From a bacterium (GTDB lineage Bacteria; Pseudomonadota; Gammaproteobacteria; GCA-002705445; GCA-002716945), in assembly GCA_029979505.1 (NCBI GenBank), contig JAPOHH010000002.1, positions 64,118-128,117 on the forward strand: a stretch of 64,000 bases of DNA, in the 5' to 3' direction. A model generated the notes under the pieces. It was not told where the DNA came from. It did no database searches and was given only the letters and a program-made list of their open reading frames with translations. Of the stretch, positions 1-64,000 are shown one piece after another. The position numbers and the translations under genes are program-made. How positions within the stretch are numbered: position 1 is the first letter of the stretch; each line of letters opens with the position of its first letter.

Positions 1-759
1 GTGGGTTTAATGAATGCGCAATTTGCAATCAAAGATAACCAAATATTTTTACTTGAGGCTAATCCTAGAGCATCAAGAACAGCACCTTTTGTTTCAAAAG
101 CTATAGGCTTACAATTAGCAAAACTTGGCGCTCTTGTAATGTCAGGGATTCTAATAAAAAATTTAAATTTACCAAAGGAAATTAATAATAATTCCTATTT
201 TTCTGTTAAGGAAGCAGTATTTCCATTTTCTAAGTTCCCTGAAGTTGATGTATTGCTCGGCCCAGAAATGAAATCAACTGGAGAGGTAATGGGTTTTGGA
301 AAATCATTTGGTGAGGCATACTTTAAAGCACAGAGAGCAGCCGGAGTAATACTTCCCAAAACAGGTAATGTCTTTATAAGTGTAAGAGATCATGATAAAC
401 AGGCAATTTGTGAAGTAGCAAAAGAACTTATTGATATGGGATTTAAAATTTATGCAACTTCTGGAACTTATTTACATCTAATAGACTCTGATATTCCATG
501 TTTTAAAATTAATAAAGTCAAAGATGGGCATCCACATATCGTAGATATGATTAAAAATAATGAAGTGCATCTAATTATAAATACTACTGAGGGAGCTCGT
601 TCTATAAAAGATTCTTTTTCGATTAGAAAAGAAGCTCAGAATCATAAAATTTCACTCACTACTACAGTATCTGGCGCAAAAGCTTTTTGTAAGGCGATTA
701 AATTTATCGATGACTTTGATGCGCTTGATCTTAAACAAAGACATGAATCTTTAAATTAG
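1..759 (+). CDS. carB: Carbamoyl phosphate synthase large subunit, C-terminal part (truncated by window edge)
   Basis: LLEANPRASRTAPFVSKAIGLQLAKLGALVMSG and the C-terminal MGS-like domain (TGNVFISVRDHDKQ...IYATSGTYLHL); ORF is open at base 1. Confidence 0.95.
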   Translation: MGLMNAQFAIKDNQIFLLEANPRASRTAPFVSKAIGLQLAKLGALVMSGILIKNLNLPKEINNNSYFSVKEAVFPFSKFPEVDVLLGPEMKSTGEVMGFGKSFGEAYFKAQRAAGVILPKTGNVFISVRDHDKQAICEVAKELIDMGFKIYATSGTYLHLIDSDIPCFKINKVKDGHPHIVDMIKNNEVHLIINTTEGARSIKDSFSIRKEAQNHKISLTTTVSGAKAFCKAIKFIDDFDALDLKQRHESLN

Positions 760-762
760 AAT

Positions 763-1983
763 TTATGATTTAAATGTAGTTTCATTAATTTTATTTTCAC
801 TACTGGCAACAATACAACTTATACACATATCACCACTTACATTTACAGAAGTTCTCATCATATCGAGTAATCTATCAACACCTAAAAGCAACGGGATTCC
901 TTCTAATGGAATACCCACTTGTGAAAAAATAACAGTCAACATTATTATTCCTGCACTTGGTATACCTGCAGTGCCTATTGAGGCAACTGTTGCTGTGATA
1001 ACTATTGTCAATATTTCAGAGGTTCCTAGATCAATTCCATATAGGCTAGCTAAAAAAAAAGTAGCACAACCTTGCATAATTGCGGTTCCATCCATATTTA
1101 TGGTTGCTCCTAGTGGTATTGTGAACGTACTAATTGATTTATCAATACCACATTTCTCGTTAGCTGTGTTAAGTGTAAACGGTATTGAAGCACTGCTGCT
1201 TGATGTGCTAAAGCTAAATATAATTAGCTCTTTTATGTTTCTATAAAATTTTATGGGATCTAACTTAGAAAATATTTTTAATAACAAAGAAAATGTTACA
1301 AAGAAATGTACAAAAAGACTGAAAACAACTATAAGAAAATAGCCCATTAGTGGTGCAAGTGTCTCCGTCCCTTGAGTTGCAAATGCTTTAGATAAAATAC
1401 AAAATACTGCTACAGGAGTAAATGAAATTATTATTTTAACTAATTCATTAACAATCATATTAAATTGGTATATGTAGTCTATAAATGTTTGAATATTTTC
1501 TTTGATTCTGCTTGCTGCTATACCTATTAATAGTGAGAAAATTAATAAATGAATAATGTTTCCCTCAGCAAGTGACTTAAAAATATTACTCGGGAATATA
1601 TTGGATTTATGTTCTGCTTGTTCTAAAGAATAACTTGAGTCTAAATCAGCAAGCAATACTGGATTAAAGTCTACGAATGATGAGAATAGTAACCCTATAG
1701 AGATAGCGATTATCGTTGTGAACACATATAAAGACATTGTCTTAATTCCTAATCTAGAAAGCGGAACATCATCAGACAAAGATAAGATACCACAAACTAT
1801 GGAAAAGAATATCAATGGGATGATTATGAGTTTTAGTGCTGAAATGAATAAATCAGAAACAAGGGTAAAAAATTTTATAATTATATGATTAGACGAAAAC
1901 GTATCAGAGATTAGTAAATTAAGAGTAACTCCTAAAAGTGTACCTAAAATCATTGCAACAATGATTTTTTTTGTAAAAGACAT
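763..1983 (-). CDS. Dicarboxylate/amino acid:cation symporter (DAACS/SDF family)
   Basis: SFSTSSSSASIPFTLN and TIPLGATINMDGTAIMQG motifs, multiple TM segments. Confidence 0.9.
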   Translation of the reverse strand: MSFTKKIIVAMILGTLLGVTLNLLISDTFSSNHIIIKFFTLVSDLFISALKLIIIPLIFFSIVCGILSLSDDVPLSRLGIKTMSLYVFTTIIAISIGLLFSSFVDFNPVLLADLDSSYSLEQAEHKSNIFPSNIFKSLAEGNIIHLLIFSLLIGIAASRIKENIQTFIDYIYQFNMIVNELVKIIISFTPVAVFCILSKAFATQGTETLAPLMGYFLIVVFSLFVHFFVTFSLLLKIFSKLDPIKFYRNIKELIIFSFSTSSSSASIPFTLNTANEKCGIDKSISTFTIPLGATINMDGTAIMQGCATFFLASLYGIDLGTSEILTIVITATVASIGTAGIPSAGIIMLTVIFSQVGIPLEGIPLLLGVDRLLDMMRTSVNVSGDMCISCIVASSENKINETTFKS

Positions 1984-1984
1984 A

Positions 1985-2485
1985 TTATTTAATTGAATCT
2001 AAAGCTGCTTGGTAGTTAGGTTCGTCTGCAATTTCTGAAACAAGTTCAGAATGAAGTATCTTATTATTTTTGGATATTGTAACTATAGCTCTTGTTGTTA
2101 TTCCTGATAGAGGTCCATCGATTAACAGTACTCCATAATCTTTAGCAAAGTTTCTTGATCTCATCATTGATACTGGAATTACATTTTCTAATGATTCAGT
2201 CGAACAAAATCTCTTCATTGCAAACGGTAGGTCTGCAGAAACAATTAACATAATGGTATCTTCTAAGTCATTAACTTTTTCATTAAAAATTTTAGTCGAC
2301 TTTTGACAAACAGGAGTGTCAAGACTTGGCACAATACTTAATATTTTATTTTTTCCTGAAAAGCTCTCGAGGTTCACGTCATTCAAATCTGAATCCACTA
2401 GTATAAAATCTGGAGCAGGCATCCCTGCTTCGACAATATTAGAATTTGTATTAACTTCGTTTCCTTTCAGTGTTACCTTAGCCAT
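1985..2485 (-). CDS. tpx: Thiol peroxidase (start taken at MAKVTLKG)
   Basis: VPSLDTPVC peroxidatic Cys and DLPFAMKRFC resolving Cys motifs. Confidence 0.92.
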   Translation of the reverse strand: MAKVTLKGNEVNTNSNIVEAGMPAPDFILVDSDLNDVNLESFSGKNKILSIVPSLDTPVCQKSTKIFNEKVNDLEDTIMLIVSADLPFAMKRFCSTESLENVIPVSMMRSRNFAKDYGVLLIDGPLSGITTRAIVTISKNNKILHSELVSEIADEPNYQAALDSIK

Positions 2486-2504
2486 GAACATAGAGTATAA
2501 CGAT

Positions 2505-3116
2505 ATGGCTAAAAAGAAAAGTACAAAAAATTGGTTGCATCGACATAGTAGTGATAGGTACGTTAAACTTTCTCAGTCCGGAGACTATCGGTCAAGAGCT
2601 TTTCACAAGCTTCATGAAATCAACGAAAAATATAAAATTTTGAAATCTTCGAAGAATATACTCGATCTAGGCTCTGCTCCAGGTTCTTGGTCAGAATATA
2701 TAAGTAGAAATTTCGATAACAAGAACCTTGTTGCGATAGATCTTATTGAAATGAAATCTATACGAAATGTATATTTTATAAATGGAGATATTAATAAAAA
2801 AGCCGATAGAGAGAAGATAATTAACAAAATGAATAGGGCAGACCTTGTATTATCAGATATTGCCCCTAACATTACAGGTATAGAGGACGTAGACCAAGCA
2901 AATTTTGAAGAGATTCTTGAATCTGTACTTGATATCTGCTTTGATTTACTAAAAATAAATGGAGTGTTAGTTATGAAGTTTTTCATCGGTTCATCATACG
3001 ATTCATCGAGAGAAAAGCTAAAAAAGTCTTTTGATAAAGTAGTAGTTTATAAACCTGAATCATCTCGAAGTAGTAGTAATGAGATCTTCTTTGTTTGTAA
3101 TGGTTATAAAGACTGA
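2505..3116 (+). CDS. rlmE: 23S rRNA (uridine-2'-O-)methyltransferase RlmE/FtsJ; true start MAKKKSTKNW inside the longer ORF
   Basis: LDLGSAPGSWSEYI SAM motif, VLSDIAPNITGIEDVDQ; upstream of ftsH as in many proteobacteria. Confidence 0.93.
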   Translation: MAKKKSTKNWLHRHSSDRYVKLSQSGDYRSRAFHKLHEINEKYKILKSSKNILDLGSAPGSWSEYISRNFDNKNLVAIDLIEMKSIRNVYFINGDINKKADREKIINKMNRADLVLSDIAPNITGIEDVDQANFEEILESVLDICFDLLKINGVLVMKFFIGSSYDSSREKLKKSFDKVVVYKPESSRSSSNEIFFVCNGYKD

Positions 3117-3176
3117 TATCATTGAAATTAACGATTAACAATGTCAAACTTAGAATGATTCTAAGGTAGGAGTATT

Positions 3177-5087
3177 ATGGGAGATTTAGTTAAAAATTTA
3201 GTCATATGGACAGTAATTGCGGTTGTGATTATGTCCTTATTTACAGGAGTTGGCGGTAGAAATACTGCGTCACAAGAATTTAATTATACTGATTTTATGC
3301 AACAAGTTCAGACTGGACAAGTTGAAGAAGTCACTATTTCAGGAAGGGAAATAGCTGGTTCATTTAAGTCTGGAGAAAAATTTATGACCTATAGTCCTGA
3401 AACGGACAACTCTGCCTTAATTGGTGAGCTCATCAAGGGAAAAGTCAGGATAAGCGGAAAAGCTCCTGAGAAACAATCGTTTCTAGCACAAATATTTATT
3501 CACTGGTTCCCATTCTTATTACTGATAGGTGTCTGGATTTTCTTCATGCGACAGATGCAAGGCGGTGGTGGCCGTGGAGGCGCAATGTCTTTTGGGAAAA
3601 GTAAAGCAAAAATGCAGACTGAAGATGAAGTCAAGGTTACATTCAAAGATGTAGCTGGAGTTGAGGAAGCTAAAGAGGAAGTCAAAGAATTGGTCGACTT
3701 TTTAAGAGATCCAGCGAAATTCCAAAATCTAGGCGGTAACATACCTAGAGGTGTTTTGATGTCTGGTTCTCCCGGTACAGGTAAAACTCTTTTAGCTAGA
3801 GCGATAGCTGGAGAAGCTAAGGTACCATTTTTTACTATTTCTGGTTCTGATTTCGTTGAAATGTTCGTAGGTGTTGGTGCATCAAGAGTAAGAGATATGT
3901 TTGAGACAGCAAAGAAACATTCACCCTGCATTATCTTTATTGATGAAATTGATGCAGTTGGAAGACACAGAGGTGCTGGTGTAGGCGGCGGAAATGATGA
4001 ACGTGAACAAACCCTTAACCAACTCCTAGTTGAAATGGACGGATTTGATGGTAACGAAGGTGTGATTGTTATTGCAGCTACCAATAGACCAGATGTGCTG
4101 GATCCAGCGCTGTTACGTCCAGGAAGATTTGATAGACAGGTAACTGTTCCACTTCCAGATATTCGTGGTAGAGAACAAATTCTTAAAGTTCATATGAGAA
4201 AAATACCTATAGCTAATGATGTTAATCCAAAAATATTAGCGAGAGGAACTCCAGGGTTTTCTGGCGCGGATTTAGCTAACTTAGCTAATGAAGCTGCTCT
4301 ATTTGCTGCAAGAGCCAATAAAAAAATTGTTGATATGGATGATTTTGAAAAAGCTAAGGATAAAATCCTTATGGGCGGTGAGAGAAAATCAATGGTTATG
4401 AATGATGATGAGAAAAAACTTACTGCATACCATGAAGCTGGACATGCCGTGGTGGGGAGATTAGTACCTGATCATGACCCAGTTTATAAAGTTAGTATAA
4501 TTCCAAGAGGTAGAGCACTTGGCGTAACAATGTTCTTACCTGAAGAGGATAGGTACAGCAACAGCAGACAGCGTATAAATAGTATGATTGCCGCTTTGTT
4601 TGGCGGAAGAGTTGCTGAGGAATTAATTTTTGGTGATGATGCAGTTACAACAGGTGCATCAAATGATATTGAAAGAGCTACAGACTTAGCAAGAAATATG
4701 GTAACTAAATGGGGCTTATCTGAAAAAATGGGGCCATTAGCTTACAGTGAGCAAGAACAAGAGGTTTTCTTGGGTAAATCAGCATCGCAGACAAGTAAAA
4801 ATATGTCTAATGAAACAGCTAGTTCTATCGACTCTGAAATTAGGAAGATTATCGATAGTCAGTATGAAAGAGCAACAAAACTGATAAAAGATAATTTAGA
4901 TAAGATGCATCTAATGGCAGATGCATTAATGAAGTATGAAACTATCGATGTGGAACAGATAGACCAAATAATGGAAGGAAAAGTTCCTGATGCTCCAGAA
5001 AGTTGGTCAGACGATGATAATGATTCATCTGGACGAACCAATAATGTTGCACCTAAAGATAATCCTTCAACCTCACCAGCATCATAA
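3177..5087 (+). CDS. ftsH: ATP-dependent zinc metalloprotease FtsH
   Basis: Walker [17 protein letters not shown] region, HEAGH zinc motif; SD aggtaggag upstream. Confidence 0.98.
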
Positions 5088-5143
5088 GACAAGAAAACTA
5101 GTTCATGGTAGTATAGTAAAAATGCTACTGTGGACTAGATCAA

Positions 5144-5836
5144 TTGCTACATCTGTGGAAGAAAAAATACTGCTATACAAAAATTTCTAGAGTTACAGAT
5201 AAATCTGGAGCTAGATACTATAGTTCAAACGGTACGAAAGTGCCATCTGTAACTACCATTCTTGATAAAACTAAATCACAAAAAGAAAAGGATGCTCTTG
5301 CTGCATGGAAAAATAAAGTTGGATATGCAGAAGCATCAAGAATATCAAAAGAGTCTATGTCCAGAGGAGATAAAATGCATAAATATCTCGAGGACGCCCT
5401 CCATGGTAAACAGTCACTTGATTTCGAAATCATGAACGATAATGAAAAGAAAATGGCACAGGTTATTCTTGATCAAGGATTAGAAAAAAAATTAAATGAA
5501 ATATGGGGATGCGAAACACCATTATTTTATCCAGAGTCACATGCTGGTACGACAGATTTATGTGGGATTTATGGTGATGAAGAATCTATTATTGATTTCA
5601 AGTCTTCGACAAAAACAAAAAGACGAGAATGGATTACTGATTATTTTCTACAAACCGCAGCCTATGCACTTGCTCATAATAGACAACATAATACTAATAT
5701 CAAACAAGGTGTTATATTAATATGTACACCCAAACTTGAGTTTCAAGAGTTTATCATCAAAGATAATGAGTTCTTATGGTTTCAAAAAAAATTTATTGAA
5801 CGTGTTGAACAATATAGAATATTAAATAAAAATTAA
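5144..5836 (+). CDS. PD-(D/E)XK nuclease, MGME1/phage exonuclease-like (start uncertain, TTG in ORF track)
   Basis: SVTTILDKTK, RISKESMSRGDKMHKYLE, GTTDLCGIYGDEESIIDFKSSTK, YFLQTAAYA: D..DxK..Q nuclease core. Confidence 0.8.
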   Translation: MLHLWKKKYCYTKISRVTDKSGARYYSSNGTKVPSVTTILDKTKSQKEKDALAAWKNKVGYAEASRISKESMSRGDKMHKYLEDALHGKQSLDFEIMNDNEKKMAQVILDQGLEKKLNEIWGCETPLFYPESHAGTTDLCGIYGDEESIIDFKSSTKTKRREWITDYFLQTAAYALAHNRQHNTNIKQGVILICTPKLEFQEFIIKDNEFLWFQKKFIERVEQYRILNKN

Positions 5837-5838
5837 TA

Positions 5839-6636
5839 ATGAATTCTAAAATTGAAATAATGGGTGTCTTAAATATTACAGATAATTCATTCTATGATGG
5901 TGGTAAATATAACAGTACATCTAAGTCAGTAAAACATGCCGAAGAGTTGGTGGCGATGGGAGCTGATATTATTGATATTGGTGCTGAATCATCTAAACCT
6001 GGATCAGAATCCGTAGCTAGCAAAGATCAGATAAAAAAAATTGAACCAGTTATAGAGCGAATAAGAGAACATTCTCAGATTCCTATATCAGTCGATACAA
6101 GAAGCTCTACGGTAGTTGAGTATTTACTTAAATATAAAATCAATATTGTAAATGATATATCTTCATTAGAGGATTCAAGATTATTAGATATTATTAAATC
6201 AAATGATTTATCAGTCTCACTAATGCATATGAAAGGAACACCTAAAAACATGCAAGACAATCCAAGATATAACAATGTTGTTGAAGATGTATATAAATAT
6301 TTGGAGGCTAAAGTTGAATTATGTACTGATAATAATATAGATAAAAATAAAATTATTATTGATCCTGGTTTTGGTTTCGGAAAGACTCTTGAGCATAATT
6401 ATATTTTACTGAATAACCTACAAAAATTTACTCAATTGGGTTGTCGGGTACTTACAGGGATATCACGCAAGAGTATGATTGGAGCTGTTATTGATAAACC
6501 AGCGACAGAGAGATTATATGGATCGCTAGCTGCTACTGTTTTTGCAATCATGAATAAGGCTAGCATTTTACGTGTTCACGATGTGAGACAAACAAGGATG
6601 TTATTAAATTTTAGAACTCTGATAGAAAAATCATGA
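5839..6636 (+). CDS. folP: Dihydropteroate synthase
   Basis: MGVLNITDNSFYDGG, GADIIDIGAESSKPGS, VSLMHMKGTPKNMQ. Confidence 0.95.
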   Translation: MNSKIEIMGVLNITDNSFYDGGKYNSTSKSVKHAEELVAMGADIIDIGAESSKPGSESVASKDQIKKIEPVIERIREHSQIPISVDTRSSTVVEYLLKYKINIVNDISSLEDSRLLDIIKSNDLSVSLMHMKGTPKNMQDNPRYNNVVEDVYKYLEAKVELCTDNNIDKNKIIIDPGFGFGKTLEHNYILLNNLQKFTQLGCRVLTGISRKSMIGAVIDKPATERLYGSLAATVFAIMNKASILRVHDVRQTRMLLNFRTLIEKS

Positions 6637-7982
6637 AATTATTTGGCACCGATGGTATCAGAGGAAAATATGGAGATTATCCACTTGATGAGTCAACGAT
6701 TAAAAAAATTGGTTTTGCAATTTCACATATATTAAATGATGGTAAAATAGAGAAGATATTTATTTCACATGACGGTAGAGAATCACATGGTTCTATATTG
6801 AGCAATCTAATTAAAGGAATTTCATCAGACCATAAATATGAAATAATATATTTGGATTTATTGCCTACACCTGCTATGTCTTTTATTCTTAACAATACTT
6901 CTCTAGATTCTATAGGAATACAGATTACAGCTTCTCACAATCCTTATACTGATAATGGTATTAAGATATTTAACAAATTAGGATTTAAAATAAATCAATT
7001 TCAAGAAAATGAAATTGAAAAAATAGTAGATAGTGAAGATGAAATTATAAAGAATAATATACTTGATATTTCACATGATAATACCTATCGAGGACTATAC
7101 ATCAATTTTCTATCAGAGTTAGTATCCACAATAACTAAAACCTCACAAAAATTAAATATTGCAGTTGATTGTGCTAACGGCGCCACATCTAAAGTAATTT
7201 CCGACATCAATTGGCCTAAAAATATTTCATTCACTATAGTTAATAATTCACCTAATGGTCAAAATATTAATGATAAATGCGGAGCAGTTCATCCTGAATA
7301 TCTATCAAATCTAGTTTATGAATCAAATAAAAAAAATAAATCAGATTATATTCACTTTGGGATTTGTTTTGATGGTGATGGTGACCGTGCAATCATAATT
7401 GATAGTATGGGTAATATACTAGATGGAGATGATTTGCTTTATCTTTTTGCATACTACTTAAAGCCGGATGTCAGTGAACAGGTAAAAGTTGTTGGTACAG
7501 TGATGACAAACTACGGTATAAGAAATAATCTTGAGAAACATGGTATAACATTTCTTGAAACAGACGTTGGAGATAAAAATGTCCTTGAAGCAATCATGAA
7601 TAATAATGCATATATTGGAGCTGAGTCATCCGGGCATATCATTCATACTAATATTCCTGGCGTTCCAATTGGAGATGGCTTGATTACTCTAATCAAATTT
7701 ATTCATTTATTATTTAAGTTAAATAAAAATATTAGTGATATATATCCAGCTAGTAATAAGATTCCATCAAAGTTAATTAATATTAATATAGACAGTACGT
7801 CACAAATTGATTTCAAAGAAAAACATCGAATAATTTTTACTAAAGTTGAAAAAATGTTGAAGAATAATGGTAGAATCCTCATTAGAAAATCGGGCACACA
7901 ACAACTTATAAGAGTGCTAATAGAGCATGAATCAGAGCAGATACTGAATGAAGCAGAATTATTAATTAAGTCGATAAAATAA
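6633..7982 (+). CDS. glmM: Phosphoglucosamine mutase
   Basis: FGTDGIRG start, TASHNPYTDNGIK, DGDGDRAIIID. Confidence 0.95.
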   Translation: MKLFGTDGIRGKYGDYPLDESTIKKIGFAISHILNDGKIEKIFISHDGRESHGSILSNLIKGISSDHKYEIIYLDLLPTPAMSFILNNTSLDSIGIQITASHNPYTDNGIKIFNKLGFKINQFQENEIEKIVDSEDEIIKNNILDISHDNTYRGLYINFLSELVSTITKTSQKLNIAVDCANGATSKVISDINWPKNISFTIVNNSPNGQNINDKCGAVHPEYLSNLVYESNKKNKSDYIHFGICFDGDGDRAIIIDSMGNILDGDDLLYLFAYYLKPDVSEQVKVVGTVMTNYGIRNNLEKHGITFLETDVGDKNVLEAIMNNNAYIGAESSGHIIHTNIPGVPIGDGLITLIKFIHLLFKLNKNISDIYPASNKIPSKLININIDSTSQIDFKEKHRIIFTKVEKMLKNNGRILIRKSGTQQLIRVLIEHESEQILNEAELLIKSIK

Positions 7983-8740
7983 TGACAAAAAAAATAATAG
8001 CAGGAAATTGGAAGCAAAACGGTACACTAAAGAGTTCTGTCAGACTCACTAAAAGTATTATTTCTGCTCTCGATAAGAAAAGATGTAAACATGAAATTAT
8101 AATATTTCCTCCATCAATATATTTTCTACCAATACAAGATCTAATTACTAAGAAAAAAATTAAATTGGGTTCTCAGAATGTCTCCGCATACGCTAATGGA
8201 GCTTTCACTGGAGAAATATCTGCTACCATGCTTAGAGACTTGAAAGTTAATTACTGTCTTGTTGGTCATTCTGAACGGAGACATGTTATTAACGAAACTG
8301 AGAGTATTTTGTCTCACAAAGTTACTAGACTGCTGGAAAATAATATTAATATTGTTTACTGTATTGGTGAAACGTTAAAGGAATATAAAGCGAAAAAAAC
8401 AAAAATTATTTTGAGACAACAAATTCAAAGATTTATTAAAAGCAATGAGAATAATTTGAGAATAAAACCAAAAAGAATAATTTTAGCCTACGAACCGGTA
8501 TGGGCGATAGGTACAGGACTAGTGCCAACAATATATGAGTTAAACAAAATATTTAGTTTTATTAGAGCGACTCTCAATAAATTAGATAATCGATACTCAT
8601 CTATTAAAATTTTATATGGAGGGAGTGTCACACCTGATAATGCCTCGAAACTAATGGAAACTAATCATATGGATGGACTCTTAATAGGAGGATCATCTTT
8701 AATATCAAAAAAATTTATTGATATTTGTTCAACAATTTGA
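7982..8740 (+). CDS. tpiA: Triosephosphate isomerase
   Basis: AGNWKQNG, VGHSERR, AYEPVWAIGTG, GGSV. Confidence 0.96.
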   Translation: MTKKIIAGNWKQNGTLKSSVRLTKSIISALDKKRCKHEIIIFPPSIYFLPIQDLITKKKIKLGSQNVSAYANGAFTGEISATMLRDLKVNYCLVGHSERRHVINETESILSHKVTRLLENNINIVYCIGETLKEYKAKKTKIILRQQIQRFIKSNENNLRIKPKRIILAYEPVWAIGTGLVPTIYELNKIFSFIRATLNKLDNRYSSIKILYGGSVTPDNASKLMETNHMDGLLIGGSSLISKKFIDICSTI

Positions 8741-8752
8741 GATAAATACACA

Positions 8753-9064
8753 ATGCAAACTGCAATACTAACTATTCACATTATTCTAGCTGTTATTTTA
8801 ATTGTCCTAGTGCTTGTTCAACAAGGAAAAGGGGCAGATGCTGGAGCTGCATTTGGTTCTGGCGCTTCTTCTACCGTATTTGGAGCACGAGGTAGTGCCA
8901 CATTTATGAATAAGTTAACAACTGTAATTGCATTAAGTTTTTTTATAACCAGTTTAAGTTTAGCCTACATATCATCAAACAAATCATCAAGTTCAAAAAG
9001 TTTGATTAATGATTCTGTTAAAGAAGAAACAATCGATCCAAAAGAAGAATTTAATAAACCTTAA
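8753..9064 (+). CDS. secG: Preprotein translocase subunit SecG
   Basis: LVLVQQGKGADAGAAFGSGASSTVFGARGSATFMNK. Confidence 0.95.
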   Translation: MQTAILTIHIILAVILIVLVLVQQGKGADAGAAFGSGASSTVFGARGSATFMNKLTTVIALSFFITSLSLAYISSNKSSSSKSLINDSVKEETIDPKEEFNKP

Positions 9065-9146
9065 GCCGATGTGGTGGAACTGGTAGACACGCTGTCTTGA
9101 GGGGGCAGTGGCGCAAGTCGTGCCGGTTCGAGTCCGGCCATCGGCA
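9065..9146 (+). tRNA. tRNA-Leu (anticodon GAG), CCA not encoded
   Basis: GCCGATG...CATCGGC acceptor, CTGTC-TTGAGGG-GGCAG anticodon arm, short variable arm, CCGGTTCGAGTCCGG T-arm; conserved position between secG and nuo. Confidence 0.95.
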
Positions 9147-9149
9147 TTA

Positions 9150-9716
9150 TCATGGACTTACCCATGTATCACTTTCTTTATTATTTATGAAAATATTTGC
9201 TCTTCTATGTCCTTCTCTTTTTAAAAATAACCAATCTAGTTTTTCTAACTTTACATCTACCACGCAAAAATTATCACTAACAGAAGAAAATATAGTTTTA
9301 GAAAAATCATTATAGCTTTTAATCTGTGTCCCTGGTGGTGGATTTTGAAAGTAACATTCTTTTGACATATCATTCATATTATTCCATGAGGCAATAGACC
9401 TGGTATTTTTGCGATTGATTTCAGCATGACCAAAGCATCTAATCTGTATTTTCAGAGACTTGCTGTAAAATACACAGCATACATATGGATTTTCATTTAT
9501 ATCTTTTATTTTATCAGCATGTGAATTTGTATGAAAAGTTAGAATGTTAGTTAATGAATCATAACCGCGTAAAACAACCGTTCTTCCTGTAGGGTAGATT
9601 CCATGGGAACATAGTGTAAAAGTTCTAAAATCAGACTTTCTATTTTTAACTCCTTCAGAGAGATTATATGAAATGTTTTCTCTTACATTTTCTAATGTTT
9701 CTAGTTTATTATCCAT
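9150..9716 (-). CDS. Pyridoxamine 5'-phosphate oxidase-family flavin-binding protein
   Basis: FTLCSHGIYPTGRTVVLRGYD...LTFHTNSHADKIKDINENPYVCCVFYSK...IRCFGHAEI; start taken at MDNKLETL. Confidence 0.8.
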   Translation of the reverse strand: MDNKLETLENVRENISYNLSEGVKNRKSDFRTFTLCSHGIYPTGRTVVLRGYDSLTNILTFHTNSHADKIKDINENPYVCCVFYSKSLKIQIRCFGHAEINRKNTRSIASWNNMNDMSKECYFQNPPPGTQIKSYNDFSKTIFSSVSDNFCVVDVKLEKLDWLFLKREGHRRANIFINNKESDTWVSP

Positions 9717-9771
9717 TACCATCCTTCTATAATGCCTCTTATATTTGTATATATATAGGATATAATAAGTC

Positions 9772-10128
9772 ATGTTATTTGAATATCTACCCATATTAAT
9801 ATTTTTACTGCTTGCACTCGCGTTTGCAGTTGTTATGTTATCTGCCGGATTCTTTTTCGGTGGCAGCAATCCTGATGATGAAAAAAATTCTCCTTATGAA
9901 TGTGGATTCGAGCCTTTTGAAGATAGTCGTATGAAGTTTGATGTTAGATTTTATCTAGTTGCTATTCTTTTTATAATTTTTGATTTGGAGATTGCATTCC
10001 TCTTTCCATGGGCTGTTGTTTTGGATCATATTGGTTACGAAGGCTTTTTAGCTATGGCAATATTTCTGTTTATTTTACTTGTTGGGTTTATATATGAGTG
10101 GAAAAAGGGTGCATTGGAATGGGATTAG
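9772..10128 (+). CDS. nuoA: NADH-quinone oxidoreductase subunit A
   Basis: [43 protein letters not shown]. Confidence 0.98.
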
Positions 10129-10598
10129 AAAATATAAAAAGAGATGGTTTTGTTCTAGCGGATTCTGATAGTTTATTTGATTGGGCTCGAACAGGTTCAC
10201 TTTGGCCAATGACATTTGGTCTTGCATGTTGTGCTGTTGAAATGATGCACGCAGGTGCGTCAAGATATGATCTAGATAGATTCGGTATGTTATTTAGACC
10301 TAGCCCAAGACAATCTGATGTTATGATTGTAGCTGGAACACTCGTTAATAAAATGGCTCCGGCTTTAAGAAAAGTATATGATCAAATGGCAGATCCAAAG
10401 TGGGTAATTTCTATGGGTTCTTGTGCAAATGGAGGTGGATATTATCACTATTCTTATTCAGTCGTAAGAGGTTGCGACAGAATTGTTCCAGTTGATGTAT
10501 ATGTACCTGGATGTCCTCCCACAGCTGAAGCACTTTTATACGGTATCCTCCAACTACAAAATAAAATTAGAAACAAAAATAGAATAAAAATCAAATAA
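10119..10598 (+). CDS. nuoB: NADH-quinone oxidoreductase subunit B (start at [10 protein letters not shown])
   Basis: [65 protein letters not shown]. Confidence 0.98.
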
Positions 10599-10601
10599 CT
10601 T

Positions 10602-11246
10602 ATGAACAAGATTAAGAAACTCGTAGATGAGCTTGTTGTAGACTATTCAAATTATGATATGGTCACTCTTACTGTTGAAAAATCTAAGCTTAAAAAACTT
10701 CTTAAGACACTAAAAGAATCACAAGATTTGAAATTTACACAATTGATTGATCTTTGTGCTGTAGATTTTATTGATTATGGAAAATCAGAATGGGAAACAA
10801 AAGAAGCCACTTCATCTGGATACAATAGAGGCATTTATCCTCAATCACATAGCAGAATTGACTTTATTAATGAAGATGAAGTTGAAGAATATAAACTAAC
10901 AGTTGTCTATCATCTTCTATCAATGGATTTTAATATGCGTATTAGAGTTAAATGTAATCTCGATAAAGATTCTTTAATAATTCCATCTGTAACAGAAATT
11001 TTTGCGTCTGCAGATTGGTATGAGAGAGAGGCATATGATTTATTTGGAGTTTTATTTGAGGGTCACAAGGATTTAAGAAGGATACTTACAGACTATGGTT
11101 TTATTGGACATCCATTTAGGAAAAAATTTCCATTAACGGGAAATACACAGGTGACATATGACCCCGAACAAAAAAAAGTAATAAATCAACCTGTTGATAT
11201 AACCCCAAGAACACTTGTACCAAAGGTTATAAGGAAAAGGAAATGA
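10602..11246 (+). CDS. nuoC: NADH-quinone oxidoreductase subunit C
   Basis: [43 protein letters not shown]. Confidence 0.97.
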
Positions 11247-12496
11247 GTGATTATAAAAATTTTACAATGAACTTTGGCCCGCAGCATCCAGCTGCACATG
11301 GTGTACTTAGGTTAATTTTGGAGATGGACGGAGAAGTAATACGTAGCGCTGATCCGCATATAGGTCTGCTGCACAGAGCTACTGAGAAGTTAGCAGAGTC
11401 CAAACCATATAATCAAAATATTGGATATATGGATCGGTTAGATTATGTATCTATGATGTGCAACGAACATGCTTATGTTTTGGCAATTGAAAATTTACTC
11501 AAATTAGATGTTCCTGAAAGAGCTCAGTATATCAGAGTGATGTTTGATGAAATTACAAGGATACTTAATCATTTGCTTTGGCTTGGAGCGCATGCGCTTG
11601 ATATTGGAGCTATGTCTGTATTTTTATATGCTTTTCGGGAGAGAGAAGATTTAATGGATTGTTATGAAGCAGTATCAGGTACAAGAATGCATGCTACTTA
11701 TTATAGACCAGGTGGAGTAGCAAAAGATTTACCCAAGATAATGCCAAAATTTATGATTAATAAAAATCATAATTTAGAACAAATTGAAAAGTTAAACTAT
11801 AACAGAGAAGGTACTCTTCTTGATTTTATAGATAGTTTTGTTGATCGATTCCCTGCAAATGTTGATGAATATGAAAACCTACTAACAGAAAATAGAATTT
11901 GGAAGCAAAGAACGGTTGGGATTGGTGTTGTTTCGCCTGAGCGCGCTGTGGACCTTGGATTTACAGGCCCTATGTTGAGAGGTTCTGGAGTAAGTTGGGA
12001 TCTTCGTAAAAAAGAACCCTACGAAGTATATAAAAAATTAAATTTTGATATCCCTGTTGGGACTGAAGGTGATTCGTATGACAGATATCTTGTTAGAATG
12101 CATGAAATGAGAGAATCAGCTAATATCATTAAACAGTGTTGTGACTGGTTAAAAAATGATAATGGTAAATATATTTCCTCGAACTCTAAGATTGCAGCAC
12201 CAGACAGGGATGACATGAAAGATAACATGGAATCACTGATTCATCATTTTAAATTATTTAGTGAGGGTTATTGCGTACCTGAAGGTGAAACGTATAGAGC
12301 AGTAGAGGCTCCAAAAGGAGAATTTGGAATTTATATGATATCTGATGGAGCAAATAAACCATACAGGTTAAAAATCAGAGCTCCTGGATTTCCACACCTA
12401 GCTGCACTTAACGAAATGTCAAAAGGACATATGCTCTCAGATGTAGTTACTATAATAGGTACTCAAGATATTGTTTTTGGTGAGATTGATAGATAA
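11243..12496 (+). CDS. nuoD: NADH-quinone oxidoreductase subunit D
   Basis: [56 protein letters not shown]. Confidence 0.98.
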
Positions 12497-12993
12497 TGAA
12501 TGATAAAAATAATTTTCCAGATAATCTTATAGAAGAAATTGATGCAATAAAATCTAAGTTTCCATCTGATAAAAGTAAATCAGCAATCATCGAATCATTA
12601 TTAATTATTCAACACCATAATAATGGATATTTAAATGAAGATTTAATCTCTTCTTTGGCTGATTTTTTAAATGTAACAAAAATAGATGTATATGAGGTTG
12701 CAACTTTTTATTCAATGTTTAATTTAAAACCTGTGGGTAAAAATATAATTTCAGTCTGTACAAATGTATCATGTATGTTGAGGAAATCTGATGATATGGT
12801 TAGTTACATTGAAAAAAAACTTAAAATTAAAGTTGGAGAATCCACTAAAGATAATAAATTTTATCTCAAGAATGAAATGGAGTGCCTTGCTGCTTGCAAT
12901 GGAGCACCTATGATGCAAATAAATCATATTAATTATGAAAATCTTACATATGATAAAATAGATAAGATATTAGATGAGATTAATAATGATTAA
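12496..12993 (+). CDS. nuoE: NADH-quinone oxidoreductase subunit E (24 kDa, 2Fe-2S)
   Basis: YEVATFYSMFNLKPVGKNIISVCTNVSCML...ECLAACNGAPMMQIN. Confidence 0.96.
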   Translation: MNDKNNFPDNLIEEIDAIKSKFPSDKSKSAIIESLLIIQHHNNGYLNEDLISSLADFLNVTKIDVYEVATFYSMFNLKPVGKNIISVCTNVSCMLRKSDDMVSYIEKKLKIKVGESTKDNKFYLKNEMECLAACNGAPMMQINHINYENLTYDKIDKILDEINND

Positions 12994-14251
12994 AGTATGC
13001 ACTTCAACTTTCTCTCTTGCTAACCCATCAAGCATTAATACTTATCTTGAGCAAGGCGGATATAGTGCATGGAAGAAAATTATTAAGGATAAAACACCCA
13101 AGTCCGAAATTATTCAATTAATTAAGCAATCTGGATTAAAAGGTAAAGGAGGCGCGGGATTTTTAACTGGGTTGAAGTGGTCTTTTATTAACTCAAATGA
13201 AAAGCAAAGATATTTAGTCTGTAACTCCGATGAGAGTGAGCCAGGTACGTGCAAAGATAGAGATATCCTTAGATATAATCCCCATTCCGTGATTGAGGGA
13301 ATGTTGATAGCTTGTTATGCAATAGGTGCATCAGTTGGTTATAACTATTTAAGAGGTGAGTTTATTGGTGATCAATGGGTTGTTTTTAATAATGCAGTAA
13401 AAGAAGCACATGAATATAATCTCATTGGGAATAAAATTTTAACTTCTGATGTTTCTATAGATATAATTCCTCTCATTGGCGCTGGCGCATATATAGTTGG
13501 GGAAGAAACTGCAATGCTAGAATCAATTGAAGGAAAGCGAGGCATGCCTAGAATAAAACCGCCTTTTCCAGCTGTCCAAGGACTGTATGGAAAACCAACT
13601 ATTATTAATAACACAGAAACACTTGCGACTGTTCCATACATAATAAAAAATGGAGAAGTATGGTATAAAAATCTTGGAATAAATGATTCTGTTGGTGTAA
13701 AAATGTTCTGTATGAGTGGACATTTGAATCAACCAGATGTCATAGAAGCACCACTTGGCATTCCATTTAGTAAATTATTAGATCAATGTGGTGGAATTCT
13801 AGATAATAAAAAACTGAAAGCTGTTATACCTGGTGGTTCATCTGTGCCAGTTGTTAAAGGGCAAGACATAATTGATACTCCGATGGATTATGAATCTCTC
13901 ATGTCAATAGGCACTATGCTAGGATCTGGAGGAATAATTGTTATGGACGAATCCACTTGTATGGTTTCTGTGCTTGAGAGAATATCAAGATTTTATTATG
14001 CAGAATCTTGCGGTCAATGTACCCCATGTAGAGAAGGAACTGGATGGCTTTATAAGACATTAGTAAAAATTAAATCAGGCAAAGGTACTCAATCTGATTT
14101 GGATCTTCTAAATAGGGTTGCAAATCAAATTGAAGGTCACTGTATTTGCGCATTAGGTGATGCTGCAGCAATGCCTGTGATAAGTTTTCTTAAAAACTTT
14201 TGGAATGAATTTGAATATTTTGTAGATAAAAAACAATCGATGGTTATCTAA
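12986..14251 (+). CDS. nuoF: NADH-quinone oxidoreductase subunit F (start at MIKVCTST)
   Basis: GLKGKGGAGFLTGLKW, NSDESEPGTCKDRDI, ESCGQCTPCREGTGW. Confidence 0.97.
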   Translation: MIKVCTSTFSLANPSSINTYLEQGGYSAWKKIIKDKTPKSEIIQLIKQSGLKGKGGAGFLTGLKWSFINSNEKQRYLVCNSDESEPGTCKDRDILRYNPHSVIEGMLIACYAIGASVGYNYLRGEFIGDQWVVFNNAVKEAHEYNLIGNKILTSDVSIDIIPLIGAGAYIVGEETAMLESIEGKRGMPRIKPPFPAVQGLYGKPTIINNTETLATVPYIIKNGEVWYKNLGINDSVGVKMFCMSGHLNQPDVIEAPLGIPFSKLLDQCGGILDNKKLKAVIPGGSSVPVVKGQDIIDTPMDYESLMSIGTMLGSGGIIVMDESTCMVSVLERISRFYYAESCGQCTPCREGTGWLYKTLVKIKSGKGTQSDLDLLNRVANQIEGHCICALGDAAAMPVISFLKNFWNEFEYFVDKKQSMVI

Positions 14252-16492
14252 ATGGAAATATATATAAATAATAACAAATATGAAGCTTTTGATAATGAAA
14301 CTATAATTCAAGTTACAGATCGTCTTAATATACATATTCCAAGATTCTGTTACCACAAACGACTAAGCATTGTAGCCAGCTGTAGAATGTGTCTTGTAGA
14401 GATCGAAGGTGCTAAATTCCCACAACCTGCATGTTCTACAATAGTAAGGGATGGCATGAAAATTAATACTACAGGCAAAGCAACAGAAGATGCTCAGAAA
14501 AGTACTATGGAGTTTCTTTTGATAAATCATCCCTTGGATTGTCCAGTATGTGACCAAGCAGGCGAGTGCGAACTCCAGGATGTCTCTCTGGACCATGGAA
14601 GTTATAAATCTAATTATAATGAGATGAAGCGAACTGTAATTGATAATGATATAGGCAGTTTAGTTACAACTGAAATGACGAGATGTATACACTGTAGTCG
14701 ATGTGTTCGCTTTGGCGAAGAAGTCGCAGGCATAAAAGAACTTGGAATGACTGGAAGAGGTGAGGATACTAAAATTGAGACATTTATTAACCAAAGTCTT
14801 ACTTCTGAATTATCAGGAAATGTTATTGATTTATGCCCAGTTGGTGCATTAAATAATAACCTATACAAGTACAGCGCAAGAACATGGGATTTAGAACAAA
14901 AAAACTCGATATCACCTAATGACTGTTTAGGTTCAAATATTTATTACCACACTTATAGAAACTCTATCAAAAGAGCTATCCCAAAAGAAAACGAGCAAAT
15001 AAATTTATCATGGCTATCTGATAGAGATAGATTTTGTCATGAGGGAGTTGAATCTAGTGAAAGGATATTTGTACCATTGATAAAAAGTAATGATAAGCTT
15101 ATTGAATCTGAACTCGAATCATTATACTCAATCGCATCAGAAAAAATAAAACAGTTTTCTCCGAATATTACAGCTGTTATGTCAGCACAGTCCTCATGTG
15201 AGGAAATGTACATATTTCAGAAAATTTTAAGAGAAAATGGTATTACTAATATTGATCATCGCACTAAAGAATGTGACTTTAGATATCAAGCTAACTACCC
15301 TATCTTTCCATCATTTGATATTAAAATTAATGATATAGCTGCTATGGATAATATAATTCTAGTAAATGTAAATATAAGCAAGGAATTTCCAATTTTATCA
15401 ATTTATTTAAGAGATGCCATAAAAAATAATTCTACAAAAATAATTTCACTTGCAACTTACGAGTATTCTGAAAATTTTCATACTGATATACATGAAGTAT
15501 TAAGTCCTGTTGAACTTGAGAGATACCTTAATTCAAGCTCCAATAATCAATTAGCTAGCATTAAAAGCAATCAAAAGAATTTAATTATTGTAGGACCATC
15601 ATCAAGTTATTTACAAAACTATTCTGAAATACTTAACAGTGTAAGTGAATTTGCACAACTATCTGATTCAAAGTTAGCCTTGCTAGGTGATTTGAGTAAT
15701 TCGTCTGGAGCATGGGCTATGGGTATTGTCCCTCATCGTTTACCAGGAGGAATAGACTATGATAAGTGCATCAATGCTAATTATGAATCATCATTTCCAT
15801 CTAATGACATATTCATAGTTTATAATTTAGAACCTGAATATGATTTTTCTAATGATATTGAAATACTTGATAAACTGAAAAAATCTAAATTTAATATTTT
15901 CTTTTCATCATACATTACAGATGCAATCGAAAAATATGCAGATATTATATTTCCCCTTGCTGTACAACAAGAATCAATGGGAACTTATATTAATACAAAT
16001 AAGCAGTTACAAAAATTCAAAGCTGTACTATCTCCAAAAGGTCATGCTAAACCAGGGGTAGATTTATTATTGAGTATATCTAAAGAATTGAAGATGGACA
16101 TATCAAATGAAAAAATTTCTCAAGAAATCAGTGATATATTATCTTCTATAAGCTCAAATGATAATTATATATTTACCGATAACCTAAAGAATAATTACGA
16201 AAAAGAAATGTTAGAAAAATATATTATTAGAAGCCCAAATACAAATAATCCAACATTAAGAAGATGTGAATCATTATTAAACACACATGATAATGATAAC
16301 TTTATGAGCTTACCATTAAATATTAATATAACAGAAAATACGAAAATTACTTTTACAGAGCATAGTAATAAAATTAAAATAAACGCAAAAATAAAGACAC
16401 ATACAAAACCTGAAAATACTGTTTTAGTGAAGCTTAGTGGAAGATATAAACAAACACTTGGTAGCTGTAGTACAGTTATAAATATAGAGTGA
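14252..16492 (+). CDS. nuoG: NADH-quinone oxidoreductase subunit G
   Basis: [53 protein letters not shown]. Confidence 0.96.
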
Positions 16493-17505
16493 TGGAAACT
16501 GTTTTTTATATTGCAAAAACATTATTATCAATCTTGATTGTTGTCGTTCCTTTGTTTCTTATCGTTGCTTATGTTACTTATTCTGAGAGAAAGATAATTG
16601 GTTTTATGCAGTCAAGAATGGGGCCAATGAGAGTTGGTCCATCAGGTTTACTGCAACCTATTGCAGATGTGCTTAAATTAGTATCTAAAGAAATAATAAT
16701 ACCTACGAATGCTAACAAAGGAATTTTCCTTACAGCACCTATGTTAATGTTAGTCCCATCGCTAATGGTTTGGTCTGTTATTCCACTATCAGAGTATTTT
16801 ATCATTTCTAATATTAATGCAGGTTTATTGTTCATATTAGCTCTCACATCACTGAGTGTTTATGGTGTAATTCTTGCAGGTTGGGCCTCTAATTCAAAAT
16901 ATGCATTTCTTGGATCAATGAGATCTGCAGCGCAGATAATTGCATATGAAATAGCGATGGGCTTTGCACTTGTTGGCGTTCTAATGTTATCGGGAAGTTT
17001 AAATTTACAGAATATAATTTATGCTCAATCAGGAAATATTTTGAGTTGGTTTTGGCTACCCCTATTTCCATTATTTTTGATTTATTTTATTGCAGGCGTT
17101 GCAGAGACTAATAGAGCTCCATTTGATGTTTCAGAGGGTGAGTCAGAAATTGTAGCCGGGTTTCATGTTGAATATTCTGGAATGGCTTTCGCAATGTTCT
17201 TCCTTGCTGAATACATGAATCTAATTTTAATAAGCATTTTATGCAGTATAATGTTCTTTGGGGGCTGGCTATCACCATTTCAAGGCACGCCCATTGATTC
17301 ATATCTAGCATTCATACCCGGATTTTTCTGGTTAGCCTTAAAAACGTTAATATTTATATTTATATTTCTATGGCTAAGAGCTACTCTTCCGAGATATAGA
17401 TATGACCAGATTATGAGATTAGGATGGAAAGTTTTTTTACCAATTACTTTTTTTTGGCTTACCATTATAGGAATTATGATATATCTTGAGTACTTACCGT
17501 TATAA
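16492..17505 (+). CDS. nuoH: NADH-quinone oxidoreductase subunit H
   Basis: [58 protein letters not shown]. Confidence 0.98.
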
Positions 17506-17993
17506 TGATGAAAAATATAATCAAATTTTTTAAAAGTCTATTCTTTATAGAGATTATCAAAGGTCTTAGGATTACAGGTAAAAAATTATATAAAAAACCT
17601 ATAACAATACAGTACCCAGATGAAAAAACTCCACTATCCAGCAGATTTCGTGGTTTACATGCTTTGAGAAAATATCCAAATGGAGAAGAGCGCTGCATAG
17701 GCTGTAAACTATGTGAGGCTGTCTGCCCAGCATTAGCAATTACAATAGAGACAGAAGAGAGAGAAAAAGATAAAACAAGACGTACAACAAAATATGATAT
17801 TGATTTATTTAAATGCATATATTGTGGTTTTTGTGAAGAAGCATGTCCTGTTGACGCAATAGTAGAAACAAGTATATTCGAATATCATTTTGAAAATAGA
17901 GAAGATAGTGTAATGAATAAGATAGACCTTTTAAAGATTGGTGACATGTATGAAAAAGAGGAATTGAAGGATAGAAGTGTGAATAATCTATGA
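17505..17993 (+). CDS. nuoI: NADH-quinone oxidoreductase subunit I (2x 4Fe-4S)
   Basis: [16 protein letters not shown] and [16 protein letters not shown]. Confidence 0.98.
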
Positions 17994-18586
17994 ATATTGA
18001 ATTAATTACATTCTTTATATTTAGCTTTCTTCTTATCTTTACATGTTTAAAGGTAGTTACATCCTCAAACCCTGTACTGTCAGCAGTCAATCTTGTTTTT
18101 TCGTTTTTTTTATCTGCAGTTTTATGGCTTCTCCTTGGAGCAGAATTTTTATCAATCATCTTAATTTTAGTGTATGTAGGTGCAGTGATGGTCCTTTTCC
18201 TTTTTGTTGTAATGATGTTAGATATAAATATAGCAAAAAAAAGTGCAGCATATATTAATTATCTACCACTCGGAATAGGTATATTTATAGCATTTAATGC
18301 AATTATAATTTTCTTTTTTATAAACACATTTGAAAATATTGACTACAATGCTGTCAAAAATATTGAAATTATAAGCAAAAGTAATACTGAAAATCTTGGA
18401 TATTTGTTATTTACTAAATATCTAGTTGAATTTGAGATTGCTGGTTTGATTCTATTGTTAGGTATAATTTCTGCAATCGTACTCACATATAAAAAGAATC
18501 CAAAAAACAAATACCAAAATCCAACTAAACAAATTTCAGTCACTAAAAAAGATAGATTAAAAGTAATAACTGGACTAAAAGAATAA
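17990..18586 (+). CDS. nuoJ: NADH-quinone oxidoreductase subunit J
   Basis: Position and [20 protein letters not shown]. Confidence 0.95.
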
Positions 18587-18587
18587 T

Positions 18588-18893
18588 ATGATTCCTATTA
18601 GCTATTATTTAATATTAAGCACAATTATATTTGCAATATCTATTGCGGGTATTTTTATTAATAGGAAAAATATTCTTATCCTATTAATGTCACTAGAATT
18701 AATGTTTTTATCAGTTAATTTTAATTTAATTACTCTTGGGAACTACCTAGGCGATCTTACAGGTCAAGTTTTTGTATTTTTTGTCCTAACAGTTGTTGCA
18801 GCAGAATCTGCCATTGGACTTGCTTTGCTTATAGTATTATTTAGAAATAAAAAATCTATAGATGTTGATGATTTGTCGGAGCTTAAAGGTTGA
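18588..18893 (+). CDS. nuoK: NADH-quinone oxidoreductase subunit K
   Basis: [13 protein letters not shown]...[18 protein letters not shown]. Confidence 0.96.
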
Positions 18894-20803
18894 TATATTT
18901 AGCTCTAATATTATTGTTAGCACCATTGGTAGGGACTTTACTTCTGCTTTACATTCAAAATAGATCTAAAAGGTTATCCGTAATCATCTCTAACTTTTCT
19001 ATATTGTTATCTTTTTTTGTTTCAATATATCTATTATTTTTATACTTTAACTACAACTATTTACCTGAAACGCATGATGTACTTATTTTTGCAGATACAA
19101 AATTATACTATTTAGCATTTGGATTATACATAGACTCTTTATCACTTATGATGTCTACTGTTGTGACATCAGTATCATTCTTAGTGCATTATTATTCAAT
19201 ATCATATATGAAAAATGAATCATCATTTAACAGATTCTTCGTTTATACAAACTTTTTTACTTTTTCCATGTTATTGATTGTTCTTTCTAATAATTTTTTT
19301 CAATTATTTATTGGATGGGAATTAGTAGGATTATCTAGTTACTTATTAATTGGTTTTTGGACTAAAAAGGAATCTGCAATAAAAGCTAATTATAAGGCGT
19401 TTTTGGTCAATCGAGTAGGTGATATTGGTTTGCTGTTGGGCTTATGCTTAATTTTCGTTAACTATAGTACAACGAATTATGCGGAGGTCTTTAGTCTAAG
19501 TAACACAATAAATAATCATGATATAGAAATATTTGGTACTTCATTTAATATGCTTAGTGCAATTTGTTTACTACTTTTTGTGGGAGCTATGGCAAAATCT
19601 GCTCAAGTTCCCCTTCATTTTTGGCTGCCAGATTCAATGGAAGGTCCTACACCTATATCTGCTCTTATTCATGCAGCAACTATGGTTACCGCTGGAATTT
19701 ATATGGTTGCGAGACTGTCACCGATGTATGCCCTAGCAGATGATGTTTCGCTATTTATACTTTATATTGGCACAATAACAGCATTTTTTCTTGGTCTTGT
19801 AGCGCTCGTTCAAAATGATATCAAAAGGATTATCGCATATTCTACCATATCTCAGTTGGGGTATATGACTGCTGCATTGGGAGCATCATTGTACTCGCTT
19901 GCAATATTTCATTTAATGACCCATGCATTCTTTAAAGCTTTATTATTTTTATGTGCTGGATCAATAATAGTTAAATGTCATCATGAGCAAGATATAAGAA
20001 ATATTGGAGGTCTAAGAAAATTTATGCCAATAACTTATATGGCTTTTTTATATGCATCCTTATCACTGATAGGTTTCCCACTAACATCTGGTTTTTATTC
20101 TAAAGAAGGCATCATAGACGCAATTGGATATTATGATTATACAATTCCGTACTTAATGCTTTTGGCATCAATATTTACCACTACTCTTTATACATCGAAG
20201 ATATTTTTCAAAGTTTTTTTTGGAGAATGTACATTGCATGATAAGAATGAAAAAGAAAATGACAAAGAAATGTTAATTCCGCTGATAATTTTAACTGCCC
20301 CCTCAGTATTTCTTGGATTATTTATATTCGATATATTAATGTCAGGAGAATTATTTGGATCTGCACTAGCATCGAATGCTCTTGTTATAGATTTTTATAA
20401 TAATTATGTGACAAATTCTCTTCATTTTTTCTTACATTCTTTTCTTACTGTAAACTTTCTAATTTTAGTACTAGCTCTTATTTTTGGTTATTATTACTAT
20501 TATAAAAAATCTTTTAATATATCAGTCCCTAAGTTTGTAAGCACTATGCTTGAAGGTGAGTATGGATTCAATAATCTATCTTCGAAGTATATTCCAATAT
20601 TTCAGAATTTATTCACTAAATATTTATGGAAGAAAATAGATATCTTAACTATTGATAATGGGCTTATTAATAACACATCTGCTATTTTAGATAAAATTTC
20701 AAATAAAGTGAGAAAATTTCATACTGGTTTTATTTATCACTACTCACTTACAATCATTTCAGCTTTGATATTACTTTTATTAATTGTAAGGATGCAATAC
20801 TAG
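18890..20803 (+). CDS. nuoL: NADH-quinone oxidoreductase subunit L (TTG start)
   Basis: [56 protein letters not shown]. Confidence 0.97.
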
Positions 20804-22306
20804 ATGTTTGATTACCCTATACTGAGTTTGTTGATATGGTTGCCTATTATAGGCGGTTTATTCTTAGTCATCTCTGAAAATATGAGTAATAAGCTTTCTG
20901 AATATTTGACACTCGTCATTACATTTATAATATTACTAATAACAATAAATCTATCTATAAATTATGACTATACTTCTGATCAACTTCAATTTGTTGAGCG
21001 CACCAATTGGATAGATGGTTTAAATATATTTTATTTTCTTGCTGTTGATGGAATTTCAGTATCTTTGATATTGCTAACAGCGTTTATAAACTTTCTTATA
21101 GCGATATATGCTGTATCAGAAAAATATAGAAACAAATCATCATTTCTGGGCTATTTTTTAATACTTGAAGGACTTTTAATAGGTACTTTTACAGCATTTG
21201 ATAGTATTTTATTCTACATATTTTTTGAAAGCCTATTAATTCCTTTATTCCTAATTATAGGTATCTGGGGAGGAGAAAATAGAAAATACGCTACGATTAA
21301 ATTTTTTCTATACACGCTATTTGGATCTGTACTGATGTTAATATCTATTATATATCTATCATCTATTGCAGAATCATTTGCCATAAGAGATTTTTATTCA
21401 CTTAATCTTTCATTTAATGAAGAGTTATTTATTCTTATAGCATTCTTAATTGGATTCGGTATAAAGATTCCTATGTGGCCAGTTCATACATGGTTACCTG
21501 ATGCGCACGTCGAGGCTCCAACTAGCGGGTCTGTAATCTTAGCGTCTGTCCTCTTGAAAGTTGGCGGTTACGGAATGATACGGTTTATGTTGCCAATTAC
21601 TACCGAAGCAGGAATATTTTTGAGCGAATATATGATTTATTTATCTCTTATAGCAATTATATATATAAGTTTTGTAGCTTACGCACAAGATGATATGAAA
21701 AAACTTATTGCTTATTCATCTGTTGCGCACATGGGTTTTGTTACACTAGGTATATTTTTAGTATTTCATCTACTGGATAGTAATTTAACTGCGGCTGTGA
21801 TTGGTCTTGAGGGCGCAATAATTCAAATGATATCTCATGGTCTTATCTCTGCTGCATTATTTTTTTCCATTGGGATAATTTATAAACACTCCAAATCAAG
21901 ACTACTTAAAGATAATTATGGAATTTCAATGTATATGCCAATCTTTTCATTTTTGATGCTATTTTTTTTAATGGCTAATTCTGGTTTACCCGGAACATCA
22001 GGTTTTGTAGGAGAATTTCTTGTTATAACATCCTCTCTTGGTTCTAACATTATAATTGGTTTACTTGCTGCTACTTCTCTACTACTATCAGCATCATATT
22101 CTTTGAAGCTCGGCAAGAATGTTTTATTTGGTGAAAATATTAAAAATACACAGGGATATAACGAATGCAATACTAATGAAATTATTGTGCTTATATCACT
22201 TGTTATTTTCATTCTGTATCTTGGCCTTACTCCAGATTATTTATTTCAAATTATTGACCATACAACAATCAATATTATAGATTCTATTAATCTAGGAAGA
22301 AGATGA
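20804..22306 (+). CDS. nuoM: NADH-quinone oxidoreductase subunit M
   Basis: FGIKIPMWPVHTWLPDAHVEAPTSGSVILASVLLKVGGYGMIR. Confidence 0.97.
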   Translation: MFDYPILSLLIWLPIIGGLFLVISENMSNKLSEYLTLVITFIILLITINLSINYDYTSDQLQFVERTNWIDGLNIFYFLAVDGISVSLILLTAFINFLIAIYAVSEKYRNKSSFLGYFLILEGLLIGTFTAFDSILFYIFFESLLIPLFLIIGIWGGENRKYATIKFFLYTLFGSVLMLISIIYLSSIAESFAIRDFYSLNLSFNEELFILIAFLIGFGIKIPMWPVHTWLPDAHVEAPTSGSVILASVLLKVGGYGMIRFMLPITTEAGIFLSEYMIYLSLIAIIYISFVAYAQDDMKKLIAYSSVAHMGFVTLGIFLVFHLLDSNLTAAVIGLEGAIIQMISHGLISAALFFSIGIIYKHSKSRLLKDNYGISMYMPIFSFLMLFFLMANSGLPGTSGFVGEFLVITSSLGSNIIIGLLAATSLLLSASYSLKLGKNVLFGENIKNTQGYNECNTNEIIVLISLVIFILYLGLTPDYLFQIIDHTTINIIDSINLGRR

Positions 22307-23736
22307 TTATTAATTTATTTTTTATACCTGAAATCTTATTATCTTTTGGTGTGATGATTATCATTCTGATTGATTTATTTTTACAAAACTATAAAGCAGT
22401 CACATTCAAACTTATACAACTTCTTTTAATAGTAAGTGCCTATTATTCAATCAACGGACAAATATCGTTTACTCATGAGTCATATGACTTAAGTGAATTT
22501 TTAAATATACTAAAATTTATTCTAATATTAGGATCATTTATTATTTTTCATTACACATATAAACATTTAGTCTATTTAAACACTCTTAAAATTGAATATT
22601 TTACTATCTCAATACTTGGTTTGATTGGAACAATGATTATGATTTCAGCACACAGCTTGTTAATTCTTTATTTGGGTATCGAACTATTATCATTATCATT
22701 ATATGCATTAATTGGTTTTAACAAAAAATCGTCACTATCATCAGAAGCAGCTATCAAATATTATGTTCTAGGAGCTATGTCATCCGGTGTTTTATTATTT
22801 GGTATATCTCTAGTGTATGGTTTTACAGGTTCTATAAATTATTCCGAGATTGCTAATATCGTAGATACTGTCCAAATTAATTCTGTCGAGTATTTGGGAA
22901 TAATATTCGGCATAATATTTATCACAGCAAGTCTATGCTTCAAATTTGGAGTAGCTCCTTTTCATATGTGGGTTCCTGACATATACCAAGGATCATTAGT
23001 TAGTACAACTACCTTACTAAGTACTTTACCAAAAATTGCAGTGTTCATAGTTTTTTTAAAATTATTCTATATACCTTTTTTAAGTATGATAAATGTGTGG
23101 TCTGATATTCTTATTTTTGTGGGCATGCTTTCGATTATCATTGGGAGTATATTTGCTCTTACTCAGGAAAATATTAAAAGATTATTAGCATATTCAGCTA
23201 TATCAAATATTGGTTTTATTGTTCTATCACTTGGCCTTGTAACAAACGATGGTCTTCAAGCGTCACTTTATTATACAATCGTTTATAGTTTAACAGCCTT
23301 AGCATCTTTTGGAATTATCACTCATATTACATGTAATAGTCATGGTATTGAAAAGATAAGTGATCTGGCAGGATTATCTAAAACGCATCCTTATTATGCA
23401 ATTCTTATTCTTATAACAATGTTGTCTTCTGCTGGTATCCCCCCTATGATTGGGTTTCATGCAAAACTAATAGTGATACAAGCATTAATAAATAGTGAAT
23501 ATATTATGTTATCAATCTTAGTTGTTTTGATGACGGTTATATCAGCTTACTATTATCTTAAAGTTATAAAAACAATTTACTTTGATAATAGAGAGGAGCT
23601 AATATCAGTTTACTCTAATAGCTCCATAGTTTTATCTTTAAACAGTATATCTCTATTGATTCTAGGAATCTTTCCATACTATCTATTCAATCTCACTAGC
23701 TACTTAATGGATTTACTTTTCACTATCTCTATTTAG
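22303..23736 (+). CDS. nuoN: NADH-quinone oxidoreductase subunit N
   Basis: CFKFGVAPFHMWVPDIYQGSLVSTTTLLSTLPKIAVF; last gene of nuo operon. Confidence 0.96.
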   Translation: MIINLFFIPEILLSFGVMIIILIDLFLQNYKAVTFKLIQLLLIVSAYYSINGQISFTHESYDLSEFLNILKFILILGSFIIFHYTYKHLVYLNTLKIEYFTISILGLIGTMIMISAHSLLILYLGIELLSLSLYALIGFNKKSSLSSEAAIKYYVLGAMSSGVLLFGISLVYGFTGSINYSEIANIVDTVQINSVEYLGIIFGIIFITASLCFKFGVAPFHMWVPDIYQGSLVSTTTLLSTLPKIAVFIVFLKLFYIPFLSMINVWSDILIFVGMLSIIIGSIFALTQENIKRLLAYSAISNIGFIVLSLGLVTNDGLQASLYYTIVYSLTALASFGIITHITCNSHGIEKISDLAGLSKTHPYYAILILITMLSSAGIPPMIGFHAKLIVIQALINSEYIMLSILVVLMTVISAYYYLKVIKTIYFDNREELISVYSNSSIVLSLNSISLLILGIFPYYLFNLTSYLMDLLFTISI

Positions 23737-23775
23737 CTTGAAAATAAAAGATATAAATTATAGACTTCATACCAG

Positions 23776-23852
<77 letters not shown>

Positions 23853-23907
23853 TAAATTATTAAATTCATTCTCGCATTTTTGTTATTTTGATATACAATA
23901 CAATCAC

Positions 23908-23923
23908 GGCTCCTGATGGGGCC
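23908..23923 (+). promoter_or_regulatory. Short GC-rich hairpin in the rimP 5' leader (possible attenuator)
   Basis: GGCTCC-TGAT-GGGGCC stem-loop followed by ATTTTAAT, 18 nt before the rimP ATG. Confidence 0.5.
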
Positions 23924-23940
23924 ATTTTAATGCGCGTGTT

Positions 23941-24396
23941 ATGAATGAAATTGAAGGAAATATAATGGTCAAGATTAATGAGCTGCTAGAGAATGATTTA
24001 TCTGTAATTCATGTAGGTATATTTTCTAATAGTGGAGTGAAAAATATTCAGATAATGATTGAGTCTGAGAAAGGAATCACAATAGATGATTGTGCTAATA
24101 CATCAAGGCTAGCTGAAGACATAATTACATTACATAAGTTTATAGATGATAACTATAATATCGAGGTGTCATCGCCTGGGATAAATAGACCATTATTTAG
24201 TATTCATGATTTTATTAAATATCAAGGCGAAAGGGTATTTATAGAACTCAAAAGAAATATAGACAATCAGAGAAGGTTTAAAGGCACTTATGAGGTTATT
24301 GATGATTTAATTTATATCAAAAATAAAAAAGAAATTATTAAGATATCTATGAAAGATATTAAAAAAGCTAATTTAGTTAGGGAGATAAAAATATGA
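23941..24396 (+). CDS. rimP: Ribosome maturation factor RimP
   Basis: NIEVSSPGINRPLFSIHDFIKYQGERV; first gene of nusA operon. Confidence 0.93.
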   Translation: MNEIEGNIMVKINELLENDLSVIHVGIFSNSGVKNIQIMIESEKGITIDDCANTSRLAEDIITLHKFIDDNYNIEVSSPGINRPLFSIHDFIKYQGERVFIELKRNIDNQRRFKGTYEVIDDLIYIKNKKEIIKISMKDIKKANLVREIKI

Positions 24397-25898
24397 ATAA
24401 AGAGATACTTTTGATAATAGATACAGTATCTAATGAAAAAAATGTTGATAGAGAAATCATTATAAGCGCTATGGAAACCGCACTTGCATCAGCTGTTAAA
24501 AAGAAATACAAGCTGGACAATAAAACACAAGATGAGATAGATGTAGAGGTCACTATAAATCAAGATGATGGTACATATTCAACAATAAGAAAATGGGAAG
24601 TTGTTGATGAGATTCTTATTGATGATGAATATGAAAAGAAAATGTTAATTGAATTTGCCAAAGAGAGAAATCCTGAGATAAATGTTGGCGAATATATTAC
24701 TGAAGAAATCGAATCTGTTGAATTCGGCAGAATTGTCGCTCAGACTGCAAAACAAAATATTGTTTCAAGTTTGAAAGCAGCTGAAAGAAATAGAATTGTT
24801 GATTTATATGCTCCTAGAGTCGGTGAATTATTATTTGGTATTGTTAGAAGAGTAGATAAAAATAATGTCTTTCTTGATCTTAACTCGAATGAGGGTGGAA
24901 GCCTATCTGATGAAGCTATGATTCTCAAAGAGAATTTGATTCCAAGAGAAAATATCAAACCTGGTGATAGAATTCGCGGTTTCTTAATGGACGTTCAGTC
25001 TGAACAAAGAGGTCCTCAGCTATACATATCTCGAAAATGTCCTGAATTTTTAATCGAATTATTTAGACTTGAAGTTCCTGAAGTTGGGCAAGGAATAATA
25101 GAGATACTTGGAGCTTCTAGAGATCCTGGATTAAGAGCAAAGATTGCTGTTAAATCAAATGATCCTAAATTGGATGCTATTGGAGCATGTGTAGGGATGC
25201 GTGGATCGAGAGTGCAATCAGTTTCAAATGAGCTAGCTGGTGAGAGAATTGATATTATACCTTGGGATGAAGACCCAGCAAAATTTGTTATTAATGCGAT
25301 GTCACCTGCTGAAGTATTATCAATAGTTGTTGATGAAACAAGCAAAACAATGGATATAGCTGTCGCTGAAGAACAGTTGTCTCAAGCTATAGGAAGAGGT
25401 GGTCAGAATGTTAGATTAGCTAGCGAACTTACAGGTTGGAATCTTAATGTCATGAGCAAAGATGATGCGGATGATAAAAATAGTAAGGAAGAAGAAGAAA
25501 CTGCGACAAAGTTCCAAGTAGAATTAAATGTTGATAATGATGTTGCCAAGATACTTGCAGAGGAAGGATTCAGTTCAATAGATGAAATTGCATTATGTGA
25601 AATCGAGGAACTTGAGGAAATTAATGGCTTTGATTCAGATTTGGTGAATGAACTTAGAAAAAGAGCTATTGACGAATATAATAAGAAACAAAAAGAATTA
25701 GATGATAAAAATTCTCTTACAAATCTAGATGAATTAAATGATGATCATATAACATTACTTAAAAACAATGATATATTAACAATAAATGACGTTGCAGATT
25801 TATCTATAGATGAGTTACTTGATTTTATTGATATATCTAAAGATTCTGCAGGAAAAGTTATTATGAAAGCACGCGAAAGTTGGTCAGAAGAGGAATAA
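24393..25898 (+). CDS. nusA: Transcription termination/antitermination protein NusA
   Basis: S1/KH domains: DPKLDAIGACVGMRGSRVQSVSNELAGERIDIIPW, SQAIGRGGQNVRLASELTGW; C-terminal HhH repeats. Confidence 0.97.
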   Translation: MNKEILLIIDTVSNEKNVDREIIISAMETALASAVKKKYKLDNKTQDEIDVEVTINQDDGTYSTIRKWEVVDEILIDDEYEKKMLIEFAKERNPEINVGEYITEEIESVEFGRIVAQTAKQNIVSSLKAAERNRIVDLYAPRVGELLFGIVRRVDKNNVFLDLNSNEGGSLSDEAMILKENLIPRENIKPGDRIRGFLMDVQSEQRGPQLYISRKCPEFLIELFRLEVPEVGQGIIEILGASRDPGLRAKIAVKSNDPKLDAIGACVGMRGSRVQSVSNELAGERIDIIPWDEDPAKFVINAMSPAEVLSIVVDETSKTMDIAVAEEQLSQAIGRGGQNVRLASELTGWNLNVMSKDDADDKNSKEEEETATKFQVELNVDNDVAKILAEEGFSSIDEIALCEIEELEEINGFDSDLVNELRKRAIDEYNKKQKELDDKNSLTNLDELNDDHITLLKNNDILTINDVADLSIDELLDFIDISKDSAGKVIMKARESWSEEE

Positions 25899-28069
25899 TG
25901 TCAGAAAAAGATAATATAAAACTTAAAACTGATACATTATCATCTAGAAAAAGTGGTTCATCAGCTGCTGGTGTACATGTAAAAAGAAAGCGAAAAATCA
26001 TTGCTAAACCGACTATTAAAGATAAGAAAATAAATGATAATAATTCGTTGGAAAAAAAAGAAATATTAAAACCATCAGATGATAATGTTTCGCCAAAAGA
26101 TTCAAAACATATTAAGACAGCGAATGTTACTGAACCGTTATCGCAAGACACTAAAACACCTAAGAAACAAAAAATAGATAAAGATGAAAAAATAGAAAAA
26201 ATGGAAAATAAGGAACTTCATCTTAAGTCACCTAAACAAAAAAAAGACAAAAATAAAAAAAATAAAAACGAAATCAAAGATATTACACCAGCTCATAAAT
26301 TTGAAAAACCCACTGAACCAGTTAAAAGAGATGTCAAGATAAGTCAATCTATGACAGTAGCTGAATTGGCTAATCAGATGGCATTAAAAAATACTGATTT
26401 AATAGCAAAGATGATGAGCTTAGGTGTCATGGCAACTGTTAATCAATCTCTTGATGAGGACACAGCAATATTGATAACAGAGGAAATTGGTCATAATCCT
26501 GTGATTGTTAAAGAGAAAGAGGATGAAATCACCGCCCCAGCTAAAATTAAGGTCACAGATGGGCAACCTCGAGCACCGATAGTTACTATTATGGGTCATG
26601 TTGATCATGGTAAAACTTCACTTTTAGATTACATTAGAAAATCTAAAATTACTGAATCTGAATCTGGCGGGATAACTCAACATATTGGTGCATATAGAGT
26701 GAAAACAAACAATGGTGAAATTGCATTTCTTGATACACCAGGACATGCCGCATTTACTAGTATGAGAGCAAGAGGTGCTCAGGTGACAGACATAGTCATT
26801 TTGGTTGTCTCAGCAGATGATGGAGTAATGCCACAAACAGAAGAAGCCATAGAGCATGCTAAAGCTGCTGGTGTGCCCTTGATAATTGCTATCAATAAAA
26901 TCGACAAAGAAAATGCTGATCAAGAAAAGGTAAAGAATGATTTAGCTGCCAAAAATGTAATTCCTGAGGAATGGGGAGGGGATACTATTTTTATACCGAT
27001 TTCAGCGCTCACAGGTGAAGGTGTAGATACGCTTTTAGATTCCGTGGTATTACAAGCAGAAATTCTAGAACTCAAGGCTTTAGATAAAGGACCAGCAACC
27101 GGAGTCGTTATTGAATCCTCACTAGATAAAGGTAAAGGACCAGTAGCTACGATATTAATTCAAAATGGACTTTTGAATAAAAAAGATTTTGTATTGGTAG
27201 GTCAGACGTTTGGAAGAGTTAGGGCGCTATTTGATGAATTTGGAAAACCTGTTAATTATGCTGGCCCGAGCACACCTGTTGTACTGACTGGTCTTTCTGC
27301 TACTCCGAATGTAGGTGATCAATTAATATCAACAGATGATGAGAAAAAAGTAAAAGATATTGCCTCTTCAAGAGAAAAAAAGCAAAAGGAAATCGATATG
27401 CAATCCAAACAGAAGAACTTTTCGATAGAATCATTTGGGGATGCAGCAAACAACAAAAAAATTATAAACTATCTTATTAAAACGGATGTTCAAGGAAGCT
27501 GTGAAGCAATTATAAACAGTCTAAAGTCAATTGATAATCCAGATGTAGGATTAGAGATTATATACAGCGGTGTTGGTGGCATAACCGAGTCAGACATAAA
27601 TCTCGCGATAAGCGCTCAAGCTCATGTGATTGGTTTTAATGTCAGAGCTGATAGTAAAGCAAAAAAATTGATTGAAATGAATGAAATACATTTAAAATAT
27701 TTCAGTATTATTTATGATTTGATAGATGCTGTAAAATTTGACTTGTCTGGTGAACTTGAACCAGATGTGAAAGAAGAGATTATAGGTATAGCAACTGTAA
27801 AAGATGTATTTCGCTCATCAAAACTTGGCGCTATAGCTGGTTCAATAGTAGCTGAAGGAACAATTCAGAAAGATCAACCTATAAGAGTATTACGTGATAA
27901 TACAGTAATATATGAGGGAGAGTTAGAATCTTTGAGAAGATTTAAAGAAGATGTTAAGGAAGTTAAAAGCGGAACTGAATGCGGTATAGGTGTCAAAGAT
28001 TATAATGATATTAAATCGGGCGACCAAATTGAAGTTTATAAGAGAACAGAAATAAAACGCTCTATATAG
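25898..28069 (+). CDS. infB: Translation initiation factor IF-2
   Basis: IMGHVDHGKTSLLDYIRK, DTPGHAAFTSMRARGAQVTDI, NKID; start at MSEKDNIKL overlapping nusA stop. Confidence 0.98.
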   Translation: MSEKDNIKLKTDTLSSRKSGSSAAGVHVKRKRKIIAKPTIKDKKINDNNSLEKKEILKPSDDNVSPKDSKHIKTANVTEPLSQDTKTPKKQKIDKDEKIEKMENKELHLKSPKQKKDKNKKNKNEIKDITPAHKFEKPTEPVKRDVKISQSMTVAELANQMALKNTDLIAKMMSLGVMATVNQSLDEDTAILITEEIGHNPVIVKEKEDEITAPAKIKVTDGQPRAPIVTIMGHVDHGKTSLLDYIRKSKITESESGGITQHIGAYRVKTNNGEIAFLDTPGHAAFTSMRARGAQVTDIVILVVSADDGVMPQTEEAIEHAKAAGVPLIIAINKIDKENADQEKVKNDLAAKNVIPEEWGGDTIFIPISALTGEGVDTLLDSVVLQAEILELKALDKGPATGVVIESSLDKGKGPVATILIQNGLLNKKDFVLVGQTFGRVRALFDEFGKPVNYAGPSTPVVLTGLSATPNVGDQLISTDDEKKVKDIASSREKKQKEIDMQSKQKNFSIESFGDAANNKKIINYLIKTDVQGSCEAIINSLKSIDNPDVGLEIIYSGVGGITESDINLAISAQAHVIGFNVRADSKAKKLIEMNEIHLKYFSIIYDLIDAVKFDLSGELEPDVKEEIIGIATVKDVFRSSKLGAIAGSIVAEGTIQKDQPIRVLRDNTVIYEGELESLRRFKEDVKEVKSGTECGIGVKDYNDIKSGDQIEVYKRTEIKRSI

Positions 28070-28070
28070 T

Positions 28071-28400
28071 ATGAGCAGAATGAATAAAATTGAAGACCTT
28101 CTTCATAAAGAGATAGCAAACATAATTATTACTCGGCTTGATAATCAGGATATAAAGAATAATGTTACGATTACAGATATAAAAGTCAGCAAAGATATTA
28201 GAAGCGCAATCGTGTATTTCACAACACTTCAAAATAATTACAAAAAGATTGAGATTACAATCAATGCTCTTAAGTCAACCATAAAGTACTATCTTTCAAA
28301 AAGCGTTCACATGAAAAGAATCCCTGATTTGAAATTTATACATGATGACACCGTCCTAAAAGGACAGCGTATAAATAAACTTTTAGACGCTTTAAAATAA
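28071..28400 (+). CDS. rbfA: Ribosome-binding factor A
   Basis: Small KH-fold protein, RIPDLKFIHDDT, between infB and truB. Confidence 0.92.
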   Translation: MSRMNKIEDLLHKEIANIIITRLDNQDIKNNVTITDIKVSKDIRSAIVYFTTLQNNYKKIEITINALKSTIKYYLSKSVHMKRIPDLKFIHDDTVLKGQRINKLLDALK

Positions 28401-29288
28401 TTGAAAGCATTGAGCGGTGTAATTTTAATTGAAAAACATAAATTTGTTACATCCAATGAAATACTTTTTATTTTCAAAAGGAAAACAAATATTAGAAAAG
28501 CAGGTTTGATGGGAATATTAGACCCACTTGCAACTGGTGTTCTCCCAATTGTTTTCGGTGAAGCAACAAAATATATTCAGTATATCCAGCATGACAAAAA
28601 AAAATATAAAATAAAATCAAAGTTAGGTGTGTTTAGTGAATGCGGAGATTTTGAATCAGATCAAATAGAATACGAGCATGAAAAAGAGACTATATCTCGA
28701 TTAAATAATGACACTATTAAGAGTACACTCAAGACATTTATAGGTGAATATATGCAAATTCCTCCTATGTTTAGTAGTACAAAGTTTAAAGGTAGACCTT
28801 TATATAGCTATGCAAGAAAAAATATTAATATTGAACGCAAGCCAAAGAAAAGAATCATTTATGATTTGCACTTTATATCTTTGGAGAATGACATATTAGA
28901 GATGTCTGTGACCTGCTCCTCAGGAACATATATTAGAACTCTCATTCAAGATATTTCTGAAAAATGGAATCTTCATTCATGTTTGTATGAATTACATCGA
29001 ACTAACGTGGAGCCATTTGATAGCTGCACAACAATACCAATAGATAAAATAGAGGCCGATAACTATCAAAAATATATTATATCAATCCCAGATATGCTAC
29101 ATAAGTTGCCAAAACATTCATGTGAAATAGAAGAGGTTGATAAGTTGTATAATGGTCTCCCTATAGAACAACATGTTTCTATTGATGAACAATCTTTATG
29201 CTTGATTATGGATGTTGAAAATACATGTCATGGTGTAGGAATATATAAAAATAACTATTTATATCCTAAAAGATTGATGAAAAGATGA
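28401..29288 (+). CDS. truB: tRNA pseudouridine(55) synthase TruB (TTG start)
   Basis: KAGLMGILDPLATGVLPIVFGEATKY, SGTYIRTLIQDI. Confidence 0.94.
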   Translation: MKALSGVILIEKHKFVTSNEILFIFKRKTNIRKAGLMGILDPLATGVLPIVFGEATKYIQYIQHDKKKYKIKSKLGVFSECGDFESDQIEYEHEKETISRLNNDTIKSTLKTFIGEYMQIPPMFSSTKFKGRPLYSYARKNINIERKPKKRIIYDLHFISLENDILEMSVTCSSGTYIRTLIQDISEKWNLHSCLYELHRTNVEPFDSCTTIPIDKIEADNYQKYIISIPDMLHKLPKHSCEIEEVDKLYNGLPIEQHVSIDEQSLCLIMDVENTCHGVGIYKNNYLYPKRLMKR

Positions 29289-29353
29289 TAATTAGTTTGT
29301 AAAAGCTTATGGACATGATAAAATCCACACGTTAAAGAAATAGAAAAGACACA

Positions 29354-29623
29354 ATGGCACTAAATAATGATTCAAAAGCTGAAATTATAAAGAAATTCCA
29401 ACAGTCTGGTAACGACTGTGGTTCTAGTTCAGTCCAAATTGCTCTTCTTACAGAAAATATCAATAAGCTTTCTGATCACTTTAATAAAAACAAGAAAGAT
29501 AATCATTCAAGGCAGGGGCTTTTAAAGATGATCATGAAACGAAGATCACTCATGAAATACTTAAAAAGAAAAGATATTAATACATATGAGAAGGTAATTA
29601 AGGAACTAGGACTAAGGAAATAA
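29354..29623 (+). CDS. rpsO: 30S ribosomal protein S15
   Basis: [21 protein letters not shown]...[22 protein letters not shown]. Confidence 0.97.
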
Positions 29624-31695
29624 TGCATACAAAACAATTCGAATTAGGCGGACAAACAGTAAAAATAGAAACAGGATTAATTGCAAAGCAAGCAAATGCA
29701 TCTGTTACAGTAGAAATTGATGGCACAGTAATTTTAGGAACATTAGTAGCCTCAACAGAACCAAACTCTCGAGACTTTTTCCCTTTAACAGTTAATTATA
29801 ATGAAAAGTCATATGCCGCGGGTAAAATCCCTGGAAGTTTTTTCAAACGTGAAGGCAGACCTAGCGAAAAAGAAACGTTAATAAGTCGTTTAATTGACAG
29901 ACCTCTCAGACCATTATTTGCATCTACCTACAATCAAGAGGTTCAAATAATATTAACGTTAGTTTCATATAATCCAGAAATTGATCCAGAGGTTCCTTCA
30001 TTGATAGCAGCATCAACCGTAGTTAAACTTGCAGGGTTACCATTTAATGGAACATTAGGTGCAGTGAAAGTCGGTTATCATGAAAATGAATTTATACTCA
30101 ATCCTACATCTACTCAACTCGAATCATCGCTATTAGATTTAACAGTAGCTGGGACTAATAATGCTGTGCTTATGGTTGAGTCAGAAGCTAAAGAACTCTC
30201 TGAAAAACAAATGTTAGATGCAGTAAATTTTGGTCATGAAAAAATGCAAGATATTATTAAAGCGATTGATGACTTAGTGAGTGAAATAGGTGTAACAGCT
30301 ATTGAACCAAATCCAGCAGAGGATAACTCAGAATTATACAGTCTAATTAAAGAAAAGTATGGTAAAGAAATATCAGATACCTATCAAATAACTGTTAAGC
30401 AAGATAGATATGAAAAACTTTCGTTATTGAAAGAGACAATACTATCAAATGAAGCATCAGAAGAGGATGATAACTCCGATAAGATATCTTCAGTATTTAA
30501 TGATTTAAAAAAAGATATTGTACGTGAGAGAATATTAAGCGGAGAAAAAAGAATTGATGGTAGGGATAGTACTACCGTAAGACCAATAAGTGTGCAAACA
30601 GGAGTATTACCAAGGACTCATGGTTCAGCATTATTTACCAGAGGTGAAACTCAAGCATTAGTTGTAACTACCCTCGGTACTAATAAAGATGCTCAAATAA
30701 TTGATTCTCTCAATGGTAGAATTGATGATTCATTTATTTTTCATTATAACTTTCCACCTTACTCAGTGGGTGAGATAGGAATGATAGGTTCACCAAAAAG
30801 AAGAGAGATTGGACATGGAAAACTTGCAAGAAGAGGCGTTCAAGCTGTAATGCCGACAGTCGAGGATTTTCCTTATACAATAAGAGTAGTCTCAGAAATT
30901 ACAGAATCAAATGGTTCTAGCTCTATGGCATCTGTTTGTGGTTCAAGCTTATCCATGATGGATGCTGGTGTTCCTTTAAAAGCCCCTGTGGCTGGTATCG
31001 CTATGGGTCTAGTTAAAGAAGGAGATAGACATGTCGTTCTCACAGACATACTTGGAGATGAAGACCATTTAGGAGATATGGATTTTAAAGTTGCAGGTAC
31101 AGAATCTGGTATCAATGCGTTACAAATGGATATTAAGATTGATGGAATTACTTCAGATATTATGGAAACTGCTTTATCACAAGCGAAAGATGCAAGACTT
31201 CATATTTTAGGGGAAATGAATAAAGTTCTGAGTAAACCTAGACAAGATGTATCTCAGTTCGCACCGAGATACACTCATATGAAAGTTGACCAGTCTAAGA
31301 TTGCAGAAGTAATAGGTAAGGGAGGAGCGGTGATAAAATCAATTGTAGAACAAACAGGTGCTGTAATTGATATTAATGATGATGGAGTGATTAAAATAGC
31401 TGCGTCTGACCAGTCTAAAAGTGATCATGCAAAATCTATTATTGAAGAAATTACAGCCGGACCTCAAGTTGATAAAATTTATGAAGGCAAAGTAGCTAAG
31501 ATAATGGATTTCGGTGCTTTTGTTGCGATTACACCAAATAAAGATGGATTAGTACACATATCACAAATAAGTGAGGATAGAGTTAAAGATGTTAAAGATG
31601 TACTGTCAGAGGGTGATATGGTGAAAGTAAAAGTACTTGAGGTTGATAAACAAGGTAGAGTAAAACTCACAATGAAAGGAATAGATCAAAACTAA
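29623..31695 (+). CDS. pnp: Polyribonucleotide nucleotidyltransferase
   Basis: [48 protein letters not shown]1 domain. Confidence 0.98.
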
Positions 31696-31704
31696 GGCAG
31701 CTGT

Positions 31705-32136
31705 CTAGTCTACTTGAGTCTTCTCCATCTTTTCATGTCTTTCTTGGGCTTCTATCGATAATGTTGCAATTGGTCTTGCTTCTAATCTCTTAATACCAAT
31801 TGGCTCTCCTGTATCTTCACAAAAACCGTATGAACCATCTTCTATTCTATGGAGCGCTTGATCTATTTTAGAGATTAATTTCCTCTCTCTGTCACGTGTT
31901 CTTAATTCAAGCCTGAATTCTTCTTCCTGTGTTGCAGCATCATTAGGATCGGATAATTTTGATGAATCTTGTTTCATATGATCCATAGTTTTTTCAGCCT
32001 CTGTCATGAGTAATTTCTTCCAAGAGAAAAGAATATTTTTAAAATGATCAATCTGATTAACAGACATGTATTCTTCACCTTTTTTAGGTTTATATGGTTT
32101 GAAATCTAAGTACTTCTGTAGGTTCGTTGTTGCCAT
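31705..32136 (-). CDS. dksA: DksA/TraR-family RNA polymerase-binding factor, cysteine-poor finger
   Basis: DPNDAATQEEEFRLELRTRDRERKLISKIDQALHRIEDGSYGFCEDTGEPIGIKRLEARPIATLSIEAQERHE. Confidence 0.93.
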   Translation of the reverse strand: MATTNLQKYLDFKPYKPKKGEEYMSVNQIDHFKNILFSWKKLLMTEAEKTMDHMKQDSSKLSDPNDAATQEEEFRLELRTRDRERKLISKIDQALHRIEDGSYGFCEDTGEPIGIKRLEARPIATLSIEAQERHEKMEKTQVD

Positions 32137-32184
32137 AACTGATAGATTATTTTGCTATTTACTAAGGCTCTTATCAAGTGTTTT

Positions 32185-33504
32185 TTACTCTTTTCTATGA
32201 ACTTTTACAGTCCCATCACTTACTTGAATACTAAGCTCAGAATTATTTGGAATTTCTCTGATGCTCTTAATGATTTTATTATTATTACGAACTATAGCAT
32301 AACCCTTATTTAATAGTAGAGATGGATTCATTTGTTTAACTTGTTGTTTTTTTGAATTAAGCATATCGTTTTTAAATTGAATATTTATATTTATTTGTTT
32401 TTTAATATCTCTATAAGTCTTATCAGTAGTTTTAAAATATTCTTTTATCGAAGATTTAATATTCTTAATAATTAATAAATTCCTTAGTCTTTCATCTCTT
32501 AGGTAGCCTTCCTTATTTATGATTTTATCCTTGATAATTTTTTTAAATATCTTTTTTCTTTGAATAAAGTCATTTGATAATAAATCAATTTTCTTAAATG
32601 GATTTGTCATTTTAATAACAAGCAAATATCCTTTGATTTTATTTTCTATCGTCATGATTATGTTGTTCATCAATTTTATAATTGAATTTTCATAATGCAT
32701 GATATCTTGTTTAAGCATTTGACTATCAGGCACGGCATGCACAGCAGCTGCAGTTGGAGTTTCTTGTGCAGAATCAGATGCATAATCTGCAAGAGTGATA
32801 TCAGGCTTGTGCCCAATACCAGTTATTGTTGGAATACATGATTGTGATATTTCTCTAACTAATGACTCATCATTAAATGCCATTAAATCTTGAAGCGAGC
32901 CTCCGCCTCTTACAATTAGAATTATATCGGCTAAGGCATCTCGATTAATTTTTTTTAATTGCTTTATTAAACTTTTGGGCGCCTGTAATCCTTGTACCGT
33001 CGATGGATAAACAAGAATCTCTGCTATACGATATTTCTCATTCAGTTTAGAACATACATCTTTCAATGCATGACTATCTTTAGCTGTTAAAACCGCTATT
33101 TTTTTTGGAAATTTAGGTAAGTTTTTTTTATTACTAAACACACCTTCATCAGATAATTTCTTTTTAATCTTTTCTATTTCATTTTTTAAGAATCCATCAC
33201 CAAATTCTGATATTTCAATTATATTTAGCTGAAACTGTCCAAATCCTGCATAAAAATCAACTTTTGCTGTTATTATGACTTCCATATCTAAATACTTTGA
33301 TATGTCAATGTTTTCATGTGATCCTCGCCATACGACACAGCTAACAGTATAATTACCAGTAGTATCTCTTAACTTAAAATATTGGTGTCCTCTTGATTTT
33401 CTGTAATCAGATAATTCACCTTTGACATTTATTGGGTATTCAAAAGCAAGTAATATCGCTTCTCTAGCTTCGGCATTTATTTCTGATACAGTATATATTT
33501 TCAT
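32185..33504 (-). CDS. xseA: Exodeoxyribonuclease VII large subunit (start at MKIYTVSEIN)
   Basis: VKGELSDYRKSRGHQYFKLRD, VRGGGSLQDLMAFNDE, TGIGHKPDITLADYASD. Confidence 0.95.
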   Translation of the reverse strand: MKIYTVSEINAEAREAILLAFEYPINVKGELSDYRKSRGHQYFKLRDTTGNYTVSCVVWRGSHENIDISKYLDMEVIITAKVDFYAGFGQFQLNIIEISEFGDGFLKNEIEKIKKKLSDEGVFSNKKNLPKFPKKIAVLTAKDSHALKDVCSKLNEKYRIAEILVYPSTVQGLQAPKSLIKQLKKINRDALADIILIVRGGGSLQDLMAFNDESLVREISQSCIPTITGIGHKPDITLADYASDSAQETPTAAAVHAVPDSQMLKQDIMHYENSIIKLMNNIIMTIENKIKGYLLVIKMTNPFKKIDLLSNDFIQRKKIFKKIIKDKIINKEGYLRDERLRNLLIIKNIKSSIKEYFKTTDKTYRDIKKQININIQFKNDMLNSKKQQVKQMNPSLLLNKGYAIVRNNNKIIKSIREIPNNSELSIQVSDGTVKVHRKE

Positions 33505-33546
33505 TTTTAGACTTTTCGTAATTACTAATTCTATGTATAATATAGA

Positions 33547-35037
33547 ATGGTAGCAGCTACACATCAATCACGTTCTAAAGTATTTTCTGAGGAAGCTCTT
33601 GCATTTGATGATGTATTACTTGTTCCCGCTTACTCTCATATATTACCAGTAAATGTAAACCTCTCGTCATATTTGACTCAATCTATACTTTTGCAAACTC
33701 CTATATTATCCGCCGCAATGGACACTGTTACAGAATCAAAAATGGCCATTACACTCGCGAGTGAGGGTGGAATAGGTATAATTCATAAAAACTTATCAAT
33801 AGTTGATCAGAGCAAGCAAGTGAGGTTCGTTAAGAAGTATGAGAATGGTGTTATCAATGATCCTATCACAGCAGCACCTAACTCAACAGTCTATGAAATA
33901 AATCAGATAACCGAAAAGTTTGGGATATCAGGCGTGCCTATTACAGATAACAAAGATTTAATAGGTATAGTTACTAATAGAGATTTAAGGTTTGTAGAAG
34001 ACCCTAATACTAAAGTAACAGAAATAATGACCCCTAAAGAAAAACTAATTACAGTTGGTGAGAATTATACTAAAAAAAGAGTTATAGATCTTTTGAAAAA
34101 AAACAGAATTGAAAAAGTTCTTATCGTAAATAAAAAACATCAATTGAAGGGTATGATTACATTTAAAGATATACAAAAAGCTTCGACTTTTCCTAATGCA
34201 TCTAAAGATAGTAACGGAAGTCTTATTGTTGGTGCTGCTGTCAGCACTAGTAAAGATTCTATTGATAGAATAGATGCGCTTGTTAATGAGAAAGCTGATG
34301 TTATTACAATTGATACAGCTCATGGACACTCTAAGTCTGTAATTGATACATTGAAGTATATTAAAAAGCGTTATCCTCATCAGCAAGTAATAGCTGGTAA
34401 TATTGCTACAGCTGAAGCAGCTGAAGCTCTTATAAAGGCAGGTGCTGATGCAATAAAAGTTGGTATCGGTCCCGGTTCGATATGTACAACTAGAATAGTT
34501 GCAGGGATAGGAGTGCCTCAGTTGTCTGCGATATTTCATACAGCAAAAATAGCTAAAAAATATAAAATTCCTCTCATTGCTGATGGAGGTATAAGATATT
34601 CTGGAGATATAGCTAAGGCGATTGCCGCTGGTGCAGATTCAGTCATGTTAGGCGGTCTTTTAGCTGGAACAGATGAATCACCTGGCGATATAGAAATATT
34701 TGAAGGCAGAACCTATAAGTCATATCGTGGAATGGGCTCAATAGGAGCTATGCAGAGCGGATCTAAAGACAGATACTTCCAAGAGCACCATAGTGATAGC
34801 AAAAAGCTTATACCTGAGGGTATTGAAGGAAGAGTACCTTATAAAGGCTCAATCAAAGCAATTCTCCATCAGTTAACTGGAGGCTTAAGATCCAGCATGG
34901 GTTATGTGGGATGTAAAAATATTAAACTTATGAAGAATAAAACTAATTTTATAAAAATATCTAATTCATCAAAAATAGAAAGTCATACACATGATGTTAC
35001 AATTGTGAAAGAACCTCCTAATTATCAACCAAAGTAA
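33547..35037 (+). CDS. guaB: Inosine-5'-monophosphate dehydrogenase
   Basis: [48 protein letters not shown] domains. Confidence 0.97.
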
Positions 35038-36581
35038 TGACACTCGAGAAAGATTTAATTCTAATTTTAGACTTTGGTTCACAATACACTCAACTAATTG
35101 CCAGAAGAATACGAGAACTAGGTATATATAGTCTAGTAAAGGCATATGATTCTAATATTAAAGAAATAGAGAACTTAAAACCTAAAGGTATTATTTTAAG
35201 CGGTGGTCCGAATTCTGTAAATATAGAAAATACACTCAAACCAAGTAAAAAGATATTTGCATTAGAGATACCAATATTAGGAATATGTTATGGTATGCAA
35301 TTATTAGCAAAAGAGTTTGGAGGTAAAGTAATCAAGTCAAACAAAAAAGAATTTGGTGACTCGAAATTTATGATTAAAAAAAAATCTAAGTTATTTAAAA
35401 ATATTGAAATTAACCTAAATCATAACGTCTGGATGAGCCATGCAGATAAAGTAAGTAATTTACCTAAAAACTTTAGTAAAATAGGTGAGAGCACAAACTC
35501 TAAAATCGCAGCATTTGAAAATAAAAATAAAAATATCTTTGGTATTCAATTTCACCCCGAGGTTACACACACTTTATTAGGAAAAAAAATTCTTAAAAAC
35601 TTTATTGAAATTTGTGAATGCAAAAAATCTTGGACTGCCAAAAAAATTACCAAGGAGATGATTAAGAAGATTAAATTAGATGTTGCAGATGATAAAGTTA
35701 TTCTTGCACTTTCTGGTGGCGTTGATTCTTCTGTTGTAGCAGCAATCCTTAACAAAGCTATAGGGAAACAGCTATCATGTATATTCATAGACACTGGACT
35801 ATTAAGAAAAAATGAAGTATCAGAAGTAAGAAAAATTACATCCTCTTTAAAAATTAATTTAACAATTGTAGATGCCTCTAGAAAATTTTTATTAGCACTT
35901 AGAGGGGTCAGTGATCCAGAAAAAAAGAGGAAAATTATTGGAAAGTGTTTTATAGATACTTTTAATTCTGAAGCAAAGAAAATTAAGAATGTAAAATATC
36001 TTGGACAAGGTACTATCTATCCAGATGTAATTGAATCATCATCTAAAAATTCGAAATCAGATGTAATTAAGTCTCATCATAACGTTGGTGGGCTCCCAAA
36101 AAAAATGAAGTTAAAGCTTGTTGAACCAATAAGAGACTTATTTAAAGATGAAGTAAGAAAAATAGGTCTTGATTTAGGTCTTCCTAGAGCACTTATCAAC
36201 AGACACCCATTCCCTGGGCCTGGGCTAGCTGTACGGATATTAGGAGAGATAAATCATGAGAAGGTAAGAATTCTTCAAGAAGTAGATTATATATTTATTG
36301 AAGAATTAAGGAAAAATAATCTATACAATAAAACAGATCAAGCATTGGTAGTCCTAATACCTTCAAAATCTGTTGGGGTAATGGGAGACAAAAGACAGTA
36401 TGGTTATGTTGTTGCATTAAGAGCAGTAAATACTACTGATTTTATGACTGCAACAGCTTCTCATATAAGGCATGAAATATTAAATAATATCTCTACAAGA
36501 ATAATAAATGAAGTTGATGGGGTAGCAAGGGTCGTTTACGATATTACATCAAAACCACCTGGAACCATCGAATGGGAATAA
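35037..36581 (+). CDS. guaA: GMP synthase (glutamine-hydrolysing)
   Basis: LGICYGMQLLA, FGIQFHPEVTHT, LALSGGVDSSVVAA, RHPFPGPGLAVRILGE. Confidence 0.97.
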   Translation: MTLEKDLILILDFGSQYTQLIARRIRELGIYSLVKAYDSNIKEIENLKPKGIILSGGPNSVNIENTLKPSKKIFALEIPILGICYGMQLLAKEFGGKVIKSNKKEFGDSKFMIKKKSKLFKNIEINLNHNVWMSHADKVSNLPKNFSKIGESTNSKIAAFENKNKNIFGIQFHPEVTHTLLGKKILKNFIEICECKKSWTAKKITKEMIKKIKLDVADDKVILALSGGVDSSVVAAILNKAIGKQLSCIFIDTGLLRKNEVSEVRKITSSLKINLTIVDASRKFLLALRGVSDPEKKRKIIGKCFIDTFNSEAKKIKNVKYLGQGTIYPDVIESSSKNSKSDVIKSHHNVGGLPKKMKLKLVEPIRDLFKDEVRKIGLDLGLPRALINRHPFPGPGLAVRILGEINHEKVRILQEVDYIFIEELRKNNLYNKTDQALVVLIPSKSVGVMGDKRQYGYVVALRAVNTTDFMTATASHIRHEILNNISTRIINEVDGVARVVYDITSKPPGTIEWE

Positions 36582-36586
36582 GTTTA

Positions 36587-36937
36587 ATGCCTGAAGCAAT
36601 ACTTTATCATAACCCTAAATGTAGTAAGTCTAGAAAAGCTCTTGAATTGCTTAAAAAACACAAGATTAATATTATTCAAAGACTCTATCTTAAAGAAACA
36701 TTAACGAAGGATATGCTTGAAGAAATAATAAGCCTGTCTAAATTATCAGCCAGAGATATCATACGATCTAGTGAAGTGGAATATAAAGAAAATAATCTAG
36801 ATAATCCTAATCTTGCCCAAGATGAGATTCTAGATTTTATAATTAAATACCCTAAACTTCTTCAACGTCCGATATTTATTTTCAATAATACTGCAATCAT
36901 AGCGAGACCTCCTGAGGATATTCTGAAAATTATATAA
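36587..36937 (+). CDS. ArsC/Spx-family arsenate reductase-like protein
   Basis: YHNPKCSKSRKALELLKKH, LQRPIFIFNNTAIIARPPE. Confidence 0.88.
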   Translation: MPEAILYHNPKCSKSRKALELLKKHKINIIQRLYLKETLTKDMLEEIISLSKLSARDIIRSSEVEYKENNLDNPNLAQDEILDFIIKYPKLLQRPIFIFNNTAIIARPPEDILKII

Positions 36938-36961
36938 ATTTAAAGTTGTTTCATTAAGACA

Positions 36962-36993
36962 GTTCATATATCATATGAGAACTTTATGAGAAC
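36962..36993 (+). promoter_or_regulatory. Putative LexA operator: GTTC...GAAC-N7-GAAC at lexA start
   Basis: agttcatatatcatatGAGAACTTTATGAGAACTTTATG: two GAAC cores at 36979-36982 and 36990-36993 spaced by 7 nt, plus upstream GTTC at 36962-36965. Confidence 0.5.
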
Positions 36994-36996
36994 TTT

Positions 36997-37599
36997 ATGA
37001 AAGAATATTCCATTTTAACTGCCAAAGAACAAAAAGCGTATGATTTTATTGTCAGATACTCAAAAAAATATGGCAAATATCCATTACTAATAGAAATCGC
37101 AAAAGGTATAGACATTAAATCAAAAGGCGTAGCCCATAGATATGTAAAATCATTAGAAAAAGCGGGCAAAATATCAAGATTCTCAAATAAGCATAGAGGC
37201 ATCTCAATAGTTGAAAAAAAGCCAATTTTTTTAAAATCTTTAGGGAGCATTGCGGCTGGCGGACCTATTGAAGCAATTTCTGATCAACAAAGAATTGAGC
37301 TTGAATATTTGTTCACCAATAAAAAGTCATATGCTCTTAAGGTCAAAGGAGATTCAATGATAGATGCAGGTATACATGATGGAGACTGGGTAATAATAGA
37401 AGAAAGTAAAAAATTTTATAAATCAAAAGTTCATGTAATTTTAATAGATAATCAAGATGTAACCTTAAAATATATTGAAAAAGAAAATTCAGAAGAAATA
37501 AAATTAATTCCTGCAAATAAGTCATACAAAGAGAGTACCTATCCTATAGAAAGAATTTCTATTCAAGGATATGTAGTCGGCCAAGTAAGAATATATTAA
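36997..37599 (+). CDS. lexA: LexA repressor
   Basis: LTAKEQKAYDFI winged HTH (IDIKSKGVAHRYVKSLEKAGKI), AAG cleavage region GSIAAGGPIEA, catalytic GDSMIDAGIHDGD and LKYIEK Lys. Confidence 0.93.
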   Translation: MKEYSILTAKEQKAYDFIVRYSKKYGKYPLLIEIAKGIDIKSKGVAHRYVKSLEKAGKISRFSNKHRGISIVEKKPIFLKSLGSIAAGGPIEAISDQQRIELEYLFTNKKSYALKVKGDSMIDAGIHDGDWVIIEESKKFYKSKVHVILIDNQDVTLKYIEKENSEEIKLIPANKSYKESTYPIERISIQGYVVGQVRIY

Positions 37600-38816
37600 T
37601 GAATGAAAAAATTTTTATTCATGTAGATATGAATGCATTCTTTGCTTCAATCGAACAAAGAGATTATCCATACTTAGTTGGAAAGCCTATAGCCGTAACT
37701 AATGGACAATATGGCTCATGTATAATTACCTCATCATATGAAGCAAGAGCATTTGGAATTAAGACCGGGATGAAAATTCGTGAAGGAAGAAAAATTTGTC
37801 CACATTTAATTCAGAGATCATCACGACCAAAAATATACGCTGCCACGTCAGCAAGAATAATGAATATATTAGAAAACATAACTCCTGATATTCAAATATA
37901 TTCTGTAGATGAAGCATTTTTAGAATTAACAAATTGTATGAAAATTTATAAAGAAATTGATTATGTTGTATATAAAATTAAAGATTTAATATATCAAACA
38001 GAGAATCTTAAATGCTCTATCGGTATATCTTTTAGTAAGTCTTTAGCAAAATATGCTTCAAAAATTAATAAACCAGATGGAATAACTCATATTAATAAAA
38101 AAAATTATCATCAATATTTAGATAATTCACCAATAGATACTTTATGCGGCGTATCAAGAGGAATTAAATTTTTCTTAAATCAACATCAAGTTTATAAATG
38201 TTCTGATATGAAAAATATTCCTATAAGTATACTTGCAAATAGGTTTGGTAATATTGGTAGAAAAATATGGCTGATGGCAAATGGAAGTGATTTTGAAGGA
38301 CTCACTCCAGACTCCGTTCACCCAAAAAGTCTTGGACATGGAAAAGTATTAATGCCTAATACAAAAAACCGCTATCTTATAAAAAAAATCTTCTTAAGAA
38401 TGGCCAACAAACTGTCTTTACGTTTACGTAAATCTAATTATGAATCAAATATTTTTTTAGTTGCAATAAAAATAAAAGCAGGATGGGTGAAAAAAAAAAT
38501 ACGCATAGAGAAAGCTACATGCGACCAGAAAGATATATTTAATATTTGCTTATTTTACCTAAATTTATTTGATAAAAATATTGGAATTTTTCAAGTCCAA
38601 GTTACAGCTTTGCATCCTATAAGAAAAAATATACAAATTGATATTTTTAATCAGGAAAATAATAAAAATATCGTTTTAGATCAAGCATTGGATAATATAA
38701 ATGATAAGTTTGGTTCTGATGCTATTAAACCCGCTCGTCTGATGAGTGATAATACAGATAGCCCAGACGTAATAGCTCCTGCATGGAGGCCTAATGGACA
38801 TAGAAAATCCGTATAA
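37599..38816 (+). CDS. dinB: Y-family DNA polymerase (DNA polymerase IV)
   Basis: HVDMNAFFASIEQRDYP, YSVDEAFLEL, SIGISFSKSLAKYASKINKPDG; internal QIDIF resembles a beta-clamp binding motif. Confidence 0.92.
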   Translation: MNEKIFIHVDMNAFFASIEQRDYPYLVGKPIAVTNGQYGSCIITSSYEARAFGIKTGMKIREGRKICPHLIQRSSRPKIYAATSARIMNILENITPDIQIYSVDEAFLELTNCMKIYKEIDYVVYKIKDLIYQTENLKCSIGISFSKSLAKYASKINKPDGITHINKKNYHQYLDNSPIDTLCGVSRGIKFFLNQHQVYKCSDMKNIPISILANRFGNIGRKIWLMANGSDFEGLTPDSVHPKSLGHGKVLMPNTKNRYLIKKIFLRMANKLSLRLRKSNYESNIFLVAIKIKAGWVKKKIRIEKATCDQKDIFNICLFYLNLFDKNIGIFQVQVTALHPIRKNIQIDIFNQENNKNIVLDQALDNINDKFGSDAIKPARLMSDNTDSPDVIAPAWRPNGHRKSV

Positions 38817-38820
38817 AAAA

Positions 38821-38847
38821 AGGCCGAAGGGGGTAGATTCGGCCTTT
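38821..38847. terminator. Intrinsic terminator after dinB
   Basis: AGGCCGAA (38821-38828) / TTCGGCCT (38838-38845) stem, 9-nt loop, flanked by A6 upstream and TTT downstream. Confidence 0.8.
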
Positions 38848-38873
38848 CATTAAAGGGGTGGGGATATGACTAG

Positions 38874-40010
38874 TTGTCTGTATCCTGTCTAAGACAATAT
38901 CTCAATAAAATAGACATGTCAACATTAAATATGAACAAAAACTATACAAATATAATAAATAATGGTATTGTCTGTAAAAAATTAGACATTACTTTGACAA
39001 ATCGTATGGAAAATATAATAATTAGTAACAATGACAAGGATAAGTCCAACATTGGTAGCAAGATGAAAGAAGATTTATCTGCAAAACCACGTCATTTAAT
39101 TCAAGTCGTGAATAGACGAACGGGTCTAAGTTCAGATGTGATTAGAGTTTGGGAAAAACGATACCAAGCTGTGATTTCTCACCGAAACGATACTAACCGA
39201 AGATTATATTCAGATAAAGATATAGATAAACTTACATTGCTCAAGAGAGCTATAGCTGCAGGACGAAGAATTGGAGATATAGCGGCATTATCATATGATG
39301 ATCTTTTTGAACTTGTAATGGGCGATGAGTCAAATGCATCAATAGGATACAAACGACCAAGTACTGGTACAATCATGGAACTATTTGATGAATCTGTATC
39401 ATGTATAAAAGAAATGAATAGCTGGAAACTTGATAATACATTATCAAATGCGGTAGCTATATTGAGTACAAATGATCTTTTGATTGAATTTATTAAACCT
39501 TTAAGTAATTACATACAAGATGAATGTTCAAGAGGCAGTATAAGATATGCTCAGGAAAAAATGTCTAAATTATGTATTAGGACATGTCTAAATAACCTGT
39601 ATTTGAAACTTAGGTCTTCTAAAGAAGATTGTCCAAGGTTAGTTATTGCCTCATTACTATCGGAGCATGAGCACCTAGATACAATAATGCATATGATAAT
39701 TGCACAAAATATTGGTTGGGATTTAACGTATATTGGAAATGGAGTGCCCCATGATGAGATAACTTATGCAGCTACATCAGTTAATGCTCAATTAGTCGTG
39801 CTTGCGATTAATAATCCAAGAGATATTGCAAGAAAAATATATGAAATAAAACACATAAGGGAGCATGCAAATAAGACAGAGGATATTATCTTAATAGGCT
39901 CTCAATGTAGTGAATATAAACAACTAGCTAATGACTTTAGTATAAACATCTCATCGGACCTTACTAGCTTTAGACTCACCCTAGAAAGATTATACAGTTT
40001 AATCAGATAA
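38874..40010 (+). CDS. MerR-type HTH regulator with B12-binding-like fold (CarH/LitR-like architecture); true start may be 39006 or 39063
   Basis: HTH RTGLSSDVIRVWEKRYQAVISHRNDTNRRLYSDKDIDKLTLLKRAI; helical + Rossmann region ...LTYIGNGVPHDEITYAATSVNAQLVVLAI. Confidence 0.85.
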   Translation: MSVSCLRQYLNKIDMSTLNMNKNYTNIINNGIVCKKLDITLTNRMENIIISNNDKDKSNIGSKMKEDLSAKPRHLIQVVNRRTGLSSDVIRVWEKRYQAVISHRNDTNRRLYSDKDIDKLTLLKRAIAAGRRIGDIAALSYDDLFELVMGDESNASIGYKRPSTGTIMELFDESVSCIKEMNSWKLDNTLSNAVAILSTNDLLIEFIKPLSNYIQDECSRGSIRYAQEKMSKLCIRTCLNNLYLKLRSSKEDCPRLVIASLLSEHEHLDTIMHMIIAQNIGWDLTYIGNGVPHDEITYAATSVNAQLVVLAINNPRDIARKIYEIKHIREHANKTEDIILIGSQCSEYKQLANDFSINISSDLTSFRLTLERLYSLIR

Positions 40011-42737
40011 ATTAGATTTAAGATTTTTTAGGGATAAGATTTCGTTCGAAATTTTCTTATGATTTGAAACATTTTGGTTAATGATTTCACTTGGTGCTTT
40101 TTCAATAAAACTTTTATTATTTAGTTTGGCATCTATTTTTTTGAGAACTGATTCTAAATGAAGTATATTCTTTTCTATTTTCATTATTTCATCACTAATA
40201 CTAATCATATTTTTTATATAAAGATATAAGGTAAATTTACTATCAATAATTTCTATAAAGTCATTAGATTCTGATTCTCTTTTATCGATAATAACTAAGT
40301 CTATACCTGAAAGACTATTTACAAGCATTATATTATCAGCAACATCTTCAGATAAAACACTGTCATTAATAAGTATTTCTACATTAAATTTATTCTTCGG
40401 ATGTATACCTAATTCAGTGCGGGTCCTTCTAATTTTCTTAATGATTTCTTTTATATCATTAACTCTAATATCAATATCACTCTCTTTAGAAATCCTTACT
40501 TGCGAAGGGAATGAACTGTTGGTAAGGCTATCTTCAGAGACAAACTGATTCTTATATAATGCACTCCAAATTTCTTCTGTTATGAATGGTATAATAGGGT
40601 GACATATTTTTATTATTCTAATCAAAGAATATATTAAATACTTCTTTGTAGTATCCGATGTATTAGTTTTAGCAATCTCTAAATACCAATCACAATATTC
40701 ATTCCATACAAACTCATATATACTATTAGCCATTAGATCAAATCTATATGTTGACGAGTATTTTTTAAAATCATTTATAACATAATCTAATTTATACATA
40801 ATCCACTTATCAAATATAGTTGCATCTATAGTGCTAAGATTTTCCTCATAATTATAATCATCACATGTTAGTATAATAAATCTGGATGCATTCCACAGTT
40901 TATTACAAAAGTTTCTGTAACCCTCTATTCTATTAAGGTCAAAATTTATATCTCTACCAGTTGATGCCATAGCGCAGAAATTGAACCTTAGTGCATCAGC
41001 TCCAAATTCTTTTATTCCATTTGGAAATTCTTTTTTTGTTTTTTTAATAATATTTGATTTTTGTTTTTCGTTTATTAAGCTTTCTGTTCTTTTCTCTAAG
41101 AGATTATCAAGACTTATTCCGTCTATAACATCTAGTGGGTCAATTACATTTCCAATTGATTTAGACATTTTTTTCCCTTCAGCATCTCTTACAAGGCCAT
41201 GAATGTAAATTTTATTAAACGGAATATTATTGGTAAATTTGATACTCATCATTATCATCCTAGCGACCCAAAAAAAGATAATATCAAAGCCAGTCACTAG
41301 AAGGTTTGTCGGGAAGTACTTTTCAAAAAAAGCATCATCTTTTTTCCAATCAAGTGTTGAAAATGGCCACAACGCAGAAGAGAACCATGTATCAAGTACA
41401 TCTTCATCTTGATTTAATTCTAAATCATCATTTAAATTATATTTTTTTCTAACATGACTCTCGTTTTCCCCGACATATATATTGCCTTTATTATCATACC
41501 AGGCTGGTATTCTATGACCCCACATAATTTGTCTACTAATACACCAATCTTCAATATTTTCTAGCCAGTTAAAGTAAATCTTTTCCCAATGATCAGGGAC
41601 GAATGTTACTTTGCCATTTTTGACAACTTCTATACCATCAGTTGCAAGATCTTTCATATTCATAAACCACTGACTAGTTAGTAATGGTTCAATTATTTCG
41701 CCAGTTCTTTCTCCAATTGGTACAGTAGTTTTGTATGGAACCTTCTTAACAAACGAATTAATTTTTTCTAGGTCATTGATAAGCATATCTCTAACATCAT
41801 GTATGTTTTTTCCTATATAATTCTTATCCACATTTTCATTTAACGTACCATTTTTATTAAGAATATTTACGAAATCAAGTTTATGTTTTTTTCCAACTTT
41901 ATAATCATTAAAATCATGAGCAGGTGTAATTTTTAAACAACCAGTTCCAAACTCTTTATCGACAATTTCATCTAAAATTATAGGTATTTCCTTGTCTAGC
42001 ATAGGAATAATGACTTTTTTTCCAACCAAATGTTTATAGCGGTTATCTGTAGGATTTATACATACAGCAGTGTCACCAAAAAGCGTCTCTGGTCTCGTAG
42101 TTGCAACAATTACAAATTCATGAGATCCAACAACTTTATATTTTAGATGATATAAAAACCCATCTTTTTCCTCATTAAGTACTTCTAAATCTGATATAGC
42201 TGTTTGAAGCTTTATGTCCCAATTTACAAGTCTGTTACCTCGATATATTAGACTATCATCATACAGTTGAATAAAAATATTTTTTACAGTATCAGAAAGG
42301 TCCTCATCCATTGTAAACCTGTTTCTTGACCAGTCAGCTGAGGAACCTATTCTTTTGGTTTGATTTATGATTGTATTACCTGAAATATCTTTCCATTTCC
42401 AAACTTCACTAATAAATTCATCTCTACTTAAATTATTAATGTCTGTACCTAAAGAAGACAGTCGATTCTCTACAACTAGTTGAGTTGCAATTCCTGCATG
42501 ATCAGTCCCAGGTTGCCACAAGACACTTTTTCCTAACATGCGATGGTATCTAACTAGTACATCAATAATTGTGTGTTGAAAAGCATGACCCATATGTAAA
42601 GTACCAGTAACATTAGGTGGTGGGAGTACTATTGAAAATTTCGAAGTAGATTCTTTCGGGGAAAAAGATTGATTTTTCTCCCAATTTTCATAGATTCTTT
42701 TCTCGATATCTTTTGGTTTATATTGTTTGTTCATCAT
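39999..42737 (-). CDS. valS: Valyl-tRNA synthetase
   Basis: PPPNVTGTLHMGHAFQHTIIDVL, GKKMSKSIGNVIDPLDVIDG. Confidence 0.98.
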   Translation of the reverse strand: MMNKQYKPKDIEKRIYENWEKNQSFSPKESTSKFSIVLPPPNVTGTLHMGHAFQHTIIDVLVRYHRMLGKSVLWQPGTDHAGIATQLVVENRLSSLGTDINNLSRDEFISEVWKWKDISGNTIINQTKRIGSSADWSRNRFTMDEDLSDTVKNIFIQLYDDSLIYRGNRLVNWDIKLQTAISDLEVLNEEKDGFLYHLKYKVVGSHEFVIVATTRPETLFGDTAVCINPTDNRYKHLVGKKVIIPMLDKEIPIILDEIVDKEFGTGCLKITPAHDFNDYKVGKKHKLDFVNILNKNGTLNENVDKNYIGKNIHDVRDMLINDLEKINSFVKKVPYKTTVPIGERTGEIIEPLLTSQWFMNMKDLATDGIEVVKNGKVTFVPDHWEKIYFNWLENIEDWCISRQIMWGHRIPAWYDNKGNIYVGENESHVRKKYNLNDDLELNQDEDVLDTWFSSALWPFSTLDWKKDDAFFEKYFPTNLLVTGFDIIFFWVARMIMMSIKFTNNIPFNKIYIHGLVRDAEGKKMSKSIGNVIDPLDVIDGISLDNLLEKRTESLINEKQKSNIIKKTKKEFPNGIKEFGADALRFNFCAMASTGRDINFDLNRIEGYRNFCNKLWNASRFIILTCDDYNYEENLSTIDATIFDKWIMYKLDYVINDFKKYSSTYRFDLMANSIYEFVWNEYCDWYLEIAKTNTSDTTKKYLIYSLIRIIKICHPIIPFITEEIWSALYKNQFVSEDSLTNSSFPSQVRISKESDIDIRVNDIKEIIKKIRRTRTELGIHPKNKFNVEILINDSVLSEDVADNIMLVNSLSGIDLVIIDKRESESNDFIEIIDSKFTLYLYIKNMISISDEIMKIEKNILHLESVLKKIDAKLNNKSFIEKAPSEIINQNVSNHKKISNEILSLKNLKSNLSD

Positions 42738-43167
42738 ATGTATTATGTACTAAAGTAAAATTATATTTTTTATAATCTGAATATTTCTTTCTACTGATTG
42801 TTTTATTATTCTCATCATCTTCTACAAATTCATATATATTGATTGCATCAATATTTTTCAATAGAGGAGTTGAGTGGTTGTTGATAATTGATTTGTATTC
42901 ATTGAATATTTCAAATTTATCTATATATTTAAATGATAATAGTAATATTGGTGTATCAACTTTATCCCCATCTTCGTAAATCTTATGTGGAAGAAAACTA
43001 TTTTGCTCGAATGTCCACAATAATTTATCGAGTCTTTCAAGTTTATCATCTGATGTAATTACTATGACCTTATTTTCTTTCTTGAACAAATGTTTTATAC
43101 AGTTACAAATACATAAATCTAAATTATGATTTTTATTGAGAGAAAAAAAGTTCGCAGTTGATTTCAA
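42718..43167 (-). CDS. holC: DNA polymerase III chi subunit
   Basis: ITSDDKLERLDKLLWTFEQNSFLPHKIYED; between pepA and valS, a conserved gammaproteobacterial order. Confidence 0.88.
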   Translation of the reverse strand: MKSTANFFSLNKNHNLDLCICNCIKHLFKKENKVIVITSDDKLERLDKLLWTFEQNSFLPHKIYEDGDKVDTPILLLSFKYIDKFEIFNEYKSIINNHSTPLLKNIDAINIYEFVEDDENNKTISRKKYSDYKKYNFTLVHNTYDEQTI

Positions 43168-43169
43168 TT

Positions 43170-44612
43170 TTATTTATTCGTCATGACGAAATCAGTAAGT
43201 AATTTTACCGGTCTACCTGTGGATCCTTTGTCATTGCCTGATTCCCATGCAGTCCCTGCAATATCTAAATGAGCCCATTTCTCATCTTTGGTGAAGTTTG
43301 CTAGAAACGCAGCGGCAGTAATTGCGCCACCATATCTTCCACCAATATTTTGTATATCTGCAAAGTTTGTTTTTAGCTCGTCAAAATAATCGCTGTACAG
43401 CGGAAGTTCCCAGACTCTGTCTCCAGTAACATCTGCAGACTTTTTAATCTTTTGTGTTAATGTTGAATTATTTGAAAAAAGACCGGACGGATATTTTCCT
43501 AATCCTACTAGGCAAGCTCCCGTTAGTGTTGCCATATCTAAAATATACTTAGGTTTATATTTCTTAGAAAACGTCAAAGCATCACATAAAACTAGTCTTC
43601 CCTCGGCATCAGTATTTAGTATTTCGATAGTTATGCCTGACATACTTTTAACAACATCACCAGGTCGAGTAGCAACTCCGCTTGGCATGTTTTCAGCACA
43701 TGCTAGTATCCCAATAACATTATTCTTCAAATTCATTTCTGCACAAGCTTGCATAGTACCTACCACAGAACCAGCACCCGACATATCATACTTCATCTCA
43801 TCCATGCTTGGCGATGGTTTTAGTGATATACCTCCTGTATCAAAAGTAATACCTTTGCCAACCAACACAATAGGCTGTTTATTTTTTAATGGTGTATATT
43901 TAATTATTACAAGCTTTGCAGGTTGCGTACTCCCTTGCGAAACTGATAGAAGGGAACCCATCTTCAAAGCTCTCATTTGTTTCTCATCAAGAACTTCTAC
44001 TTTAAGATTTTTGTGGAGTTTTTCTAGTTTCTTAGATTCTCTAGCTAAAAATGTTGGATTACAAATATTAGGTGGTGTGTCGCCTAATTTCCTTGCCGTA
44101 TTGAGACCATGCGCAATTGCTAATGATATTCTTTTCGTATCATCAAATGCCTTCTTTGTAATATTATTAGGAACTTTAATAAAACATTCTTTCAAATGAT
44201 TTATACTATTATTTTTAAAATTGTAGTTACTTTTTTCAAATTCAATGATACTGCCTTTAAGTACGTCATAGTTTTTAATAGTAATATCACTCAAATCTAG
44301 TGAGATTTTGCCGATATCATACTTATTTATTTTTTTTATTACAGAAGAGAGATATTTTTCAAACTTTTGTATAGTCAGTTCACTTTTTTTACCTAAACCT
44401 ATTAGAAAATAGTTACTGTCATACATAGTGCTAACTATCATCTCCATCGATCCAAGCTTCCCGCATATCAACTTTTGGGAAACAGCTTTTTTTATGTCCT
44501 TGAGCGCTTTTGAACAGCCAATAGACTTATTAACACCTGATAGTTTGTCCTCATATACAAATACTAAGTTATAGTCTAATTTATCGTTTTTACTGAATCT
44601 GGTGTATTTCAT
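43170..44612 (-). CDS. pepA: Cytosol (leucyl) aminopeptidase PepA
   Basis: VGKGITFDTGGISLKPSPSMDEMKYDMSGAGSV, NTDAEGRLVLCDAL. Confidence 0.97.
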   Translation of the reverse strand: MKYTRFSKNDKLDYNLVFVYEDKLSGVNKSIGCSKALKDIKKAVSQKLICGKLGSMEMIVSTMYDSNYFLIGLGKKSELTIQKFEKYLSSVIKKINKYDIGKISLDLSDITIKNYDVLKGSIIEFEKSNYNFKNNSINHLKECFIKVPNNITKKAFDDTKRISLAIAHGLNTARKLGDTPPNICNPTFLARESKKLEKLHKNLKVEVLDEKQMRALKMGSLLSVSQGSTQPAKLVIIKYTPLKNKQPIVLVGKGITFDTGGISLKPSPSMDEMKYDMSGAGSVVGTMQACAEMNLKNNVIGILACAENMPSGVATRPGDVVKSMSGITIEILNTDAEGRLVLCDALTFSKKYKPKYILDMATLTGACLVGLGKYPSGLFSNNSTLTQKIKKSADVTGDRVWELPLYSDYFDELKTNFADIQNIGGRYGGAITAAAFLANFTKDEKWAHLDIAGTAWESGNDKGSTGRPVKLLTDFVMTNK

Positions 44613-44688
44613 GATATTTCCATATAATAAAGTTATACTATTTAAAAACTAAGATTAACATTTTTTATTACATCTTGTAATTATTACT

Positions 44689-45726
44689 TTGAATTTAATT
44701 AGTCAATATATATTTAAAAACTGTCTTCAGACAATTATGTCTGTTTTTTTAATTCTTCTGTTGATATTAACGGCTAATACAGGTCTGAGATTAATGGAAA
44801 GTGTTAATGAAGGTAGCCTACCATCATTATTTCTGCTACAGCTTCTTTTTTTGAAAATTGTTCAATATTCTTCTCTGATTATTCCTATAAGTCTATTTTT
44901 TGGTATTGTCATTGCACTGAATAGATTCTACTTATCAAATGAGATGGTGATTATGAAAATAGGCGGCTTTTCATGTAAAATTATTGCTGGCGTACTCTTA
45001 AAAATTATTCTTACAGTAACAATAATTATTTTAATTTTTAATTTTTTCATCACACCATATACGGTTAATCTACGAACACATATCGAACATCAAGTTCTGT
45101 ATGAACAAAAAATATACTCCTTACAAGAAAGAAATTTTAATCAAAATAATGACGGCTCCAAGACTATTTATATTTCAAATAAAAGTAAAACTGATTCTGG
45201 AAATGTATTTATTAAATCAAGAAACAAAGAATCAACAAGAATTGATATATCATCAGGAATAAAATCATCTGATAATAATCAAATAGTCCTTCTTGATGGA
45301 ATATCTTATGTATATAAACCTGAAAATGGTTTCAGTTCTACAAAGTATTCTAATCAAAATGTACAGTTATCAAAAAAAATTCCAGAGATTATCAATAATG
45401 ACTTAGATTCAAAATCAATTACTAATCTTTTTCAAAGTAATACCATTGAATCATTTCAAGAATCACTTAAAAGAATCTCTATGATTATTGCTACATTTGT
45501 TCTAGGTTTCATGGCAATACCACTTAGTCATGTTAATGCTAAAGAGGATAAATATAGAAATATATTTACAGCTATATTCTTTTATTTTACTTATATAATA
45601 TTGATTAATATCTTTTCTAAATCATTTGACGATAAACTATATATTTTTTTAAGTTTATTAAATCTTCATCTACTGTATATGTATATTACTTATAGATTTT
45701 ATAATTACTTTAATCAACCAAAATAA
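44689..45726 (+). CDS. lptF: LPS export system permease LptF (TTG start)
   Basis: YjgP/YjgQ family; ALNRFYLSNEMVIMKIGG, divergent from pepA, followed by paralog lptG. Confidence 0.9.
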   Translation: MNLISQYIFKNCLQTIMSVFLILLLILTANTGLRLMESVNEGSLPSLFLLQLLFLKIVQYSSLIIPISLFFGIVIALNRFYLSNEMVIMKIGGFSCKIIAGVLLKIILTVTIIILIFNFFITPYTVNLRTHIEHQVLYEQKIYSLQERNFNQNNDGSKTIYISNKSKTDSGNVFIKSRNKESTRIDISSGIKSSDNNQIVLLDGISYVYKPENGFSSTKYSNQNVQLSKKIPEIINNDLDSKSITNLFQSNTIESFQESLKRISMIIATFVLGFMAIPLSHVNAKEDKYRNIFTAIFFYFTYIILINIFSKSFDDKLYIFLSLLNLHLLYMYITYRFYNYFNQPK

Positions 45727-45729
45727 TAA

Positions 45730-46797
45730 ATGAATAAAATATATCTATATATGTTTAAAAAATACTTAATTGGTTTCACATTAGCCATAAGCGTTTTATT
45801 AAGTATTAATTTGCTTATCATATTTTTGTCTGAGCTGAAAAATATCGGAACTAATCAATATGATTTTATTCTACTCATTAAATACATAATCTTTTTGGTT
45901 CCTCAAAATATCTTGGATATTTTTCCGTATGCTTTGCTGATTGGCAGTATGATTGCTTTTGGTTCAATGTCATACCATTCCGAGATAATCGCATTAAACT
46001 CTCTGGGAATAGGTATTAAAAAAACTATACTTATTATTCTTTTGCAAACATTTTTTATTGCCATGATTGTTACATTTGCAGGAAACTGGGCTGCCCCTGA
46101 TAGTGCTGCTTATGCTCAGAATATAAAAAATACTGCCTTAAAAAAAAATAGTATGAATAAAGAGATTTGGTTCAAAGGTAAAGAAACAATAATCAATGTC
46201 AAAAGAGTGATCACAGATCATAACCTTGAAAATATTGAAATTTATTATATTAATAATGGAACCATGTCATCAATTCTAACAGCTGATAATGCTAGGTATA
46301 ATACTGAATGGAATCTAGAAAACATAAAAATAATTGATATTGAAAATAACAAGATTATAAATAAAAAATCAACTATTATATCTTCTGATAATTTTATCCC
46401 TTTCCAAGTCCTTAAAAGTTCCTTTAGTAAAAAAAGATATCACTCTATCCAGGATTTATATGACAATATTATTTTTTTTGATGAACGTGGCATATATTAT
46501 GAAGCCCATAAGATAGCATTTTGGCAAAAAATATTTTTACCTTTCTCTTGCTGCATAATAGTATTTATAAGCATTCCTTTTCTGTTCACAAAAACTAGAT
46601 CTACTAATCAAAGCCAAAGAATAATTTATGGAATATTATTTGGAATAACATATTTCGTTCTTTCAAGCATCTTAATTAATGCTTCATTAATTCTAAATAT
46701 ACCTGCATTAGCGTCTGTGCTCATTTCAATGAGCATATTTATTTTATGTGGTTATTTTATATTCAACAGATTTGTGAAAAAACATATCCCGATTTAA
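45730..46797 (+). CDS. lptG: LPS export system permease LptG
   Basis: YjgP/YjgQ family; SYHSEIIALNSLGIGIKK, second gene of pair. Confidence 0.9.
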   Translation: MNKIYLYMFKKYLIGFTLAISVLLSINLLIIFLSELKNIGTNQYDFILLIKYIIFLVPQNILDIFPYALLIGSMIAFGSMSYHSEIIALNSLGIGIKKTILIILLQTFFIAMIVTFAGNWAAPDSAAYAQNIKNTALKKNSMNKEIWFKGKETIINVKRVITDHNLENIEIYYINNGTMSSILTADNARYNTEWNLENIKIIDIENNKIINKKSTIISSDNFIPFQVLKSSFSKKRYHSIQDLYDNIIFFDERGIYYEAHKIAFWQKIFLPFSCCIIVFISIPFLFTKTRSTNQSQRIIYGILFGITYFVLSSILINASLILNIPALASVLISMSIFILCGYFIFNRFVKKHIPI

Positions 46798-47186
46798 TCT
46801 ATCTTTTCAAGATATGTATTGGATACAATATCTTGTAGCGACTCAGTTTGAAAAAATAACAAAAGATGCCCTCCAAGTAATGCAAAGATAATTCTTTTAA
46901 ATGATTGAATATATGTTATTTCTAATGAATATTTACTATATATTTTTACTTTCCAAATCTTCATTCCTAGAGTTTGATTATATTTTTTCCAAAACCAAGC
47001 ATAATAAAGATATATTATTACTAATAAGTATATTTGATAAATTATACTATTTAATATTGCATTCCCTTCGGTTAAAAAAATTACAGGTATCGTGAAAAAA
47101 TATAAAACTGCAAATAACAAAATTAGGTCATAAAAGTTGATTAGTATTCTTTTTAAAAGCCCGACTTGTTTATTCATAATGCTCAC
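46794..47186 (-). CDS. RDD-family membrane protein
   Basis: INFYDLILLFAVLYFFT...NQTLGMKIWKVKI...SFKRIIFALLG. Confidence 0.8.
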   Translation of the reverse strand: MSIMNKQVGLLKRILINFYDLILLFAVLYFFTIPVIFLTEGNAILNSIIYQIYLLVIIYLYYAWFWKKYNQTLGMKIWKVKIYSKYSLEITYIQSFKRIIFALLGGHLLLFFQTESLQDIVSNTYLEKID

Positions 47187-48423
47187 TAGAAACTGAAAAT
47201 GGAATCACTTTAACATGTGTACCTTTTTTTATTTTACTGATATTTTCATGTAGCTGTATATAACAGTTAGCATCTTTAAGGGTAGATAGAATATTTGATC
47301 CCTGTGCGCCTGAGGTTTTAACAAATAACTTTCCATTTTTATTTCTTAAAATACCTCTTTTAAATTCTTCCCTACCTTTTCTTTTTTTTAAATCTGATTC
47401 GAGTATTGCATCAAGCACCAAATCTCTCTTATTTTGCTGTCCTGTTATTTTTCTAATAGCTGGGCGTACAAATAAATTGAATGTGACTACAACTGACACA
47501 GGGTTTCCAGGTAATCCATAGAAGGTACATTTTTTTATATTTCCAAAAGCTAAAGGTCTACCAGGTTTTACTGCTATTTTCCAAAATTTAACCTTTCCAA
47601 TTTTATCTAGTGCATTTTTCACAAAATCTGCTTCACCAACAGATACTCCACCTGTAGTAATTAGCATATCGCATTCATTAGATGCTTTTTTTAGTTTTTT
47701 TTCTATGTTTATTAAATTATCCCTTACCACTCCATAGTCTTTTATATCCACAGGATATCTTTGTAACAGCCCATGTAACAGGTATCGATTGCTATCATAT
47801 ACTTGCGATTTTTTAATTTTATCAGTCACGCTTACTAGTTCATCGCCTGTTGAAAAATATCCTATTACTGGTTTTGAATATACCGGAACTTTTGCCATAC
47901 CGAGAGATGCTAATATTCCAATATCTACCTCATCAATCTCTTTACCGTCTCGTAAAACAGTCTGATTTTTTTTTATATCTTCCCCGGGAAACCTGATGTT
48001 TTGATTTTTAACGATTATTGAGTTAGCTGTAATCATTTTATTATTTTCTTCAACTAGCTCTTTCATAATAACAGCATTGCAACTATCTGGAACCATTCCT
48101 CCAGTCATTACCTTTATAGCTTCATTCTTTTTTATTTTTTTTCTATAAGGATGCCCAGCAAATGACTCACCAACACATTGAAATATATATTTATTATTTT
48201 TTTGTTCTACAAAATTTACTGCATATCCATCCATAGCAGAGTTCTTATAGTTTGGGATGTTTTTACTCGATTTTATGTTTTTTGCTAGTATTCTTCTATA
48301 TGATTTTTTTAGAGGAATAATCTCTACTTTATTTTTTATCTTGGATGCAGATAGAATCTTACTTATAGCCTTATCTACCTTTATTGCAGATGGATCATAT
48401 TCATTAAAACAACTATCTTTCAT
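47170..48423 (-). CDS. moeA: Molybdopterin molybdenumtransferase MoeA
   Basis: NSAMDGYAV, GVVRDN, LITTGGVSVGEADFVK, FYGLPGNPVSVVVTF. Confidence 0.95.
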   Translation of the reverse strand: MKDSCFNEYDPSAIKVDKAISKILSASKIKNKVEIIPLKKSYRRILAKNIKSSKNIPNYKNSAMDGYAVNFVEQKNNKYIFQCVGESFAGHPYRKKIKKNEAIKVMTGGMVPDSCNAVIMKELVEENNKMITANSIIVKNQNIRFPGEDIKKNQTVLRDGKEIDEVDIGILASLGMAKVPVYSKPVIGYFSTGDELVSVTDKIKKSQVYDSNRYLLHGLLQRYPVDIKDYGVVRDNLINIEKKLKKASNECDMLITTGGVSVGEADFVKNALDKIGKVKFWKIAVKPGRPLAFGNIKKCTFYGLPGNPVSVVVTFNLFVRPAIRKITGQQNKRDLVLDAILESDLKKRKGREEFKRGILRNKNGKLFVKTSGAQGSNILSTLKDANCYIQLHENISKIKKGTHVKVIPFSVSSEHYE

Positions 48424-48468
48424 TATTTTATAATCTGTAAATTATGTATAATTAGTATATCAAATATT

Positions 48469-49377
48469 ATGTCAATATCCGATAATTCAGGTGAATATCA
48501 ATTTATAGATCAGTTTTGTAATCATGTATCTTTTAAAAATAATCTTCAAAAGAATACAATTCTGGCGTATAAATCAGATCTTAAAATATTTTTATCATGG
48601 ATATTAAAAAATAATTGCAACTTCTCTAGAGTTGACAGGGTTGTTATTAATAACTACCTAGCTTCTAGACTTGATTTAGGCGCATCAGTTAGCACTATTC
48701 AAAGAGTAGTTACATGCATAAAATCATTTTATCTCTTTATGTATGAAAATGGATTTATTCAATCTAATCCCGCACAACTTATAGAAAATCCAAAGAAGCG
48801 TAGAAAATTACCAACTATAATTAGTGAAGATGAAGTTGAGACTCTACTATCTTGCCCTAATACAAATACCATCTCAGGAATGAGGGACAAATGTATTCTC
48901 GAGCTACTATATTCTTCGGGTTTAAGAATCAGTGAACTGTTAAGTATTAAAGTTAGTCAAATTTCTCGTGACAAGTCATTCTTAAAAATAATAGGGAAGG
49001 GTGGGAAAGAGCGACTTGTGCCGATAGGATCATCTGCGATGAATTCATTATTGACTTATATAGATGTGTTTAGATGCAATATTAAAAACATCGATAATAT
49101 TGAGATGCTGTTTATCAAAGAAACAGGTGCTTTAATTTCTAGGCAGGAGTGTTGGAAAATGATACAGAAATATGCATTAACATCTAATATAAATAAAAAA
49201 ATATCACCTCATAATTTGAGACATGCATTTGCTACTCACCTTCTCAACAATGGAGCTGATTTGAGGACTGTACAGATGCTATTAGGGCATGCTAGTCTAT
49301 CAACAACGCAAATTTATACTCATATTGCAAAAGATAGGTTGGTTAAATTTCACCAAAAATTTCACCCAAGAGGATAG
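48469..49377 (+). CDS. xerD: Tyrosine site-specific recombinase XerD
   Basis: LELLYSSGLRISELLSIKVSQ, GKGGKERLVPIG, PHNLRHAFATHLLNNGADLRTVQMLLGHASLSTTQIYTH; followed by dsbC. Confidence 0.94.
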   Translation: MSISDNSGEYQFIDQFCNHVSFKNNLQKNTILAYKSDLKIFLSWILKNNCNFSRVDRVVINNYLASRLDLGASVSTIQRVVTCIKSFYLFMYENGFIQSNPAQLIENPKKRRKLPTIISEDEVETLLSCPNTNTISGMRDKCILELLYSSGLRISELLSIKVSQISRDKSFLKIIGKGGKERLVPIGSSAMNSLLTYIDVFRCNIKNIDNIEMLFIKETGALISRQECWKMIQKYALTSNINKKISPHNLRHAFATHLLNNGADLRTVQMLLGHASLSTTQIYTHIAKDRLVKFHQKFHPRG

Positions 49378-49379
49378 TT

Positions 49380-50087
49380 ATGAAATATATATTATTATCA
49401 ATTACATTTATTTTCTTAGTCTCTTGCGCAAAAAAAGAAAATACAGATGTAGATATTTCTAAAAAAGTTTCTGAGGCATACCCTTCTATTTCCATAGATA
49501 AAATTAAGAAAATAGATGATAAGTTTCATGAAATAATTATTAATAATCAGATTTACTATGCGACAAACGATGGCAAGTATCTAATTATAGGTAATGTAAT
49601 TGATTTAGATACTAAAGAGAGTATCACTGAAAATACTAAAATGAGTCAACGTCTATCTATTATTGGCTCTATAGATGAAGAAAGCTTTATGATATTTAAG
49701 CCTAAAAAGACAAATCATATTCTAACTATTTTTACTGATACTTCTTGCCCGTATTGCCAGAAATTGCACAATGAAATACCAGATTTGCTAGACAATAATA
49801 TTGAAATTAGATATGTACTTTTTTCTAGAAATGGCAATGAAGTAGATGCATATAATCAATTAGTATCTGCGTGGTGTTCAGATAATAAATCTGAAGCTTT
49901 AGAAAATTTATTTGATGGTGATATATTAGATGACGTGGAGTCATGTGATAATCCCATCGCTAAAAATCTAGAATATGCAGGGTTGCTGTCTGTGGAAGGG
50001 ACGCCAACTATTTTTCTTGAAGATGGAAGAATTATTCCAGGATATCAAAGTGCACAAAATATTATAGCTTTTATCAAAAATAATTAA
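49380..50087 (+). CDS. dsbC: Thiol:disulfide interchange protein DsbC-like
   Basis: Lipoprotein/signal-like N-term; TDTSCPYCQKLHNEIPDL CXXC, GTPTIFLEDGRIIPGYQ. Confidence 0.9.
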   Translation: MKYILLSITFIFLVSCAKKENTDVDISKKVSEAYPSISIDKIKKIDDKFHEIIINNQIYYATNDGKYLIIGNVIDLDTKESITENTKMSQRLSIIGSIDEESFMIFKPKKTNHILTIFTDTSCPYCQKLHNEIPDLLDNNIEIRYVLFSRNGNEVDAYNQLVSAWCSDNKSEALENLFDGDILDDVESCDNPIAKNLEYAGLLSVEGTPTIFLEDGRIIPGYQSAQNIIAFIKNN

Positions 50088-51506
50088 TTAAGAAAAATCT
50101 TTTTCAATCTGATTAAGGTAGTTCGTTATATCAGTTAATTCATCAGACATATTTTTAAATCTTTCATCGTTTGACGCTTTGCTCAACTCATGTCTTGCTT
50201 TGCCGAGTGTGGTCCAAGGCAGTTTTTCTCCCTCATTGAATATTTTTTGACTAATATATTTTTTATGTTCGATTAATATGTCATCTGTAAGCATATTTTT
50301 TTTATCTGAGAACATTTTTCTCTTGTATAATTCTACTAATCTTTTGTCTTGTAAGAAATTCAGTTGTTTAGATAACTCTTTAGCATCATTAATTTTTTTT
50401 AACTCTTCAATCTTTAACCAGTCACTTGGTCCTGTAAAACCATTATAGAGCATTTCATCAACATGTTCTGAAGCAGCTAAGTAATCTCTATTATCAACCT
50501 GATAATCAGCTAGTTGATCAACAAGATATTGATTTATATTCATAACAAAATTACTTGATGAGTGTATTGTTTTAGCTCTATCTATATAAGTTTTTTTATT
50601 TTCAATAAATTTCTCCTTTAGAGCACTATTCATATGTTCTAATTTCAAAAAAATAGGGTAATCATTGCTTTTAACTTTTTTTAAAGTTTTATTTCTGAAC
50701 AGTCCTCCAATAGCCCTTGTCCTTGAGTTTATTACATCATCTGATACATCTTCATTTAGGTTATAAAATATCATTTCTTTAGCATTATCAGGATTACTAG
50801 TTATAAAGCATGCTGGTAGGTATTCTCCAGTAGCTGTTGTTGGAGGCAGAATGACAAGACTATTCTCATTAACATACTCACTAACATTGTTGTGATTATT
50901 GAATTGAATCATATGTTCCCAAAATTCTGGCTCATTTGATTTTATGATATTAGCAATTCCAATTGTTGCATCAACATCACTCATGGCATCATGAGCAAAT
51001 TCATGTTTAATGCCGTTATTCTCTGATAGCTTTTCAAGCTTTAAGCTTCTTTTACCTGAGATGCTATCAGTAGGTATATTTAGATATGACTTATTCAAAT
51101 TACAAAGAGCAAGAATCATTTTAAATAAATCAGCTCTTGAGTTTTTATTTGTATTTGTGAGATATGGTGCATATAAAGATTGATAAAAACTTGACCTTAA
51201 AAATTTCTCATCAAAATTAATATTATTGTATCCAATGAATATAGCAGGAGACCAAGATGTAAACTTTGTATGTACTTTATCCATAAATTCATAGAAGGAT
51301 TGCTCTTTGTTTAATTGGTTCAAATTAGTTTTCGTTATCAACATTGCGATAGGAGACGGTATTACACCATCTCTAAGACGACATTTTTCGTCAAATTTGT
51401 CTATTACATTAAAATTTTCATCCACCAGCTTTGCTGCAAGCTGAATGGGTTGATCAAAATAATAATTTAACCCTGAGGTTTCAAAATCATAAAATACATA
51501 ATTCAT
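50088..51506 (-). CDS. sbcB: Exodeoxyribonuclease I
   Basis: FYDFETSGLNYYFDQPIQLAA, IGYNNINFDEKFLRSSFYQSLYAPY, HDAMSDVDATIGIA. Confidence 0.95.
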   Translation of the reverse strand: MNYVFYDFETSGLNYYFDQPIQLAAKLVDENFNVIDKFDEKCRLRDGVIPSPIAMLITKTNLNQLNKEQSFYEFMDKVHTKFTSWSPAIFIGYNNINFDEKFLRSSFYQSLYAPYLTNTNKNSRADLFKMILALCNLNKSYLNIPTDSISGKRSLKLEKLSENNGIKHEFAHDAMSDVDATIGIANIIKSNEPEFWEHMIQFNNHNNVSEYVNENSLVILPPTTATGEYLPACFITSNPDNAKEMIFYNLNEDVSDDVINSRTRAIGGLFRNKTLKKVKSNDYPIFLKLEHMNSALKEKFIENKKTYIDRAKTIHSSSNFVMNINQYLVDQLADYQVDNRDYLAASEHVDEMLYNGFTGPSDWLKIEELKKINDAKELSKQLNFLQDKRLVELYKRKMFSDKKNMLTDDILIEHKKYISQKIFNEGEKLPWTTLGKARHELSKASNDERFKNMSDELTDITNYLNQIEKDFS

Positions 51507-51548
51507 TTATATTGCGTGTGGGATAGTGTAATCTTATTATACACAACA

Positions 51549-53447
51549 ATGGTTAAAAAAACATACACTGCATCTGATATTGAAATCTTAAAGGGTATTG
51601 AACCGGTTCAAAAAAGACCAGGTATGTACACAGATACATCTAATCCAAACCATTTGCTGCAAGAAGTAATTGATAACTGCGTTGATGAATCAATTGCTGG
51701 ATTTTGTAACAGTATAACTATACAAATTAATACCAATGGGTCATATACAGTTAGTGATGATGGAAGAGGTATGCCTGTTGATGAACATCCTGAATATAAA
51801 AAATCAGGAGTAGAAGTAATTATGACAAATTTACATTCCGGAGCTAAATTTAGTAACAAAAATTATAAATATTCTGGAGGTTTACATGGCGTCGGCGTCT
51901 CAGTAGTTAGTGCATTATCAGAAAAGTTAACTATAAATATAGAGAGAAGTGGAGATAAAAATCTTTATCAAATCGCATTCTCAGATGGACTTGTTAAAAA
52001 TAAATTAAGCATAGTAGGCAAATCACCCAAAACTTCACATGGCACGAGTATTACATTTAAGCCTAACAGCAAGTATTTTGATAACCAAGATATAGAAATT
52101 ATTAGATTACATAAGTTGATTGAAGCTAAATCAATACTTAAACCAGGACTTGAGATAACTGTAGATGATTCTAAATACAAAACAGGTAAGAAAGTATATT
52201 GTCACAGTGGCTCATTAGATAAGTTTTTAAAAAGTAAACTTAACTCGTCTAGTCTCCTACCTATGGAGCCTTTACTTATTGAATTAGAAAATGATTCTTA
52301 CGAGGTAGCTACTACTGTTTGTTGGCATATTGATAATGAAAATATAATACAAGATAGTTATGTTAACTTAATTCCAACTTCAGACGGCGGTACACATGTA
52401 AACTCTCTTAAATCAGCTGTAACTGATTCTATTCGTGATTTTATGATTTCACATAAAATTACTCCAAAAAATTTAAAAATTATTCCTGATGATATATGGA
52501 AGAATACATCATATTTGATGTCAATAAAGTTATCGGACCCCCAGTTTGTAGGTCAAACAAAAAATAAACTTCAATCTACATCTATTGGGTCTAAGTTATC
52601 AACTCAACTAAAAGATAGACTGGAATTATGGCTGAATAATCATTCAGATTCTGCTGAAGAAATATGTAATATAGCTATTAAAAATGCTCAAGCAAGACTT
52701 ACTAACAGTAACAAAACGACTAAACCTTCAACAAAGAATTCTATAATGCCTAGCCGATTATCTGACTGTTCGAGTAAAGATATTAATATAAATGAATTAT
52801 TTCTCGTTGAAGGTGATTCTGCTGGAGGATCCGCAAAACAAGCTAGAGATAGAAAATTTCAAGCCATTCTTCCCTTAAGAGGTAAAATACTCAATACATG
52901 GGAAGTAAGCTCCTCTAAAATATTAGAATCTAAAGAAGTCCAAGATATTACCACTGCTATTGGCGTTAGACCTGGGGATAGCGATTTATCATCTTTAAGA
53001 TATGGAAAAATATGTATACTTGCAGATGCCGATTCTGATGGACTTCATATTGCAACTTTACTTATAGCATTATTTGTAAAACACTTTCCTGATCTTGTAT
53101 TAAACGATCATATTTATGTCGCTCTACCACCACTGTACCGGTTGGATTATAAAAATAATACTTTATACGCTATTTCTGATGATCACATGAGTGAAATTCT
53201 AGCTAAGCAAAAAATTAAATCAAATGATAAAAATTTAGCTATTACTAGATTTAAAGGTCTTGGTGAGATGAATCCTTCACAGTTAAGAGAGACAACATTA
53301 ACTCCATCATCACGAAAGCTTCTTTTGCTATCTCTTGATGAAAAACATAAAGACATAAAAAAACTTAATATGATGCTATCAAAGAAAACAGCCTCAGATA
53401 GGAAATTATGGTTAGAAAAGAAAGGTAATTTGGCACAGACAAGTTAA
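51549..53447 (+). CDS. parE: DNA topoisomerase IV subunit B
   Basis: [53 protein letters not shown]; start at MVKKTYTAS. Confidence 0.96.
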
Positions 53448-55699
53448 TGACTAAGAATAGAGATTTATTTTCAACAAATATTGATAGAGTTTCTATAGGA
53501 AGCTTCAGTGAGGACGCTTATTTAAATTATTCCATGTATGTCATATTAGATCGTGCACTCCCAAGCTTGCTAGATGGCTTAAAGCCTGTTCAGAGAAGAA
53601 TTATATATGCAATGAGTGAGCTTGGTTTGAAACACACAACTAAGTATAAAAAATCTGCTAGAACTGTCGGGGATGTCCTTGGTAAATTTCATCCTCATGG
53701 CGATACAGCATGTTATGAAGCAATGGTTATAATGGCACAATCATTTGCATACAATATGCCATTAATTGATGGACAGGGTAATTGGGGGACACAAGATGAT
53801 CCAAAATCTTTTGCTGCCATGAGATATACAGAATCTAAGCTTACAAAATATTCTGAATTGCTTCTAAAAGATTTAAAAAATGGAACCTCTGATTGGATTG
53901 CTAATTTTGATGGAACATTAAATGAGCCAAAATTTTTACCATCACTAATCCCCAATATATTAATTAACGGGAGTTCTGGAATAGCTGTTGGTATGTCTAC
54001 TGATATTCCGCCACACAACTTGGGAGAAGTTATACTTGCCGTCCAGCATGTCATTAATAATCCGAAATGCACTGTCAGTGAACTTATGGAATTTATTCCA
54101 GCCCCTGATTATCCAACAGGCGGACATCTAATCAAGAATGAATCTGATATCGATGCAATATATCAAGAAGGAACAGGAAATATCAAGTTAAGGGCTGAGT
54201 ACTCTTTTAACGGAAAATATATTGAGATTAATTCTTTGCCATATCAGGCCTCAACTACAAAAATCATTGAACAAATACAATCTCAAATAATTGATAAAAA
54301 AATTACTTTTATAAACTCCATAGAAGATCAGTCTGATGAAAAAAATCCTGTAAAAATTAATATTAAGATTAAAGGCAATAGTCATAACCAAGTAGATGTT
54401 ATGAACCATTTATATTTCACGACTGATTTAGAGAGAAACTATCGTGTAAACCTTAATATGATATCAGCTGACGGCAAACCAAAAGTGATGAATTTAAAAG
54501 ATGTGTTATCAGAATGGGTAGCATTTAGGATACAAACGTCTAAGCGTAAGCTGAATTTTGAAAATGAACAGATACTAGATAGATTACACATACTTGAAGG
54601 TTTCCTTATTGTCTATAAATATCTTGATAAGATTATTGAAATATTAAGGAATGAAGATAATCCAAAACCTAAAATTATCAAGATTGCTAAGTTTACAGAA
54701 AAACAGTACGAGTCTATTGTTAATATGAAACTTAGAAATATAGCAAAGCTCGAAGAGGATAAAATTAAAGTTGAATATGAGCAGTTAAAACTTAGAAATA
54801 AAGAAATAAATTCAATTCTAAAATCAAAATCAAAGTTGAATAAATTAATTATTACTGAATTAGATATTTTAAGTGAAGAGTACGCTTACGACAGAAAGAC
54901 TAACATACTTGAAGATACGAGTTCATCTAAACAGATAGTAAAAGAAATAAAAGTATCCACTGATCCAATGTCATTAATATTATCAGTAAATGGTTGGATT
55001 AAATCCAATAAAGGTGAGATGGAATCTTTAGAAAAACTAACTTTTAAATCTGGTGATCATTTCCATTCTTACATAAATATCAACAATGATCAGGAGGTAT
55101 CATTTTTTGATCAAAAAGGCTTTTTGTATTCAATGTTAGTTAATGACGTTCCATCTGGAAGAGGTTATGGAGAATCTTTAAAAAAATATTTTAATATTGC
55201 TGATGGTATACAAGTTGCTGGTATGATTAATTCATCCGAGGATATTCATACCATGTTAGTAACTGAGTCTGGCTATGGTTTCTTATGTTTAAATAAAGAT
55301 TTATCCTCGTCAAATCGTAATGGTAAATCTATTGTAAAGAACAAATCATCCAATATTATTAAACCAATATCAGTAAACACAAAATCCTATGATTACTATA
55401 TACTTATTACGAATAATCAATACATGATAGTCGCCAAGCTAGACGATGCTCCAATATTATCTAAGGGTAAGGGTGTTAAATTAATTAATATTCCGAAATC
55501 TGAAAAACAAGAAAAGATTATATTTTCTGGGGTAATAAAGAAAGATCAGCGTTTAGAAATATCTGCTGAAAATAAAAGAAGTAAATATATTGAATTTAAG
55601 GATCTCGAACCATATATTATGGTTAGAACACGGCGTGGTAAAAAGATTGAGCAGAAATTTATCCACAAGAATGCAAAATTAAATTATAATATAGGTTAA
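53447..55699 (+). CDS. parC: DNA topoisomerase IV subunit A
   Basis: [49 protein letters not shown] active-site Tyr. Confidence 0.96.
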
Positions 55700-55701
55700 A
55701 T

Positions 55702-56616
55702 ATGAAAAGAATTTTTTATTTTATCATCGTAAACATAGCAATATTATTCGTATTGAGCATATTCTTATCGCTCACTGGATTCACCGGCATACTGCAATCT
55801 AATGGTATTGATTTAGATTATGATTCACTGATGCTCTTCTCGCTCGTCTTTGGTATGGGCGGATCATTTATTTCCTTATATATGTCTAAATGGATGGCCA
55901 AGTCTATGGCTGGTGTTAAACTAATAAACTCTCCATCAAATGAATTTGAAAGATGGTATCTGGATATCGTAAAACAACAATCATCACAGCTTGGATTAAA
56001 AATGCCCGAAGTAGGTATATTCAATTCTCCGCAACCAAATGCTTTTGCTACTGGTTCTTCAAAAAATAATTCTCTAGTTGCACTCAGCACAGGTCTTGTC
56101 AGCGCTATGAGTAGAGATGAAATTGAAGCTGTCATAGGACATGAAATGAGTCATGTTGCTAATGGTGATATGGTCACGCTTACCTTAGTGCAAGGTATAG
56201 TCAATGCTTTCGTAATCTTCTTTTCCCGTGTTATTGGCCACTTTGTTGATAGAGTAATTCTAAAAAATGAGAGAGGTTATGGAATAGGTTATTTTTTCAC
56301 TGTTATCTTTGCTCAGGTTGTCTTAGGTATTTTAGCATCTACAATAGTCTGTTGGTTCTCAAGAATGAGAGAATTCAGAGCTGATATTGGTGGTGCACAA
56401 CTAACATCTAAGACTAAAATGATTAATGCATTGAAAGCTCTTGAAAGACAAGTAGCAGCGCCTCTACCAGATCAAATGCTAGCTTTTGGTATTTCTAATA
56501 AAGGTCAATCAAGTACATTACAGAAATTATTCTCAACACATCCACCTTTGAGAAAAAGAATAGAAGCTCTTGAGAATTCTGATATTCAATCAGCATCACA
56601 AGAACAACTCAACTAA
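55702..56616 (+). CDS. htpX: Membrane zinc protease HtpX
   Basis: PNAFATG, VIGHEMSHVANGDMVTL, EFRADIGGAQLT, FSTHPPLRKRIEAL. Confidence 0.96.
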   Translation: MKRIFYFIIVNIAILFVLSIFLSLTGFTGILQSNGIDLDYDSLMLFSLVFGMGGSFISLYMSKWMAKSMAGVKLINSPSNEFERWYLDIVKQQSSQLGLKMPEVGIFNSPQPNAFATGSSKNNSLVALSTGLVSAMSRDEIEAVIGHEMSHVANGDMVTLTLVQGIVNAFVIFFSRVIGHFVDRVILKNERGYGIGYFFTVIFAQVVLGILASTIVCWFSRMREFRADIGGAQLTSKTKMINALKALERQVAAPLPDQMLAFGISNKGQSSTLQKLFSTHPPLRKRIEALENSDIQSASQEQLN

Positions 56617-57182
56617 TGGTTGATCATTCCCTTTTAAGAAATGGCAACAAAGTAATTGTTGATAATCAACCGTATTTGATAATGGATACCGATTTTGTTA
56701 ACCCTGGTAAGGGCCAAGCTTTTACTAAAATCAAAATTAAAAATCTTTTAAATAAAAAAACGATAGAAAAGACTGTAAAAATTGGTGAGGAATTAGACGA
56801 GGCAGATGTACTAAATACTTCAATGCAATTTCTTTATCAAGAGTCAGACAACCTATTTTTCATGAATCTTGAGACATATGAACAGTTAGAACTAAATGTC
56901 TCATCTATTGATTTTGATCCAAGATGGCTTAATGATGGAGATGAATGTGACGTAACTATTTGGAATGATGCAATCATTGATGTAGAACTTCCCAACTTTG
57001 TTGTATGTAAAGTTATATCAACAGAGAGTGTTGCAAAAGGTGATACAGTATCTTCTACACTAAAAGATGCGGAACTTGATAATGGTATTATGATCAAAGT
57101 TCCTGCTTTTATAAAACAAGATGAAGATATTAAAATTAATCCATCTACTGGTGAATATTCATCAAGAGCAAAGAATGAGTAA
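56616..57182 (+). CDS. efp: Elongation factor P
   Basis: DFVNPGKGQAFTKIKIKNLL (modifiable-Lys loop), WNDAIIDVELPNFVVCKV. Confidence 0.96.
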   Translation: MVDHSLLRNGNKVIVDNQPYLIMDTDFVNPGKGQAFTKIKIKNLLNKKTIEKTVKIGEELDEADVLNTSMQFLYQESDNLFFMNLETYEQLELNVSSIDFDPRWLNDGDECDVTIWNDAIIDVELPNFVVCKVISTESVAKGDTVSSTLKDAELDNGIMIKVPAFIKQDEDIKINPSTGEYSSRAKNE

Positions 57183-57555
57183 AGCGCAAGAACGAAGAAG
57201 AGCAGTAGAGCAGGCTATACAAGAGCATAAAGCTAAAAAGAATAAATATATCATTGCTGCAGTTTTTTGGTTTCTATCTAGCTTGTATTTATATTCAATT
57301 GATGAAGGCTTTTCAGATGTATATTCTCTAAAACCATTTGTATATTTCATAGTAGGCCCTGTTTTTGCATCAATTGTTTTTGGTAATATCATGTTTTTTC
57401 TTCAAAAGATTATTGAAAAAGGAGTTATTAACTTTTTAGGTTCTAGCGCACAACATTTAGTTCTTCCTGTTATATCATTTATATTCTTTTGTGCTCTTGT
57501 TGGAATGTTTATTGTTATATTTAAATTTGCTGAACTCTTACAGACTATTATTTAG
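57175..57555 (+). CDS. Small integral membrane protein, unknown function
   Basis: MSKAQERRRAVEQAIQEHKAKKNK then 3-4 predicted TM segments; ATG overlaps efp end. Confidence 0.75.
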   Translation: MSKAQERRRAVEQAIQEHKAKKNKYIIAAVFWFLSSLYLYSIDEGFSDVYSLKPFVYFIVGPVFASIVFGNIMFFLQKIIEKGVINFLGSSAQHLVLPVISFIFFCALVGMFIVIFKFAELLQTII

Positions 57556-57560
57556 AAACT

Positions 57561-57755
57561 GTGAGATATAGCATCAATCCACAACATGGTCCTTTCACGA
57601 CAGAAAATATTATTGATGGAACTGTCATATATACACTTATTATAGGTTTTATATTTCTTTATTTTGGTATAAAAACCAAAAAGTTTTGGGTAAAAAGCTG
57701 GGGAGTATTGACAATAATTAGCTGTTCCAGTTACTTTGCGTACCACTTATTTTAA
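57561..57755 (+). CDS. Small hypothetical membrane protein (GTG start)
   Basis: 64 aa, VIYTLIIGFIFLYFG and VLTIISCSSYFAYHLF hydrophobic segments; follows the upstream gene by 5 nt. Confidence 0.5.
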   Translation: MRYSINPQHGPFTTENIIDGTVIYTLIIGFIFLYFGIKTKKFWVKSWGVLTIISCSSYFAYHLF

Positions 57756-57800
57756 TCATACCTAAACTATATCAAATTTATTTCATGCAATTATCATATA

Positions 57801-58139
57801 ATGATGTATTATATTTTAATGCCTACATTAATGAGAGATATGATTTTACCAGTATTAATATCATCTTTGTATTGGCTGTCCTTTTATTATGATATTCTTC
57901 TAATGAATATGTTCGCATTTGTATTTGTTTCTATTGCTTATGTTTATTATTGCAAATGGGTTAATGCAAATTATGAATACATTTTTTCAAAAGAATCTGT
58001 AGATGAAAAACTTAATCATATGAGCAGTATTTCAAGAAAAATAATTACTGGAATTTGGGTATCTCATTTTGCCTTCTTTTTCTTTGGAGGCATTAGTTTA
58101 GGCGTTTCTGTTCCATTCATTATATATTTTAATTTATAA
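57801..58139 (+). CDS. Hypothetical multi-TM membrane protein
   Basis: 112 aa, 3 hydrophobic segments. Confidence 0.6.
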   Translation: MMYYILMPTLMRDMILPVLISSLYWLSFYYDILLMNMFAFVFVSIAYVYYCKWVNANYEYIFSKESVDEKLNHMSSISRKIITGIWVSHFAFFFFGGISLGVSVPFIIYFNL

Positions 58140-58323
58140 GTCTAGCCATAATTTCTTAGGTTCACGCATTCCAGCTATTTTACAGGCTTGTTGTCCATAT
58201 CCATATGGAAAAAGATTATATATATATTTTCTATCTATTTTGCATTCAGTATTTTTCAGCTTAAAACTTTCTAGTATCAGTTATGAAACCATTTTTTTCT
58301 CTTATATCTTTTTTATCAATCAT
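58134..58323 (-). pseudogene. Frameshifted small ORF (~62 aa after removing one T)
   Basis: MIDKKDIREKNGFITDTRKF* then, one frame over, KLKNTECKIDRKYIYNLFPYGYGQQACKIAGMREPKKLWLDL*; break at AAGTTTTAAG; 190 bp = 63 codons + 1. Confidence 0.5.
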
Positions 58324-58346
58324 AAATATAATATTATCAGAATATC

Positions 58347-59495
58347 ATGGATGTATATAATTATGCTCAAGATGAGTTAAATAACTTTATCAACAAAAAC
58401 CTCTCTTCTTATTCCAAAGATAGGAATTATGATTATGGTCCTGATAAGAGAAATAATGTTTCAGTACTTTCAAAGTATGTTTCTCACCGAATACTTCTTG
58501 AATACGACATTATAAACACATCCTTATCTAAGTATCCTCTTTCTAAAATAGAGAAATATGTGCAAGAAGTATTTTGGAGAGTGTACTGGAAAGGCTGGCT
58601 TGAACATCGGCCTCAAGTTTGGGATGACTACTCCAATTATCAACCAAAAGAAATAAATGCTGATCAATTAAATAAAGCAATTCAGGGAAACACAGGCATT
58701 GATTGTTTTGATAGCTGGGTTTCTGAATTGATTAATAATAACTATCTTCACAATCATACACGTATGTGGTTTGCTAGCATTTGGATATTCACTCTTAAGT
58801 TACCTTGGCAATTAGGTGCAAATTTCTTTATGGAACATCTATTAGATGGGGACAGTGCCTCTAATACTCTCAGTTGGAGGTGGGTAGCAGGATTACAGAC
58901 AGTTGGAAAACATTATCTAGCAACATCATCAAATATTAGAAAATTTACTAATGGCAAGTATTCTCCTTATAGATTGAATGAATATGCGGATCCTATTAAA
59001 GAGGATATTACATATGATGCTGTTGATTTAAATATTATTAAATCTGAACGTACTAATTCTGCGTTAATTATATTTGATAATGATTTATCATTCAAAGATA
59101 GAGAAAATCTTTATGATAGCTATAATAATATTTATCTAATTCATATGACTAATCACAGTCGTAAAATTAAAGTTAGTGATAAAGTATTGCAATTCAAACA
59201 CTCATGTCTCTCTGATTTTAAAAAACACTTTAAACAAGCAGAGATAATAAACGATACGGACTTGAATCAAATTCTATGTAATTCTCATAAGATTGATGCA
59301 ATCTATCCATGTATAGGTGAAAATAACTCTTTCATGCAAAGATACAGCAATCAAATAGAAATAAACTATATTTATAGGGATGAGGATTTATTTTGCTGGA
59401 AATATTCAAAGAAAGGGTTCTTTAATTTTAAAAAAAATATACCTACTATTATAAATAAAATTATTAGAACGCAGGATTTATTTTCTCAAGAATAG
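58347..59495 (+). CDS. Photolyase/cryptochrome-like FAD-binding protein lacking the N-terminal antenna domain, with extra C-terminal domain
   Basis: VSVLSKYVSHRILLE, VFWRVYWKGWLEHRP, HNHTRMWFASIWIFTLKLPWQLGANFFMEHLLDGDSASNTLSWRWVAGLQTVGKHYLATSSNIRKFTNGKYSP. Confidence 0.85.
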   Translation: MDVYNYAQDELNNFINKNLSSYSKDRNYDYGPDKRNNVSVLSKYVSHRILLEYDIINTSLSKYPLSKIEKYVQEVFWRVYWKGWLEHRPQVWDDYSNYQPKEINADQLNKAIQGNTGIDCFDSWVSELINNNYLHNHTRMWFASIWIFTLKLPWQLGANFFMEHLLDGDSASNTLSWRWVAGLQTVGKHYLATSSNIRKFTNGKYSPYRLNEYADPIKEDITYDAVDLNIIKSERTNSALIIFDNDLSFKDRENLYDSYNNIYLIHMTNHSRKIKVSDKVLQFKHSCLSDFKKHFKQAEIINDTDLNQILCNSHKIDAIYPCIGENNSFMQRYSNQIEINYIYRDEDLFCWKYSKKGFFNFKKNIPTIINKIIRTQDLFSQE

Positions 59496-59544
59496 TTAAT
59501 AATTATAAAAAAAAATTTTTTATTACTTACATAAATATTACTAA

Positions 59545-60012
59545 TCAAAACCCTTTTTGTTTTGCATATGCATCATAGTTTTTCTTACCAATAGCTATTT
59601 TAAGACTCATTTTATAGCTAGCTTTGGAATCTTCACTACACTTCAAATCATTTCTGTCAAAACTTTGGTCAGTATATTTTCCCTTTAATGTATCTTTATC
59701 TATTTTTATAAAAACCCTATTCATTGAATTTGGGATTTTAGTCAAAATATTAATATTTGTATCAAGTTTATATTCTCGAAAAATATCATTCTCATCTTTA
59801 TGATAATCTATTACTAGATTTTTATATTCACGATCTATCCACCATGAAATTATCTGAACTTTCTTTTCGGAAAACTTTAATGAGAAGTCTACTGTTTGGT
59901 TAGATGAATTATAAAAAGTACATAATAATTCTTTTTCATCTAGACTAGAGTTATTTAAGTCCGCACAACCATCAAGGAAGACGACAGTAATCAGAATAGC
60001 AATAAATCTCAT
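59545..60012 (-). CDS. Putative lipoprotein, unknown function
   Basis: MRFIAILITVVFLDGCADLN lipobox-like signal. Confidence 0.6.
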   Translation of the reverse strand: MRFIAILITVVFLDGCADLNNSSLDEKELLCTFYNSSNQTVDFSLKFSEKKVQIISWWIDREYKNLVIDYHKDENDIFREYKLDTNINILTKIPNSMNRVFIKIDKDTLKGKYTDQSFDRNDLKCSEDSKASYKMSLKIAIGKKNYDAYAKQKGF

Positions 60013-60017
60013 CTCAT

Positions 60018-60179
60018 CTATTTTAAGATAATTGTTAAAATAATCCCAATAAACATTACAAATGATAATGATGCTAATACAGGTAGTTTCTTCATTATAC
60101 CTTTTCTCCAGAAATCAGGTTCCTTTCTCCAGGTATCTGTATCCTTCCAAAAATTTGAATCTTTCTTCTCTATTTGCAT
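60018..60179 (-). CDS. Small single-TM protein with aromatic repeats, not in ORF track
   Basis: Hand translation: MQIEKKDSNFWKDTDTWRKEPDFWRKGIMKKLPVLASLSFVMFIGIILTIILK*; 162 bp in frame. Confidence 0.55.
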   Translation of the reverse strand: MQIEKKDSNFWKDTDTWRKEPDFWRKGIMKKLPVLASLSFVMFIGIILTIILK

Positions 60180-60262
60180 ATTTACCTTAAAGTATCAGGA
60201 AACATACTAACATAATTTTATTAAAACTTATTTTCTCATCAAATTTATTGTTAATATATCTT

Positions 60263-61444
60263 ATGAATTTTAATGTAGATGTTTTAATTATTGGTGCAGG
60301 AGCAGCAGGTTTGATGTGCGCTATAGAGTCTGGAAAAAGAGGAAAATCTGTACTCGTTGTTGATCATTCAAATAAGATAGGTGAAAAAATACGTATATCT
60401 GGTGGGGGGAGATGTAATTTTACAAATCTTAATACTAGCCATAAAAACTTTTTATCACAAAATATTAACTTCTCTATATCTGCACTTAATCAATATACAC
60501 AGTTTGATTTCATTGACCTAATTAAAAAATATAACATTAACTATCATGAGAAAACTCTTGGCCAATTATTTTGTAATGAAAAATCTCAATTAATAATAGA
60601 TATGCTTTTATCAGAATGTGATAAAGCAAAAGTTGTCATAAAAAAAAATTTTACTGTCGATAAAGTAGAAAAAAGAAATACTAATTACTACGTTTTCAGT
60701 GATAATGACACATATACTACAAAATCGCTCGTAATCGCAACTGGAGGTCTGTCTATACCTAAAATAGGTGCAACTGATTTTGGGTATAGCCTTGCAAAAC
60801 AATTTAATATTAATGTAATTGATACGTCACCTGCACTAGTACCATTGACATTTACAGATGAAATATTAGATATGTGCAATCAATTATCGGGATTATCATT
60901 TAATGCACGAATATCACATAGGAATGTTTCATTTGAAGAAGGAATGTTATTCACACATCGAGGTCTTAGCGGCCCATCTATATTACAAATTTCTTCATAT
61001 TGGCGTAAGGGTGACAATATTAGTATTAATTTTCTACCACATCATAATTTTGACGAGATTATTAGTCAAAAGAGACAAAAAAAATCAAAACAAAATATTA
61101 TTAATATTTTGTCAGATTTTTTGCCAAAAAGATTTGTAAGTATATTTTGTAGTAAATACAAATACTCAAAAAATATTTCTGAATTATCAAAGCATTCAAT
61201 AGATAGTATTCATAATAATATTAAAAAATGGATGATAGAACCAAAAGGCACGGAAGGTTACCGCACAGCTGAGGTCACAAGAGGTGGAGTGAACACTGAT
61301 GAGCTATCATCAAAGACCATGATGTCTAAGAAACATACAGGCCTTTTCTTTATCGGTGAGGTGGTTGATGTTACTGGCCATCTTGGTGGATATAATTTTC
61401 AATGGGCATGGTCATCTGGTTATGTTGCTGGACAACATACATAA
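60263..61444 (+). CDS. HI0933/YhiN-family NAD(P)/FAD-dependent oxidoreductase
   Basis: VLIIGAGAAGLMCAIESGKRGKSVLVVDHSNKIGEKIRISGGGRCNFTN; GEVVDVTGHLGGYNFQWAWSSGYVAGQ. Confidence 0.92.
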   Translation: MNFNVDVLIIGAGAAGLMCAIESGKRGKSVLVVDHSNKIGEKIRISGGGRCNFTNLNTSHKNFLSQNINFSISALNQYTQFDFIDLIKKYNINYHEKTLGQLFCNEKSQLIIDMLLSECDKAKVVIKKNFTVDKVEKRNTNYYVFSDNDTYTTKSLVIATGGLSIPKIGATDFGYSLAKQFNINVIDTSPALVPLTFTDEILDMCNQLSGLSFNARISHRNVSFEEGMLFTHRGLSGPSILQISSYWRKGDNISINFLPHHNFDEIISQKRQKKSKQNIINILSDFLPKRFVSIFCSKYKYSKNISELSKHSIDSIHNNIKKWMIEPKGTEGYRTAEVTRGGVNTDELSSKTMMSKKHTGLFFIGEVVDVTGHLGGYNFQWAWSSGYVAGQHT

Positions 61445-61471
61445 CCCTATGACAAATATACTCTCAAGTTA

Positions 61472-61774
61472 TTAACTATCACCTTCTTTTATGAAGACTC
61501 CATCCACCATTTTTCCCTTTCTGTTTTTAATATCATTGTAAGCAACTTCAAGACAATCATTCATTTTCAATCCATTTCTAACCATGATATTTATTAACAC
61601 CACCATCATATCTCCAATGTCATCTCTTATATCCTTACCTTTGCAAAGGCTATCAGACAATTCTCCAGCTTCTTGTATTAGTTTTAGATATTGATCTTTA
61701 TCGGTACTACCATCAATAAGATTTCGATCCTTGTGCCATTGTGAAATTAATTCTTCATAATTTAGTTGAGTCAT
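61472..61774 (-). CDS. MazG-like nucleotide pyrophosphohydrolase
   Basis: KLIQEAGELSDSLCKGKDIRDDIGDMMVVLINI: EExx...DxxGD all-alpha NTP-PPase motif. Confidence 0.75.
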   Translation of the reverse strand: MTQLNYEELISQWHKDRNLIDGSTDKDQYLKLIQEAGELSDSLCKGKDIRDDIGDMMVVLINIMVRNGLKMNDCLEVAYNDIKNRKGKMVDGVFIKEGDS

Positions 61775-61845
61775 TTTTGTTCTCTGTCTTTATATAGTTT
61801 TATTTTTTTAACTATAGATTATATTAATACATAGATGAAGCTATT

Positions 61846-62295
61846 TTAAGTAATCAATGATGAATGATGAATTTTTATTTTTAGACCTGATTTTGTTTCT
61901 TTCAGCACAAAAGTAAATGCAACTCTATAACTTTCATTAGATTTTTCTGACTCAAAATTAAAGATACCCATAACAGCTATAAGTGTATCTTCTATTATTG
62001 TATTAATTTCTTCGATATTAATCTTGCTAAAAGCTTGTAAAGCAAAACCTTTATCCTCAGAAAATTTGCCTCCAATAAAATATGAAAGAGCACTTTCTGT
62101 GTTATTTCTAAAGATAGTTTTACTTGTCATTGTTGGCTTGAATAGAACCAATTCATCATCAAAAAGGTAATGTTTTTTAATAAAAGTACGTCCTAATAAT
62201 TCATAATCACTACCGGATAGATACGCCTCATGAATATTTAATAGTTCATTAGTCCAAGATGAAATGAATTGAATAATATTTTTTTCTGTAATCAT
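61846..62295 (-). CDS. Probable NTF2/SnoaL-like fold protein
   Basis: YRVAFTFVLKETKSGLKIKIHHSSLIT C-terminal strand pattern typical of NTF2-like proteins. Confidence 0.5.
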   Translation of the reverse strand: MITEKNIIQFISSWTNELLNIHEAYLSGSDYELLGRTFIKKHYLFDDELVLFKPTMTSKTIFRNNTESALSYFIGGKFSEDKGFALQAFSKINIEEINTIIEDTLIAVMGIFNFESEKSNESYRVAFTFVLKETKSGLKIKIHHSSLIT

Positions 62296-62300
62296 AATAT

Positions 62301-62477
62301 CTATATATTTAGAAAATACACGATTATCTCTACCATAACTATATAAATTAGTGTAATGACAAAAAAGAATGACATTATTCCAGATAAAAGATAGCTTGTA
62401 TTTCTATTAAGTATTTTATTATTTAATACTACTATTGCTGTAAAAAATAATAAAACTAAAATAAAAATAATATTCAT
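62301..62477 (-). CDS. Small two-TM protein, not in ORF track
   Basis: Hand translation: MNIIFILVLLFFTAIVVLNNKILNRNTSYLLSGIMSFFFVITLIYIVMVEIIVYFLNI*; stop 5 nt before the start of the next gene. Confidence 0.5.
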   Translation of the reverse strand: MNIIFILVLLFFTAIVVLNNKILNRNTSYLLSGIMSFFFVITLIYIVMVEIIVYFLNI

Positions 62478-62489
62478 AAAAAATTAGAA

Positions 62490-62858
62490 TTAGAACGTAT
62501 ATTTAGTATTTACAACAATCCAATTAAGGTCTCTTCCTACAGATTTCATTTTACTTCTATAATTCACGTTTATACGTAATGCATCAAAAAAAGTTTTAGT
62601 AATGCCAAAGCGCAGGTAATCATATGATAATCCTGAACCGACTGGTGTCCCTTCATTTATATCTTCACCAACACCAAACTCACCGAAAACTTTATAATCA
62701 TTTATAACTATACTTTTCCCAACTTTAATATGATGTGAAGTCTTCGTATAACTTGAATCATTGAACCAAAGCTCTTGTCTTGATGCTATATAAGTTTCTG
62801 CACTCAGATTCGGAACTGAAACAATCAACAAGATAAAAGCATGAAATATGTTGCGCAT
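62490..62858 (-). CDS. Secreted/outer membrane beta-rich protein, unknown function
   Basis: Signal peptide MRNIFHAFILLIVSVPNLSAE; amphipathic strands; C-terminal Phe. Confidence 0.55.
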   Translation of the reverse strand: MRNIFHAFILLIVSVPNLSAETYIASRQELWFNDSSYTKTSHHIKVGKSIVINDYKVFGEFGVGEDINEGTPVGSGLSYDYLRFGITKTFFDALRINVNYRSKMKSVGRDLNWIVVNTKYTF

Positions 62859-62871
62859 TTATTTCTCCTTT

Positions 62872-63954
62872 TTATAATTTATTTAATTTCCATAAGCTAG
62901 CATTGCTACCTGAATTGATTAAGAATATTTCTCCTTTACTATTAGTTTCTATATCTCTAATCCTACCGATTTTTTCTGTGAATATAATATGTTGTTCTTT
63001 AATTTCGTTATCTTCAAAGTTAAGCCTATATAGAGTTTTATATTTTAATGATGTAACTATTACATCTCCATTCCATTCCGGAAAAGCTTCTCCTTTGTAA
63101 ATATTGATATTACTCACAGCAATAGATGGTGTCCAAGTCCACATGGGTTTAGTGAAGCCAGGTTTCCAAGCATCACCATCACCTATCTTTGTACCAATAT
63201 AATTTCTTCCACCCCAACCGATAATTTTCCAACCATAATTTTCTCCAAACTTAACCTCACCAAAAAAATCACCACCTTTTGCGCCATGATTTGAAATATA
63301 AACTTTCCCATTGAATGGAGACACATACATACCCTGTGGATTTCTGATTCCTATTTGATAAATCTCGGGAAGCCATTTAGGTTTATTTATAAATTTGGGG
63401 TTATCTCTTGGAATTGATCCATCTAAATTTATTCTTATTATACTCCCTGGATGATTAGTCATATCTTGCGCGATCATACCTTTTCCTCGTTCACCAACAG
63501 AAGCATAAAGATGTTGATCTTTTATTACGATTCGTGACCCGAAGTGATATCCACTATTTATAGGAGGTTCTGCTCGGAATATATTTTTAAAGTCTATTTT
63601 ATTTTTGTCGTATAAACCTCTTGCAATTGATGTGGAAGAATTTCCGTTTTCTCTATCTTCAGAATAACTAACATAAACATAACCATCTCTATATAAAATA
63701 TCTAATAATCCCCCTTGTCCATAATAATAAAAATCAAGATTGTGTTCTATTTCAAATTTATTACCAGTATTCATATCAATACGAATTATGCCTCCTGTTT
63801 TCTCTGTAATTAGAAGAGTTTGATCATTTACGAAGGACATTCCCCAAGGTTCACTAAGGGTTTTAATTAATTCCTGAACTTTAAATTGATCACTAGAGTG
63901 TATTTCCGTGTGAAAACACATTAGAGATAAGAAAATAAATATAAATTTGAACAT
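62872..63954 (-). CDS. PQQ-dependent sugar dehydrogenase-like (glucose/sorbosone dehydrogenase family), signal peptide
   Basis: LSEPWGMSFVNDQTLLITEKTGGIIRID, GGLLDILYRDGYVYVSYSE, HFGSRIVIKDQHLYASVGERG, GIRNPQGMYVSPFNGKVYISNHGAKGGDFFGEV. Confidence 0.88.
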   Translation of the reverse strand: MFKFIFIFLSLMCFHTEIHSSDQFKVQELIKTLSEPWGMSFVNDQTLLITEKTGGIIRIDMNTGNKFEIEHNLDFYYYGQGGLLDILYRDGYVYVSYSEDRENGNSSTSIARGLYDKNKIDFKNIFRAEPPINSGYHFGSRIVIKDQHLYASVGERGKGMIAQDMTNHPGSIIRINLDGSIPRDNPKFINKPKWLPEIYQIGIRNPQGMYVSPFNGKVYISNHGAKGGDFFGEVKFGENYGWKIIGWGGRNYIGTKIGDGDAWKPGFTKPMWTWTPSIAVSNINIYKGEAFPEWNGDVIVTSLKYKTLYRLNFEDNEIKEQHIIFTEKIGRIRDIETNSKGEIFLINSGSNASLWKLNKL

Positions 63955-64000
63955 TATTTGATTATATAACATCCAAGGTATGTTTATTTCATAGATGTTA

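Follow-up and report, generated by a model that had tools for sequence, protein, structure and literature searches.

A probable NewPHL-type short photolyase encoded in a gammaproteobacterial genome

Gene, neighborhood and domain order

The analyzed stretch of DNA, henceforth termed the window, comprises 64,000 nucleotides of a gammaproteobacterial contig and carries a short photolyase-like gene close to its end. The gene is part of a block conserved across the genus, which contains an HtpX-like M48 peptidase, an EF-P-like protein, small membrane proteins and the photolyase-like gene, and continues with a small lipoprotein-like gene, a 53-aa gene, an HI0933-like flavoprotein and a MazG-like gene. 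Three small membrane proteins of 144, 64 and 112 aa lie between the EF-P-like and photolyase-like genes (window 57121-58139); the 144- and 112-aa proteins keep their order across the genus (ca. 69-97% identity) and have no confident Pfam family. The features of the gene are as follows.

58347..59495, + strand: gene for a probable NewPHL-type short photolyase, 382 aa plus stop (ORF, PF03441, full-length orthologs, AlphaFold2, tree).
58353..58991, + strand: N-terminal helical FAD/catalytic domain, ca. residues 3-215, all-helical in the AlphaFold2 model (secondary structure, invariant columns, Foldseek match to photolyases over ca. 215 columns); residues E74, W77, R78, N136, H137, R139, M140, W154, D167, D169, N173, W177, W179.
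59049..59477, + strand: C-terminal α/β "Z-domain", ca. residues 235-377 (AlphaFold2, alignment, profile match); conserved end motif D347..CW..(K)KGFFNFKKNIP.

An earlier note on this DNA had described a photolyase/cryptochrome-like protein that starts with its FAD domain and lacks an N-terminal antenna domain; the coordinates and motifs it quoted agree with the ORF and its translation. The domain order was also described correctly, since FAD_binding_7 (PF03441, residues 72-191, E 3.6e-20) was the sole significant Pfam match of the protein and the closest NCBIfam models, those of photolyases and cryptochromes, were matched only from about position 210 on. Its C-terminal half gave no significant Pfam or NCBIfam match. 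In a phmmer comparison, residues 7-183 aligned with residues 230-409 of the class III photolyase 4u63, so that its start coincides with the end of the antenna domain in a normal photolyase. The open frame consists of 387 codons, five of them upstream of the ATG, and because it is closed at that point, an in-frame N-terminal extension is impossible. An upstream antenna domain hidden by a frameshift was likewise ruled out, as the only match to the antenna-domain family PF00875 in the genome lies within a canonical photolyase encoded elsewhere, on contig C8.

Predicted fold

The AlphaFold2 model of the full protein, computed from 52 sequences, had a mean pLDDT of 91.6 and a pTM of 0.90, with values below 50 in residues 377-382 only. 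Residues 3-200 consist entirely of helices. The Rossmann-like α/β domain that the earlier note had placed from about residue 235 onward is folded in this model, not disordered: an alternating β-α fold extends from residue 239 to ca. 376, with strands at 239-242, 261-265, 298-301, 315-319 and 338-342. When the whole model was searched with Foldseek, it matched photolyases and cryptochromes over ca. 215 columns that correspond to the FAD domain. The Z-domain folded alone reached a pLDDT of 80.5 and found no PDB match at E < 0.001. A structural search with this domain had been suggested as a check of its origin, and the outcome is divided: among the matches listed, the (6-4) photolyase PhrB (5kcm) had the highest query TM-score (0.49, E 0.027), in keeping with an antenna-like domain, but the best E-values belonged to phosphopantetheine adenylyltransferases (E 4.7e-3), and all exceeded 0.001. 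At the level of predicted structure, this result agrees with a Rossmann fold of the antenna type, short of proof. A sequence search of the PDB found no solved NewPHL structure.

Assignment to the NewPHL class

Short photolyases with this domain order were reportedly named NewPHL by Emmerich in 2020 (NAR) and SPL by Xu in 2021 (MBE). PMC13274461 describes NewPHLs as proteins of inverted topology that repair cyclobutane pyrimidine dimers (CPDs) on single-stranded DNA, and Phr7 has been described as an N-terminal FAD domain followed by a C-terminal Z-domain (mBio 2022, PMC9426592). Judged from its sequence, the window protein very probably is a NewPHL/SPL/Phr7 photolyase; as the class was already described in 2020-2022, it adds another member and not a new architecture. 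It shares with NewPHL/SPL proteins the leading FAD domain, the lack of an N-terminal α/β domain, an extra C-terminal domain, a length of ca. 380-410 aa, a Trp dyad, and an Asn near flavin N5 (N173), and it shows no difference that would speak against membership. Overall, it is 34-37% identical to alphaproteobacterial NewPHLs, the named relatives compared being those of Ruegeria, Niveispirillum, Peteryoungia, Asticcacaulis and Novosphingobium.

In a tree of 53 FAD domains, from which a few rows had been dropped, with an outgroup drawn from canonical rows of bacterial genomes only and the four literature reference NewPHLs not included, all FAD-first proteins fell on one side (100/100), and the Z-domain proteins formed one set with the window protein inside (99/99). 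A search of 299 genomes of the phylum was bimodal, with full-length matches at 337-588 bits and FAD-domain-only matches at no more than 149 bits. The Z-domain of the window group matched that of alphaproteobacterial NewPHLs in hhalign with a probability of 98.3% (E 1.3e-14). The window protein belongs to a marine subclade with a strongly diverged Z-domain. It also resembles Phr7 of Prochlorococcus in carrying an N-terminal FAD domain and a C-terminal Z-domain and in occurring in marine, streamlined genomes; Phr7 is cyanobacterial, unlike the window protein, and the likeness is drawn from its published description (PMC9426592).

Two other placements were rejected. A canonical class I CPD photolyase would have an N-terminal antenna domain and a Trp triad, both of which are missing here. 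The protein of this class encoded on C8 (L002, 468 aa) shares the catalytic residues and ca. 32% identity over residues 7-191, whereas its domain order is opposite and it has the full Trp triad and the antenna domain. An iron-sulfur (6-4) photolyase (FeS-BCP) or a Phr4/Phr6 type would need four conserved Cys for a 4Fe-4S site, which the protein does not have; C120 is the single invariant Cys column in alignment A1. For Phr4/Phr6, an Fe-S site has been reported (PMC9426592).

Origin of the Z-domain

To account for the reversed order, the earlier note had offered circular permutation or fusion to a different sensor domain. The fusion found no support. We lean toward the view, compatible with the NewPHL identity, that the Z-domain derives from the ancestral antenna α/β domain, which was relocated to the C-terminal end and has since decayed. 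The link is a chain of profile comparisons, whose E-values hold for single comparisons: beyond the match of the window group to the alphaproteobacterial Z-domain, the latter matched the C-terminal domain of FAD-first proteins from Deinococcus/Persicobacter (68.5%, E 4.6e-5) and also a profile that combines this domain with antenna domains (86.8%, E 4.3e-6), and the Deinococcus-type domain in turn matched canonical antenna domains over 136 columns (94.1%, E 1.2e-7). Reversed-sequence controls stayed at 0.1-0.2%. In Deinococcus L112, moreover, PF00875 was recognizable at residues 300-395, after the FAD domain (E 7.2e-4; 20.0 bits, the cut-off being 26.6), and the TM-score of PhrB points in the same direction. 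On the other side, the marine Z-domain alone gave no match to the antenna domain (hhalign probability 0.1-0.2%), the middle link of the chain is weak and comprises six sequences only, and the adenylyltransferases held the top Foldseek E-values, none of which passes 0.001. No PF00875 match was obtained for the C-terminal domain of the window protein in the Pfam search.

The idea of a permutation thus survives in part. The order is reversed and the Z-domain can be connected to antenna domains, but its own profile has no similarity to theirs; since the connection runs through intermediates only, a permutation is plausible in evolution and not shown by the protein itself, for which, on sequence comparison, "circular permutation" is too strong a term. 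That the profile chain suggests a worn-down antenna domain is relevant to the question of whether NewPHLs represent an ancestral or a derived state.

FAD-first proteins with other C-terminal domains offer a comparison. The inverted Phr6 or Phr4/Phr5 photolyases (PMC9426592) likewise place the FAD domain first and the α/β domain last, and the Deinococcus proteins L112, L185 and L186 share the FAD-first order and form a sister group in the tree. Both kinds keep a recognizable antenna domain and Cys motifs after the FAD domain, whereas the window protein has neither. The Deinococcus genes lie on plasmids (L112:2845-4215, L185:1845-3218, L186:1857-3275) and encode a Cys-rich stretch after the FAD domain, followed by an antenna-like C-terminal domain; they are Phr6-like inverted photolyases outside cyanobacteria. 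On a plasmid of Deinococcus sp. QL22 (L187:1836-3127), the inverted arrangement is split into two overlapping ORFs, the first for the FAD domain and the second for an antenna-like "hypothetical protein" of 173 aa, which resembles the phr4/phr5 split of marine Synechococcus. Two Persicobacter plasmids (L188 and L189, unannotated records) encode FAD-first proteins whose C-terminal domain is short and degenerate, ends in FFAFWKK or FFAYWKK, and looks intermediate between antenna domain and Z-domain.

Catalytic residues and proposed mechanism

Residues E74, W77, R78, N136, R139, M140, D167, D169, N173, W177 and W179 were invariant in 99 of 99 homologs. We take the equivalents of the FAD- and lesion-site residues in Escherichia coli photolyase to include E274, W277, N341, M345, D372, N378, W382 and W384. 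The position of Arg342 of the E. coli enzyme, a DNA-contact and active-site residue of this CPD photolyase, is occupied by His137 here and throughout the family. None of the homologs departs from Trp at the two inner positions, W177 and W154. The distal Trp position, W296 in the canonical photolyase of the same genome, holds K101, and Trp was not among the common residues of the homologs there. This W177/W154 dyad in place of a triad agrees with the "mere Trp dyad" that has been described in the NewPHL of Dinoroseobacter shibae (PMC8948257).

In the mechanism that we propose, the N-terminal helical domain would bind FAD, and blue or near-UV light would excite the reduced flavin. An electron would then pass from the excited flavin to a CPD flipped into the active site, and the dimer would split and return the electron. 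CPD photolyases are established to work in this way, with light driving the transfer of an electron from reduced FAD to the CPD. Photoreduction of the flavin would proceed via the dyad of W177 and W154 instead of the classical triad. The Z-domain may pack on the FAD domain and close the flavin site, standing in for the C-terminal helices that a normal photolyase has and this protein lacks, a role that Emmerich et al. are said to have assigned to it in 2020; it probably lacks an antenna pigment. By analogy with characterized members, the preferred substrate would be CPDs in single-stranded DNA.

The same residues bear on whether the protein might instead be a signaling cryptochrome that kept its flavin photochemistry, lost repair, and uses the Z-domain as a sensor or output domain. 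In favor of this, the DNA-contact residue R342 of the E. coli enzyme is replaced by H137, and the evidence for repair is computational only. We nevertheless consider this reading improbable: the lesion-site residues E74, W77, N136, M140 and W179 are invariant in all 99 homologs, the neighbors of the gene in the genus are housekeeping or unknown genes and not signaling genes, and published family members repair CPDs (PMC9426592, PMC13274461).

Distribution and integrity of the gene

The probable NewPHL is not confined to a single genome. Full-length orthologs were present in eight of nine sampled genomes of the genus, the window's own included (82-53% identity in the others), as well as in other genera of the family, and at least 80 contigs from SAR86, SAR116, SAR11 and other marine bacteria carried orthologs at 48-82% identity. 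Alphaproteobacterial plasmids also carry full-length relatives, at 33-36% identity over 91% of the length. The earlier note had called for homologs with the same domain order, and these were found, at the same length, across SAR86, SAR11, SAR116 and the plasmids. Among viral contigs, no phage-borne copy was found, the phage records being FAD-domain matches that cover half of the query. On the plasmids of Ruegeria (L108:3944-6546) and Peteryoungia (L110:1635-4176), the NewPHL gene adjoins an AarF/ABC1/UbiB kinase-family gene; in Asticcacaulis (L111), such a gene lies ca. 1.7 kb away.

An artifact, be it a canonical photolyase cut short, a frameshift or a chimeric assembly, might be suspected from the fragmented assembly (15 contigs, 90% complete) and from a partial second copy of the region at the contig end, but its probability is negligible. 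Single-cell and metagenome genomes from several classes, independent of one another, show the same length and domain order; no antenna domain lies upstream, the two-domain model is confident, and the conservation of the whole gene in dozens of independent genomes rules out chance, frameshift and chimera.

The second copy lies past the window end (L004:9151-9933, equal to contig C14:129150-129932) and is inverted and diverged. It consists of the 53-aa gene, a 155-aa lipoprotein-like gene and the NewPHL C-terminus, with 83%, 54% and 58% identity to the window, where the first copy of the duplicated block is located at ca. 59343-60179. The closest relative (G001) has no such copy at the equivalent position, which indicates either a duplication specific to this strain or a chimera at the end of the contig.

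Photolyase complement and strand specificity

Besides the NewPHL gene, the genome of the window encodes two further photolyases on C8, one class-I-like (PF00875 and PF03441) and one of the PhrB-like (6-4) type (PF04244). A different complement was observed in genus g2 of the same family, where a PF00875 protein was not found in any of seven genomes, the PF04244 type was present in all seven, and the NewPHL in five (G009, G010, G013, G014 and G015, the last partial at a contig end). G014, which is 99% complete in three contigs, has only the NewPHL and the PhrB-type protein. In these five genomes, the sole candidate for a CPD photolyase seems to be the NewPHL. If NewPHLs indeed act on single-stranded DNA only, genus g2 would lack ordinary CPD photorepair. 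We tentatively raise the possibility, which we hold to be less than even, that the NewPHL is the sole CPD photolyase of this genus and either repairs double-stranded DNA, unlike characterized members, or leaves light repair limited to single-stranded regions. Genomes whose only CPD photolyase is a NewPHL offer a direct way of testing the single-strand specificity that has been reported.

Bacteria of the sunlit ocean face UV damage every day, and NewPHLs are abundant in the streamlined ones among them (SAR11, SAR86, SAR116). Our literature search found no paper on NewPHLs in these three groups, an absence that is weak evidence. The class being known, what is added here is its breadth across marine bacteria and a testable question on strand specificity. 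G013 retains, ca. 3 kb from its NewPHL gene, 141 codons left over from a canonical FAD domain.
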